Position numbers and translations under genes: made by a program
Notes under the pieces: generated by a model
What the model saw: the letters and a program-made list of their open reading frames with translations, nothing else
Told to the model about the DNA's origin: nothing
The model's database searches: none
Source of the DNA: Beroe ovata
Taxonomy: Eukaryota > Ctenophora > Nuda > Beroida > Beroidae
Assembly (NCBI GenBank): GCA_946803715.1
Contig: CAMPET010000022.1
Location: 274,511-338,510 of the forward strand
DNA: 64,000 nucleotides
Direction: 5' to 3'
Part shown: one piece after another, positions 1-64,000 of the stretch
Numbering within the stretch: position 1 is the first letter of the stretch
How the letters are laid out: each line of letters starts with the position of its first letter

Positions 1-42
1 CACACACACACACACACTCACACACACACACACACACACACA
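1..42. repeat. (CA)n microsatellite at the window edge
   Basis: Almost pure CA dinucleotide repeat with one interruption. It runs off the left edge. Confidence 0.95.
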
Positions 43-1136
43 AGCCGTATGAGAGAGCAAATCACACGCAAGATGAACGTTGCCCCTATCTAGGAAAATT
101 TGATACAGTGTTTCACGTGCGTGGTGCACAAGCTTAGACTAGACAGTCATTTTATGGATTTTGTCAGTTCAGAGTAGACAATAGACATGAACTAAACACA
201 TATCCAAATATTAAGTATTTATGGCGCTTTTGTTCAATCTTTAAACAGCTTACCTATCTAAATGTCTGAGACATTGAGACGCACCAGAAAAGCAGTCAAG
301 AAAGTGCTCTAAGTGTAGCTGAGATGCGATTCAATCTGCAAATGAAGCTTCCGTTAGGAGTTCCCGAGCAGCATCAAAATTCCTCGGAAGTGGTGGACGG
401 TTCTCCGAAATAGGTGTTCACCGCCATTTGGCAAGAGAGTGGGAGGTAAAGGGAAATGGAGCTGTTTGATGTCCACTTCGATGGCAAAAGTCCATGAATT
501 AGATTTGATAAGATCAAATAGATCAATAGGGAACGCGAATCTGGTTTCCCCCTCATGCAATTTTGTGCCTCTTTTCGTGATAATACAGTGGTCCCTCATG
601 AAGTACTATGAACAGGTCTGAAGTAACTATAACCGGGACAATACACAACAGAAAACGTGCAGACATGTCAATATAACAAGGCATATGCGTGCATTGTCAT
701 TACAGTGTCTGCGACAGTCCTGGCTCCAGACAGTCTGAGAGAAAAAGATTGACAGTTTCTCATCGGTGTCGAAAATACACGATAATCGTAGACAACAACA
801 TGCGCAAAATACTACCTAAGATCCGTGAAACAATAGGAAATGTATCTCAAGCTTAAGTTACTTGAACAACAGTAATAAGTTATTATAGTACCTATGACCG
901 TTTATTGAATTTTATATATGTGTTTGACAACAATTACTTGATCAACTCAGTCCGTTGTTAAGTTAGTGACTCGTAAGCGAGGTATAGGGTTGTCATAAGC
1001 CAGTGACTTGACAAGCTAAAGTAAATAACATGCATCAATAAGCAGAGTCCTCTATCGCTAACACTTGATAGCGTGATTGGCTGAATATAATGATAGAGAT
1101 ATTAAATTTGATCTGGGAACTTGTCAAAAGAACAGC
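43..1136. other. Non-coding stretch, nothing recognised
   Basis: AT-rich DNA with only short open frames. An 81-codon minus-strand frame at 354-599 has no recognisable motif or splice context. This stretch may be intron of the ERp29-like gene whose last exons follow, but I could not find its thioredoxin-fold exons here. Confidence 0.5.
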
Positions 1137-1197
1137 GATGCCTGTGCGTGTGTGTTTTTGTGTGTTTATGTGTGTGTGTGTGTCTGTGTCTGTGTGT

Positions 1198-1234
<37 letters not shown>

Positions 1235-1256
1235 TGTATGTGTATCTGTGTCTGTG
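1137..1256. repeat. (GT)n-rich microsatellite
   Basis: Imperfect GT repeat with TCTGT interruptions. The Val/Cys-rich open frames across it are artefacts of the repeat. Confidence 0.9.
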
Positions 1257-1710
1257 TTCTCATGATTTGCAGTCTAGACGTGATATGACATGCTCGTGTG
1301 AATCAATATCATCGAGTTTGACTTGGGTGAGACGGAATGAGACTTTATCTTTTCGCAAAGTGAGAATTAAGTCAGAGCAAAGTGAAGCATGCGAGAGTGA
1401 GTGGTTATTGCTGCTGTATATCATACCACTTTGTAATCGGTTGTGTATGACTTCCGCTTCCAAGCTGCTTACAGCGTAACAACTCACGATAAATGAGATT
1501 GACAACTCCTAACTTTTGAAATAAGAGATCGAAGCGTTGCAAAGGTTTACAGAAGTCCGTCATTAATCCTATGACTGAGATCTTGATAGATCAAATACGG
1601 TACAGAGCAGTTAGAATCTAAACTTGCTCTGATACTACAATTAGTTGAGATAAATGTTTCGATTGGTTAAATTTTTACTACGCAGTTCTTTTGACCCTCA
1701 TCATTTTCAG

Positions 1711-2048
1711 GGAAGCTGCATTTTACCACAAGTTCATGAAGAAGATCATTGAGAAAGGAGATTCATATGTCGAGAGTGAAACAAGTAGGCTCTCACGTAT
1801 GCTTGAAAGTAAGTTGATCTACATTTATAACCTGACGAATACCCCCTTACATGCAGACCGACTCCATGCAGACCGACTCCATGCAGACCGACCCAATGCA
1901 GAATCTGCATGGTGTCGTATTTNACCTGACCTATTGTATCATTTCAGCGGGCCCAATTGCTGATGATAAGCGAGATCAGTTCATTACCCGAAGAAATATC
2001 TTAGCTTCCTTCGCATCTGATGCAGAAAGCACCAAAGAAGAATTGTAA
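1711..2048 (+). CDS. ERP29: ERp29-like endoplasmic reticulum protein, C-terminal exons (partial)
   Basis: Two exons, 1711-1808 and 1948-2048, join in phase 1 across a GT-AG intron and encode the C-terminal helical (D) domain of ERp29. The reading begins EAAFYHKFMKKIIEKGDSY, passes SETSRLSRMLE and ITRRNILASF, and ends in KEEL before a TAA stop. KEEL is the ER-retention tetrapeptide typical of ERp29, and the helices match its D domain (compare MGKILDQGEDFPASE and SLNILTAF). ERp29 is an ER-lumen, PDI-related, redox-inactive chaperone for secretory cargo. The upstream exons for the signal peptide and thioredoxin-like domain were not found and probably lie left of the window. The intron holds a 15-bp tandem repeat and an assembly join (single N at 1923), so its true length is uncertain. 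Confidence 0.82.
1851..1907. repeat. 15-bp tandem repeat (about 3.5 copies)
   Basis: Copies of CATGCAGACCGACTC lie in the last ERp29-like intron. The single N at 1923 shortly downstream suggests that assembly broke near this repeat. Confidence 0.85.
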
Positions 2049-3046
2049 TTAATAACGCCTCTTCCACTTTCGCACCGCCTCTTCCGGATTTTCATCATTT
2101 TGCGAGTAAAAGACCACATTTTGATCATTTAGTATGCGCGCCTTTCGCGCGCGCGCGTGTGTCCTTTCAGGCCATTTTGTACAATATACAGACTAAAGTA
2201 GAGATTGAAGGCCATGGCATTTCAATTAATGACCTTTATTTGATGATTTAAATGTTTGTGGATGAAGAACTTTCGATATGTCTGGAAGTTTGTTCTTGTA
2301 TTTCACTTATACATCACTTTTGACATCACGATATTTGATAAAAACAGTTGGTTTCATTTCGAATTTCAAAGTGGACATTTAATCAGAGCTGCCCAGCGCT
2401 GCATTTTCAGTACACTGTTTCCGTACAGGACACGGTGCCGACCTATCAAATCACTGGGCTGGTCCAGTTCGTCCTGTGACCACGTAGTGCATAGAATTGA
2501 ATTTAACAAGGAATACACCACGTATGCACATGATAAGTTTCATATGGTATAGCAATAGCACTTGGATTAAAATATTTCTAGTGAGCTGTTTCGAGTAATA
2601 ATCGATCTTTAAAAGTGATAGTTTTGAAGCTTGGGATTATTTATAGTACCATTACCATAGCAAACAGCTATCTATGGAACTTAATCTGCGCCAATTATAC
2701 AAAGAAATTAATTATCACAGAATACAATTAGATATTGGTTATCACCAAAAATTGATAAGATAATCAAATAAAGATCACTTAAAGTTCTCAAGTTGCTGAA
2801 AGTTTGAATGTTCGAAGCGCTGTGATTATTTAGAGTTCAAGATCTGTCATTTAGCTCAGTCCATGTCTCAACTTGAACTCGTTTAACTTTGCAACAAAAT
2901 ACCTGTGAGGATGTAATTTATTTGATGAGAGGGGGGAAATCAAACGTATCTAAAGATTTCATATTCGATCACTGACGGGTATCTATAGTCATGTTATGCC
3001 GCCCATTTATCATAGTGAGGCAAGAAGAATGGTGCAAGATTGAATT
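2049..3046. other. Intergenic region between convergent genes
   Basis: 3' flanks of the ERp29-like gene (+) and the BPTF-like gene (-) meet here. There is a short GC-rich CGCGCGCG run near 2145. No other gene is recognisable. Confidence 0.6.
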
Positions 3047-6000
3047 TTAAATGAATGTGGAATATGGAACCAACCTCTCCAACGTGTCAGCACATCTGCC
3101 TCTCTGTGAGTCTTCTGAATAGAGCTGTCTTGCGTTAGAGAAGACACGGAGTACATCCTTGACAAAGAGAGTCAACTTGGGATAGTGCTTTTTCTGGAAT
3201 TTCTTGTGAATCGTACTCAGATCTGAGAATGTTGGAAATGGATTATAGTTGGATGAATTTCTTTCAATGGCCACCTAGATATCATGCACCATGGATATAA
3301 CAAGATACTGGGAGATACTGACCCATGGGTTCCTTGATGACATCAAGTTCAGTGTCCGTCTTGGCGGGTTCTCTGAATGGCCACGACATTTTATGCATCT
3401 GAAGTTCTCTCAGGATCTTGATGAGGCCTGCAATCTGGATGTGTGTCAGCTTGGGTTCCTCACGGCCTTGCTGCTGCTTACATCTGCAATGATAACAGCT
3501 GGTTAACCTATGGATCTTGGTAATAAAGGATGCTCGAACCAGAACGCTAACTCCACGCCCCATTTTCCCACCTGTCACAGATATAGACCTCAATCTTCTC
3601 TGCCTCCATCTCACTAATCCCTACACACGTGCCATGGTACCACTCCTGACACGAGTCACACCCAATGTAGAAACTGTACTGGTTGTACGGGGTTCTACAA
3701 ATACAGAACAAATCTCCCTCTGGTTCAGCTGCCACATCCTCTTCTCCCTCCTCCTCCTCAGTTTTAGCCGGTTTAGCCACCGCCACCGAACTGGACTTGG
3801 CTTTGCAGTCGGCGCACGTGTAGCCGGACATGTTACGGGCCATGCTCGGGGATATGGCCACACACTTGCCGTGGAACCAGTTACTACACACGTCACACCC
3901 GATGTAAAACCGGGTGTGGTCGTAGGGCCGCTTGCAGATGCAGTACAGCGTGTCTTTCTTCTTGGGTGCGGACTTGTTCGTCTGGTCCTTGTGGTGCTGC
4001 ATAACACCGGGTCGGGTGGTAGCGCCGGCTTCCTGTGGCTGTACAGTGGAGCTCGCTGAGTCCTCGTTATCCGAATCCTGACTCGATTTATCGCCCTGGA
4101 ATAGAGATTGTACACTAAATGAAGGGGGCAGGGCCAGTGGATATGTCAAGTGATATACAGAGAGGATAGAACAATCAGAGTGGGTAGAACAATCGTATCA
4201 ACTATTATGGGAAACTGACACTATTTCCCTACCGTTGGCGGAGCAGTCAGCTTCTTGACGAGTTCCTGCTTCATGAGAAGTTTCGCGAGCACCTCATTGC
4301 CCCTGTTCTTAGCAGAGGCTATCTTCCTCAGCTTCTGTAGACGTTCTCTGATGGTGTTCCTGTCAACAGAACTAGACGTTGTCTTCTGTTTGAGTTTCAG
4401 AGTGGGTCTCTTCTTGTCCAGTGAACCCCTCCTCTTGGGTGATTCGAGCGCCGGTTTCTTGTACGGCATCTCAATGACAGGATGGGATATGTCATCTGAT
4501 GTCAGGCTGAGCGCGATGGTTCTCTGATACTGTCTCAGTTGTGCTTCCAGTGTTTCCCGTTTTCGCTTTGATAAGACTACAGGCTTTATCTCGACACAGA
4601 GTCTCTTACCACCGGGCAACCCTGGTTTCGCTTTTCTCTTACCCAGGATTTTTTCCACATCACGCGGTTTCTCGGCGGAGGGAAGCCTTATTCTCAGTGT
4701 TTCTGAGGTATCTGGGAACTTGTCAATCGATGACGTTGATGCACGGCCACCTAGAGAACTGAGAGATAACTTTGCAGAGGACTTCTTCACTCCGGGCTTT
4801 TTCGGGGGGAATTTGAACTTTGTTTTCGGTTGGAGCTTGTTCTTATAAAGTGGCTTCACGTGATGGGAATCTATTCTGATAGTGTTCTTCTTTATCTTCG
4901 TTAATTTGGTTAACGCAGGTCGGCCGGGAGATTTCAGAGATGGTCGACCAGGAGACTTCAATGACGGTCGACCAGGTGATTTTAGGGGAGGTCTGCCCAC
5001 TGGCCTCTTCTTGATGACACCTCCCGTTGTTTTCATCTCATCAACATTCTTCTGCAATCGCTGTAGCTTCTTTTCAATCTTATCTTGCGCCTTCCTGATC
5101 TTCTTTTCCTTGTCTTTCTTACGCTAAAACAAGTTTTCGTATGAATTCAAGCAAAGGACATTATAGACAATTTCTAAATGAAACTCAGTTCTATTTCGAG
5201 CTATTCTCACCCTATCAGCTTCTTGATTCTTCTTTCTTCGGGAAGCAAGCTCTTCTTCTTCCTCTCGCCTGATCTTGTCTGCTATTCTCTTACTTTCTGC
5301 TTCTTCAAACTTGATTTCCTCACGAATAACATGGGCTAAGTACTGCCGTTTCTTGAAGAAGATCTTCTTTAGTTGTTCCTGTCGATTTAGGGAAATGAGA
5401 CTTCAGCCTGTTGGATGTTGCAACATTGAACAACAATTGCTATCGGTCGATATGCAAACCTTTCTTCGTCCCAGAAGAATGTCCAGTTTACTTAGATATT
5501 TAATCTGTTCCTTCTCCCCAGTGCTTCGGCCCGGAATCCGGCCGGTGGACTTCTTGGATTTCCTCTTCTTACCAATCCTCTCTTTCTCTCTGTCCCGCAT
5601 GTCCTCCATTTCTACCCGATCCAGGATGTTGGTCAGAACCCGCCTCACCACAGTGGATCTGATAAGAGCAAACACGGTTACATATTGAAATTGAACTGTA
5701 TCGATGAAGGTTGTTAGTATGATGTACACCATCACGGATTTCCGACTCACATTTCAGAATCTACAAGGTATTTATCCGAAGGTTTATCTTCCCTTCCATC
5801 ATTCCACCGAGGCAACAGAGAATCGCTGTCCACTTTCACTTCGTTCTTCTTCTTCTCTTCCTGAAATTCAAATTTAGTTCAGGCAAGTGGTCACCCAGAC
5901 ATGTTTTATTTCGACGGATGATACGCTTCAGCATGGGCGGGAAACAAAAAGATATCATTCTGCGCGCGCGCGACGCGCGTTCAACTGGCTGGACTTTTGG

Positions 6001-9000
6001 GGTCCTTTCCTTACAGAAACGCCACTCGCAGAGCTAGTATTTCTAGTTAATATTGCAGATACGTCCCACATACTTTCCCGCCATCAAAACAACAGAAATT
6101 CAAAACAAGCACATTGTGGAGACACGTACCATTATCCGAGCAGATTCGATTGATTTTAGCTTTTCCTGGTTGAACAGGTATGTGTACGCCTCGTTGAAAG
6201 TAACCATGTTTTCAGGCACCCAAATGTCGTGAATACCGATATCGAGATCTAACATGGACCGCTTGATAGCTTTGTCGGGTAACTCCATAAGGTCATCACT
6301 GAATTGATATTAAACAGATAAAAACAATCTTATCCTTTACTAAATGAAGTTATCCTGATATTTGTCAATTCCTATCACTCACCCCTCTCTCTTCTGCTTC
6401 ATGACAACTATCTTGAACTGTTTTGCCATTGCGTTACTTTTATCCACACGACTGTCAACTGAAACGTTGCAAATGTCATTTACTCCATCCGTCCAATTAA
6501 CTCTCAGGGATGGTAACAAATTTCCACAAAATGTCCTCACCAATAATTCTCTCCACCATCGTATCTTGATCACAAACATATTTGTTGGCAGTGAGAACTT
6601 CCAGTGATTTCAGATCAGGCCACCGTATGTGTGCGTGAAGCATTGACACCTGTGAAATGTGATTACGTTGACACCACATAACTTGAAGCTAATGCAGCCA
6701 TTCACAGCAACATATTTTCATTATGTGACTTACCAGGACTCCAATGTCAGCAGCATCCTGACTGTTTCTCAGTGATGATCGCCACCTATTCTGGAAACTA
6801 GGAATACAGAAGGTGTCATCGGTTGAGTAGAGATATCCCGGTAACATGACACCACCCCCTGACCGACCGAGCTTCCTCTTCTTGTGCTCGGGTAAGGAGT
6901 GGTTCCCTGCAATAATGTGAAATCAGTGAAACAGCAAGAATTAGAAATCCAAAAGTGTGATGTCAAGGGAAGAATGTTGTGTCAAAAATCAGTGGTGTCA
7001 AGAAACTTAAGCGGTTTTCAAAATGGGTTGTCACTCAAATGACCCAAATGACGATATCTATAGCAGTTAGCACATATAGTTGACACCCACCTTCCTCAAC
7101 TTCTCTCCCCAGAGCAGTAGGCCAGCTCTGGAAGAGTCTCTGTATCAACTGGGCGGGATCATCTGACAGAGTGGTGGCCGATGATGCGGGCTGTGATGAC
7201 ACCACGCACCTCTTCAGTGTGACGTTACCGCGGACAGATAGGTCGCTTCGAGCGAGGAGCCCCTTCACCACCTCATTGGACAGGACTATGTTCCGCTGGG
7301 GTCCAATGGTCGACACGGATGTGGGCAGGGAGGGAGTGGACAGGGGTTTCATGGGTTTTCCACTTGGGATGACCTGGGATAGTCCTCAATAAGCATCCCA
7401 AACCTAACCCTAACCCCCATATCTAACCCCTATCTCTAACATAGCGGGCAGGTAAGTTGAAACCTGCAAAGTGGTTGGTGTGCCACCGGTCTGCAAACTC
7501 TTTGCTGACAGGATAACTTGTGTCACGCCCTTCTGCGGGAGAATTTTAGCTCCAGGTGGTAGCGCAAACATGACTTTACCATCGGGACCAACTGTCTTCT
7601 TGAAACCATGGGGCATGGATATCACTCTCTTAGCATTCGCGTTAACACCCTGAAAAAACAGCGAGTTTACACCCTGACAACAGCGAGTCAGTGTCGGATA
7701 CCGACTGATATTATAAACCAGGATACATTTGATGCCCCTCCCCCACCTTACCTTAGTACACTGGAGCTTGTTGACGAGTCTGGTCAGACGCTCACATCTC
7801 TTCTCTCTGTCACACTCAGCTGATTTTGTGGGAGATGTCCTAGATCCATATGACCACCCCAGTCCTGGTGATAAGAGAGATATCGTGACGGTTCGGTAGA
7901 CTGGAATTGTAGCTATAGATTGAATGTAACCCCCCATCCACCTTGAACAACAATAGATATTAGATTTCTAATTCAGTGATTATGAATCTGGAGTTTCTGG
8001 ACTAACCGGAGTTTTGACGGTAACCCTCGCCGGTGATAAGTAGAGATTGACGCGGACTCTTCCGTTTCGAGCTCGTCTTCACGGCTGATTCTTCAGATTT
8101 AGCTTCTTCTTCTGTGGGACTCTTCACTTCATCACCTCCCTCCTTCTTTGTCCCCTCTTTCCTTTCATCCACATTCATTTCTTCCGCAGTTTTATCCTCC
8201 TCAGTTTTCGATTCTTCCACTTTATTTTCCTCAGTTTTCGATTCCTCCACCTTACTTTCCTCATCCTTCGATTCTTCTCCTTCAATACCTTCATCCGCTT
8301 TGCTAGCTTCCACCACACTTTCGCCTGCTTCGAGAACTCCTTCAACTTTAGTTTCATCTGGCGAGGCATCACTTTCTTTACTCTCTACAGTGTCCGCTGT
8401 TTTGCCCTCATCCGCTGATTCCTCTGGTTTCGCTTCCTCGATCTGTACAGAATCTGTGGTAGCATCTCCTGGTTTAGTGTTATCTTCCATCTCCACTTCA
8501 ACACCCGTCTCCTCTGTCTTCTCAGCCTCGGCTGCAGCTTCGTTCTGAGAGGAGGAAGTGTCTGGGGAGGAGGTAGCTTCTTCCTCAGCCATGTTGGTGA
8601 TCCAATCTAGGGGGAAGACAAGATGTACAAATTTCTATGTGTGATAGAGTCAATTATGAACCAATGCTAAACATCTATTTCACTTCTTTTCCCCCGTCAA
8701 TCCATTAACAAAATCTTCCTCCCAAATTCCCCAATACTTCAGTAATCAGTGTATTGATAACTCACCCTGTTTGAATAGCACGGGCCGGATATGCGACTCC
8801 AGGAAGGCAAGACAAGCAGCCAGCTGGTGAGAGTTGGCCGCTTTGAGGAGGGCATTTTCCCAGGCGGAGACTCTCTTGGACCATGCGTCGTGCATGAAGT
8901 GCTTGGAGATGTTGCTGGAAAAACTCAGCATTGCATTCTTCAGTAACTTAATCTGAGGAAGGTTCGGATTGAGGAATCATACTTGTGTGTACTGGTGAGT

Positions 9001-10831
9001 ATTGTACTGGTGAGGATTGTACTAGTGAGTATTGTACTGGTGAGTATTGTACTGGTGTGGATTGGTGATTATTTAGGACGGAACTCACATGATCGGGGGA
9101 AGAGGATTTCCAGGTGATTTGCTCCTTGAGACTCTGCCCGACCTCTCTTAACCTGTCCGATACTGCTGCCGTCAGTTGAGCGCTCGTGTGCCGTCCCTTG
9201 TATCTGGGGAAGTAAATTATGAAGTCGAGAGACAGACAGGAGATTCTGGTATTCTGGAAGCGAAATTGAGATTCACGGTGAAAAGTGGCAGAGAAACACT
9301 CACTTCAAGAACAGTTTATCCGATCCGAAAGTGAATGAGTCGGAGGTAGCAGCGTTGTAGGAAGCGAGGAGAGATGAGATGGGCATGCTCTCAATATCTC
9401 TCCTCATTAGGGTCGATGTGGACTGCTCACCATATGTTATCCCTGTGAGCACATTCGTATTCGGTAAAAAAAACTTCTGCTATTATCAGCGGGGTGATTT
9501 TGACATGGTACTAAATGAGACCCTTGCTTCGTAATGAGATTAGGTATCAAGATTGAATCTGGCACGACAATCCGACGTATCCAGTCTCCAGACACATACC
9601 TGAGTATTTAGTTGGAGATTGTACTGATTTGGATACCGATGTTTTGTGTGCAAACACAAAATCAACCAATGTTTCGTTCATCCTTTCATTGTAGTCAAAG
9701 TAATTCTTCCGGATAAGATCGTGCATCTGAAAATGAAGGATTTCAATAAATTTCTCATAAAAAGTGTAGAAATGTCACTTATCGATGTAAGCGAGGGCGA
9801 ACATTAGGGACGAACAAATTTCGCGTATTTTTCATTTCGGCCCCTTTTACAACTGATGTGTATAATTGTGTACAGTGTACATCAGTCATACAATTATAGA
9901 GGTGTCATATGAATTATGGGCAACATTTGATCACAACTTTAGCATATAACTACAAATTAAAACTCCATAACACGACATACCACTGCGTCGTCACCGCTAC
10001 TGTTCTTCAAACACAGCAACACATCATCCAGCTTGTCCTTGCTACTGTAATAGTAGACACCCTTATTCTGGTATACCACGAGTCGGCGTTGTGTGAACCA
10101 GTACTTTGACCCACCGGACCCCGTACCGAGGAGCGTGACCCCGTGAAGTACCGGGTCTTCGGGCGAGAATTCTGGGGGAGGGGGATTATGGGGGTGTGGA
10201 AACCCCTCACCTATTTCACAGTATCAACACTGCGGGTAGTGTGAAAACCGTGATAAGGAGCGTGATTGAACGAAAATCAGAATGTAGAAGTCTGAAGAGA
10301 CCTGCGTGAGACTTTATCAGAAATAGAAGTATTTCGATTCTCTTTTCCAAGTCGAGAGCATAGTAATCGCCGGTGAAATGGAGATCCCTCTCCGAGGAGT
10401 GTTTCAGATACAACCTCAGAGCACTTGGCCATGTCACCTCATCAATCTGCGCCATACTGAGCACTTCGAACGTGGAGAAAAGTTTACCGCTGTTTAACTC
10501 CTAATCGATGAGAAATGGCGTAAGTCATATTTTGGGTAAAATCTCGGGAAAAATATTCACGGTTATGCCGGATGAATGATTCTTGTGATACCTTGGAGAG
10601 AATATCATCGAGTAGCGCTACATGAATGTCACTGGTGATACTGCACTGTTCTTTGTGCGCGATTGCCGACACGAAATCCTCGAAAAGCAGATGAGCAAAC
10701 TTGTGTCGGTCTGCTAGGACTTTGTACAGGGAGATAAGAGGGAGGAGGGAGGAGTTTGGGATGGGGAGATCTGTCGAGCTGGCGGGAAGGGAGATGGGAT
10801 CCCCCGTGTAAACACCATCTTCTTCATCCAT
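3047..10831 (-). CDS. BPTF: BPTF/NURF301-like nucleosome-remodelling factor subunit (multi-exon)
   Basis: Large multi-exon minus-strand gene for the chromatin-reading scaffold of the ISWI-containing NURF complex. Reading 5' to 3': a DDT domain (10831 to about 10302; FEDFVSAIAHKEQC, then IDEVTWPSALRLY); a WHIM/WSD segment (10172-9981; SKYWFTQRRLVV, GVYYYSSKDKLDD); a helical block at 8955-8766; an acidic Glu/Lys/Ser-rich region (about 8608-8002); a mid-region matching poorly conserved BPTF sequence (7.9-6.1 kb); charged coiled-coil exons (5.7-5.1 kb); three PGRPxLKS repeats resembling AT-hooks (5010-4910); two adjacent PHD fingers (4090-3500; CICKRPYDHTRFYIGCDVC and CICRTPYNQYSFYIGCDSC, Zn ligands and cage aromatics present); and a C-terminal bromodomain (3495-3047; MHKMSWPF, DVIKEPM, DLSTIHKKF). 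No PHD finger lies between DDT and WHIM: HA at 10302 splices to FSPEDP at about 10172 over a 130-base intron. The bromodomain has Tyr where the acetyl-lysine-anchoring Asn is expected. Start chosen at MDEEDG; an upstream exon is possible. Identity is firm, individual mid-region exon borders are not. Confidence 0.9.
7394..7443. repeat. Degenerate telomere-like repeat in a BPTF intron
   Basis: Several CCTAACCC-type units interrupted by CATAT and CTAT. Probably a short interstitial telomere-like tract. Too short for more. Confidence 0.4.
8995..9065. repeat. 15-bp tandem repeat in a BPTF intron
   Basis: About four imperfect copies of ATTGTACTGGTGAGT, each containing a GGTGAGT donor-like motif, between the exons at 8955-8766 and about 9205-9089. 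Confidence 0.75.
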
Positions 10832-11208
10832 CTTACCATGAAAAGCCTAGTGTGTCATTACATTGCTGGGAGGAAGTTTGTTATAATAGGTGCTCTAGGG
10901 TGAAATGATGATTTCAAGCGTCCTCAATGCATGTATTTGGAATATACACTGCGTCATGTAGCTTTGAACAGTGAAACGATACCGATCAGAATAGATTCTG
11001 GAGAGATTATAATAGCAGTGCCATTGCGATCTTCGAGAGACGCATCGCTCATTCGACAACAGCGTAGAGCTACGTTGGAGGTGTAAAAATAATTAAAAAT
11101 ATTTCCAACTTGCTTCCTCAAGGCCGTAGGATATGGATACCTTGTGCTGTGCAAAATTTTGAAAAGATTTTCAAATATAACGATTATTCAAATATCTAGA
11201 ATTGAAAA

Positions 11209-11214
11209 TTTATT
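11209..11214 (-). other. Probable polyadenylation signal for PCNA
   Basis: AATAAA on the minus strand, about 32 bases past the PCNA stop codon. The position is right for a compact 3' UTR. Confidence 0.6.
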
Positions 11215-11245
11215 AAAAAAGTGTCCACTTAACTGCATAGGTACA

Positions 11246-12031
11246 TCATGCTTCATCTTCCTCCGACACTTTGGGAGCTAGGAAGTACCTGATACTGCCG
11301 ATATCGGCAATATCGTACTGCACAATCAACGGTGAATCGTTCCGCAACGTGAGTTTAACAAGGGGGCTGAGCTGCGATCCCTTGCAGAAATAGTTGAGGT
11401 ACTTGAACGCAAATGTGAGAGCAACAGGGTTATCCATTTCAACCTGGACCTTCTCCTCATCTTTGTCACTATTGTTTTCAAGCATGGTAATCGTGCCATC
11501 GCCGATGTCACCCGTCACTTTGAATGTCACGGAGTTTTTGAGAACTGCGATCGTGACAGCGTCACCAAATGCAGAGAGGTCTCGGCAAATTCGCTGGAAC
11601 TCGGCAGAAGGCATGGTTATCTGAGCGTCGTATCCATCGTCGGTGAGTGCCAAGTGCTCGGAATCGATCTGCATTAACTTCACGGTGAATTCAGACGTCC
11701 TCTCTTGATTGGGACTCTCGAAGCTGAATGTCACTGTGTCACCCGGGTCATCCTTATACTCCATTTTGAGGGCATCATCATTGTTGCAACACTTCATTAC
11801 TTTGATCATGGTGGCCAACTGGATACCCATGATACAATTTGTGTCACAACGGTAATCATCAAACCCCGTACTCTTCAGTAAGACGCTCACTAAACTGACA
11901 TGAGAAGCGTCCATAGCTTGGAGTGACATTCCTTCGGATGAAAGGTCCCAGTTGGCATCTTTAACCAACTCTCTGAGAGCTTCCAAGATCTTTTTCATAA
12001 GGCCCCCTTGAGGGAGTCTGGCTTCGAACAT
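11246..12031 (-). CDS. PCNA: Proliferating cell nuclear antigen (DNA sliding clamp)
   Basis: Single-exon gene of 261 codons, the same length as human PCNA. I start at MFEARL (12029-12031); an in-frame ATG-containing extension (MIQSRK) lies just upstream but the family begins at MFEARL. Hallmarks are MDASHVSLVSVLL, the GFDDYRCD strand, the interdomain connecting segment after SPNQE, and the C-terminal YFLAPKVSEEDEA, whose acidic end is typical. The lysine in AVLKNSV (residue 165 here) aligns with the regulatory Lys164 of human PCNA. PCNA forms a homotrimeric ring that tethers replicative polymerases and recruits PIP-box proteins in S phase and repair. The stop is only about 415 bases from the BPTF-like start, on the same strand. 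Absence of introns is unlike every long neighbour and could reflect an old retrocopy or intron loss. Confidence 0.98.
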   Translation of the reverse strand: MFEARLPQGGLMKKILEALRELVKDANWDLSSEGMSLQAMDASHVSLVSVLLKSTGFDDYRCDTNCIMGIQLATMIKVMKCCNNDDALKMEYKDDPGDTVTFSFESPNQERTSEFTVKLMQIDSEHLALTDDGYDAQITMPSAEFQRICRDLSAFGDAVTIAVLKNSVTFKVTGDIGDGTITMLENNSDKDEEKVQVEMDNPVALTFAFKYLNYFCKGSQLSPLVKLTLRNDSPLIVQYDIADIGSIRYFLAPKVSEEDEA

Positions 12032-13145
12032 TTTGCGACTCTGAATCAATGTTAGTCAACAAATTCCGCTAAAAAATCCGGAAACATTTCATCAATAAAC
12101 GGTAGTTGGGATCAGATTAAAGCTTATTCATCAGATTCTACTCTTATCATTAATAAAGTGTTAATATGAATTGAGTGGGATCATAATCAAGAATTGAAAA
12201 GGAAAGAAACTCAGAATCGAATAACCTGAGGTTCCGGGAAATTAGAATGCTTTTTTAGTTTCTTCCTATTCTGTATTTAACCCTAACTTCGTTAAAAATA
12301 TTTTACTCTATCTCCCATATTACCGAGAACTACCAGTATGTTTGTTTCGTATGTTCCCTGATGTTTTTGCAGTGTTGACAGGGTGTTACCGGGTTGATGT
12401 GTGTATACTCGATACAGGTCTAGGTGGAATAACTCTTACAGGAAGGAAAGCATGAAATCCTTTAAATCGATTCTGTGCAAATCATTGATAAAAATTATTG
12501 ATAAAATGGTTTCACTGAACACAAATACGGGGATAGTCCAAATATGAAACATGAATTGGAAATCCAATGATGTGTTCCACATGAAGAATAATTATGAGAA
12601 ATATAAAAATCACGCACAATAATACATTGAATCAAATAAAATGATCACACATCAGGATGACATCGACCAAGTACGGAAACGGCCATCTTGGATTTTGCCA
12701 TTTCTCACGCTCTTGCGGACGCTATAAACGCTTGCGGAAGAGCGCGGCATTTAAATTTTGCTTATCCATCGTTGCCTGGCGAAGAAAAACCCTGGTTTTG
12801 TGTGTGCGTCTTAACGCTGCACCTCGCTAACGCGACAGCTGGGACTAGCGTAGCCGGACGAATCTATCGATAAAATCCCTCGTCAAAGTACTGCAGCTGT
12901 AATGTAGGGCTTTTCCCTACTAAACCGTCGGCGCCGCGCTTGCCGCATGTTATCTGTCCACCGTTTTTTGAGCGCGGCGTCTTCATCGCATCGCGATCGA
13001 AGGCCGGGCCGAAACATGAAACAGTGTTAGTAAATTCTCACCCTACCCTTGCTGGCGCCGCGCGCGCGGAATGGCAATTGTGCCGACGGTAGGGTAAAAT
13101 CCTACAAAAGCATTGTATTTGTAATTCCTTGCAAGGGATTTGGAA
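12032..13145. other. Intergenic region upstream of PCNA
   Basis: AT-rich up to about 12660, then a GC-rich island (12690-13120) with TTATCTGTCCACCG followed by GCGCGG, related to the MITE family described at 13326 and 55580. No gene recognised. The PCNA promoter should lie at its left end but no definite motif was identified. Confidence 0.5.
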
Positions 13146-13187
13146 GAATAGCCCTGCAACGCCGCGCGCGGCGTTGCAGGGCTATTC
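13146..13187. repeat. Perfect 42-bp palindrome with GCGC core
   Basis: GAATAGCCCTGCAACGCCGC is followed without spacer by its reverse complement; all 21 pairs match. Such a cruciform-capable, loop-free palindrome is typical of tiny MITE remnants. Confidence 0.9.
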
Positions 13188-13325
13188 GGGCGCGCCCGAC
13201 CATGCCATATTGCCATGTGCATGATGACATGAACGCTATGAGAAGATGTTGTAGGGCTTCCTATCTATACTACCGCGCAATCATTATTTGTTCCAGCTGC
13301 GGTGCACTGCGTGACTTGCCACATG

Positions 13326-13482
13326 TTATCTGTCCACTGTTTCTGCGCGCAATGCGTGACCCAAATTATAATACTCCGCGCGTCTCCTTCTTACGACTAT
13401 TCATGATTCAGATCACCGAGTAAATTGCCGGACCGCCACTGTTTCTTGCGCGCGCGCAAGAAACAGTGGACATGACAGATAT
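13326..13482. mobile_element. MITE-like element, TTATCTGTCCACTGTTTC family
   Basis: The left end TTATCTGTCCACTGTTTC followed by GCGCGC is mirrored at the right end, where GCGCGCAAGAAACAGTGG is followed by CATGACAGATA. The right part holds a perfect 34-bp palindrome (13436-13469). A second copy lies at 55580-55697. No coding capacity. Confidence 0.65.
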
Positions 13483-13581
13483 AGTAGACGGCCTCTAGAA
13501 AATAGCACGGCGGCGCGGCTCAGGAACGCGCAACTTACTTTAGGTTGTCTACTTTGTGAAGATTTGCTAGCAATAAGCAGA

Positions 13582-14926
13582 TGTTTTTCGTGACATGTGA
13601 CGAGCCGCGCCGCATATTTCAGCATTGCATGCGTGCGCGTAACGTACATAGAACAGATGCAGTCAATCTCAGAAAGCCCCACAAAACATCCAACTTGTGC
13701 TGATGCCACTTACATACCTCATAATTTGATTGGCCAGATTATTACCAACTAAGCCACGCCTAAATGTCGTGTCGTATGGAAGGCGCAAGAACTGTGACGA
13801 AAACGTGACATGGGATTAGCGGCTTGTTATAACTCGGAAATGACTGTTCGTTGTTAGATATCATGTCTAGGTGCTCCTAGGTTACGTTTGGAGACATATC
13901 CAACCATCTGCCACGCCCAAATATCAAGTCGTATGGAAGGCGCGAGAGCTGTGACGAAAACGTGACACGGGATTTGCGCTATGATTTGACTCGCAAATGA
14001 CTGTTAAGTGATAGATATCATGTCTCGGAGATACCAGGTCACATTTGGGGACGTAACCAACCTTGAACCACGCCCAAATGTCGTGTTGTATGGAACGCGC
14101 GAGAAGTGTGACGAAAACTAACATGGGATTTGTGGCCTGATATGTGGCCTGATATGACTCTGAAATGGCTGTTCGTTGTTAGAAGAGATGTCTAGGAGTT
14201 ATAAGGTCACATTTGGGGACATATCATCAATCTGCCACGCCCAAATGTCGAGTCGTGTGGAAGGCGCGAAACGTGATATGGGGTTAGCAGTCTGTTTTGA
14301 CTAGGAAGTGACTGTTTAGGCGTGGCAGATGGTCGGATATGTCCCCAAATGTGACCTAATAACTCCCAGACATATTATCTATCAACTATCAATGATTTCC
14401 GAGTCAAATCAGACCGCAAATCCCATGTCACGTTTTCGTCACACCTTTCGCGCCTTCCATACGACACGAAATTTGGGAGTGGCAGATGGTCGGATATGTC
14501 CCCAAACTTTTAGACATGATATCTATCAACTAACAGTCTCTTCCGAGCCAAATCAAGCCGCAAATCCCATGTCACGTTTTCGTCACACCTTCCGCGCCTT
14601 CCATACAACACGACATTTGGGCGTGGCAGATGGTTGCATATGTCTCCAAATGTGACCTAGGAGCACCTAGGCATGATATCTAACAACGAAACAGTCATTT
14701 CCGAGTTATAACAAGCCGCTAATCCCATGTCACGTTTTCGTCACACCATTCGCGCCTTCCATGCAACACGACATTTGGGCGTGGCAGTAGTGGGATATGT
14801 CCCCAAATGTGGCCTGGTAACTCTAAGACATGATATCTATCAACTAACAATGACTTCCAAGTCATATCAGGCCGCAAATCCCATGTCACGTTTTCGTCAC
14901 ACTTTCGTCACATGTCACGAAAAACA
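13582..14926. mobile_element. 1.3-kb fold-back element made of inverted tandem repeats
   Basis: Four units of about 158 bp in one orientation (13.75-14.30 kb), each with CCACGCC, AAATGTCGTGTCGTATGG and GACGAAAACGTGACA, are followed by four units in the opposite orientation (14.32-14.90 kb). The point of symmetry is near 14315. Outer ends share TGTTTTTCGTGACATGTGAC as a terminal inverted repeat. There is no ORF with a transposase motif. The architecture resembles fold-back (FB/Galileo-type) transposons, but the family is unassigned. Confidence 0.75.
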
Positions 14927-16493
14927 GCAACTCGTAATAAGTTGAAAATTGAAAGCATGAGCAGCCGCAAAATGAATCACAACTTTATAATACCACAAAT
15001 CATGGACCTATTAAGTTGCAAGTGCCCAATGTAATGAAATCATATTCGAAATACTACACTAAAAAATATAAATACAAAATATCACAAGATCGAAGATTTG
15101 AGTTGGGACAAAACAAAAAAAACTGCATGAGGAGAAGGGAGAAATGTGATGTGAAGGGAGGGGATAAGCTGAACAAGGGGGACGGGAAAAAGATTAAGAA
15201 GGGATGGCAGGGACAAATAGAAATGGAGGGCAGAATATTTACATGGTGGGAGTGATGAAACTAGGAGGCCAGGGGGCAGGAGTCGGATGAGGATAGAAGG
15301 AAGACGTTGGTTGAGGAATTGAAGAAGACGGATGAGGAGGAAGGGATGGGATGAAGACAGGAAGGAAAAGTTGGGTGGGAACCTACCTAGCCTAATGAAC
15401 CTAATGTCTTGCTTAGAAAACGCGCTCTTCAGGCCCGCCCCGCAAATTGCTGACCACCTCTTTGACTCGACCACTCTATCAATGAGTTTGACTTGGTTGC
15501 CGTGTATCCAGGAGTAGGAGGTTGTCAGGAAAAAAGTTACAGGAAAAATAAGGAAGGAGGACACATCATTCAGTGAGCCATAAAATGCGCTGCCTGAAAC
15601 TGTAAAGTGACTGCCAACTGATTTAGCAATGATCGGCGGTAATGTAACACAGAAAACTGAACATATGGCCATGGTACATCGAATATTCCCCTCGACACAT
15701 TGATCAGTCATCAGTGTCATCAGTCAATTGTTTCTGCTGGAGTGGTAACAAGGGATTGAGTGGGAGTTTTGAGTATGTTGGATCAGGAGGGTCACTGAAC
15801 TCTGACATGACCCCAGAGAAGCCCCACGTGGATAACTGGATCAGGAGGGCCGATGAAATCTGACTTGACCCCAGAGAAGCGCTACTTGGATCTGAAGGAC
15901 CACATAAGCAATAAGGTGAACCCTGTGATCCATGAGTGGATCAAGGGGCAAATTATATTTTACTGAGATGAAATTCCGGCTGAACCTTCTGATTCACCAT
16001 ATTTGAGTTATTAGCTATCGAGAATAGCTCCTTNATTGAACTTCAATATGATATCAATTATTGTACTGTTATACCATGTTGATGTACGTAATTTTCATTT
16101 TCTGTTCCGATTCATTTTCATACCATAACTTTTCCGATGACATTCTATTTTCTGTTAGTGTTACCCTTTTCATACTTAAACTTTTCACTTTTATTTTCCT
16201 TTCAATGCATATCTACCTCACTTTGAGGATTCTTTCATCACGATTTTCTATCAAGGACAATTTCTTCCTACATTTTTCCTTTCAATGCAGGACTGCCTCA
16301 CTTTGAGGATACCTGGGTATATTTTCGTTTCATTTAGTCACTTCACATCATCTCATCAAGTCATCAACAAAAAATTAAGCACGAGTAGAATTTGTTTTGA
16401 CGTCGTACACAAAATCTAAATTCCCATCGTTAAGTTTCCCGTATGCCGTGAATAGCGTCCACTTGACGGGTTTTCTAGTATTATATAAAACAT
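14927..16493. other. Intergenic, purine-rich low-complexity DNA
   Basis: 15120-15370 is a long GA-rich tract (AAGGGATGGG, GAAGAAGACGG motifs) whose complement gives a 212-codon Ser/Leu/Pro-rich frame that I do not accept as a gene. 15779-15910 holds a degenerate duplication around GGATCAGGAGGG and CCCCAGAGAAGC. 16200-16310 has an approximate duplication ending CTCACTTTGAGGAT. A single N at 16033 marks an assembly join. Confidence 0.5.
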
Positions 16494-16633
16494 ATCACAG
16501 GGAGAATATTATAACACATAATACCTTCTGGCTGTTTTCGTGATACGTGCTTGCCCTCACTGCGTTCGTGCATTATCGCACGTATCCCTCACGCCAGAAG
16601 GTATTATTTGATTTTAACATTTTCTCTGTGATA
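16494..16633. mobile_element. MITE-like hairpin (about 140 bp)
   Basis: ATCACAGGGAGAATATTATA near the left end and its imperfect complement at the right (ending TTTCTCTGTGAT) enclose a stem ATAATACCTTCTGG / CCAGAAGGTATTAT. Both sides are flanked by TATATAAAACATAT-like sequence. It lies just past the 3' end of the sulfotransferase gene. Confidence 0.65.
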
Positions 16634-16780
16634 ATATATATATAAAACATATATATTTCAAAACAAAAAAATATACCCGGAATGATAGCAGTCAAAACAA
16701 CGAAAGCATTAGCTGCTATAATCTTGCACTGCAAATAGGACAATGGATTTGTGGACTGACTATGGAAGTAGAATACACTT

Positions 16781-18056
16781 TCAACTGAATGCATAGGCAT
16801 AGCTGCTGTCATTCAAGTAACCAGCAAGTTGTTTATTGAACGGTTCAAAGAACTGGTCTAAAAGAGTTCTAGTTTGAGGTAACATGTCTCCCTGAACAAT
16901 TGCTTCTTCTCTCCTGGAATTTGCTGTGTTACTATACTTTGACAATATAGAGGCAACATCCTCTGTGGTGACATTTTGATTTGCACCAATGAATTTAAGA
17001 ACTTTTTGAAGGTTGTTTTCTGGGAATTGGCTGTAGTCTTCCAACCTAAGCACCATCACCTGGTCCCCAAATTCTTTTTTCCACTGTGGAATAAAACATA
17101 TATACATGCCCAAAACAAGCGTGACTGTATTGCGTCGACGACTAGTTGCGTTCTCGTCAAAACAACAGCTGATAAATGACTTCATGGCTAAACAATCTTT
17201 TATCGTTGCTATCGCCAAAACGACATGATGATGAAATTCCTTGGGTGTTGCTTGCTCAATATTAGGAGCAAAAGCAAGGAAATCAGACCATGTTCTCTCT
17301 GTTGGGTCCCTAACGATAAAAATGATTTTTGCTTTTGGTGTGAAATGGTGAATAATCTCAGGGAAGTAATAAGGGGGCTCTTCCATGTTTGGATACCGTA
17401 CTTGCCAGGAAGCGTGCCTCCATCCTAAGGTAGGGGAAGCATCTATCAAAATACTGTTTTCTGTAAATGATTCTTTGCCTGTCATGAGTCTCATCAAGTA
17501 ATGATTGAAGTTTTCTCCCTTAATAACTCTACCACTAGTCCACCAGTGATGCTCCTTTAAATTATTATGAAAGACTGATGGATGACGAACAAGTTTGGAA
17601 TACAAATCAGAAGTGCCACATTTTGGAAACCCTGCTAAGTAAACACTTGGCAAGCATACCAGTTCCTGTTCATCATTTAACCAACAGAAACTTTTATAGT
17701 TTTCCAAAAATTGTTTAGGTATTGAAGCTGTTACATCCGGTGATTCTTCATTAAATAGCTCCAGTTTTTCCCATTTACTGATTGGTTGCTGAGACACATG
17801 TTGATAAGCAAAACTTGTATTCCCTTCAAATTCATTGTTTGATATGGTAACTTGATTTCCCACTTCTATATCAGAGTACCATTGCCAGACATAGATGAAG
17901 GCTTGCGAAAGGAAAAAAATTGAACTCACCACCCAAATAACCACCTGAAACAAAACCTTTCACTCAAATCAAATGTAGTGTGTTTTCATTCAGTGTGAAA
18001 TTAAGTCACTTCTCATACGTCACCTTCGATTTGAGCCTGTGTCTCCGAGTAGTCAT
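16781..18056 (-). CDS. CHST15-like carbohydrate sulfotransferase (type II membrane protein)
   Basis: Golgi-type sulfotransferase that would transfer sulfate from PAPS to a glycan. The main exon (17944-16781) encodes a membrane segment (VVIWVVSSIFFLSQAFIYVW), a stem, and a sulfotransferase domain with the 5'-phosphosulfate loop AGFPKCGTSDLYSKL, the KEHHWWTSGR block and the 3'-phosphate motif IFIVRDPTERTWSDF. This pattern fits the GalNAc4S-6-O-sulfotransferase (CHST15) group. The exon opens at a TTTCAG acceptor rather than an ATG. I propose a short first exon at 18056-18024 (MTTRRHRLKSK), which joins in phase 0 and gives the expected short basic cytoplasmic tail before the signal anchor; total 397 codons plus stop. 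The first exon is inference. CHST15-like genes are expanded in many marine invertebrates, so the sugar substrate cannot be stated. Confidence 0.85.
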
Positions 18057-20278
18057 TGAGTTTGCATTTTGTCATCCAACATCTAGCAAGTTGGAATATG
18101 GTTATTATAGTTAGCAGAAGGAACATTCAATGAACTTTTAAATCTAGAAACAAAGAATCATGTTTTTGTTTCCGTGACCTATGGAGGTATGGAGCGGACT
18201 TCAAATCAGTGTTATCTAGTCAGTTGTCACAGCAATCACAGCGATTTTCTTATACAATTACAGTACCTAAAGCCTAGAGGCTAAACTCTGAAGAAGGTAA
18301 CAAACATGAGATACCTAATTAATTTGCGCACTCTTCCACCTGAACAATATTCCACAATTTTCCTAAGGTATGTTTGTCTATCTGTTCCGTTGTACATCAG
18401 GAAATGGAGGGTGTTGCAGTGCTGCACTTGCTGATTCTGAACTAGAATGCGGGCTGCCATGGACAGTGGACACATGCTACTACTGTAATAGTGAACAGGG
18501 AGCCCATTTGTGATGATGGTGCAATGATTATACACATCATCTTGAGTCGTTGGATCATTTTATCAACATACACAATGCAAATTGGAACAAAAGTCAAACA
18601 ACGTGGCAAGTATCATGTCATAGTGCCTATCAGAAGAAATAGCTGATTTGGTTCAAAGTGATCCTTCATAAAATCAACGTTCAGAGAGCATAGTTGAGAC
18701 TTGACATTCAGTTACTCTCAATACCTCTAACCTCACCCATAGCAAAATGCATGTTTGCTGTGTTGTAGTGTATCACATCTACTCGACGGGTTTCCTAGTT
18801 AGCATATAAGGAGAGGAGTTTGTGTCCTTGATCCAGTGTTGATCTTGATCATAACATGAGAGAGTTTGAAAACTGAAGTGAGAAGTTAGGGAAATTGGGG
18901 AAGCTGGTTGAGGAGAGGGGAGAAGCAGGATGAGGAGAGAATTTGGAAAGGGAGGGACTGCAAAAGTTGAATGAATATGGTAGCAAATACAAAATAGGGA
19001 TATAGGATAAAGAAGGGTGACGGAATTCTGATGATAAGGGAAGAGAGGAGTTAGTTGATGAGGGATCGAAGAAGTTGGAAAGGAGCGGAGAAGTTGTAAC
19101 AGGGCTGTTATTCCATAGGCTCAAATGCATGCATCAAATAAAATAGGGAATTCATATGCTGCTCCAATAATTCATATTTTTTTTGTAGAATGGAATAGAT
19201 TATATTATACATTGGAACAAATGATGTTTCATCTTTTTGAATAGAGCAGTTTGAAAAAGAATAATAGAAATAAAATAACTTACATAGCCACTTTTACAAC
19301 ATAAGAAACAATATCACAATAATTATTACAAGGAAAATGTGAGCATATGCAGTGCTTAAAGTGTAAAGGCACTGACACAAATATTTCAATAAAAAGCTAT
19401 TTCATATAACATTGGATTAAGTTGAGGTCAATATTAGTGATTAGAAATAAGAGAGCTTTTGCTTTTTCGGTACCCTCTCAGTAATACGGGAAATTATGAA
19501 AAACTGAGATCAAAAAACCGACAAGACGCACAAAAATACTCCGCGCGCGCTTGGCGCTGCGCGTCTCCCTCGTTGGCGGGATTACAATTGCGCGGCAAAT
19601 TAAAGTAATAAAAAAGTTATTAAAAATATCATATATTGTATCGGATGAATATTGCCTGGCTGTGGCGCGGCGGCTACGCTACTACGCTAGGCCCTGCTGT
19701 CGCGATCACCGCGCAGCGGCGAAACCAGGGCATATCGAAGACAGGCAAGATGGATATTGAAAATGACAGTGGACTGAATACATAATCGGACAAATTTTGA
19801 AATATATTTATATGTGCTTAAATTCGATTTATATGCTTTTACATTTGCCTCTTATTTCATGAGTTGACAATATATAATACAAGAAATTATCTTGGTGATC
19901 AATCATTCTCTGTTGCTTTGTTGTCTGTTGCCCAAGTTTTTGCTTTTGAACTTGTTAGAATGTTAAAAATATATAATGCAACAGTTATGTCATTTATTCT
20001 ATTTGATCTTTCTTTTCATTGAAAGAATAGATTTGCAAGCAAATGTACTTCTAGTTGTGGGTACTGACCATCAGACCATTCAGATCAATTTTTGGCCTAT
20101 TTTTCACTCTGCTGTTTTTGCTGATTAGCAGTACTTCATTATTGAACCCTTTGTTGTTTGTATCAGTTCTTATTTTGAATCATCCAAAAGGAATTTCTTT
20201 TCCATTCAAATACTGAACACACCAATTCAACAAATTCTTGATAATATCTTGGAATTACCATCACTGCAGAGGTGCAGA
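18057..20278. other. Intergenic region between divergent genes
   Basis: Mostly AT-rich. 18849-19110 is another GA-rich low-complexity tract similar in texture to 15120-15370. 19540-19740 is a GC-rich island (CGCGCGCTTGGCGCTGCGCG, then AAACCAGGGCATATCGAAG) like the other GC islands here. No gene recognised. Confidence 0.5.
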
Positions 20279-20848
20279 ATGCCTAAGGTACTGGTGACTA
20301 GTTTTGGTCCATTCAAAAGCCATTCTGTTAATTCAAGTTCAGAAATATTGGAGGATTTGAAGGGAAAACTAAGTATTCAAGATTGCACAATACACTATGA
20401 AAAGCTGCCAGTTGCATATGCTGAAACAAAACAGTTTATTTCCACATTTTGGAAGAATGATTGTCCTGTACTAGCTGTTCATTTAGGAGTTTTTACTGAG
20501 AAGCATGTTGCTCTTGAATGTCAATGTAATGAAACCACTTATTCATCCATTGATATCAATGATGAAATACCAAATGATGGATGTTGGCCATATATGAAAA
20601 CCAAACTACCTCTGGAGACTGTTGTATCACAAATTTCAGATAAGAGTCCTCTTGTCAGACTTCAACTGTCATCTAATGCTGGAACCTATTTATGTCAATA
20701 TAGCTATCACAATTCTTTGCACTATGGTAATGGCAATTCTGTATTCATCCATGTCCCTCAAATGAGTGATATTCTGATGACAGAAACAACTGATTTAATC
20801 ATTGGTATCATACATGCTTTAATTGCTTCTTTAAGGATTTCAAGTTGA
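20279..20848 (+). CDS. PGPEP1: Pyroglutamyl-peptidase I (peptidase family C15)
   Basis: Single exon of 189 codons, close to the usual 200-215. The enzyme removes N-terminal pyroglutamate from peptides in the cytosol. The start MPKVLVTSFGPF is the family N-terminus; the longer frame upstream lacks similarity. The catalytic triad is visible: Glu in VALECQC, Cys in SNAGTYLCQYSYHNSL and His in VFIHVPQ. The substrate loop between Glu and Cys is shorter than in mammals. It lies 275 bases upstream of the TAO kinase start on the same strand, with no sign of shared transcription. The lack of introns may indicate a retrocopy; the frame is intact. Confidence 0.93.
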   Translation: MPKVLVTSFGPFKSHSVNSSSEILEDLKGKLSIQDCTIHYEKLPVAYAETKQFISTFWKNDCPVLAVHLGVFTEKHVALECQCNETTYSSIDINDEIPNDGCWPYMKTKLPLETVVSQISDKSPLVRLQLSSNAGTYLCQYSYHNSLHYGNGNSVFIHVPQMSDILMTETTDLIIGIIHALIASLRISS

Positions 20849-21123
20849 GTCAAGTTTCATTGATAAGCAGTGACCATGATAGTCAGCATATGATATATTA
20901 TTCTTCATAGTTATGTACCTAACGACTACATTGACTTTGCTTAGAGGTTTTAATTTGCTGCACATTTAGTTTGCAATGCTAAAGCTGCCAGGGACTGTTT
21001 ATCCTATTTTATCCATACATCATATTTTGTAGCTATCCAGATGTAATCAAGGTTGTGTAACTACATGGTTGCCAGAGAGCATAGTTGCAGATCACATTAC
21101 AAAACTGTCTGCTAGTCAGCTGG

Positions 21124-24100
21124 ATGCCGCGGGCATCAGATCTAGATGTCAACCTTTTCTTTCCTGGTGATCCAGAAACACTCTTCACTGATCTCAAGGT
21201 GGACGAAGCATTAACTTAGTCTGTGTATACGTTTGGCATTCATAATTTTATAAATATTATCACCGATTTTTTTTCAGGAGATTGGTCATGGAAGCTTTGG
21301 AAATGTATACTTTGCCAGGCAGATAGAGACAGATGACATAGTTGCAATCAAGAAAATGGCCTATTCTGGCAAGAATTCACGGGAAAAGTTACAGGATATC
21401 CAGAAAGAAATCGAATTCTTACAACAATGTTCACATCCTAACTGCATACAATTCAAGGTGGGTGTCAGGTGTGTGGAGATATGGTTCATTCCATTATCTG
21501 CTTGCCATGAATGGAACCCGTTTGATTTGTTGTTAATGCATCTTATTGTAAAAGTTGTTTCGAGTTATTATAAAAGTTATTTCAACTCGCTTAGTATCTG
21601 GTTTTCTATTCAGGGTTGCTACCTAAAAGGACACACAGTATGGCTCAGTATGGAGTACTGTCTTGGTTCAGCTGCTGACATTATCGAGGTGCACAAGGCG
21701 CCGCTTGCTGAGGCTGAGATAGCAGCCATGGTTAAGGACACTCTCACTGCTCTGGAGTACATTCACAGTAACAGTATGATCCACCGAGATGTAAAAGCAG
21801 GTATTAATGCACATTGCAGGAGAGACATATCATAATTGCTCAGTGATTTCTTTGATAAAATTGCAGTGGTGTCAATTAAATTTGTACTGTAAAGTTGTTT
21901 ATCACTTTTAAGGTATAAACCATACTTTTATTCATTTCTTGCGAGATTGACGTTGCCATTTGACATTTTAACGAGATTGAAATGGCGACCTACCTCTCGG
22001 GACATCAACTATTTGAAATTACTGTCCTTAGTTGGTGAACATCTCACTTTACACAATTCAAAAACTGGAATTACAGATAAGGACTTTCGTCCTTACAAGA
22101 ATTTCTATTGAGTAGCTAGCTTCTATTTCATGCGAAGGAGATTTGTTATTTTGATATGAGTCCACGAATGAGAATATGCAGAAACGCACGCTCGTATACT
22201 TAATTGTAATGCAATATTCCGTACATAATCTAAATATAAAGTTGTCCTGCATGATTAAATCATGTTAATTCACGTCCAGTATGTACTTCATAACTGTGAT
22301 GCAACTTAAGAAGCATTACCGACACACACACAAACTGTAATAAATGACGGATATGTATAGCAATACCCGCTTCATGCTGTCACATGTATGATCAGAAATA
22401 GGCCGATATTACAGCAGGGGTATGTCATTGATCATCATTACGTGTTGCAATATTATGAAGTAGGGGGCAACGCCCTTTTAATTGCCCGTAGTTACACATC
22501 TCTCACAACAGGGAACATATTGATAGCTGCATCGGGACGGGTAAAACTGGCAGATTTTGGCAGTGCATCGCTCATATCCCCGGCTAACAGTTTTGTCGGA
22601 ACACCCTACTGGATGGCACCCGAGGTAAGCTCTTTAGTCTAACCTAGAGAGTAGAGACAAGAGTGTTCAAGTTGAATAAAGTGATTTTCACTCAATGTAA
22701 ACAGATGGAAATATAGCTTATCCGATCCGTATTCCTTCCTCCCAAAGAGATGCTTATAAAGTATGGATTTGTTTTAATGACCGTGTCAGGTAATTCTCGC
22801 GATGGACGAAGGAACGTACGATGACAGAGTGGATATCTGGTCACTGGGAATAACGTGTATCGAGCTGAGCGAGGGCAAGCCCCCTCTGTTCAACATGAAC
22901 CCCATGGCAGCGCTCTACCACATTGCTCACAATGAGTCCCCCAAATTGGGCGACTCTACCGCGGGCGAAGTACCACATTCGTGGAGCGTGTGTTACAAGG
23001 ACTTTATCGCAGGGTGCCTAACCAAGGAGGCGACGGAAAGGTGAGGAGATCAGAAAACTGATTGTCTCATTATTTAATTGACTCATTGACTTCTTCAAAA
23101 GTTCAAATTTCAATATCTCTGAAAACCACTATGGCGGATTTTCCAACTCTCCCCATCACACCGGGCTCACGTCTCACACACACTTCCTACCGAATCACAC
23201 CCGTAACTCCCACCCTCTACCCCTGCAGACCGCGCGCGTCAGATCTGCTCCGTCACGCGCTCATGGTCGATATACACCCGGAGGTGGTACTTGGTCTGCT
23301 TGTCACGAGGACCAAGGAGGCAGTCCGTCGTCTTGACAACAAGAACTACCGCGCAGCACGGAAAATATTCATGCTCAATAATCATGTGGTAAGTGTGTGT
23401 TGGTGTGGAGGCAATCTACTTGGAATGGGTTTGAATGAATTTGTAAGGGAACTTCGGACGAATCATGATTTTCAGTGTCATAAGGTTTTTCTAGTTTTCG
23501 TCCTGGTGAAACCCAATTTTATATTTTCTATCGTTCCCCGACCTCGAATTGCCCGAATTATGTCCCGAATTATGAATCCATTGGAATTACATCATTTGTG
23601 TGCACATTGCATCATTAGTGAGACCACTCACCCTCTCGCCATAATTCGATTGGACCCATTACACAACTCTAACGCACGAATTGTATCACAGGCTTCAGAT
23701 TTCATTTTCGCCAATATAATACCTCTTATACGTCCTATAGTCGGCAATGTTTTCATTGTTCCCGAGCAAATGTTGTCACGTGAATAATAAGGGTATGGGA
23801 GGATGGAGTATTCTCAGAATATAAGGTTACAAAATACGCATAAACAACTAAACGCAGTTGTTCTGCGTGTGATATGAACACAGAGGTTATCAAGTAACGA
23901 GTTTACACGTCTTGCATGACCCGAACTGCGTATCAGATTACCGTTAGGAATCCATGCCCACTCTGTTCATTGAAGCAAGATATTGCGCAAATTAACTTTT
24001 CAACGTCAATTACATCCCCCCCCCTTTTTGAGATAACAATCATGACTCGAACTTTATGACATGATTTATGACATGTTCCGACATTCTCTTGCTGTAGAGC

Positions 24101-27100
24101 TGCCCATACAGCTCGACATGAGGTAACTCTATCGCAAGTATCACACACATACACATACACGTACNNNNNNNNNNNNNNNNNNNNNNNNNNNNNNNNNNNN
24201 NNNNNNNNNNNNNNNNNNNNNNNNNNNNNNNNNNNNNNNNNNNNNNNNNNNNNNNNNNNNNNNNNNNNNNNNNNNNNNNNNNNNNNNNNNNNNNNNNNNN
24301 NNNNNNNNNNNNNNNNNNNNNNNNNNNNNNNNNNNNNNNNNNNNNNNNNNNNNNNNNNNNNNNNNNNNNNNNNNNNNNNNNNNNNNNNNNNNNNNNNNNN
24401 NNNNNNNNNNNNNNNNNNNNNNNNNNNNCACACACACACACACACACACACCACCCCTCAGGTCGATAAGGTGGGAGGTGAGGAGGACACTGACTCGATG
24501 GGATCGGCCGGCTCACTGCAAGATCCCGACAGTATGGAATACGAGAGTGAGGGGGAGAACGGGGAATCTGAGGAATATGAGAGGAGGAATAGCGTTGTTG
24601 AGGTGACCGGGAAATATTTCCTTGTGTTTTTATAGGGAGGGGTTGGTTGCAGTTCTGTCTACATATTTACAATTCAAGGCACTCAATCGCTCTATTATGT
24701 CCCGCGGTTTCACAAGAATGCAAATGGTCACGCCAGTTGTTGACAAACGTCTTACCCCCCTTTCCTCACAAGTTTCCAACTGATCAGCCCCCGCCCCTCT
24801 TTCCAGGTGAGCAACACCGAGGTTGACGAGGAGGACATTTCTTTCTCCATGGTCAACCCGCCCGTCCCTGAGATCGAGATCCGGAGAGATAACTTCCGGC
24901 CGACACACGAGGGATTCAGCACGATTAAACCCAACACTACCCTCTCGCGACAGATGATGCAGAATAACCCTGAAAACGAGATAAAACACCAGATGATGGT
25001 TTATAAACAGGTAAACATCTGATATCCATAGTTTTGGATTGAATAGTATCCATAGTTTTGTATTGAATAGTATCCATAGTTTTGGATTGAATAGTATCCA
25101 TAGTTTTGGATTGAATAGTATCCATAGTTTTGGATTGAATGTATCCATAGTTTTGGATTGAATCGAATTCGAGTGCTATGGACCAATTCATGAACCCAAA
25201 AAAGTAAAAACGTTCACCACGTTCTCGGTTGCTGAACAATTTAATGTCACCAGATGCGGCAACAAAACGTGAAGCAACTGAAGCAACTCGAGCAACGTCA
25301 CAAGTACGCAGTGGAAGAGCTCCGCCGAAACTCGGAGCGGGACCAGGAAACATTGCGGGTGTCGAACGAGCGGGAGCTGGAGAAATCCCGGCAAAAACTG
25401 CGCGAAGATAAACTCGCTCATGAACGGTACGTTGCTTTTTCTATGAAATTGATCATTATTTTAGGTAATTCCCACAAAAATGTATGATTGATTTTCCTAT
25501 CCTGACAAAGTTCTCTCATTATATCAGTGAAGTGGCTCAGCAGGAGAAGAAATTCATCAAGTCTCTCAACGAGAAGTACGAGTCTTGTCTCAAGATGAGG
25601 ATCGGAGAGACTAGAAAGGTGAGAGAGAGAGGATAGATTTTAGTGCTTTCTATCACGTCGAATGTCGATGAATTGTAAATATCTGTCGGAGGTATGGAAA
25701 AATGCTCCGTTCAATATCATAAGCTATCAAACTTCTAAACTTCTAAGCTGGAATGCGTAGTACAATGTGCATGGTGTGCTATACAGGAATGTGTGTGTGT
25801 GTGTGTGTGTACTGTGTACTACTGTACTAGACTAGACAGTATCGGAATGTATCGAGCTATAATCAAAGTAACATTCTACTGTGTACTCATCGACACACTG
25901 ATCATTTATCAATTCCATAGTATGCAGTATCCCTTGCTAAACTAAAACTCTCTCTTCCCTCAAACTGTTATAACGTCAGTTATGACGTCACACCCCCTCC
26001 CCATACAGCTGTATGTGCAACAGAAGGAGTTGTTGAAGAGGGAAATGAGTGAGACTCCCAAACAGAACCGGAAGACGAGTATTGACGTCAGCAAGGACAG
26101 GATTAAACGGGAACTAACGGATAACGAGGAGAAATACCTCAGTACCGTGCTCAAGGTAAGATATATATCAGGGAAAAAGTGAAATGACAGACATGAGGTA
26201 ATTGGGAGCCATACCACTCCTTTTTGGTGTTTATTTACACGTGGTTCACGATAGTGTCTACGCATAATGCAGGCTCTTTCTTCTGTGTTGTTCAGGGTTA
26301 CAGCTGTCATTTCAACATGGTTGTAATTTGTCAAAAAACGTTCTTTTCGGTTGAGGTAGTGGTTATAGTTCGGAATATTCGGGTATTTTAATTTCTTGAT
26401 TTTGGGGTACAATTATTGTAGCGGATAGGTGCAGCGCCCGAGTAATTGTTCGATGTAAATATTGGAGTTAAGCCAATTTTTACTCTAGAGTAAACTTTTG
26501 CAGTATAGGTATTATATCACCAATGATAATGTCAGTATAACACGATGATATGGCTTCGCGTCAAACATTGCTTAACATGACTTGGAATTGTTGAGCATTC
26601 CTCCCTGACACAGAATTTTGTTCCATTTCCAAGGCTGGTAAACGATCGATTTGTCGCTGCTTTAAAAAGCACTAAATGGCAATCGGATTTTCAAGTATTT
26701 CGAGGTGTGCTTTGGTTGGAATGAGGGGAATGAAGTTGCATATGATTGGAATTTATATGCAGGGAACTCTCGCCGTTACCGGGAAATGGATTCATTAATA
26801 ACCGAAAAACGAAGTACATGCTGAGTTACAGTGCAGTAGTACAGTTCTATCGGTACTGCTATCGGTAGTATTCATTTCAATTAACATAGACTGAACTCGG
26901 CTGTTAATGAGCATATACATTCCAATGTACTTCACAGTTCAGAATCTGAATATTTGAAATATTTGGACAGGGCAATGAACTTTAGTACTAATTTTGTGTC
27001 GTGTGACGTCACTACCCCGATTCCTCATATATAATAGAAAATTTAGGGCAATAAAAGGCGCTAATCACATGGATATATAAGACAACTTGGTGAATCTTCC

Positions 27101-28154
27101 CTTATAATATTGCATGAGATAGTTCCTTTCATAGCACATGTAATAAAGCTCATAATATTATGAGCACTATGAGCACTTTTATAGGACTATAGCCTGGGTA
27201 TAGCCTGCGAGTTCGGTGTTATATTGTGTGGGGCTGCATCAGGAGGATACTTTTTTTGTGTGGATTACGACGGAAAACTATGGTGAATTTAGATCATGGA
27301 AATTGGATATATTGCGCGTGTTGGATGCATAATGAGACGTTGTATTTTCCTATTATATGCACAAGGATAAACGTCTTTCCGCTCATTTCCGAGATAGAAC
27401 ATGATGTAGAACATGATGTACAGCACGATATGTTACTCAAGCTACAAGTTCATGGGGGAACGTGTGTGTTTCAGTCTGTGTTTGTCTGTGTCTGTTTGTC
27501 TGAGTGACGAGTGTGTGTTTGTGTCTGTGTCTATGTGTGTTTGTATCTGTATCTGTGTGTGAGTGTCTTGTTGTAAAACTTGTGTCTGTGTAGAACACGC
27601 ATGTCTCTATGCAAACTGTACAGGTTGTGTATGTGACCTCGTCCTATACAACGTCTTGTTATAAAAGAGGTGCGTGTTGCGAGTGTCGTATTACACACGT
27701 GTGTTCATGAGTCAATAAAGCCACAACCAGGCGGGCAATAACACCGGTATTCTTGTCGATCACCGGTATTCTTGTCGATCACCGGTCTCCAGCGTGAGGG
27801 AAGCACCGATATTACCGATCACCGCTTTTACCAATAACATTATCCTTACTCCATTCTTCGCTAAACTGTCATTAGATATTACGAGCATAGCAACTACCAT
27901 TCACTCATTGTATTGTGCGATATAGTGGTGTGTGCGTGTATGCGTGTGTGTGCGTGTATGCGTGTGTGTCTGAGTGCGTGTGTTTGTGTGTTTTTGTATG
28001 TGTGTATGCACTATGCGTGTGTGTGTGTGTATGGTAAGCAGCACTCGTGTATATAATAAGTTGTTTGATAGATATACATACACAGCTAGCAACAGATGTT
28101 AGACCCATCATTCCCTGTCTGGTAACATTACAGATACAATTCTTACACGCACAC

Positions 28155-28203
<49 letters not shown>

Positions 28204-29815
28204 CACACTCCCTCATTCTCTGTAGCTGGAATTCCATTCTAGAATTACACATGGCCGCGTGTTCTTGACACGCATTCGTCTGAAACGCGTTTGTTTCATT
28301 TCGGAGAGCTGATAAAATTCCAGAGATAGAATGTCACCGGTCATTAGTAGTTACTATAGGTGCCATATTTTGTGTCAGTGTGTGAATATGGCGGAATTTG
28401 CAGGAATGCTGCTGTTTGGTTTGAATAGAGGGGAATGGGTTGTTCGTAGAGTATCTTGAATCCTTTATATAAGGTGGAAAACGACGATCTTTAGGATGAA
28501 ATATTGATGAGTCAATGTTGGATATAATTGTGAAATTTGCAGGAAAACGAAATCGAGTTACGTAATCACCGTGGTAACTGCCTGAAGGCGAGTCATGCCA
28601 TGGAGAACGGGTGGTTCCAAGAGGAGTGGAATCTGATGGAGATACACAAGAACTCCTTGGCTCATATGAAGCGCAAGCACCATCATGACATGTGTGCTAT
28701 GCAGCAGCAACATCAGACAGAGATCCATGCCCTGCGGCAGAAACAACTCCAGGACCAGCATTCGGCCGAGTGGGAAAATCAGGTGGGTCAGGGGGAAATC
28801 AAGTCAGGAGATGTGGAGTTGTTCGGGAAATGGTTGAGATTTGCGGGGAACGTTTCTAAATTACCGGTTTTCGACCAAAGTTTGGCGTTTTATTTCACAT
28901 TTTGATGGCAACGTGTACTTCTTCATAACGCGTGTCACTCCTAACATCAGATGCAGTACACGCAAAGAGTTCAGAAAGATCTGAGACGGAAGCATGCACT
29001 TCAGAACAAGCAACAACCCAAGAACCTGCGGCGGAAGAAACAGCAGATACACAAGCAATACGAGTCAACGTGTAAAATCATCGAGAGTCAGGTATGTAGG
29101 TATGCGATCGTCGGCATTTCCAGCATCCTCTCGGTCATTTACCATACACAAAAGAACGAACTCATGCGTATTTCGTTCATTCACACCCCTCAGGCCTCAT
29201 CCAGGTCCCATACTTTTCTAAGTTTCTTCCCTATAATTCAGTAATCATGATCTCCCCCGCTGCCCTTCACTTATATACTCTCCCCCCCAGTACAAGGAGC
29301 TACTGAAGGATTACCTGCGTTCCAGCCCCAAGGAACACCACAAGGACATCATGAAGAAGTTTAAGGAGGATAAGATGACGAAGATGGTCAGTCTGAACGA
29401 TCAGTACACGAAGAGCATAGCCGATCATCTGGAACGGGAACAGATAAATTTGGACGAGAGCCAAACTGCCGAGCAGGAGGAAGTAAGAGTTACTCTCATG
29501 AAGGAGCAGGAACTGTTGCAAGCGTATCAGAAACGTCTCCAGATTAGACTCCAACAGAGCACAGAAAACGAACGGGAAATGTTCGTGGCGGAATCGCAGA
29601 AAATGCTCGCGCTCCTCGACTCAGACTTGTGCGAGGTTGACCGCGAGTTCGTACAGAGTCGTGCGGAGGCCGAGTCGCGCGAGCGGTCCCGTCAGAGGAA
29701 GGAACTCACGGACTACCAGGGAATGAATCATGAACTCCAGCCGACAGAGAGTTTCATGAACAAAACGTGGGGTCGCAGGAGTTCGCCATTCAGTGGCTTT
29801 AGTGGGAAATTCTGA
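21124..29815 (+). CDS. TAOK: TAO-family STE20 protein kinase, complete (14 exons)
   Basis: Ser/Thr kinase upstream of p38/JNK and Hippo signalling. Exons: 21124-21198, 21278-21457, 21614-21800, 22512-22624, 22790-23040, 23229-23388, 24462-24602, 24807-25010, 25254-25426, 25528-25618, 26009-26155, 28543-28782, 28951-29091 and 29291-29815; all join in compatible phases to 875 residues. Motifs: glycine loop [73 protein letters not shown] Glu/Asp-rich linker follows, then the long charged coiled coil of the family ([36 protein letters not shown]). The protein stops soon after the coiled coil, so it lacks the long Gly/Pro/His-rich or membrane tail of TAOK1/TAOK2 and is nearer TAOK3 in length. An undetected exon could hide in the N gap at 24165-24428. 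An animal with one TAOK gene is plausible but not shown here. Confidence 0.96.
24165..24428. other. Assembly gap inside a CA microsatellite (TAOK intron)
   Basis: Run of 264 N flanked on both sides by CA repeats; the gap is almost certainly collapsed microsatellite. The true length is unknown. Confidence 0.95.
25020..25165. repeat. 24-bp minisatellite in a TAOK intron
   Basis: About six copies of TATCCATAGTTTTGGATTGA plus AATAG, with one T-for-G variant and a shortened final copy. It starts right after the donor of the exon ending at 25010. Minus-strand frames with DTIQSKTM repeats are artefacts of it. Confidence 0.95.
26156..28542. repeat. 2.4-kb TAOK intron with GT and CA microsatellites
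   Basis: The largest TAOK intron. 27470-27600 and 27925-28035 are GT-rich, 28145-28208 is (CA)n, and 27735-27790 holds two and a half copies of ATCACCGGTATTCTTGTCG. No coding sequence recognised. Confidence 0.7.
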
Positions 29816-31082
29816 TGGTGTATTTCTCTCGAGCTTGTAAAGTGTTGTATATATGAGTTATGTGCTGGCTCCCCTACATTCGCCACATCAGCTAGAGAAG
29901 CTTGGGCTCATTCCTCATTTTTACAAACGTTAACAATATTTTTATCTAATATTGTCAGCCTTCGATCACACAACCTTACCCCAAAAACCATTTCCCTCAA
30001 ATTCTAACTTAATTCTGATTAAACACTGAATTATCTGACAGAATATTCAATTTTTGGAACAGTTATCTCGATATGCGTGCGTTTATAACTTATACAATTA
30101 CCAAAGAAGGGATGCAGTGAGACGCATTTCTGTTGACGATCTAATATCTATGTTGTTTATTAGAAAGGAATTTAAAGACATTTGATACTCTACTCTTGAA
30201 TGATAATATGTACACAATGATTGATTTTTGACAAAACGTTACCTTTCATGTCACAATTGTACTCTGGTCACAGAGTTAGTAGGTCACTGATGTAAATCGC
30301 CATTATGTGTGCGGTGTTCAAAAGAGATTTAAATTGAAATCGGGATTTTGAGACATCGGTGATATTTCAGAAGAAACTGGCATTGAAATGTGGGAATACG
30401 TCCTTGATGCACGATATCCAGCAGCTTTTGTCGTATATCATTCTGTTGTACATGTGTCAACGAGGGTAAAAAGATTGACGTTCGTCTCCAATTGTGTTCG
30501 TTCTTTCGTAATGAACGGTAGATCAGGTGGATTATAATGTGTTGGGAAGTGCATCATGTTATTTCCATGTCCTTTGATTATTTTGTATAGATGAGTGTAC
30601 ATTCTTAATCAGCTTAAAATCTTGAATAAATCTATTGTCTTTGAACTGAGTTTATTGCAATTTTTGGAATGCGCGCGCGCAAAAAAAGGACAAAATTTCA
30701 GCATAGTTTCCATGGAAAGCGTTTATTGTAAGCATTCAAATAGAAGACCTTATGGCGCGTACGACTGCCTTAAATTCCAATATTTTGTCGACCAACGTCT
30801 GAATACTCGAAGAAAACCTTCTGAATTCACCATGAAATGCATGAATTTTCATCATGAAAATGTCGAAGTACAAAGTGCAATCAGAAATACCCATTCCGAT
30901 CGTGAAAATAGACAAAAATTTTAACACTTATCAATGAAGATCGAAAGATCAAAATCCGCGTACATTTGATTCACTAGAATTCTATCAATTCGAAAATTGA
31001 ATATCCATTAACAATTCCAAGCTTCTAAAGATATCAGTGATCAAACAGTCAACACATCACACAAAATAATAGAGCAGAATAA
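29816..31082. other. Intergenic region between convergent TAOK and MCCC2-like genes
   Basis: AT-rich 3' flanks. A short GCGCGCGC run lies at 30670. No gene or clear repeat family recognised. Confidence 0.5.
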
Positions 31083-34000
31083 TTAAAATTTCAGTACATT
31101 GTTGGTACCACTTCGCGTTATTTTGTCTCTGAAAGCGGACGCCGCAATTAGACTGAGTCTCAATCTGTCCCTAGTCTCGGATGGAAGGATCACATCATCA
31201 CAGATCATATCAGATGCGCATTCCCACGCGGTCAGCGACTTCCCAGACGAAGCTACGTCACTGGTTCCGTCTTGCAGTGATATAACAGCACTGGGCCAGT
31301 GGTAGCATAAGTCTGGCTGCATGCCTCCACCATTCTGAAATTATAGAGGCGTCATGTCTGGTGAATTTTTCATTCTTAGTATGACAAATCAATATGAGGG
31401 GAAACAGGTATGACGATAGTTTTTATAAGAACACGAATGAGTAACACTAGCAGGTCTGATGTCTGACTATTATAAACGGTACGAACGAAACGGTTAAGTA
31501 TTTGTGATTTGAGTGGTTTGCTCCTCACATATATGCAGAATTTTTGAATTCTGACAGCTATGCGCAATAATGATAGAATATATGCAGAATTTTTGAATTC
31601 TGACAGCTATGCAAAATAATGATAAATCAGAATTTGAGGATCGGAGACATTTATAGAAGAACTAATACCATTGCTAAGTAGGCATGTCCAACTGTGTTTC
31701 CAGTTATCAATGTGACACGCGGTACTGTAGCCGTAGCAACGCATCTCATTAGCGAAGCTAACTCTCGGGTTAACTCCGTACTGCACGACTCACCCTGTAT
31801 GAACACCAGTGGTATGTTCGCCTGGGAGAGTGGGGTTTATTTGGCTACATATATGCGTCTAAACGAGCTGATGTATGATCACAGACATGATCTAACATAT
31901 TGATAGAGTTCTTGTGAACTTAGATCTAGAAGTAGAATTGTCTAGTGATGCCAGGGCCAGCTGACGCAAGCGGGACGATTACTGAATACTGATATAGGCA
32001 AGAAGTAGAATTAAAGATCGTTGACCGTATGATACATTTGTCGACTCACTTGTTGACAAATCTGAACGAAGTTAGATGCTTTGAGAGCACCCTTCCCATC
32101 GAGAACACCCTCTGCTCCCACAAACCCAACTTTCATACCATCCAGTTTGGAGAAGAAACACTGAACTCCTGCTCCAAACAGAGTTTTGAAGCCCAGGACA
32201 CTACCGCCGTCAGAGATACTGCGTACAATCTGTGAATAGGGTAATGTGAAGTTCCAGCATTTCCGAGTCCACATGGACACTGCAGTAATATTAATTGAGG
32301 ATAGCTGGATCGTCTGACAAGTTACATCTTGCAAACAGCGATGCAGCTAATGGTGTCAATTTAGAGAAAACATGGGATAATTGGAAACAGAAATGCCGAT
32401 AATAAGTGTGTACATGACGACTAGTACATTTCATTTCATTATTCACAGCAGCTACTAGTATAATGCACATGTCATATCTCACTCACTTTTACTTCTAGTT
32501 GTAAGACAATGTAGTGATAACTTTTGTGCAAAAACACCTCTTTTCACATTTTCAATCATAATTCCACACTGGATATTGACAAGTATGATGTAACCTCAAC
32601 CAATTATTGAAATGTCGCGAATATCGGGAGCTATGACAAATTGCAATGATTGGTTTTTTGCCATGATTCAACTCCAATTTAATCTACAACGCGATATTTT
32701 GACGTCGGTCACGACACAGGACACGAATGTCGGAATTCAGTGCGAAATGGATGCTCAGCGACTCGCATGAAATTGCAAACACATATAAACATTTAACATT
32801 TTTAAAGAATCTCTATTCCAATTCCATTCCTGGAACAGCTAAAAAACTTTGTGGTGCCAATCATAGGGAAGTTAAATTGGAAATACATGGGTAAAGCATG
32901 TGTATGCCATGAAGAAACACAATGGTGTTTGTACTTATAGATGTACAATGTACGATGTACAATCACTAAAATCCCACATTCACTTTTTCTGTTTTCAAAT
33001 CTTACACTTCAACACCATCCCAGAAATGAAGGATCTCAGTCTCTTGATCCGTGCAATATAGATGAAAGGGTTGATGACCGAGTTAATCTCCATGGTGCCA
33101 GTGTGCACGAGAAACATCAGTAGGTAGATGTGCTCCCTGGATATTGTCTCGGAGAGGCACACCATCTCACAGTCAGTCAGGTGCTCCACCTGACTCACCA
33201 GAATCAGAAGGAGGAAGGGGATGTTGAGGAGGAAACACGCTCCGCCGATCATCACGATCGTCACGGAAGCGGACCGAGATCGTAACTCCGCCGATTGCTC
33301 GGGTCGGAGTCCGAACATCACGCTGCTCTGTCGGCCGGGAATTGTCTTGTGATGTGTCACGGGGTGTGTCACGGGGTGTGGCAGCGTGGAGCGTGCAACA
33401 TTCCTGAACACACTGTGACGATGCTGGAAGCTCTGGAGGATAACAGACCTCTTCCTCTGCCGGGCGTGTAGGTAGATACAGGAGTAGATAGAGGACGCCA
33501 TGATAACCACTATCGGACACCCGGTCTCTACCACCACAAACATCAGGTGGAGGAGTGTGTGCTCGATTGAGTTGATCGGCACACTCTCCGCTATGAACCA
33601 CACACACGACAGGAAGTTGGAGTCGTAGTGCGCGGCGTTACCGAACCAGTAGGGGAATGTCTCCTGGAGGAGTAGGAGTAGGAGGTAGAGCACGGCAGGG
33701 AGGAGAACCCAGTGTTTTTCCGGGGGAGAGAGCGGCTTGACAAGGGAGTGGGTCCTCGCTATGCTCAGTACAGCGATCAGGAAGAGAGAGTACCGGCAGA
33801 GGGTGTACCAGAGGAAGACCCAGCCATCGCAGAGCAGTGGCACGGAGAAGATTTGGGGACGGCCGTGGGAGAGAGCACTGATAGACACGGGTAGAGCGAG
33901 GATGCAAATTAGGAGATCTGTCCCGTTTATCAGACTGAACAGACTTCTCGAGATGGTACACTTGGTCTTGTTTCGGAATAGAAAGTAGAAGATGGAGAGG

Positions 34001-37000
34001 AAGTTAGCTGTGGTGCCCACCAGGAAGCAGAGGAGTGATAGCGTTCCCACTGCCATCATCTGACTCTCGGAGATTTCGGGAGGGAACATGGCTGTTCTCT
34101 AGAGAGATTTGCTGTGTGTGTGTGTGTGTGTGTGTGNTGTGTGTGTGTGTGTGTGTGAAAGAGGGATCTCTTGGTAACTTTGATGATAAAAAGGACGAGT
34201 AGTGTTGTAACGAACATTTCACTGTAGCAATAAAATGAAGCGTTGATCTGTTGCTATAAGTAAAATGTTCGTTACAACACTACTCGTACTATTTATCATC
34301 AAAGTTATCTAGAGAGATTTATGTATCAATTGTATAGCAGTGACAAAGCTTGATGTTCGGGATATCTAAAAAATAGCAAGTTAACTCAAGATACGAAGCT
34401 GATAGTGATATTGCCAAAGCCCCAATTACACTTTCAGGCATAATTGAGCAATGAGAAAATGTCTCAGAAAATAAGGGGATGAATATTCCACACAATGAAG
34501 CGATTTGAGAAATTGCTCCCGCGTTGTGAAGCGAGTGGTGTATTCATTCAGAAATAATTGGAAAAGCAAACTGTCATGTCATCAACCAATGGGAAACGGT
34601 TAATTGACAGCGTCGAACAACGTGACAAATGTCAAAATCTAAGAAAATGATTTAAATGATAGGACTAGAAATGAAGGACTTGAGGCCAATGCGATATTGA
34701 GTGTGGAAAAGGATGGTGCAAAAGAAATAAAAGATAGGACCTACGAAAATATAATTGGCAGTTGCCCCTGAAATCATCTCTTGGATTAGCCGATCAGCTC
34801 CATATCATTATCACACTCTAAAGGGCTTTGTGCTCATTTATAAAGGTCAGGGGTAGGGAACCGCAACGCGTCGTATATAACGCAACACGAATTCATTGTT
34901 CGAGCCTCAAACCATCCAATAGTATGTAAACTGGTTCAGCGTGTTGATTGAGATAGCAAAACCGCCGCAAACTCGCTCATAACTTCAATGGAGCAATTAT
35001 CTTTGTGGGTTTATAAGTCGAAACCACGTGAACAATGAACATCCAGGCACTGGGGATCCATACAGAAAATTTATAATTCAGACTGTTCATGACAGTTTTA
35101 CGAAGCGCTTATCTCAACGTATTCGCATATGCCACATTGAACATACGTCTGACCGCAGACCTGCATATTGCATCTGGGTCCGGAACAATGCTCTCAACAT
35201 ATCGAACCGTTTAAAATTTATAATTATAAACGTCTCCAAGCACATATATTTATAATCACATCTGGATTTATTTCCCCTAAGCTCTGACTCCAAAATGGTT
35301 TTAACTTGGTTTTTGCTAAGCTTTGTTTGTTCAAAAATGGAGCCAAGAAAGTCACCATTTCAATGATAATATGATCATATGAGGGAAGTGGTAGTAGAAA
35401 TACCAGTATCAGACCTAATGAGTAATGCGCTGCAATTTCTTATCAGTTAACGTACACGCACAGATCACACACTGACACACGCACAGAAACCTGTGGTTGG
35501 TATCAAATGTACATTTAGCCCGTCACTCTATAATTTTGTTTATTGATTTGTGTTTTATATCCAGTTCTCATCTCCATTTCTCGACAAGCATTTCAGATTC
35601 CATCCTAATAGGTGATGAGTTTAATGATATGTTTTGGTATCGTGAAATTTGTCGTCTAGACTAGCACAATAGCACATCCTAATTATCATCTCCAAATTAG
35701 CATCTCCCAAAGCGCCTCAACAAGCATCCTCCAATAGCATCCTCCAACGTTCAACATGGTCAATTTCACCGCGAAGTGGAAACTTGAAAAATCAGAAAAC
35801 CTTGAAGACTTTCTAAAAGCAATTGGTGGGTCAGATAAGTTTCTAGCACGCCCTCATTATCCTTTTGAAATCACAGCCCAGAATAGAAAACCAGCCAAAA
35901 CCTGTTTCAGATGTTGGGGTTTTGAAGAGAAAAGCTGCAAAACTTGTTAGTTCAGAGCACCACATTGTGCAAGATGGAGACAAAATGTCTGTCAAAGTTC
36001 TAGCAACAGGTTCAAATGAGAACTAGTTGCATAAACTTTTCTTGAAAATTAGCCACAGCTCCATAAATGTTGCTCGTCCTTATAACAACATATTGTAGGG
36101 TAGCAACACTAACAGCATATGATATTCATATGTTATGGATTAAGATATGCACGGATTATTCTAACAGATATTATCTCTGTGTATGTCTGTGTCTCTGCGT
36201 GTCTCTGTGTATGTCTGTGTGTCGACCTGTGTCTACTGTCTGTGTGTACTGGGTATGTGTGTACTGTGTGTTCTGTGTGTGTGGTAAGGTGTACACAAAA
36301 AGAGGAGTCTAATTGTTGAGAAGAGCATTGTGAGAGGCCGGATGCCGCGCACGATCGCACGAAGAAGCAATCAAATTTGTGTCAGTTATAAAAATGTTAT
36401 AGGTTGCGGTCACAGCTGCAGTGATGGTTTACATTGTGCGCATGTACCCGCACCGGTCGATTAATTTCGTGACATGTGCGTGCGCAGGAGGGGCGAGAAT
36501 ACATCCGCTTCTCACGATACCCGGAATTATAATGACGGGATAATCATGATCGTTGAGATCGGTATTTGCTCTTGTCTTGTATTAATGTGAGGGGAATGCA
36601 CGGTTCATTTGACAACATCCAGTTGATCGACTGATTGGATATCGACATCAAATCAGTTTGGGTTGGTGACCTACATGACGATCAGAATATTCATTTTTGA
36701 TGTTCGACACTTATTTCATGGATTTTTTGAGTCAAACTCAAACGTTCATATTCAAATCGATTTTGACACTGCAATTACTATTTAAACCGCAAGTCATCTC
36801 ATATTAATCAGAGCTTTATTCACATAAGTCGGCGATAAAAGTTATCTCAATTTCGCATCATGGATTTTGCGACGAACGGCGAGTCAAATTCATGCAAAGC
36901 ACTTCAGCACGATCTCTACATAAATGTCAAGAGACCGGTCAGAGTTAAATCATAAAATATAATTACCCAGTGCAAATCTCTTTATATTCATAGTTTTGAC

Positions 37001-39744
37001 AGCTAGGAATGCAACTGAGCACCATCTTTCATTAGTCACGTGACATAGATCACGATTACCAATCATTGAGCTGATATGTAACGCATTCTTTAAATACTCT
37101 CTCCTTGCCTCAAACTATAATCATATCAGGTCAGCCGGGCAAGCACCAAGAATACGTGATTGGGGGAAGTTTTTCCGAGAGAGAATTTCAGGGTGAAGAT
37201 GCCGAGGTAAAAGTGCAAATCATCGTCTCGGGTTATTGGGGTATTTAGCAGGGTTATTATATGAACTACCTTGTCTTCGTTGTTTATAGGAAGGTATTGT
37301 GATAATTTGGCCACTGATCGGTGATTTATGGGGAAGCGAACATCATGAATTATCGATTATGTTATGACCAGTGAAATTATTTTAATATCGCAGGAATTAA
37401 ATAATTGTTTTGTGTGCACTGGTTCATTGGGCACCGGTTCATTCGGCACCGGTTCACTAGTCACTGGTTCATTGGGCATCGGTTCATTAGTCACTGGTTA
37501 CAGGTATCCACTAAATGGGATGGAGATAGAATCAGGGAAACGCACAAAACAAAAACCTTTACTTACACTCTGATAAGAGAGTTACTAGACGAAGACACTA
37601 TGATAATAGTAAGTGATACATTTAAGGTTCTAAGATTGGTTTTGAGCGATTTGATTGTTTGATTCCGATTCCATCGTTTGATTTAGTCAGGGTAATTACA
37701 TTGCCTCAGCTGTGATAACTAACTAATTGAACAGATGAACAAGAATTTATATAGTTTTAAAATAGTCTTTTTTCAGCATCTTGAGTCACCGAAAAAGACA
37801 GTTGCAAAGAGAATATACAAACGAATTTGAGAAGAAAATGGGACAATACCCACGAAGCCTACAAAGACTACTTGTGCGAACTTGAATGTTTTGATTTGAC
37901 ATGTTTTTAATGCGATCCGTTTGACATATTGAATGCGATGCTTTCAATACAACATAATGAGATACATAACAATGAGATGCATGATTGCCATTTCCAAAAT
38001 ATCATACCTCGGTGACATTCGATGAGAAACTCAGTTTGCAACTTTCAATTTCTTCCTCACTTTTCCATTTATCAGGAACTGGAGTGATTAAAAGTTAGCC
38101 TAAAATCGGTAATCCATTCGATTCTCTACCTCGGCATTCCACCCTTACACCCATCCTCAATACCCCCCCCCCTATCCCTCAACAACAATCTACCCGCCTA
38201 TCTGACCCACCTGGAAATAGATCAGAGTGTAAGTGGACAATGTCCCGCACACTGCGGATAGCTTGGTCGTAGTCCGTGACGTAGTAATCAGTACTTCCCG
38301 ATTCTCTACAGTGGAGATCTGCTCCACCCAGCTCTTCTGTCGACACTGTCTCCCCGGTGGCAGCCTGGAAAATCAAATGTCGAGTTGTTATGAGGGGTGT
38401 TCAGATATAGCAGGTTGTTGTGAGGGGTGTAGCGGCGTTCGGATATGTCGAACTGTTTTGGAAAGTAGTGACGCTCCAATAATATGGTCAATAAACTGAG
38501 ATCTATATGGCTACTAGGTGCTGGCTGATAGAGAATAGCCTACACAGCCAGGTGATATCAGTGAAGAGTAGGGTAACATAATCCCCCCTGTCAAATACTA
38601 CTTTAACCATCACCTTGACAAGTGGAGGTCCGGCAAGGTAGAGACTCCCGATCTCCTTCATGATGACACAGTGGTTCGGCATGACTGCCGTGTACGCTGC
38701 TCCTGCTGTACACGATCCACACACAAGTGATACCTGCACGTGTGTACATGGTACTATATTACGTGATATGTATCATATCAAGAATCGAGATGTGTAGAAG
38801 ATGATGAAGTGATGAACTGGGCTGTTGTGCACAGGTTACCTGAGGCAGTCCTTTAGCAGCCATCACAGCTTGACGGTAGAACGCTGACCCTCCTTCAATA
38901 AAGATGCTGGCCTGCGTAGCAATATGAGGGAGTCAAGATCTGGATAAGAAAGTTACAGCAACAATAGTATTCATTACAGCGACCATTCCCTATTATCAAT
39001 AAGTTCATTTTAAAGTATTGATTATTGTCCAGAGAGAGTCTACATGTTATTGCGAATCACATAATTATAAAGGTTGCTAAACCTGTTCTGGTAGGTAAGC
39101 TCCGCCACTATCGACAATGTAGAGACACGGCAAGTTGAACTTATCAGCGATATCCTGCATTCTGAACTGTTTCTTCATTGTTATGGGGTATATGGTCCCT
39201 CCTGAGGGTTGCGCTTTGAGAACAATTCTTATTCTAGAAAGTAATCCTCCCCTTCCTATAGTTGAGAAATCTCATGCACAACTAATTAATGATGATCGCA
39301 TACCCTTGACTGTAGCATCGTTTGCCATGATCATGGTCAGCACTCCCCCCACTGAACCCACTCCTCCAATACTCCCAGCACAGGGTACGTCCCCATATCT
39401 CAACCCCAGGCCTGCTTGACGACCCCATTCGAGGAACGGCGACCCAGGATCAAGAATTCGGTTTATCTTCTCCCTCACTGGTAACTTCTTGTTCTTGAGT
39501 ACGTGGCGTTGTGTTGCTTTCTCCCCACCTCCAGCTTTACACGTGTCCCATCTGTGACAAATTTATCGTGTCAACATCCCTACGTTAACAATTGAAAAAT
39601 AGGTCATCGATTATCAATTTTCAATAAATACCTTGATTGCCATGTCTGGACAAGAGACTCGTCTGCAGTAGTATTGAATCTGAGGCAGTTAATCGTTTTC
39701 GGTGAGTACCCCCTTGTGCAGAGTTTCCGATACATCCTAAACAT
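31083..39744 (-). CDS. MCCC2-like carboxyltransferase with divergent C-terminal domain (9 exons)
   Basis: Related to the beta subunit of mitochondrial 3-methylcrotonyl-CoA carboxylase (leucine breakdown). Exons in order: 39744-39632, 39551-39304, 39201-39083, 38911-38840, 38733-38614, 38364-38211, 32279-32050, 31821-31669 and 31334-31083; phases agree throughout, giving 486 residues against about 563 in human. The N-terminus is Arg-rich and presequence-like (MFRMYRKLCTRGYSPKT). Exons 1-6 are canonical: RILDPGSPFLEW, MIMANDATVKGGTIYPITMK, YIVDSGGAYLPEQ, VCGSCTAGAAYTAVMP, LAGPPLVKAATGETVSTEEL, GGADLHCRESG. Exons 7-9 still align (ISDGGSVLGFKTLFG, NIPLVFIQG, LCYHWPSAVISL, DDVILPSETR) but the glycine-rich second-domain motifs are replaced (ITGNTVGHAYLAM where IIGGSYGAGNYGM is expected), about 16 residues near the biotin-side loop and 30 nearer the end are missing. 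It may be a pseudoenzyme, a decaying copy, or two mis-joined genes. Intron 6 (5.9 kb) contains two other genes. Confidence 0.8.
31531..31624. repeat. 46-bp tandem duplication in MCCC2-like intron 8
   Basis: Two near-identical copies beginning ATATGCAGAATTTTTGAATT, differing at one or two bases. Confidence 0.85.
32995..34089 (-). CDS. Class A (rhodopsin-like) G-protein-coupled receptor, intronless
   Basis: One 364-codon exon starting at a real ATG (34087-34089). Seven hydrophobic segments can be read. The first includes GTLSLLCFLVGTTANFLSIF (with the helix 1 Asn), helix 2 LFSLINGTDLLICILALPV (helix 2 Asp), then extracellular and intracellular loops. The end of helix 3 reads LSIARTHSL, so the DRY motif is ART. 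Helix 6 is near IGGACFLLNIPFLLLIL and helix 7 ends with SVINPFIYIARIKRL, a good NPxxY. The third intracellular loop is long and Arg/His-rich. The Cys pair of helix 3 and the second extracellular loop may be LLCDGW and LSCVW. Ligand and subfamily are not recognisable. It lies wholly inside intron 6 of the MCCC2-like gene on the same strand. Intronless receptors are common among lineage-specific invertebrate families. Confidence 0.9.
   Translation of the reverse strand: MFPPEISESQMMAVGTLSLLCFLVGTTANFLSIFYFLFRNKTKCTISRSLFSLINGTDLLICILALPVSISALSHGRPQIFSVPLLCDGWVFLWYTLCRYSLFLIAVLSIARTHSLVKPLSPPEKHWVLLPAVLYLLLLLLQETFPYWFGNAAHYDSNFLSCVWFIAESVPINSIEHTLLHLMFVVVETGCPIVVIMASSIYSCIYLHARQRKRSVILQSFQHRHSVFRNVARSTLPHPVTHPVTHHKTIPGRQSSVMFGLRPEQSAELRSRSASVTIVMIGGACFLLNIPFLLLILVSQVEHLTDCEMVCLSETISREHIYLLMFLVHTGTMEINSVINPFIYIARIKRLRSFISGMVLKCKI
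34098..34320. mobile_element. Hairpin MITE (34175-34307) plus GT repeat between 13-bp direct repeats
   Basis: TAACTTTGATGATAAA at 34175 is mirrored at 34307; the arms also share CGAGTAGTGTTGTAACGAAC and nearly close to a 133-bp hairpin. Identical TCTAGAGAGATTT copies lie at 34098-34110 and 34308-34320, bracketing a GT microsatellite (single N at 34137) and the hairpin. It sits immediately 5' of the GPCR start codon and may form part of that gene's leader or promoter. Confidence 0.7.
35756..37830 (+). CDS. Fatty-acid-binding protein (intracellular lipid-binding protein family), 5 exons
   Basis: Exons 35756-35825, 35911-36009, 37130-37206, 37504-37608 and 37777-37830 all have GT-AG borders and matching phases (1, 1, 0, 0) and give 134 residues, the normal FABP length. 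The start MVNFTAKWKLEKSENLEDFL is the family N-terminal signature; VGVLKRKAAKLV is the helix 2 region; QDGDKMSVKV and KHQEYVIGGSFSE are successive strands; WDGDRIRE and FTYTLIRELLDEDTM correspond to the later strands; the end AKRIYKRI supplies the Arg-x-Tyr pair that holds the ligand carboxylate. The protein should be a cytosolic ten-stranded barrel carrying fatty acids or other lipids. Exons are too short to appear as large open frames. The gene lies antisense inside MCCC2-like intron 6. It has four introns where vertebrate FABP genes have three; the extra one precedes HLESPKK. Confidence 0.88.
36160..36290. repeat. GT-rich microsatellite in FABP intron 2
   Basis: Interrupted TGTGTCTGT-type repeat. 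The Cys/Val-rich open frames over it are artefacts. Confidence 0.8.
37425..37503. repeat. 15-bp tandem repeat next to an FABP splice acceptor
   Basis: Five degenerate copies of CACCGGTTCATTGGG / CACTGGTTCATTAGT. The last copy runs into the acceptor of FABP exon 4 (TTACAG at 37498-37503). Confidence 0.8.
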
Positions 39745-40344
39745 GAAGTTATGAATTTAGTCGAATTCCAGAGTTAAGTGATTTCAGTTCCCGGTAATGG
39801 TGGCTCCTCCAAGTTTCGACAATTAATTAAATATTGGATCAAATATTGGATCAAAATTTAAATGAGCTGAATATTGAATGAAAAGGGCCGAGTGAAGAAT
39901 AAAATCCAAAATACGAAAACATAATATACGCGCGTGATGCGCGCGCAACTGGTTTGATTGAGGTCAGAGCGCGACAAATTCAGTTTATAAAAACTCGCGC
40001 AATCCAGATAAGTATCGAAACGGTAGTATTTGTACCGGAGACTAGAATTGGCAACGAAATTGTCACGCTGGCGTAGAACTGGAATGAACCATTTCACGTT
40101 TATATGGGTGAGAACTTAGATTAGGAAATCTTTACCGGCTATCAATCTTAAGAAATGTTCTCAAATTAATTATCAAATTAAAGACAATCTTCATACAATA
40201 TTCTGACTTAATATCCAAATATATGTAATGCATTATATGTAATGCATTACCCTACCATTCTGAGTAGTTTTTGTTGTTCGTTATGATCAGTGTCAATTTG
40301 CTATACACCTGAAGAACATTAACTGTCTATCGTTCTCGGTTATT

Positions 40345-41043
40345 TCAAAAGACAAAACTCACGACTAGAATGATAGCAAGAAGTATGATAAATGGCAGGT
40401 ATGTCCTGATAAACCCACCAAACCTGAAATAGAGAGATCAAAATCAAGTGTACAAAATGACAAGTTTGTCTTTACACTATAGAACAGTTATTGCATCAGG
40501 ATTCACTTACCCTGTGAATACAGAATGAGGTATAAGATAGAGTGCTATGTCCACCATATTCCAATTAGTTTTCCCATTATATGCCATCAGATTCAATGCC
40601 ATAGCAACGTGAGAGTGGCAATTGTCACAGAACAAGTTGTGCTAGGGAAAAGGTTGAGAAAACTTCAATATTAAGAACTGAGAAGATCATTTCTGAAATT
40701 TGCTCTGAATGTTTTCCTCCCTTACCATTCTCCCCCTGTAAATCTCTGACGCCTCCAGTACAGCCCTATCCCACTCCACATCTCTGACTCTACTCAAATC
40801 CAGCTGCCAGTATTTAGTCGGATTACCGAACGCCATGTTATCCACAGAGACAGTGTATGGACCGGCAAAGTCGTGAATAACCCCGTCAACATCACAGATG
40901 CCAGTATGTCCGATGAGAGGGAATAACCATGACAGGAGGGGAAGTGGTGTCCACACTACACAGTGGGGGTAGCGGTGTCTGGTGGTGTCAACGGGACGGG
41001 GTAGGAGTTGAGAATCGGTCATGACGCGTGTGTAACGGGTCAT
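40345..41043 (-). CDS. TMEM222: TMEM222 (RTE1/DUF778 family) membrane protein
   Basis: Three exons, 41043-40726, 40641-40511 and 40423-40345, in phase, giving 175 residues (human about 208, with a longer N-terminus). Family signatures are RYPHCVVWTPLPLLSWLFPL, GHTGICDVDGVIHDFAGPY, VSVDNMAFGNPTKYW, then HNLFCDNCHSHVAMALNLM and NWNMVDIA, and a final hydrophobic helix (TYLPFIILLAIILVVSFVF) at the C-terminus. The His/Cys cluster CDNCHSH is the most conserved feature of this family, whose plant relative RTE1 acts at the Golgi and ER on ethylene receptors; the animal role is poorly defined. There are two candidate starts, MTRYTRV and MTDSQLL seven codons later. It lies 600 bases upstream of the MCCC2-like gene on the same strand. 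Confidence 0.95.
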
Positions 41044-41579
41044 TCAATACCGTGTCATTTGAGGCTGGTGAAATAGCTCTGTATTATTATAGTTGTTCAG
41101 TACTTCATTATATAGTGAAATGGCACTATGAAGTGCGGGAATCTACTCAAATATCAGAAAAGAAAGCAGTGATAAAGGTCTTTAGAATTTAATCAATCTC
41201 TGGGGCAAGAAAACTAATCAGCGTTAAAAACAAATTCATACACAAAATGACAGCCAACATGCGATAGTGCATCATGTGCTTTTTATACGAGACTTGAGGG
41301 CCACAAGTATACTGAAATTACAAAGCAAACAAACGTAGTTTTCAATCCTCCGCAAAATTAACATCTCAATTTCAATTCGTGGGAAATGTCGTGGTATGTC
41401 TTTTCAGGCTAATTCGCTTTTCATATCTACTACCTACTGACACAATTTATGAATACTTAATATTAACAAAACACTGAAAAACTTTGATGGATGACGACAT
41501 AAATTACATCACTTTTGATATTTTGTATCATGATGAATCAGTCATCAGGTTCCGAAGTAATCACTCAACTGCTCACTTC

Positions 41580-44500
41580 TCACTTCCTGGAGCCGGGGTC
41601 AGTTCCCATGTACTTGCATATGATACCGAGCATAACTTCGTCAGCGCCACCTCCTATACTGATAAGTCGGGAGTCTCGGTATATACGGGAAATAGCCACA
41701 TCATCAGTGTAGCCCATACCTGAGATTGCAGTGAATTGAGTCGTTTTACTACCCTTCAGTTGTTTTACTCACCTTTGCTAACATCAATAATCTGCATATT
41801 ACTGGGAAACGTTATGCCGAGATATAATATTGGACGAAGCGAGTATTCAGGAAGAGTATTCAGAAGTATTGGCTGAAATATTGGTTCCAATCATTCAATT
41901 GTTTTCACATGATATGGATTATGGAGGATTGTGCACCCTGGAACACCACTCAATCCAATATTACCTCCCCAGAACTGTAAACATGAGTCCGTGACCTCCC
42001 GAACAAGTCGACCACTCTTCAGCTTGAGCATTGTCGCCTGAGGCGTAATGTCTTCTCCTGCCACGTGCTGATCAACACACTGCGAATAACAGTGGTTGCT
42101 AGAGTGAGTTTATTTTCAATTGATTGGAATTGCTGTGAACTGTCACCGGTCAAAAGAGACACCACAGCAACCTAGAATTTAAAAAAGAGGAGTGAACATT
42201 ACCCCACTCATACGACTGAAAACAACAGCATCCTTGAAAAAGAGGGGTTTCTATAGCTGAGGTTAACAAACCTGATGAAGCAGCGCTCTAACACACTCCA
42301 CTTCAGTCTGCAGCTCTGCCAGACGGAAATGAACATATTGATTATCCAGGATGCTCTTCCCGAATGCTTGTCGCTGTGAGCAATACTCAATAGTTTCCTG
42401 TATAACACGGTCCATGATTGGTAGTACTCCAGCTGCAGCGTATCTGAGAGGACGGAATTCATTTTTTACCTGCCCCAAGTTATCGAGTTCATGAATTGGG
42501 CAGTTGAGTCAGAATCGCATGAGTAAGGATGATAAATACTTCATCATTATCTTCGCGCTGTGACACTTATCATTGTCAACTTACATTCTCTCATTCTGAA
42601 ACTGATCCATTTGCTGTTGGAAACCTTTACCTTCCTGGCCAATCAAGTTATCAAGAGGAACTCGGACATTTTCCATGGTTATTTCAGCAGTGTCGGATGA
42701 GTGCATCCCCATCTTAGATATCTTCCTGTGAATAGCACATTTGTTACTGATATTGCACAACTGAATCTCTCAAATGCTGCAATCTTCAAAATGCTGCAAT
42801 TGCTATTATATGAATTGCTATTATACAGGGTATGCCAAAAAAAACGCAACAAAAGTAGATGTTCATTTCTCAGCTTCTGATCGATGTTTCTGGATGAAAC
42901 TTGGTGGTCTGATAGGTATTGGCCATACATTTTTCCCACAAAAATTTCAAGTTCCTAGCTCAAAAAATGGACGAGTTATCAGCAAAAAACCGACTTTTCA
43001 GTTTCTGTGCATTTCTAACGCTGCCTATAACTCCGGTCGTGTTTGGAGCTTGGTAGCAAAATTTGCAGCGAAGATAGACAACACTTACACCTCCGTGCTC
43101 AAAAAGTTTTAAGTTTCTACCCTAAAAAAAGACGGAGGAATTAGCGAAAAACTAGAGAACTGATTCAGTCAACTTCACTTATCGATAACACACGATCTGG
43201 GCCTGAAAAATGGATGCGGACTTCAACATAACACTGCTCAACTATTCGAGAAAAAATACTGAAAATTTCATCTAGTTATCTCAAAGAACATGGGAGATAT
43301 GAGCATTTTTGTAGAGCCCCCAAAATCAGAAGCACAACAAAGCAGTGTATCGCATAATGAAGTAACGGTATCAATGATTCAAACTATCGCATTTTCGAGG
43401 TAGAGTGGAATGTGGTGTACATATAGTGATACTTCACTACTCTATAGGGTGTGTGAAACACATTTTTGTGTAAATGTATACAATCTTTGTTTCCATCGGG
43501 TCATGAATGTGTACGTTTTGAATATTCATAACATTGGGTAAACACCATGTATTCTCGTATTTTTGGTTGTGATGGCTCCGTCATTTTTTGAGGTAGAGAC
43601 TTGAAATTTCTTGAGTGATTAGGAGTTAGTACAGTCTATCTTAGCTGCAAATTTCGTCGTTAAACTTTAAACACGACCGGAGTTATGGACGTTGAAAGAG
43701 CTGAAAATTCAGTTTTTTGCTGATAACTCGAACATTTTTTGAGCTACCAATTTGTTATTTTTGTGGGAAAAATGTATGGCTGATACCTATCAGACCTCAG
43801 AGTTTCATCCAGAAACTGTGATCAGAAGCTGAGTTATGAACGTCTACTTTTGTTGCGTTTATTTTGGCACACCCTGTATGAATGTTTCCTCTCATCATAA
43901 CAACCTGTGCACTTGAACTCCCTTAGTCTTCATCGGAACACAAATAAGGGACTTATTTCTGTGAGGATTGGGGTTATCATTGGTGTTAACCAGCATACAC
44001 ATCCAATCAGCTTGTGTTCCACTAGTGGTCCACATTTTGCCACCATTTATCACCCACTCCCCACCATCCACAACAGCTGAAGTGGGGTTGATCATTACTC
44101 TTGAAATTATCTCTTTGTACTAACATGATCATTTGCGAAAGCAACATGATAAAATTACCTTTACTTCTGATACTTGAAACATCAGAACCACTCCCTACTT
44201 CACTGACACCCAAACAAGCAACATAGTCTCCTAGAAACATTGATTGAGATTATGCCAGATTATTTTAGCCCCCTATTTTAACTGACTGATTAGAAGATAA
44301 GACCTGTGCCATAACAACTTGCCTGAAATGGATGGTCTTAGAAAGTTTTCTTTCACATGATCAGAGCCATATTTAGCTAATGCTGGAGTAGCCATATCAC
44401 ACTGAACACCAATAGCCATAGGAATTCCGCCAGAGTCTATAGCAGCATATGCTTCAGCAGCCACAATTTCAAAACTATAGTCCAGTCCAAGTCCACCATA

Positions 44501-44953
44501 TTCAGTTGGTTTTGATATCCCAAGATAACCATTGTCCCCTTGCAATGGAGAAAATGAGTGCACCAAATGAAAAGATCTCTATGGTTGCTGGATGCCAACT
44601 TTGATCATGGAAAACAATATCTCAGTCAACTTTTCAATCAAATTAAACCAAGATAATTAGAACCACATATCCTATTAGTTAATACTTTATGGGTGCCCTA
44701 TAGAATTGTCTCTCCTTAGCATGGAACATTTGATGATACTTCACTATTCTCACTTACCAAGTAATTTAAAGACTTCATGGGCTGGAAAGATCTTTTCTTT
44801 CTCCCACTTTGCACAGTGAGGATTGATTTCTTTTTGAATCAGCTTTAATAGGTTGTCCTTTAGTGATTCATGCTCAGCAGTCACTTGGTATGATCGGCTT
44901 TGTAGAAACAGATATTTTGAAAAGTTTAATGCCTGCCTTGTCTTTCTAAACAT
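41580..44953 (-). CDS. Acyl-CoA dehydrogenase, acdh-6-like, mitochondrial (8 exons)
   Basis: FAD-dependent acyl-CoA dehydrogenase for fatty or branched acyl-CoA oxidation. Exons: 44953-44758, 44538-44323, 44230-44159, 44097-43905, 42725-42585, 42443-42272, 42079-41965 and 41719-41580; phases agree, 414 residues. The start MFRKTRQALNFSKYLFLQSR is presequence-like; the upstream frame opens with TTG, not ATG. Motifs: ISKPTEYGGLGLDYS, ACLGVSEVGSGSDVSS, VINGGKMWTTSG, KMGMHSSDTAEI, RQAFGKSILDNQYVHFRLAE, LQFWGG, then SIGGGADEVMLGIICKYMG. The last block identifies the branch called probable acyl-CoA dehydrogenase 6. The medium-chain catalytic Glu is Gly here, as in isovaleryl- and long-chain enzymes, so the base is expected in the QNER helix. 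Intron 2 has a GC donor (CAG|GCAAGT, 44322-44321). Intron 4 carries a 1,051-bp inverted-repeat element. The exact substrate is unknown. Confidence 0.92.
42826..43876. mobile_element. Non-autonomous DNA transposon with about 330-bp terminal inverted repeats
   Basis: The ends read CAGGGTATGCCAAAAAAAAC (left) and, reversed, CAGGGTGTGCCAAAATAAAC (right), and stay alignable for roughly 330 bp inwards (shared stretches such as GATGAAACT, TTTCCCACAAAAAT, AACTCCGGTCGTGTTT). A TA lies outside each end (42824-42825, 43877-43878), as expected of a Tc1/mariner-type target duplication. There is no transposase frame. It sits in an intron of the acyl-CoA dehydrogenase, ending 28 bases from the exon that ends at 43905. 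Confidence 0.85.
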
Positions 44954-46061
44954 CTCCTTGACAAATATTGTATAATTGTAGAAATTGAGCAAATAGATAA
45001 AATCCTATTAATTGAAATACCATGCTCACGATCAGTTTTGTTGAGGGAGGGGTCTCAATTTACTGATCCAAGGAATGGCACGAGAGGGGAGTCGAAACTG
45101 TGAATCATCAGCGGTTTCCCCAGTCCCTACAGATGCAAGGCCCTCCCCTGTCAACTACAATGTGAATCTTAATATCAGCAGGTGGCAAGGGAGAACAGAG
45201 AAATAGGACCGAGAAATGGGACCTAGAAATAGGAAAGAAGAAGTAGGGATATCCAGCAATTTAGGGCCCTTACCAAAAAATATAATTCAATTGATCAATG
45301 ATCACTATTGAACATTGCATTGCCGACACTGAGTGGGACACATTTGATATATGATTGAATGGAACGGACTGCCAACCCACTTGGTGTGGTCATAACAATA
45401 TCAAATGTAAATTAGTCTGGCGATGCTAGACCGCTGATGCAAGCTGAAAATAAGAGCTCTTACTAAATCAATTGCCCTTATTTTATCACGTTTTTAAGTT
45501 TTTTCGGTTTTAAATAAAATAAAATAAAAATTTGGACATAACATCAACACTCTTTATCAAAGAACAATGTTGGTGATTCACTAAATATCGACTAGAGCTC
45601 CCATCCCTGACCCTTCTCATACAGGGTTGGCATCAGCGGTCTGGCATTGCCCAACAAAATTACTAAAAGTAAACCGGTATTGTACACATTGAATGCAAAT
45701 GGAAGGAAAAGTGGACGGAATGAATGACATGAAAGAGACGCGCACTTGACAGTGGAAACTGGTTACAATTGTGATCGTGAATTTAATTGGTCAATTGCGC
45801 GTCTTTTTCCTTACACTTACAGTCGAGAATTTTGTTCCTTGAATTGCAATTGCGGCGTTGTCGATCGATAATAGACTCTGGCGAGAATTTCGTTTCGCGC
45901 GCGCACGGCGCATGCTTATTCTCACTTCTAGTTCTCAGACTGAGACAGACTTGCTCAGACAGACGAAACAGGCCTTCGATGAAGACGCGCGCGCAAGATC
46001 AGACCAGAAGCAGTTAAGTTGACATGACAGATAACAATAACATCGGCAAACGCGCGAACGT
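44954..46061. other. Intergenic region
   Basis: No gene recognised. AGACCGCTGATGC at 45430 recurs inverted near 45632 (GCATCAGCGGTCT), so an imperfect 200-bp inverted repeat is possible. 45890-46000 is a GC island with GGCCTTCGATGAAGACGCGC, a motif shared with the hairpins near 55500-55680. Confidence 0.5.
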
Positions 46062-46205
46062 GATCTGAACGATATGATAATGATATTGATATATCCATGA
46101 TAGTGATACGGATACGGACAATCACAATTCAATGTTAATGTTAATGTTATTGTGATTGTCCGCGTCCGTATCATAATATACTATCATATCCGTATCGTTC
46201 AGATC
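46062..46205. mobile_element. Imperfect 144-bp hairpin, MITE-like
   Basis: GATCTGAACGATA at the left end is mirrored by TATCGTTCAGATC at the right, and ACGGACAATCACAAT / ATTGTGATTGTCCG close the inner stem around a short TTAATG loop. Non-coding. Confidence 0.7.
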
Positions 46206-46764
46206 TCGTTGCGGTTGATGTGATTCTCATCATGCAATGCAAATGTTGAATTAACATCAATGTAATCAAAGGAGTCACAATAATATTGAAATTTAACCGG
46301 CCCGGATTGATATGTGATAATATTGAAATTTAACAACTACAAGTACAAGGCCAAGGCAAGGATTAAGAAAACATAAACAAGTCAATCTCTCTCAGTATCA
46401 CTATTAGTATCACCAATACAATTTGCAATTGCACTTGCAGTTTGAATTTGATTTTGAGCGTCATTGGATAGTATAACTATACGAGCGCTGAAAGTAAAAA
46501 AACATTATTGTCACACTCACAATCACATATCATTATCAATATCGTTACATAATTTAAAGTTAAACATAATTTAATATTGGTATTGATAACTCAACATGAT
46601 ATTGATAACGAATTCCATTTGGCCATTTTGGATTCAATTTTCACTTCCATTTCCAATACTTCCAATAGTTCTAGAAGTAGAAGTACCACTCTTGAAACTA
46701 AAAACTTTATAAGGTCTTTTAAAACATTATGATTATCCATCTATGATTTTTTCATTTCCATCAT
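46206..46764. other. AT-rich intergenic DNA
   Basis: Simple AT-rich sequence with many ATATTGAAATTTAA and AATATTG-type words. No gene seen. Confidence 0.5.
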
Positions 46765-46821
46765 GATCACCAATCACCGTTGTCATCATCATCGTCATCA
46801 TCGTCATCATCATCGTCGTCG

Positions 46822-46856
<35 letters not shown>

Positions 46857-48186
46857 NNNNNNNNNNNNNNNNNNNNNNNNNNNNNNNNNNNNNNNNNNNN
46901 NNNNNNNNNNNNNNNNNNNNNNNNNNNNNNNNNNNNNNNNNNNNNNNNNNNNNNNNNNNNNNNNNNNNNNNNNNNNNNNNNNNNNNNNNNNNNNNNNNNN
47001 NNNNNNNNNNNNNNNNNNNNNNNNNNNNNNNNNNNNNNNNNNNNNNNNNNNNNNNNNNNNNNNNNNNNNNNNNNNNNNNNNNNNNNNNNNNNNNNNNNNN
47101 NNNNNNNNNNNNNNNNNNNNNNNNNNNNNNNNNNNNNNNNNNNNNNNNNNNNNNNNNNNNNNNNNNNNNNNNNNNNNNNNNNNNNNNNNNNNNNNNNNNN
47201 NNNNNNNNNNNNNNNNNNNNNNNNNNNNNNNNNNNNNNNNNNNNNNNNNNNNNNNNNNNNNNNNNNNNNNNNNNNNNNNNNNNNNNNNNNNNNNNNNNNN
47301 NNNNNNNNNNNNNNNNNNNNNNNNNNNNNNNNNNNNNNNNNNNNNNNNNNNNNNNNNNNNNNNNNNNNNNNNNNNNNNNNNNNNNNNNNNNNNNNNNNNN
47401 NNNNNNNNNNNNNNNNNNNNNNNNNNNNNNNNNNNNNNNNNNNNNNNNNNNNNNNNNNNNNNNNNNNNNNNNNNNNNNNNNNNNNNNNNNNNNNNNNNNN
47501 NNNNNNNNNNNNNNNNNNNNNNNNNNNNNNNNNNNNNNNNNNNNNNNNNNNNNNNNNNNNNNNNNNNNNNNNNNNNNNNNNNNNNNNNNNNNNNNNNNNN
47601 NNNNNNNNNNNNNNNNNNNNNNNNNNNNNTCATCGTCGTCGTCATCGTCATCGTCGTCATCATCGTCATCATCGTCAGCTAAATCTTTCTTTTTAAATTG
47701 AGGAATATCAGGCAATAAGCTTTCTTCCACATAAACTTCCACTTCGCAAAACGAAAGTACGCCCTGGTCTTTTTTAATCCACACCGTACTTCCCTCCACA
47801 CCCCCACAGTCCACATCTACAAAACCTTCCCCCTCTTTGAGGTTGATCTGTCCACATTTGTGGCTGTCCACGTATACATTTGCGTAGTTGAGCAGGTATC
47901 GGGCTGTGTAATCATCCTCAGTACGAGGGTATACCCTCACGGTGGATATGGGGTACTTCACCCCAAACTCCGCACCCCTGAGCATGAGCTCCACGCGTCC
48001 CTCCTCCATCTGGTTTGTCACGAGGCACGATCCCTCGCGGAACAGACCGTCCCGGTTGCCGTCGATCACGTTCTTGGGGTTACCGTACTTGATGAACGGT
48101 GTGGACGTAACGGCACCCTCCCTCGCAACATTGACCAGATCTGCTGAGCCGAGTCCCAACACCAAGCACAGGGTTAGGATCATCAT
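46765..48186 (-). CDS. Secreted fucolectin-like (FTP/F5-8C) protein with poly-Asp tail, interrupted by a gap
   Basis: ATG at 48186 opens a clear signal peptide (MMILTLCLVLGLGSA) followed by one lectin-like domain: LVNVAREGAVTSTPF, NVIDGNRDGLFREGSC, VRVYPRTEDD, a Cys in SHKCGQ, VDVDCGGVEGSTVWI and the closing LSFCEVEVYV. This pattern (NLA..G.A..S, DGNRDG, RIYNR, CGG, CEVEV) is the fucolectin tachylectin-4 pentraxin domain, which in other animals binds fucosylated glycans with calcium. After KKKDLA the frame becomes pure Asp, encoded by GAT/GAC repeats, and enters the gap 46857-47629. On the far side the minus strand is again GAT/GAC repeat and one frame ends NGDW-stop at 46764; whether that frame is the same as on this side is unknown. 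The Asp run could bind calcium or mineral, or be a microsatellite expansion. Confidence 0.8.
46857..47629. other. Assembly gap inside a GAT/ATC trinucleotide repeat
   Basis: 773 N between ATC-repeat flanks. The repeat is coding (poly-Asp) on the minus strand, so the protein length is undetermined. Confidence 0.95.
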
Positions 48187-48459
48187 TACCGTTACTCTGG
48201 GTTGTCGAGACGATGATTAGGATTTGCACGAGATTGAGAATCAAATCTTAAATGGTCTCTTAAAGTCGAAGTTCAACTTCAAGCGAACAGAGACTATGAA
48301 CATTACGTTATTTTATATGTGGTTTGAAGTAAATTAAAACTTAAAGGTGGTATGCCAAAGCGTTTTGTAGTAACACATCGTAAATATGAATTTTACAAAT
48401 AGCAGAACTACTTATTATCTAAACTACTTATAGCCCCGAATGTGTAATGTGATCGACAN

Positions 48460-48828
48460 CACGCGTCCCTCCTCCATCTGGTTTGTCACGAGACACGATC
48501 CCTCGCGGAACAGACCGTCCCGGTTGCCGTCGATCACGTTCTTGGGATTACCGTACTTGATGAACGGTGTGGACGTAACGGCACCCTCCCTCGCAATATT
48601 GACCAGATCTGCTGAGCCGAGTCCCAACACCAAGCACAGGGTTAGGATCATCATTACAGTAACTCTGGGTTGTCGAGACAACGATTAGGATTTGCACGAG
48701 ATTGAGAATCAAATCTAAAATGGCCGAAGTTCAACTTCAAGTGAACAGAGACTATGAACATTACGTTATTTTATTACTACTTATTATCTAAACTACTTAT
48801 AGCCCCGAATGTGTAATGTGATCGACAG
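48460..48828. other. Unmerged second allele of the fucolectin-like 5' region
   Basis: After a single N at 48459 the sequence repeats about 47990-48458 with few differences, including the signal peptide and the domain start (a truncated minus-strand frame 48654-48460, with Ile for Val in LVNIAREG). It continues past the point where the first copy stops (shared TAATGTGATCGACA, then new sequence). This is what two overlapping contigs from different haplotypes look like; a real tandem duplication is less likely. Confidence 0.8.
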
Positions 48829-50502
48829 CAAGCTCATACTCGTGGTAAAGTAGATGATGATGAATAAACCATGGTTTATTCATGACCCGACCCATCATAA
48901 TTATTGTACAAATTATCAACAGTGGTGTGATACCATTGAGCTCTCCGGGTGGGCACAACTATAAGTACAGGACTCCGTAGCACTGTTTTCAAAGTGATGA
49001 TCACGCAAATATATCACGAAAAAGAGAAGTAAACGCAGCGTGACTGTATACGCTTCTTTTTTAACGCATTTTAATACTATAAACTTCCATGAAAATGAAA
49101 ACCTATTCGTTCTTCTAATCCTCAATAGCGCAATTTTGAAATATGGCTAACATTTGTTGTGTATGTACAAGAGCAGAAAGCAATACCTTGTTGCGAACAC
49201 GTCAAATCTACAGCTAAAACTGGACCTTTACGAACTGTCTCAAACTAAAGGTATATAATACTGTCAACTCCAACTGCTAGACCAGTTACTTAGCAAGGGT
49301 TTTACATTCTTCTCACATACCGAGAAAGTTACTATCACGTAGGCTTGTACATTGCGTTGAACGAGGCGCCTCACGAGAAATATTCAGCCTTTTTGGGTAG
49401 GACTAGGATACTCTGGAAAAAGGCATTCAGTGCTGATACTCTGAGGACGCAGAATTTCCCGAGTTCACAATTCTCTTAGTCGTAGATGAACCTGCCAAGG
49501 TATCACCCTATAAGTACCTAACTTCTTATCAGGTCGTGCCGATACAAAAATCGGGAAATTCCTCATTCGATCTTGGTTGCGTGTGATCTGAAAACAGGTG
49601 AAAGACCCACGAAGAAAAGACCCGGGGAGAAAAAGACCCGTGAAGAAAAAGACCCATGAAGAAAGACACGAGCAGTATGGCCAGGAAAGCCCATCTCTCC
49701 CATGTCATGGGCGAGGTGTTGACAGGTGTATGAAACGGCTCCACAGGTTTATATCGGAATAATATGTCAGATTGACAACCTTAATTGAACATAAATTATA
49801 GCCTGGTTAAACAGCTATCCAGTCATGAAGGAGTACAAAAGTAAGGAATGGGCAGATTAAAAACTAAAAAGTGTTTAAAGAATTCATCACTTAGTATATA
49901 TCGCTAATTGGAAGTCACGTATATGATGGATACTTTAATAGGGACGTATCATTATTCGTCAATTCAGTTCATTAGGAAATAGATTAAATCATTGAAGCAA
50001 TGATCACTATTCATAATGACTGATTATGAATAAAAACTGTTTTGAGATATTTGAACCGTCCCTTGTGAGATGGCAATGTTCTTATGGTAAAAGACTGAAA
50101 GAGGGCGCGTCCCGCTGACAGCCTCGGATGGGTAGATTGCAGGAAGCAGTCATCTGTTAAGGTGGGCAACAATTGAAAATAAAAAAAAAGATCAGCAAAT
50201 ATTGATTATTGATATGAGAAAAACTTAAAACGTATAATGTAGCCTCCATAATACTATGGCATAATATGGTGAAACTAAAATCAACGAAAATACTTCTGTC
50301 CGAGTATTTTAGTATTCTAACGATAAATTTAATTACATTGTTGAAGGTAAAAATATTCAACGAATCAACAAAGTAAAACTCAATGAAAATCTAACACATA
50401 TCTCTATTCCCTCTTTGATAATTCAAACTAAAAACGATAGAAATTAATTAAACACAGACCGCGAGACACATAACTGAGTATAATTATCCACATACCTGAG
50501 CG
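48829..50502. other. Intergenic region
   Basis: No gene recognised. 49585-49670 has several copies of GAAGAAAAAGACCC(G/A)T. The complement of that stretch gives a short hydrophobic frame that I regard as an artefact. Confidence 0.5.
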
Positions 50503-52779
50503 CTAGTCTGTGGACAGGAGACTCAGGGTGCTGTCTGCGTCACTACATACCTCCTCCCTCTCCCTCTGTGGTGTCTTCGAGTTAGAAGCACTTTTGGAGA
50601 AGGCATGAGACGGCTTTTCGCGAGACCTTGTCTCATAATGAGGAGTTGCATTCCTGGTGGAAGTGTCTCTTTTAGAGGAAGTTTTGCTTGATGAAGGAGC
50701 AGGCGTAGTCCGGACTGGGGACTGGTTTTCAGGAGATGATATGGTGATCACAGCCGGCTTATCGGATGTCCGTGTCGAAATCTTGCCACTTCTTCCTCTC
50801 CTTTTCTTCCCTCCTGTATCTTGATTCAGGTTCAGCATATGATCCGCAGTCCGTTCAATATCAGATGAGGCAGATGGGCGGCGCCCTTCACCCGAAGCGG
50901 ATATACCTTTTCCCACGGATAATAGGGCGCTCTCCGTACCAGAGGGCTCTACCGGTGGCTCAGGGCGGCGCCCTGCAGTCCGAGCGTGCCGCTTTTTGTT
51001 GACAACCCTCACAATTTCATGCTGAGGCGGCGAAACCGCGACTGAATTATCGGGTTTGTCCTCGCTTGCGTTTACCAGTCTCACAGACTTCCTACACGAT
51101 TTATCAGGGTGAGACGCTATCCTAGATTCAGTCCCTTCTGTTCTCACTCGCCTTCTCTTGGATGATCCAGTTGTCTCTTTCGTCTCAACAGCATCGCTCA
51201 CATGCTGTTTCACATTCATAGAGCGTGATTTCTGCTTCATTGAACACGCGGATACCACCTTCTCAGCTGACCGAGGATTGTTTTCTTCAGAAGCCACCTC
51301 TACCTCGCATGAGGACTGGGTTGTGAGGAAACAATCCAACAAAGCCAAATTGTCAGCAGTTGTAACAGACTGGACACTATTCTGCTCTTTGTCCCCTTTA
51401 TCATCTCTCTGCACTTTATCTCTTGTCGATGTAGGAGCGGGAGTTGACAATGGATTGGTAACAGGGGGAGAATCAAGAAATTCATCTAGAAGTGCGATAT
51501 TTTGGGCGGTGGTAATCGCACATTGTCCCATACCGGACACCGGATCGGGACAGAGAGGGGCGGAGGGTGCCACTCTTTTGACGGCTGAGTTGCATTCGGG
51601 ACGCTGCGTCTCCCTGATTACTTCCCGAGCACATTTCTTGACTGCGTCTCTTATAATTGAGAGCAAACTTTGCTCATCTGGACGCAGTGGGTTGCCGGCT
51701 GATCGGTTTGATTTGGTTGGCTGTGTGCCAGACTGAGTCGATTGCAGGCCGATGGAGCCCTCTCCTGAGGAGTTTCTGCTAGTAGCGCCATCATCAGGAG
51801 ATAACATCTTGATAATATCGGACAGTCTCACCCTACCCTCCCCTTTCTCTCCATCGGAGATCAAGTCATCCACATACTTCTCAACACGGGAAGTGATTTC
51901 CTGGGCTGGGATCTGGTAGGGCGGGATTGAATCTTGGGTGGTCGGTGTAGGGGCCTGTTCACTGGTTTTAACAGCATTGGATGAGTCGACTGTGACTGCT
52001 CGGGAAACCTGGATTAGTGCCAACTCAGAGAATATTAGGAAGATGTAGTTATATTACTATTAGAGTTAATAATCACTGACTCATCACTTATAGTACAAAC
52101 CTCGGGAGTGTCACGGAGGAGTGATGTATCCTGTGACAAGTATTCTATCTCCTCTAGTCGGAGAGTACAATCACTTGACACAAAGTACTGGTAGTAGCAG
52201 TTATTGCCCGATGAAGCAGCATAACCCTTGCATCTTTCCCAGTGATCTTCAAGCACGGTCCTACGGTCAAATGATTGACTGGAAAGTTGATCAAAAATGA
52301 GATAAGTAGGCATCAAATCAGAGAGTTTTGCAATGAGGTAATTACCTGAAACGTCTGTAACATTTGTTCAAGGTTATTTGCAACTCCGTCCGAGCATCAT
52401 TTCGTTCCTTTTTCAGATAAGCTTGTAATTCTTTTCTGGAAACCTAAATTCAGAAAGATGAGCAGGAATGCATATTGCATAAACAGGATGGCACAGTAAT
52501 TTCAAATTCAAATTAGAGAGCATTATATCATGACTTGGAAACCCCTCAACTTATCGTCCAAGAAAATGGAACTCCACCTACCTCAGTATTCTTTGTATGT
52601 TTCTGTCTCAGAACATCTTTACACTTTGACCTCATCTTTTTCGTCGTATAAGTGTACAAACCTTCATCTCGGGCCGTCTGAAAACAAGTACATTTGTAAA
52701 GCGAATCCACCCACGTCATCATGATAATATAGTGTTGAGCTAAAGCAGTGAACTCTAGCAGTACTCTGGCAACAAACAT
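50503..52779 (-). CDS. Unidentified protein: helical N-terminus and long basic disordered tail (4 exons)
   Basis: Exons 52779-52582, 52443-52346, 52278-52101 and 52023-50503 join in frame into 664 residues. The start is the ATG of MFVARVLLEF. The first 160 residues look helical and charged (TARDEGLYTYTTKKMRSKCK, RKELQAYLKKERNDARTELQ). The rest is Ser/Thr/Pro/Lys/Arg-rich and probably disordered, with nuclear-localisation-like KRRRVR and KKRRGR. A motif occurs twice in this tail: TTAQNIALLDEFL and TTADNLALLDCFL, about 45 residues apart, suggesting a repeated short binding element. I do not recognise the family. A conserved helical N-terminus with a long disordered tail also fits augmin subunit HAUS6 or other chromatin/spindle scaffolds, but I see no decisive motif. 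A nuclear role is inference. Confidence 0.7.
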
Positions 52780-52998
52780 GGTCCTACGTGCTCGAACATG
52801 TCTATTTGCCAGTGAAAAAAGGCGGGTGCGCGTCGTATCGCGCGTCGTATAACTGTCTAAAGAGCGCCATGATGATCAGATTCATGTCAGAAGTCGCTCG
52901 CGCCATGGTATCAAAACTGTGACAGTGCTTTCTAAGGGAGAACTGTACTAGTATCATAGGTGTCATAATGTCACCCATCGCACTGGTTTACCTTTTAC

Positions 52999-53371
52999 CT
53001 TTGTAGGGCATTTTGTCATTTCTTCAGAGAAAAGAAACTTGATCTTTTGACTGCTAGGCTCCTGTAGAAAGTGCTGAAAATGAAATCTTGATCAGAATAG
53101 CATGCATACGACAAAATATAATGGTTGTGATTTGTGAATCGATGTTGAATTCGCGCCAGGTCTTTGGAAACGCTCTGAAGACCATCAAAAAAAGTTGGCT
53201 GATTTGAAAACAATGGCGACATTACCAGATATTTCACGTAGTTGATGACAAGTGGAAAGTAATCGGGATGGCTGGCATAGCAAAAAGCTGGGAACCACAA
53301 ACTGTTAAGACCTAGCTTTTCAACCACATCTGAAATCATCAATATCCGTCCATTGATAGGGAGACCTGCCT
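52999..53371 (-). CDS. Two possible exons of an unidentified gene
   Basis: 53371-53226 (after a TTTCAG acceptor, before a GTAATG donor) encodes GLPINGRILMISDVVEKLG and HPDYFPLVINYVKYL; 53073-52999 (TTTTCAG acceptor, GTAAAA donor) encodes HFLQEPSSQKIKFLFSEEMT. The two join in phase 0. The predicted segments are helical and hydrophobic-patterned like real protein. They lie just upstream of the unidentified gene at 52779 and could be its 5' exons, but I found no in-phase acceptor linking them. No family assigned. Confidence 0.4.
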
Positions 53372-55454
53372 CTGAAATAATAAGTAGAACTTAGAAACAA
53401 GATCATCTTATGATTAAACGAAACACCTCCTGGCATAACAGTAACCCCAAAATTAATGAAAGATTCTATGGAACCAGGTAGGCATATATATAATCTCCAT
53501 CAGGGACCTTCTTAGTCAAGACTGCAAAGTCTTAGTTTTATTGATAACTCCACACAGTGGGGTAATGAAACATGAATGACCCTATGGCCTATACTGCTGT
53601 CCCGCCCTACTACGGCGAACATTGATGCAAAAACTTTTTGTACAAATACAAATTACAAATCACAAACATCCCAAAATTCCTGAGTATTTTCAACGCTGAA
53701 TGGGTTCCTGAATCCTGACTGTACTTCACTGAGGCATTATCTTCTATGCAAGCAATACAATGCAATTGCAATGACTAAGGACAAAAACATAAAAGCGATG
53801 GTTGCTCGATTCTGCTGGTGCATTTTCCTTCAAGGGAGGGGCCACAGAAATCAATTGCTTGTCATTTATTTGTGTTACCTTTCATGACCATCAGATTATA
53901 TCATTTTGGAAAAACAACCCTCAGGATGGAAGAACTATTGAAGTTCAAACCTGGTAGGATAATCAAATAGTCAAACAGCAGGTCTACGATCCAGTAGATG
54001 AACCCTGGCCACAGTGGTAGTCCCTACCTACTCTCTGAGTTTGCACTGCTGTTGGCAGCAGCTGACACTTTGACTCCCGTGTCTAGTTGCAGTTCTATCC
54101 TATTGTTAATATATTTATGGTTTGCACTTGGGAGTCCTTGGGGTTAACTAGTAGGTGTTGGCCTCTGGGGACCCGATGATCAGGTCCCAGATTCTACTGC
54201 GACCAGAAACTGGTGACCACAAAAGAAGAAGGGCTATTATAAGAGCCTTGACTATGTGTCCCCTGTGTATTGTCTACTACGCCTACTTAAACTGTATTGC
54301 ATCAAAAAAATGTTGATCACACACACACACAGGTATTAATGGGTGGTCAGGTGAAACAATGTAAAGCAAGTCTTACCTTTTACCTTAGCAATGGTCCAGG
54401 AGCATCGCAGCAGAAGGTGTTCAGATATACAATGCAAAATCATCCTTTAAATATAATAGTGATAAATATACAATTTACATATAAAGAGATCTTTGACAAA
54501 AGACATGTTACACGAATACTTGGTCATCATTTCAATGGATTTTCCAAGAGGTGTATCAATCCTAGTAGACCAAAGAGCTACACCTTATTTTCTGTAAATA
54601 GGCTATGAAATACCAGGGCTGCTGCCTGCCCACTCACTAAAGTCCAAACTGCTAGTTTACATGGACTTGCTCAAGAAGTGACAGTGAGGGTTAGGAAACA
54701 GAAAAAAACCAAGTTCAAGAATTTCATCACTGCAATCATGTCCTGGCCAACGCCAACATAACACCAACTTCAATAGGTGCCTTCAATTAAACACAAGGGT
54801 AGGTTTGAGCAGGGGTGTATCCAGGATTGGAAATACTGCTATAGCGCTATAATTGAAAATACTGTAGCAAGGTGTCACCTGGGAGTGCAGTCCCAAGAAG
54901 CCACTATACACAAATGACAAACTAATTGTACACAGACTATTAGAGGATAAGTTGAGATCAACCTAGCATACTAAATTCTTTAAAAGATGTACTTTAGGAA
55001 AATTGATCTTGTTACTTTTTAAAAAGTAGAATATTTGGATGTACCTGGTTAAGAAAATTGGTATTGAATGAACTTCTGAAAGCTCAGTTTGAGCCTCTAC
55101 CATCAATTAGAAAGTGGATCTATCAGTAGGTTTGTGGTGAACTAAGTGAGATAAATTCAGTTATCAGCTGTCATGGGTCACTGCATATGTGTGAATCGAT
55201 CATTTCAAGCTTTCAAGAATCTGTGTATTTAGTTCCATTTCCAAGCTAATCTAAAGCAAAGTATATGTACGCAACTATAGTCAGTAGTGCAACAAGAGGC
55301 ACAGCCAGTTTCAAATTGAGCAACCCCTCTTGTTACAATGAAATGTGAAGCAAGGACAACAGTAGATAGATCCTACAATAGATAGTAGATAGATCCTTGA
55401 AAGTTGTTTTTCCATTTCGCGCGCACCTTCACCGTCATAGATCAAAAAGTGCTT
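53372..55454. other. Intergenic region
   Basis: No gene recognised. 53940-54260 has denser, less AT-rich sequence (around GTAGATGAACCCTGGCC and GGGACCCGATGATCAGG) that may be an old SINE or LINE fragment; I cannot assign it. Confidence 0.4.
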
Positions 55455-55558
55455 GTCAGATTTTACCTGACCTGTTTCTCGCGCGCGCGCCTTCGTCGAA
55501 GGCACTCGATGAAGGCGCGCGCGCCGCGCGAGAAACAGAGGTCAGATAAAATCTGACA
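55455..55558. mobile_element. GC-core hairpin, GTCAGATTTTA family
   Basis: GTCAGATTTTACCTGACCTG then TTTCTCGCGCG on the left; CGCGCGAGAAACAGAGGTCA then GATAAAATCTGAC on the right. Between them lie CTTCGTCGAAGG and TCGATGAAGGCGCGCGCG. A fragment with GAGGTCAGATGAAATCTGAC recurs at 55744. Confidence 0.75.
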
Positions 55559-55579
55559 AAAATTACCGGATGATATAAA

Positions 55580-55697
55580 TATCTGTCCACTGTTTCCTGC
55601 GCGCAGCTCAGCGCGCGCGACTTCATCGAAAGCCGAAACGGGCCGCTGTTTCGGCCTTCGATGAAGGCGCGCGCGCGCAGGAAACAGTGGACAGATA
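55580..55697. mobile_element. GC-core hairpin MITE, TTATCTGTCCACTGTTTC family (second copy)
   Basis: TATCTGTCCACTGTTTCCTG then CGCGC on the left is mirrored by GCGCGCAGGAAACAGTGGAC then AGATA on the right. The inner stem is CTTCATCGAA.GCCGAAAC / GTTTCGGCCTTCGATGAAG. Same family as 13326-13482. Confidence 0.8.
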
Positions 55698-55812
55698 ACA
55701 AGGCCAAGGCGCGCGAGAATGGAGAAACACTAACAGAGCACAGAGGTCAGATGAAATCTGACAAAGAAGTTTTTGATGAAAGGGGATCAGTGATCACTGA
55801 TCAGGGCGAAGT

Positions 55813-55865
55813 AGTGACTCCAGCCGTTGAAAATTAAATTTTAATTTTCAACGGCTGGAGTCACT
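55813..55865. repeat. 53-bp near-perfect palindrome
   Basis: AGTGACTCCAGCCGTTGAAA plus ATTAAA, one central T, then the exact reverse complement. GATCAGTGATCACTGATC just left and CTGATCACTGAT just right extend the symmetry. It probably is another hairpin element. Confidence 0.85.
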
Positions 55866-56313
55866 AGCTCCCCTGATCACTGATTTAAAAAAGGCCCGTT
55901 TTTCGCACTTCCGAGGGCCATAACAATAACATGAATTGGAACATCAACTTCGTCAAATGGTAAATGTAATGCAANCATACTGCGTTTTCATCGAGGTCAA
56001 ACTCACGCATCTGCTATCATCATTCACATTGCAACTTCTTCCTCACAACCTCCCTTTCCCAATGCAAAAATAAAAACATATACTATTGCCTCTTTCTCAG
56101 AACCCCCTGACAGCCTCTTCCACAGTTGTCTTTACAGTGATGAAACATTAGATATAGACAGACATTGCCTAGTTCACAAACCACTCCGTGAATGCCGTTA
56201 CTGTTCACGCAACCTTCGTCCGCTCCATGGAACACACCGTGTTAATCATTCTACCCAACTGATCAATATCAACTGCATCTCTGCATTGTTACCGCTCAGT
56301 GAAACAAATCTCC
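55866..56313. other. Region upstream of the Transib/RAG1-like gene
   Basis: Contains a single N at 55975 (assembly join). Pyrimidine-rich stretches occur at 56020-56060 and 56090-56120. No promoter motif or exon could be established; the true first exon of the next gene may lie here. Confidence 0.4.
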
Positions 56314-59300
56314 ATGAACACATTGTTCGTTTCTTTGTTCATATGGATTTTCTTAATCCGACGAGTCCATTCCTCTGGGGATGAGACCGATACTCCCTTC
56401 ACAGGTCGAGGAAAGTACAGGGAGTATACGCTGAGGTCTAACAGGAATGTCCAGCGTCATAGAAGTGAGTTTTTATTATTTCAATTCGTATTCATGGCTA
56501 GTAGGTGTTTAGGTTTAAGTCTTAACCTTTAAGCTAGATGATTGTCGATCGCTCATCAAAATGTCTCTCCAGCTGCACAAGAGATCAACGACATGCTCGA
56601 GGATGCTGGTAGCGACTGGTCTGAGTCAGACTCAGAGGAGTTTGATAGTGAGCAGATAGAAGTGGGGGTCGACGCTGATGACATCTTGGAGTACAGAGAA
56701 CTGCTGGAATCTCTCGATAACGGTAATTTCAGAATAATTTTTCAGCATACACTAGGCTGATCAACTTAATAACGCCTTTTCATAGTCATGAATATTACTA
56801 TTAGGATTGTATTACTTCATTTCAAATCAATGTAACACTAACTGCAGGAGGAGACGATAAGCCAGCTGAACCAGATTTCTTGAAGTTCATGAAGGAGGAG
56901 GGCTACCGCAGGGAACAGTCAGATTCAGATCAGAAGGACGATGATGATTCTGCCGGTCCATCATCAAGTGAATATTTCAATTTATTTTACTCACTCTACC
57001 AATTTTTTTGTTATGCGAAGTGTTATGATTATATCCATCGTCATAATCAATTGCAAAATCCATGATATAACGATTATCCATCCATGAGGACATCGAGAGG
57101 AAGATCCTGTGTTTGAGACACCCAGACCTGGAAAGAAGAGGAAGAAGCGATCATCGATTCTCACAAAATTGATGTTGCTTAGGATCGTAGAAGAAATCCG
57201 CATCAGAAGAACTGGGAGAAAAGTGCGAAAGGTGACTCCAGTGGAAGTTCTCGACCGTTTTCTCAGTGCAGAGGAAATTGACGTTCCGTCCAGAGTGAAG
57301 AAAGATGCGGCATCCAACATTCAGCGCTACGTGAGTATTTTTGAAACAGTCATGGTGAAATTCGACCAAATCGCGTATCTGCCTAAGTTACTTTTGGAGT
57401 CATGACTCTGAAAGGAATTGAATTCGAATATGAAATGGCATTGGACGATCGTAAACATAGTCCTTTTCAGAGGGAGAAACTGCGGAAAATTCAGCTGGCA
57501 AAGAAATCGTTGGATGAGATCCCTGATGATGACATTGTTTACGATTTCACGGGGAGTATCACACCCAGGACTTCTCGCGAACAGAGGAAGGACTTCGATA
57601 GTTTGAGTAGACAGGGCAAGTGGCATAGGATCAATGCCACCGTCAGGAGAGCTGAGATAGCTATATCCCAGGTGAAATGAAGCTTTACACAGCCACTTCA
57701 AGCACCCCGTTTGTTATTTTTACAGTTTTTTTCAAGCCCTCAACTTCCGATCGATTCAGATTTGTGAAAGTGATGATGTGCCTCCAGAATACATTACAAC
57801 TGCTCTGAAACTCAAGTTTGCCGAGGAATCCTCTCATTCTACGAGGAACCAGACAGGACCAACTGCAACCGAAGCCCTTGTACGGATTCCTTGACTTGTG
57901 ATTTCTATGAAATATATAGTTATCGATTGCTAGCCTGCCATCTACATTCCAGTTTCTAAGGATAGTATGTTTTCAGGCACATATGGTAAACATCAAAGCT
58001 ACCAAAAGGACTGCCACGCAGATATCGCAGTTTGCAAAGCGGTATGACTTGTACATCCCTGGTGAGAGAGTGCTCCGTAGAGAAAGAAGGAAAAGATTAC
58101 CACCCTACACCTTTGGAAGGTACATTTTCATGAATCACTGATCATATTTTCCATGGTATTGTTGATATTGACACTATGATATGCTGTTTTCACGAATGGA
58201 TTTGAAATTTGATTTCAAACAGGCAAGTTCCAGTGGATGACTCTGGTGATACCAAGATAGACGTTGGAGTGTTCATTAAACGGTCAGACATGGTGAAGCA
58301 GGCCCTCCAGCAGCTGCTCGAGATGAAACACGTTGTTCCATCTGGAAAAACGAGAATCGTTCTGCACATGGACTTCTATCAAGGTACTATAGACCCAAAT
58401 ACTATAAAAATAGTATAATAGTACGCGAAAATCGCACTCCTTACCAATCCGTCTCAAACATTCGTGACAGACGAATTGGAATATATCAAAAAATGCCATA
58501 TAAGACACATCCATACTATAATACTCAATTTATATAATTTATATAACTCAATTTATTATAATACTCAATTTATACTCAATTTGGAATATGCTCATTGGAA
58601 TATGCTTATATCCACGCCAATTATTCGCGACATTTTAGCTCTCCAGATCGCGGACCCGCACTTGGGCTTGCTGACACGTCATTTACGATCTAACCCACAT
58701 CGAAAATATTGTTATTTTTATCATGAGTCAGCAGTCAGCACCGGAGCCTGTCCTTCTAGTTCTATAGGTAATTCATTTATGGGCTTCAAAGCAAATTCCA
58801 TGGGACCAACACGTATTGTTTATTCAACACGGTGTGTTCTGGGCTAATTTTTCACCATTGTTTTCTATTCTTCAAATTTCCACAAAGATATTTCATTGTC
58901 GAACACATCATAATATATTTGATCCTGATATATGATGGAAAAGACAGAGAATACTGGTCTGATTCGGTTTGACTCACGTGGATTTTCCATACAATAAACA
59001 CGATTGAGATATCATCAAAGTAATTTCTCTATTTGTGTTTCACACTCAATGTGACCGCATATAATTAGCAAATAGCTTTAGGCCCATCCCCTCCTTCCGG
59101 TAAATGTAATTATGAAGCAAAATTGGAATTTCCGGAGAGAATTGGTGCCAGGAGGAGACAATTTCCAAGGTCCCCTTTTCCAGATACTGCCTTATGGAGC
59201 ATATATTACCACACGTACTACTTCTAGCGTGTGATACAGATTCTGAATCGCGCAGAATTATGGTCGCGCGAGAGCTTGAGACAACATACGTTGAGTAGTG

Positions 59301-62300
59301 CAGCTATATTATGATTTGGGGATCTTTCCCAAAGTATAATGTCAATGACGAAAATTAACTTCAGGTATGGTGCAAGTTCTCATCAAGAAGTTTATGATGT
59401 GCTGTCATCGAAGTTGACGAAGGCGGGGCACAGTTTGAAATCCTGCCAGACTTTCGCTGTCACACTGATCACATGTTCAGAGGCGGACTATAGTCTCGGC
59501 CAGAATGTAAGAGTTTTTTTTTTTCAATCAATGTTCGTTGTGTAACTATAATGATTCGAAGATTTCATTTCGAATCAATAGCTCATTATTATAATGACGC
59601 TTTCTTCAACAGGGCAATCCTGAAGTGATTCCCGGCGAGATTCTATTCAAGTGTAGGGACCCCAACAGTTATAAGAACCTCAAACCCCTAGCACTGGTGA
59701 TGGAGAAGGAAACAGCAGATCTGCAAAAGTTTTTGATGGAGAGGTACTTATCTGATCCTTTCATATCAGATCAACATTAAACCTTATTTGCTGCACAGCC
59801 ACGCATTCGCAAACATTCTCTATTGTCAGGTACCCTGATGGGAAGGTGGGCTACACGTTCAAGATGGGGGATACGGAGTTTGAGGTATACTGCAAATATG
59901 AGACCTGCAAGCTGGACGGCAAATCAAGAAAGGCGATGATGGGACGGGGAGGAGGTTACTGCTGTTACTGCAGTATCACGATGGAGGCCTACCACACGGC
60001 AGCTGGTGTCAGAGTACAGGTACTGGAAATAGTGAGACTTTCAGTTTGAGTTTGGTAGCACTGTAGCTGTCACGGGAATATAATTATCAATTATAGACCC
60101 TATACTTATACTATTGTTAATAACGGCAAAAGGGTCATAAGATTTGTAGATGTGTCCATTGTGTCCATCACCNTCACACTGATCACATGTTCAGAGGCGG
60201 ACTATAGACTCGGCCAGAATGTAAGAGTTATTTTTTCAATGATCAATGTTGGTTGTGTAACTATAGGTAATGATTCGAAAATTTCATTTCGAATAAATAG
60301 CTCATCATTATAATGGCGCTTCCTTCAACAGGGCAATCCTGAAGTGATTCCCGGCGAGATTCTGTTCAAGTGTAGGGACCCCAACAGTTATAAGAACCTC
60401 AAACCCCTAGCACTGGTGATGGAGAAGGAAACAGCAGATCTGCAAAAGTTTTTGATGGAAAGGTACTTATCTGATCCCTTCATATCAGATCAACGTTAAT
60501 CCTTATTTGCTGCACAGCCACGCATTCGCAAACATTCTCTATTGTCAGGTACCCTGATGGAAAGGTGGGCTACACGTTCAAGATGGGGGACACGGAGTTT
60601 GAGGTATACTGCAAATATGAGACCTGCAAGCTGGACGGCAAATCAAGAAAGGCAATGATGGGACGGGGAGGAGGTTACTGCTGTTACTGCAGTATCACGA
60701 TAGAGGCCTACCACACGGCAGCTGGTGTCAGAGTACAGGTACTGGACATAGTGAGACTTTCATAGTGAGTTTGTTAGCAATTCCGGGAATATAATTATCA
60801 ATTATAGACCCTATACTTATACTTTTGCTAATTAAATAGCAATATCATTCATAGGACTCATTCATTGAGTTCAACACTGAGGAGAAGATGAGGGAGTACG
60901 AACGTTACCAGACCACTGATGGGAGCATCGATGTTGGGATGCAGAGTGCTGACCGGGACGGATGGACTGGGGTGCCGTACGGGATAGCTAAAGGTATTGT
61001 TGTGACCCACGCAGCTCTCAACATTGCAGCTTGGGTTCTAAAAGTGGCAATCAAGGCGAACATGTAAGTGTCACAACTTCAAATAATTAATTGCTGTTTC
61101 ATGATTGTATCCATATTAATAACATCCCTATTTCCAGCTTTGCTTCACATGATCGCTTTGTTGGGAATGAGGCGTGGAAAATGCGTGGTGAACTGAAGGA
61201 GATGTACAAGATTGAGGGAATCGACTTCCTGAATAAGGTTTTCAAACTATTATCCATGTCCCGTTTTTGGAAATGAGTCGTAAAGTTACCTACTGCCACC
61301 ATTATATTAACATGTGAACTACTCAGTTGAAGCACGGACCTCAGAGGTTGGTGATGAAAGACGTTGGAAAGGGGAATACTGGTGGAGGTTTGACAGGTGA
61401 GACATTCTTTGCACTTGTAGCAAGAGTTTATCGCGTGTTTTTATAAGTAGTGAAAGGCATTTGTACAAGAGAAGAGTTCTATATCAAATACCAACTCACA
61501 GGAAACCATGCGAAGAAGTTTCTGCTCCATGGCAAAGACATACTACCGCAAATCATGACTGATGCTGATAAGGGTAGGCGACTGGGAGGGATCACAGAGT
61601 TGCTCTACGTTGTGATCAGAGTGCTCAACACGGACAGTAGGATCGACTTGGAGCTCTACAAGAGGATATGCCACATGATTGGAATCCAGGTCATCACACA
61701 CTTCCCCTGGGCAAGAATGAACGAGACAATGCATGCGGTGAGTACGACAGGAATATCAATATCATACAAGGTTGTTTCTAATTGTCACATCACATTTATC
61801 AATTCATTTTTCATCATATGGTGATCATTGAGTGACGCCAGTTCAATTTTCAAGGTTCTCGCTCACAGTTGGGAAGTTATCAAGAACAATGACTGCCGTG
61901 GCCTCAAGGACATGTCCGAGGAGGGTATCGAAGCTTTGCAGAAACATGTTCGTTATGCAAGGTAACGTAAATAATTTTCTCAAATTTTGAGTTTATTATG
62001 TTCATAGAGTTGCTTTCTTAATTGCAGTATCACAAATCGATATAAATTTTGCAACTTTCAGGAGTGCTTATTCGTGGCTGGGAAATTTTCACACGAATCT
62101 TGGACAGGCATTGGAAGCACTAGTCCTTAGCTCAGACCTTTACCTTAACTATTTGGTGGAAAAAGTACCGACAAAAAGTGCCAAGACGGTGAATAGCATC
62201 ATTTTTTCGAGCTTCTATAAGAGTTTTATAACACTGTGGAAAATCAATAATCGTTGAAATGGATTTCAGAAGCCGCTTTACCCAGACAGCATCGAGAGCT

Positions 62301-62383
62301 CGTCTGAGAGAGGTGGTCTAAACTTTCTGAAGAGAGTGATCATTGATGAAAGCAGCACAGAATCAGGCGAGCATAACACATGA
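56314..62383 (+). CDS. Transib/RAG1-superfamily transposase-like gene, about 18 exons
   Basis: Exons by eye: 56314 or 56405-56464, 56573-56722, 56848-56967, 57089-57330, 57471-57671, 57726-57879, 57977-58119, 58223-58383, 59365-59506, 59613-59743, 59830-60019 (the last three repeated at 60174-60750 as a second allele), 60855-61063, 61138-61237, 61327-61396, 61502-61737, 61855-61961, 62062-62188 and 62270-62383; roughly 900 residues. An acidic N-terminus (DWSESDSEEFDSEQ) and basic stretch (GKKRKKRSS) precede the core. Core blocks in Transib/RAG1 order: RIVLHMDFYQ; QTFAVTLITCSEAD; LKPLALVMEKET; EVYCKYETCKLDGK and a CCYC zinc-type pair; DVGKGNTGG with TGNHAKKFLLHGKDI; THFPWARMNETMHAVLAHSW; DMSEEGIEALQKHVRYAR (catalytic-Glu helix); LALVLSSD-like EALVLSSDLYL. 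The order and spacing match Transib and the RAG1 core. Two joins are out of phase by one base (T7 run at 57726; 58383 to 59365). It could be a domesticated gene, an intron-rich RAG-like transposon, or a decaying copy. The start is uncertain. Confidence 0.8.
60174..60840. other. Unmerged second allele of three Transib/RAG1-like exons
   Basis: After the single N at 60173 the sequence repeats 59460-60110 at high identity, starting TCACACTGATCACATG. Exonic differences are few and mostly silent; introns differ by small indels. Only this copy continues into the next exon at 60855. Count these exons once in any gene model. Confidence 0.85.
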
Positions 62384-64000
62384 GGAATTGGGGAGCTAAT
62401 CTGCAGATTTGAAGATTGGATTCGATTCATTAAACAGCAAAACACATTTAACAGGGGAAGTATTGCGTATTGCATTTGCTACAGACTTCAGTTTTTTGCT
62501 GACATGAATCGATAGAACTATAACACACGACTATTTCACATCAGGTCAAAAGAAGCGTGTTAGAAACTGCATATTGTGTATAGGAACTGCAAAATTGAAG
62601 ATTCATGTCCACTCACACTCTGCTCGAATGCGACAAGCACAATTGAGGGAACAAAGGTGTGCAGTTCAACACCGTGCAGTTCAACACCGTGCAGTTCAAC
62701 ACCGTGCAGTTCAACACCGTGCAGTTCAACACTGTACAGTTCAACACTGTGCACTGTGCAGTTAGANGCAGTTCAACAACGTACAGTTCAACAACGTACA
62801 GTTCAACACCGTGCAGTTCAACAGCATTCTACTAAAGTATTGACGATGACATGTGCTAGGACTGGAAGTGTCCAAAACAATAACTATTAGCGACATTTAT
62901 GCGGATTAAATTGAGCTTGGCACCTGTATTTAAATGATTTGAGTGTGATAACGTCATGAGAATGAGATTGAGAAGTAGTTAGACGCGATGAGAATCAGTC
63001 ACAGATCTAGAAGTAGAATGAAGAATGCGCATTGCGCGCGCATTCTGGCTCGCTGGAGATCTCGCGATTTCACGTAATTTCACTGATTTCACCCTTGTTT
63101 CAATGGACGTTTTCATAATGAGCTCATGCTTTCTCATATACCATCTTTTGATATGTTGTGCATTAGAGAAAGAGCTACATTTTGGTACATTCATGCCCGT
63201 TGTGTCTCGTTGTGTCTAGAAGTTATGAGCATATTCGTGCAGGTCATTTTTCGTGTTTTTCATCAAAGTACTGTGTGGCCTAGGAATGGGCTAGAGATGT
63301 CGTATTTTCAAGGATATGTGAATCAATCTCTCTTCTATTCAATGCAAAAGGTTTCATGACAAAAGATTTCTTCGTTTCGGCGCACTGAGGGTTTGAAATG
63401 ACCTAGGTCGCGCGATCGTCAGAAAAACGCGAAAAATCGCGAATTTCTTAACTTGACAAACCTGCGCAGCGCAGCCACTGTGGGCTGTCGATGATAGCCC
63501 CTGTCGAGAATTTCATTGCGCGCGCAATGCGCCGCTGGCGCTCGCCGCTTCGCGGCTCGCGTCAGTAGGGTGCGCCCTTTTTTTCAACTTTTTGAGGCAC
63601 AACCCTGTATTTGTAGATCTCGATGAGCTGATTNGCAGTTCAACACCGTGCAGTTCAACACCGTGCAGTTCAACAATCAACACCGTTGACTGTGCAGTTC
63701 AACACCGTACAGTTCAACAGCATTCTACTGAACTTAAAGTAATGACAATGACATAAGCTAGGACTGGAAGTGTCCAAAACAATATATATTAGCGACATTA
63801 ATGCTGATAAAATTGAGCATGGCACCTGTATTTAAATGATTTGAGTGTGATAACTTCATGAGATTGAGAAGTAGTTAGAAGAGATGAGAATCAGTCACAG
63901 ATCTAGGGAGACCAAGGAATGAAAATGAAGAATGCGCATTGCGCGCGCATTCTGGCTCCCGAGATCTCGCGATTTCACGTTATTTCACTGATTTCACCCT
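62384..64000. other. Repeat-rich 3' flank with an unmerged allele
   Basis: 62880-63095 and 63765-64000 are alleles of the same sequence (shared GGACTGGAAGTGTCCAAAAC, TGGCACCTGTATTTAAATGA), separated by joins at 62767 and 63634. Each carries a small hairpin GAATGCGCATTGCGCGCGCA (63024 and 63929 regions). 63485-63570 is a GC island with GCGCGCGCAATGCG and CGCCGCTTCGCGGCTCGCG. No gene recognised. Confidence 0.6.
62659..62822. repeat. 15-bp minisatellite GTGCAGTTCAACACC
   Basis: About ten copies with AACGTACAGTTC variants, interrupted by the N at 62767; a second array of the same unit starts at 63635. It begins 275 bases after the stop of the Transib/RAG1-like gene. Confidence 0.95.

Follow-up and report, generated by a model that had tools for sequence, protein, structure and literature searches.

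The 64,000-nucleotide stretch of Beroe ovata DNA analysed here (the window) lies on contig C22 of a 77.8-Mb, 534-contig genome and carries an intron-rich gene that we place firmly in the Transib/RAG1 superfamily, the transposase stock from which RAG1, the enzyme that builds vertebrate antibodies, also came. On balance we think it probable that this is a host-resident gene, either domesticated or long immobile. The window copy as assembled is missing the first catalytic aspartate (D1), whichever splice choice is made, and two relatives elsewhere in the genome, C193 and C475, are biologically more interesting than the window copy itself.

As read from the sequence, the gene starts with an ATG at 56314, ends with a stop at 62383 and has 18 exons separated by 17 GT-AG introns (see table), in agreement with the figure of about 18 exons given in the earlier note; 893 residues are readable when exon 9 is started at 59388. 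The 325 residues encoded by exons 1-6 are acidic first and basic after, which bears out the acidic N-terminal extension that had been claimed, and against Pfam they give nothing credible (best E 0.18). The transposase core occupies exons 7-18, and there the motifs on which the earlier note had relied, KLDGK with CxxC, GKGNTGG, GNHAKKF, a helix, the glutamate block and LVLSSD, were all found between exons 11 and 17 in the order claimed: MHA/VLAHSWEVI spans the junction of exons 15 and 16, SEEGIEALQKHVRYAR falls in exon 16 and LVLSSD in exon 17. An extra exon within intron 8, where many candidates are open and none was noticed to have family likeness, was dropped because relatives carry the D1 motif in exon 9.

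Table. Exons of the Transib/RAG1 superfamily gene and the duplicated exon block, in window coordinates
Feature	Position	Strand	Content
Exons 1-6	56314-56464, 56573-56722, 56848-56967, 57098-57330, 57471-57671, 57760-57879	+	Acidic N-terminal extension and basic PGKKRKKR; open frame over GT-AG junctions
Exons 7-8	57977-58119, 58223-58383	+	Pre-catalytic region; the end, ...HMDFYQ, adjoins the D1 motif
Exon 9	59365-59506; alternative in-frame start 59388	+	D1 site, YGASSHQEV
Exon 10	59613-59743	+	PNS...KPLALVMEKET block
Exon 11	59830-60019	+	D2 (KLDGK, aligned with RAG1 GYDEK) and CxxC zinc ligands (CCYC)
Second copy: exon 9 end, exons 10 and 11	60174-60811	+	Starts at lone N 60173
Exon 12	60855-61063	+	Remainder of the long zinc-domain insert and VTHAALN helix
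Exons 13-14	61138-61237, 61327-61396	+	GKGNTGGG, at the end of exon 14
Exon 15	61502-61737	+	GNHAKKF, ...MNETMHA
Exon 16	61855-61961	+	VLAHSWEV; catalytic Glu in SEEGIEAL
Exons 17-18	62062-62188, 62270-62383	+	LVLSSD; C-terminal tail without Cys

The surroundings of the gene are repeat-rich. Dense GC-rich palindromic repeats lie just upstream (55444-55873), pieces of which are present in several of the fetched loci, and at 62660-62830 and 63640-63730 there is a tandem repeat of about 15 bp (GCAGTTCAACACCGT) and after it a longer near-duplicate unit, which is found again farther down the contig. Elsewhere in the window, the minus strand at 11246-12055 holds an open frame of 269 residues that, we presume, reads like PCNA.

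Membership of the Transib/RAG1 superfamily, the principal claim of the earlier note, is borne out by core homology in phmmer, in a protein search and in two family profiles. With the whole window protein, phmmer against PDB sequences matched HzTransib (6pqn) at 6e-6 and, weakly (0.04), the RAG1L 6b40, which we take to be the lancelet protein. When residues 400-893 were compared with 5.77 billion proteins, in a search that scored word-sharing candidates only, there was one match at E <= 1: a protein of 553 aa, P0001 (E 5e-45, with 32% identity over 75% of the searched region). A profile of six sequences (the window gene, P0001 and the C193, C475, C26 and C71 relatives from the same genome) added P0002-P0008, for a total of eight proteins at E <= 0.01, and against PDB its E-values were 1.1e-18 for HzTransib, 7.6e-12 for RAG1L, over the core, and 2e-7 for RAG1 (4wwx). 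The family placement is independent of the window sequence, because a profile of P0001-P0008, from which the window gene was excluded, still matched HzTransib (5.5e-14), RAG1L (8e-10) and RAG1 (1e-5). The Pfam RAG1 profile matched six of the eight family proteins at E <= 1 (best 1.8e-4, the score shown there being below the curated cut-off), and the protein database assigns PF26100 to P0001 as well as to some of the named insect Transibs. P0001 is 40-54% identical to the other family members and 26% identical to the window gene. Viral and prokaryotic sequences, scanned with five family proteins other than that of the window, gave 235 and 307 pattern matches respectively and no relative, and searches of open-licence PMC texts showed, among the results listed, nothing in print on this family apart from the count of ctenophore Transib-like proteins in PMC9435367.

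Phylogenetic analysis used 381 columns of a 27-sequence alignment under LG+F+I+G4, with 15 Transibs and two RAG1-type sequences as references; besides HzTransib, the Transibs were 14 proteins hand-picked from 120 listed of 968 matches, those with names being insect proteins. In the best tree, whose references include no known Subgroup I Transib and no Chapaev, the window gene and its family are split from all 15 Transibs and both RAG1-type sequences (98.5/98), and so form a third clade beside RAG1 and Transib. This puts the gene outside RAG1 plus RAG1L, though not decisively: in an AU test under another model (Q.pfam+F+R4), the best tree received 0.865, a tree joining the window gene to RAG 0.18 and one joining it to Transib 0.16. 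That the gene is RAG1-like in the narrow sense is accordingly doubtful, the best tree placing it outside the RAG1 clan, though not decisively, and no RAG2 having been found.

The zinc domain gives a further point of comparison. Counted from the second Cys of the CxxC pair up to the conserved His, the window gene has 67 residues; the eight family members in which both landmarks exist have 68-76 (P0007 is without the Cys), RAG1L has 60, RAG1 has 64 and every one of the 15 Transibs has 28-30, the figure for HzTransib including 26 residues entered as X. RAG1L and Subgroup I Transibs are described as having retained the alpha11-alpha12 insert, which binds RAG2, and Subgroup II as having lost it (PMC9435367); the long insert of the window gene, equated with this insert by length and place, may represent the same region. 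The CTT1 tail reported for Subgroup I Transibs and RAG1L (PMC9435367) is not visible by eye in the window gene, because the C-terminal tail encoded by exon 18 has no Cys. An exon-wise search of the 77.8-Mb genome, run without a RAG2-positive control genome, gave a best E of 0.17 with the RAG2 profile and no match with RAG2_PHD. An open reading frame with a PHD finger at 3547-4197 was considered as a nearby RAG2; by eye it looks like another chromatin gene, and the RAG2 profiles found nothing significant.

In the 27-sequence alignment, KLDGK supplies D2, CCYC the zinc pair and SEEGIEAL the catalytic Glu (E), and the D2, E, CxxC and GNxA motifs of the window gene align with those of HzTransib, RAG1L and RAG1. 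We take D1, D2 and E of the family to correspond to D600, D708 and E962 of RAG1. The catalytic set of this copy is incomplete as assembled: D2 and E are present but D1 is absent. The D1 motif is DG(L/F)DGAGN in the family and GFDGASNQ in HzTransib; exon 9 of the window reads YGASSHQEV, against MDGASSHQEV in the decayed relatives C18 and C152, and at the first catalytic Asp the window is 4 bp shorter than both, within a short direct repeat. If the ordinary acceptor (59365) is used, exons 8 and 9 are out of frame and a stop follows 17 codons past exon 8; splicing to an acceptor 23 bases further along preserves the frame of all that follows, at the cost of the D1 motif. Departure from the canonical residues is also seen in one of the 15 Transibs, P0090, which has N instead of D at D2.

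Close to this lesion the assembly itself is peculiar. The sequence from 59460 to 60100, containing the end of exon 9 and exons 10 and 11, recurs as the second copy listed in the table, with 608 of 631 aligned bases identical and a single N marking its start. In the C62 and C18 relatives, too, the matched stretches end at lone Ns, and the duplication is therefore probably an assembly or haplotype join. Over 122 codons the two copies show five silent and two replacement changes (dN/dS 0.10, p 0.006), and they differ at 7 of 366 aligned exon bases versus 16 of 263 aligned intron bases (p 0.009). Lone Ns at 60173, 62767, 63634 and other positions stand at or near joints of near-duplicate stretches, which suggests haplotype or gap-filling artefacts of the assembly.

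Searching the genome with the window protein gave at least 40 matches at E <= 10, at least 21 of them in C22 itself, and those outside C22 fall into three sets. Members of the first (C18, C152 and C62) are fragments of the window gene's own type, introns included, whose match ends differ. The C18 copy has frame-breaking indels and three stops in aligned codons, its raw identity to the window being 0.89-0.96 in exons and 0.88-0.96 in introns, and exons 13-17 of the window gene were aligned in none of these three decayed relatives. The second set (C26, C71 and C37) is about half identical to P0001, its members being mostly intronless in the core and broken or cut by joints. The third comprises C193 (L037:1707-5772), C475 (L035) and C459; all are intron-rich, the C459 model containing one stop and the models of C193 and C475 retaining D1, D2, E and the zinc pair, although C475 was modelled against C193 and its model contains a one-base exon. 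Uninterrupted relatives on 3-5 kb contigs from elsewhere (P0002, P0003 and P0005) may be of DNA or RNA origin. The many near-identical copies by which the earlier note would have recognised an ordinary transposon were not found; the counts, which are lower bounds, comprise three decayed relatives and others that are 25-46% identical per matched stretch.

Several other features of these loci and of the genome were recorded. Intron 8 of the C18 and C152 copies (L031, L038) contains an insertion, at least part of which is common to both, that is absent from the window; in L031 its ends read GGGTGTG.../...CACCCCCTGTA, and it looks like a small inverted-repeat transposon. At C459 an inverted self-copy (L036:5266-7706), 97% identical over 2.4 kb, takes in part of the transposase-like gene. 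Profile matches in the genome numbered 11 for Wnt and 20 for innexins, with two weak ones for Frizzled (best 0.002), and there were 87 homeodomain matches, none of the 20 inspected looking Hox-like. This gene content suggests a ctenophore; a glass sponge was rejected on account of the Wnt matches, Oopsacas being reported to lack Wnt (PMC10280926), and sponges in general on account of the innexins, which they are not known to have.

Intron positions indicate that the family is old. Six of the 13 introns in the C193 model share column and phase with one of the 12 introns of the window core (P 8e-11), and the single intron of the C26 model, which was entered by hand, is among these six; allowing six columns' slack produced no further matches and, in this looser test, a P of 8e-4. 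It follows that the ancestor of these genes probably already bore introns, and therefore that intron number marks an old family and not domestication of the window gene alone.

Coding constraint was assessed in two further comparisons. Over 544 codons, C193 and C475 have a dS of 0.54 and a dN of 0.036 (dN/dS 0.066), with 507 of 544 residues and 1454 of 1632 coding bases identical; their 12 paired introns are 62-91% identical, or 79% overall over aligned bases, with 629 gap positions. The window gene and C18 differ over 342 codons by 35 silent and 35 replacement changes (dN/dS 0.26, p 3e-7), and here constraint is visible only in the silent/replacement split, because the raw identities of exons and introns are alike. 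Hence the dN/dS below 1 that the earlier note had asked for is seen in both comparisons, as it is between the two copies of the duplicated block. Purifying selection is strongest for C193 and C475 and weaker for the window gene, and an active element lineage can also yield constraint of this kind.

What the lesion in exon 9 means for the window copy is a separate matter: a non-cutting domesticate, a fresh pseudogene and a consensus error are hard to tell apart, and either a fresh pseudogene or an assembly flaw would account just as well for the missing 4 bp and for the duplication at the lone N. It is possible, if somewhat unlikely, that the gene worked until the 4 bp at D1 were lost and is now decaying, its open downstream exons being a sign of how recent the loss was: the ordinary splice junction leads quickly to a stop and the copies of the same lineage, C18, C152 and C62, have already decayed or been cut short. 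Nonetheless, the remaining exons are open with GT-AG junctions, a frame-keeping acceptor is available 23 bases downstream, and the copies of exons 9-11 differ mostly at silent sites (five of seven changes). We regard it as unlikely that the fault lies instead in the assembly or consensus at exon 9, such that the real gene is a complete, host transposase-derived gene with all three residues. The joint at the lone N with its duplicated exon block is some 800 bases from the lesion, and the lesion falls within a short direct repeat, as such an error would have it, but the remainder of exon 9 is clean. Both explanations apply to the window copy alone and can stand together with an old host family.

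An intron-bearing DNA transposon lineage that is mobile now or was so recently is a further explanation, which we consider quite improbable. Such a lineage would fit the small set of broken or cut copies represented by C26, C71 and C37, the uninterrupted P0002, P0003 and P0005, and the inverted pairs that surround some of the genes. Among 25 pairs listed, two weak ones bracket the window gene, 55048-55065/63435-63452 (18 nt, 78%) and 55200-55215/63386-63401 (16 nt, 81%), C193 is bracketed by a 25-nt, 76% pair (among 25 of 31 pairs), and around C18 there is a 50-nt, 94% pair (L031:3361-3410 and L031:8477-8526). However, the bracketing pairs are not common to different loci and are no better than many non-bracketing pairs in the same lists, while the 50-nt arms stand 0.5 and 1.1 kb away from the C18 copy and belong to a dispersed repeat, present in 5 of 10 fetched loci and as short pieces in the window, at places that do not match. 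The ends of the C18, C152 and C62 matches also differ from one another, and the C193 and C475 proteins are closer in sequence than their paired introns. No convincing element ends are seen at the window gene or its relatives, which is not proof that there are none. The earlier note preferred a host gene or an old element to a recent copy of Transib; the shared introns and the coding constraint support an old gene of the host, the copies are few, and the gene is presumably immobile.

Under the preferred reading of a host-resident gene, an intron-bearing transposase gene would have settled in the host before the window gene split from C193 and C475, and would then have been duplicated within it. 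Judging from their sequences, the C193 and C475 proteins may have remained able to cleave DNA through nicks and hairpins, as Transib and RAG1 do, because D, D, E and the zinc ligands are kept. The protein of the window gene as assembled keeps the zinc pair and helical frame and not the full metal site; for this reason it may, if active at all, bind DNA or act as a partner without cutting. Taken further, one could imagine an ancient and independent domestication, in an animal that branched early, of a transposase of the RAG1 superfamily, which gave rise to a small intron-rich family. In this picture C193 and C475 would cut or rearrange DNA in a programmed way, and the window gene would provide a non-cutting partner or DNA-binding subunit that has lost its metal site; we offer this as a very doubtful conjecture.

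RAG1 is the classic example of a transposase that became a recombinase of its host. If our reading is true, the ctenophore genes would bear on how many times transposases of this stock were tamed: they would form a second intron-rich family that settled separately, probably outside bilaterians, carrying a RAG1-like zinc insert and no RAG2, and would offer an independent test case. Among known systems, HzTransib (6pqn) is the best PDB match of the family profile and shares with the window gene the order of the core, the xDGK at D2, CxxC, GNxA(R/K)xF and the SEE glutamate; two decayed relatives of the window gene also carry its DGAS at D1, which in the family reads DGAG. Unlike Transib, the window gene has 17 introns, an insert of 67 residues compared with 28-30 in the 15 Transibs, a lost D1 and no convincing terminal repeats. 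Subgroup I Transibs, compared here by description only, fit the long insert: a RAG1-like alpha11-alpha12 insert is described in these and in bacterial Transibs, along with six Transib-like proteins in ctenophores, but CTT1 and asymmetric terminal repeats are also reported for Subgroup I (PMC9435367), and neither was recognised in the window gene. RAG1 (4wwx) and RAG1L (6b40) resemble the gene in the profile match across the whole core and in their inserts of 64 and 60 residues, and differ from it in that its genome yielded no RAG2, it falls outside RAG1 plus RAG1L in the best tree, it has no CTT1 and it has lost D1. RAG1L genes with several exons are reported from sea urchin and lancelet (PMC9885083). 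Compared by description only, sea-urchin RAG1Lb is a RAG1L, whereas the window gene lies outside RAG1L in the best tree; according to the same source (PMC9885083), the unpaired RAG1Lb is immobile, is without a RAG2 partner and acts alone in a different function.
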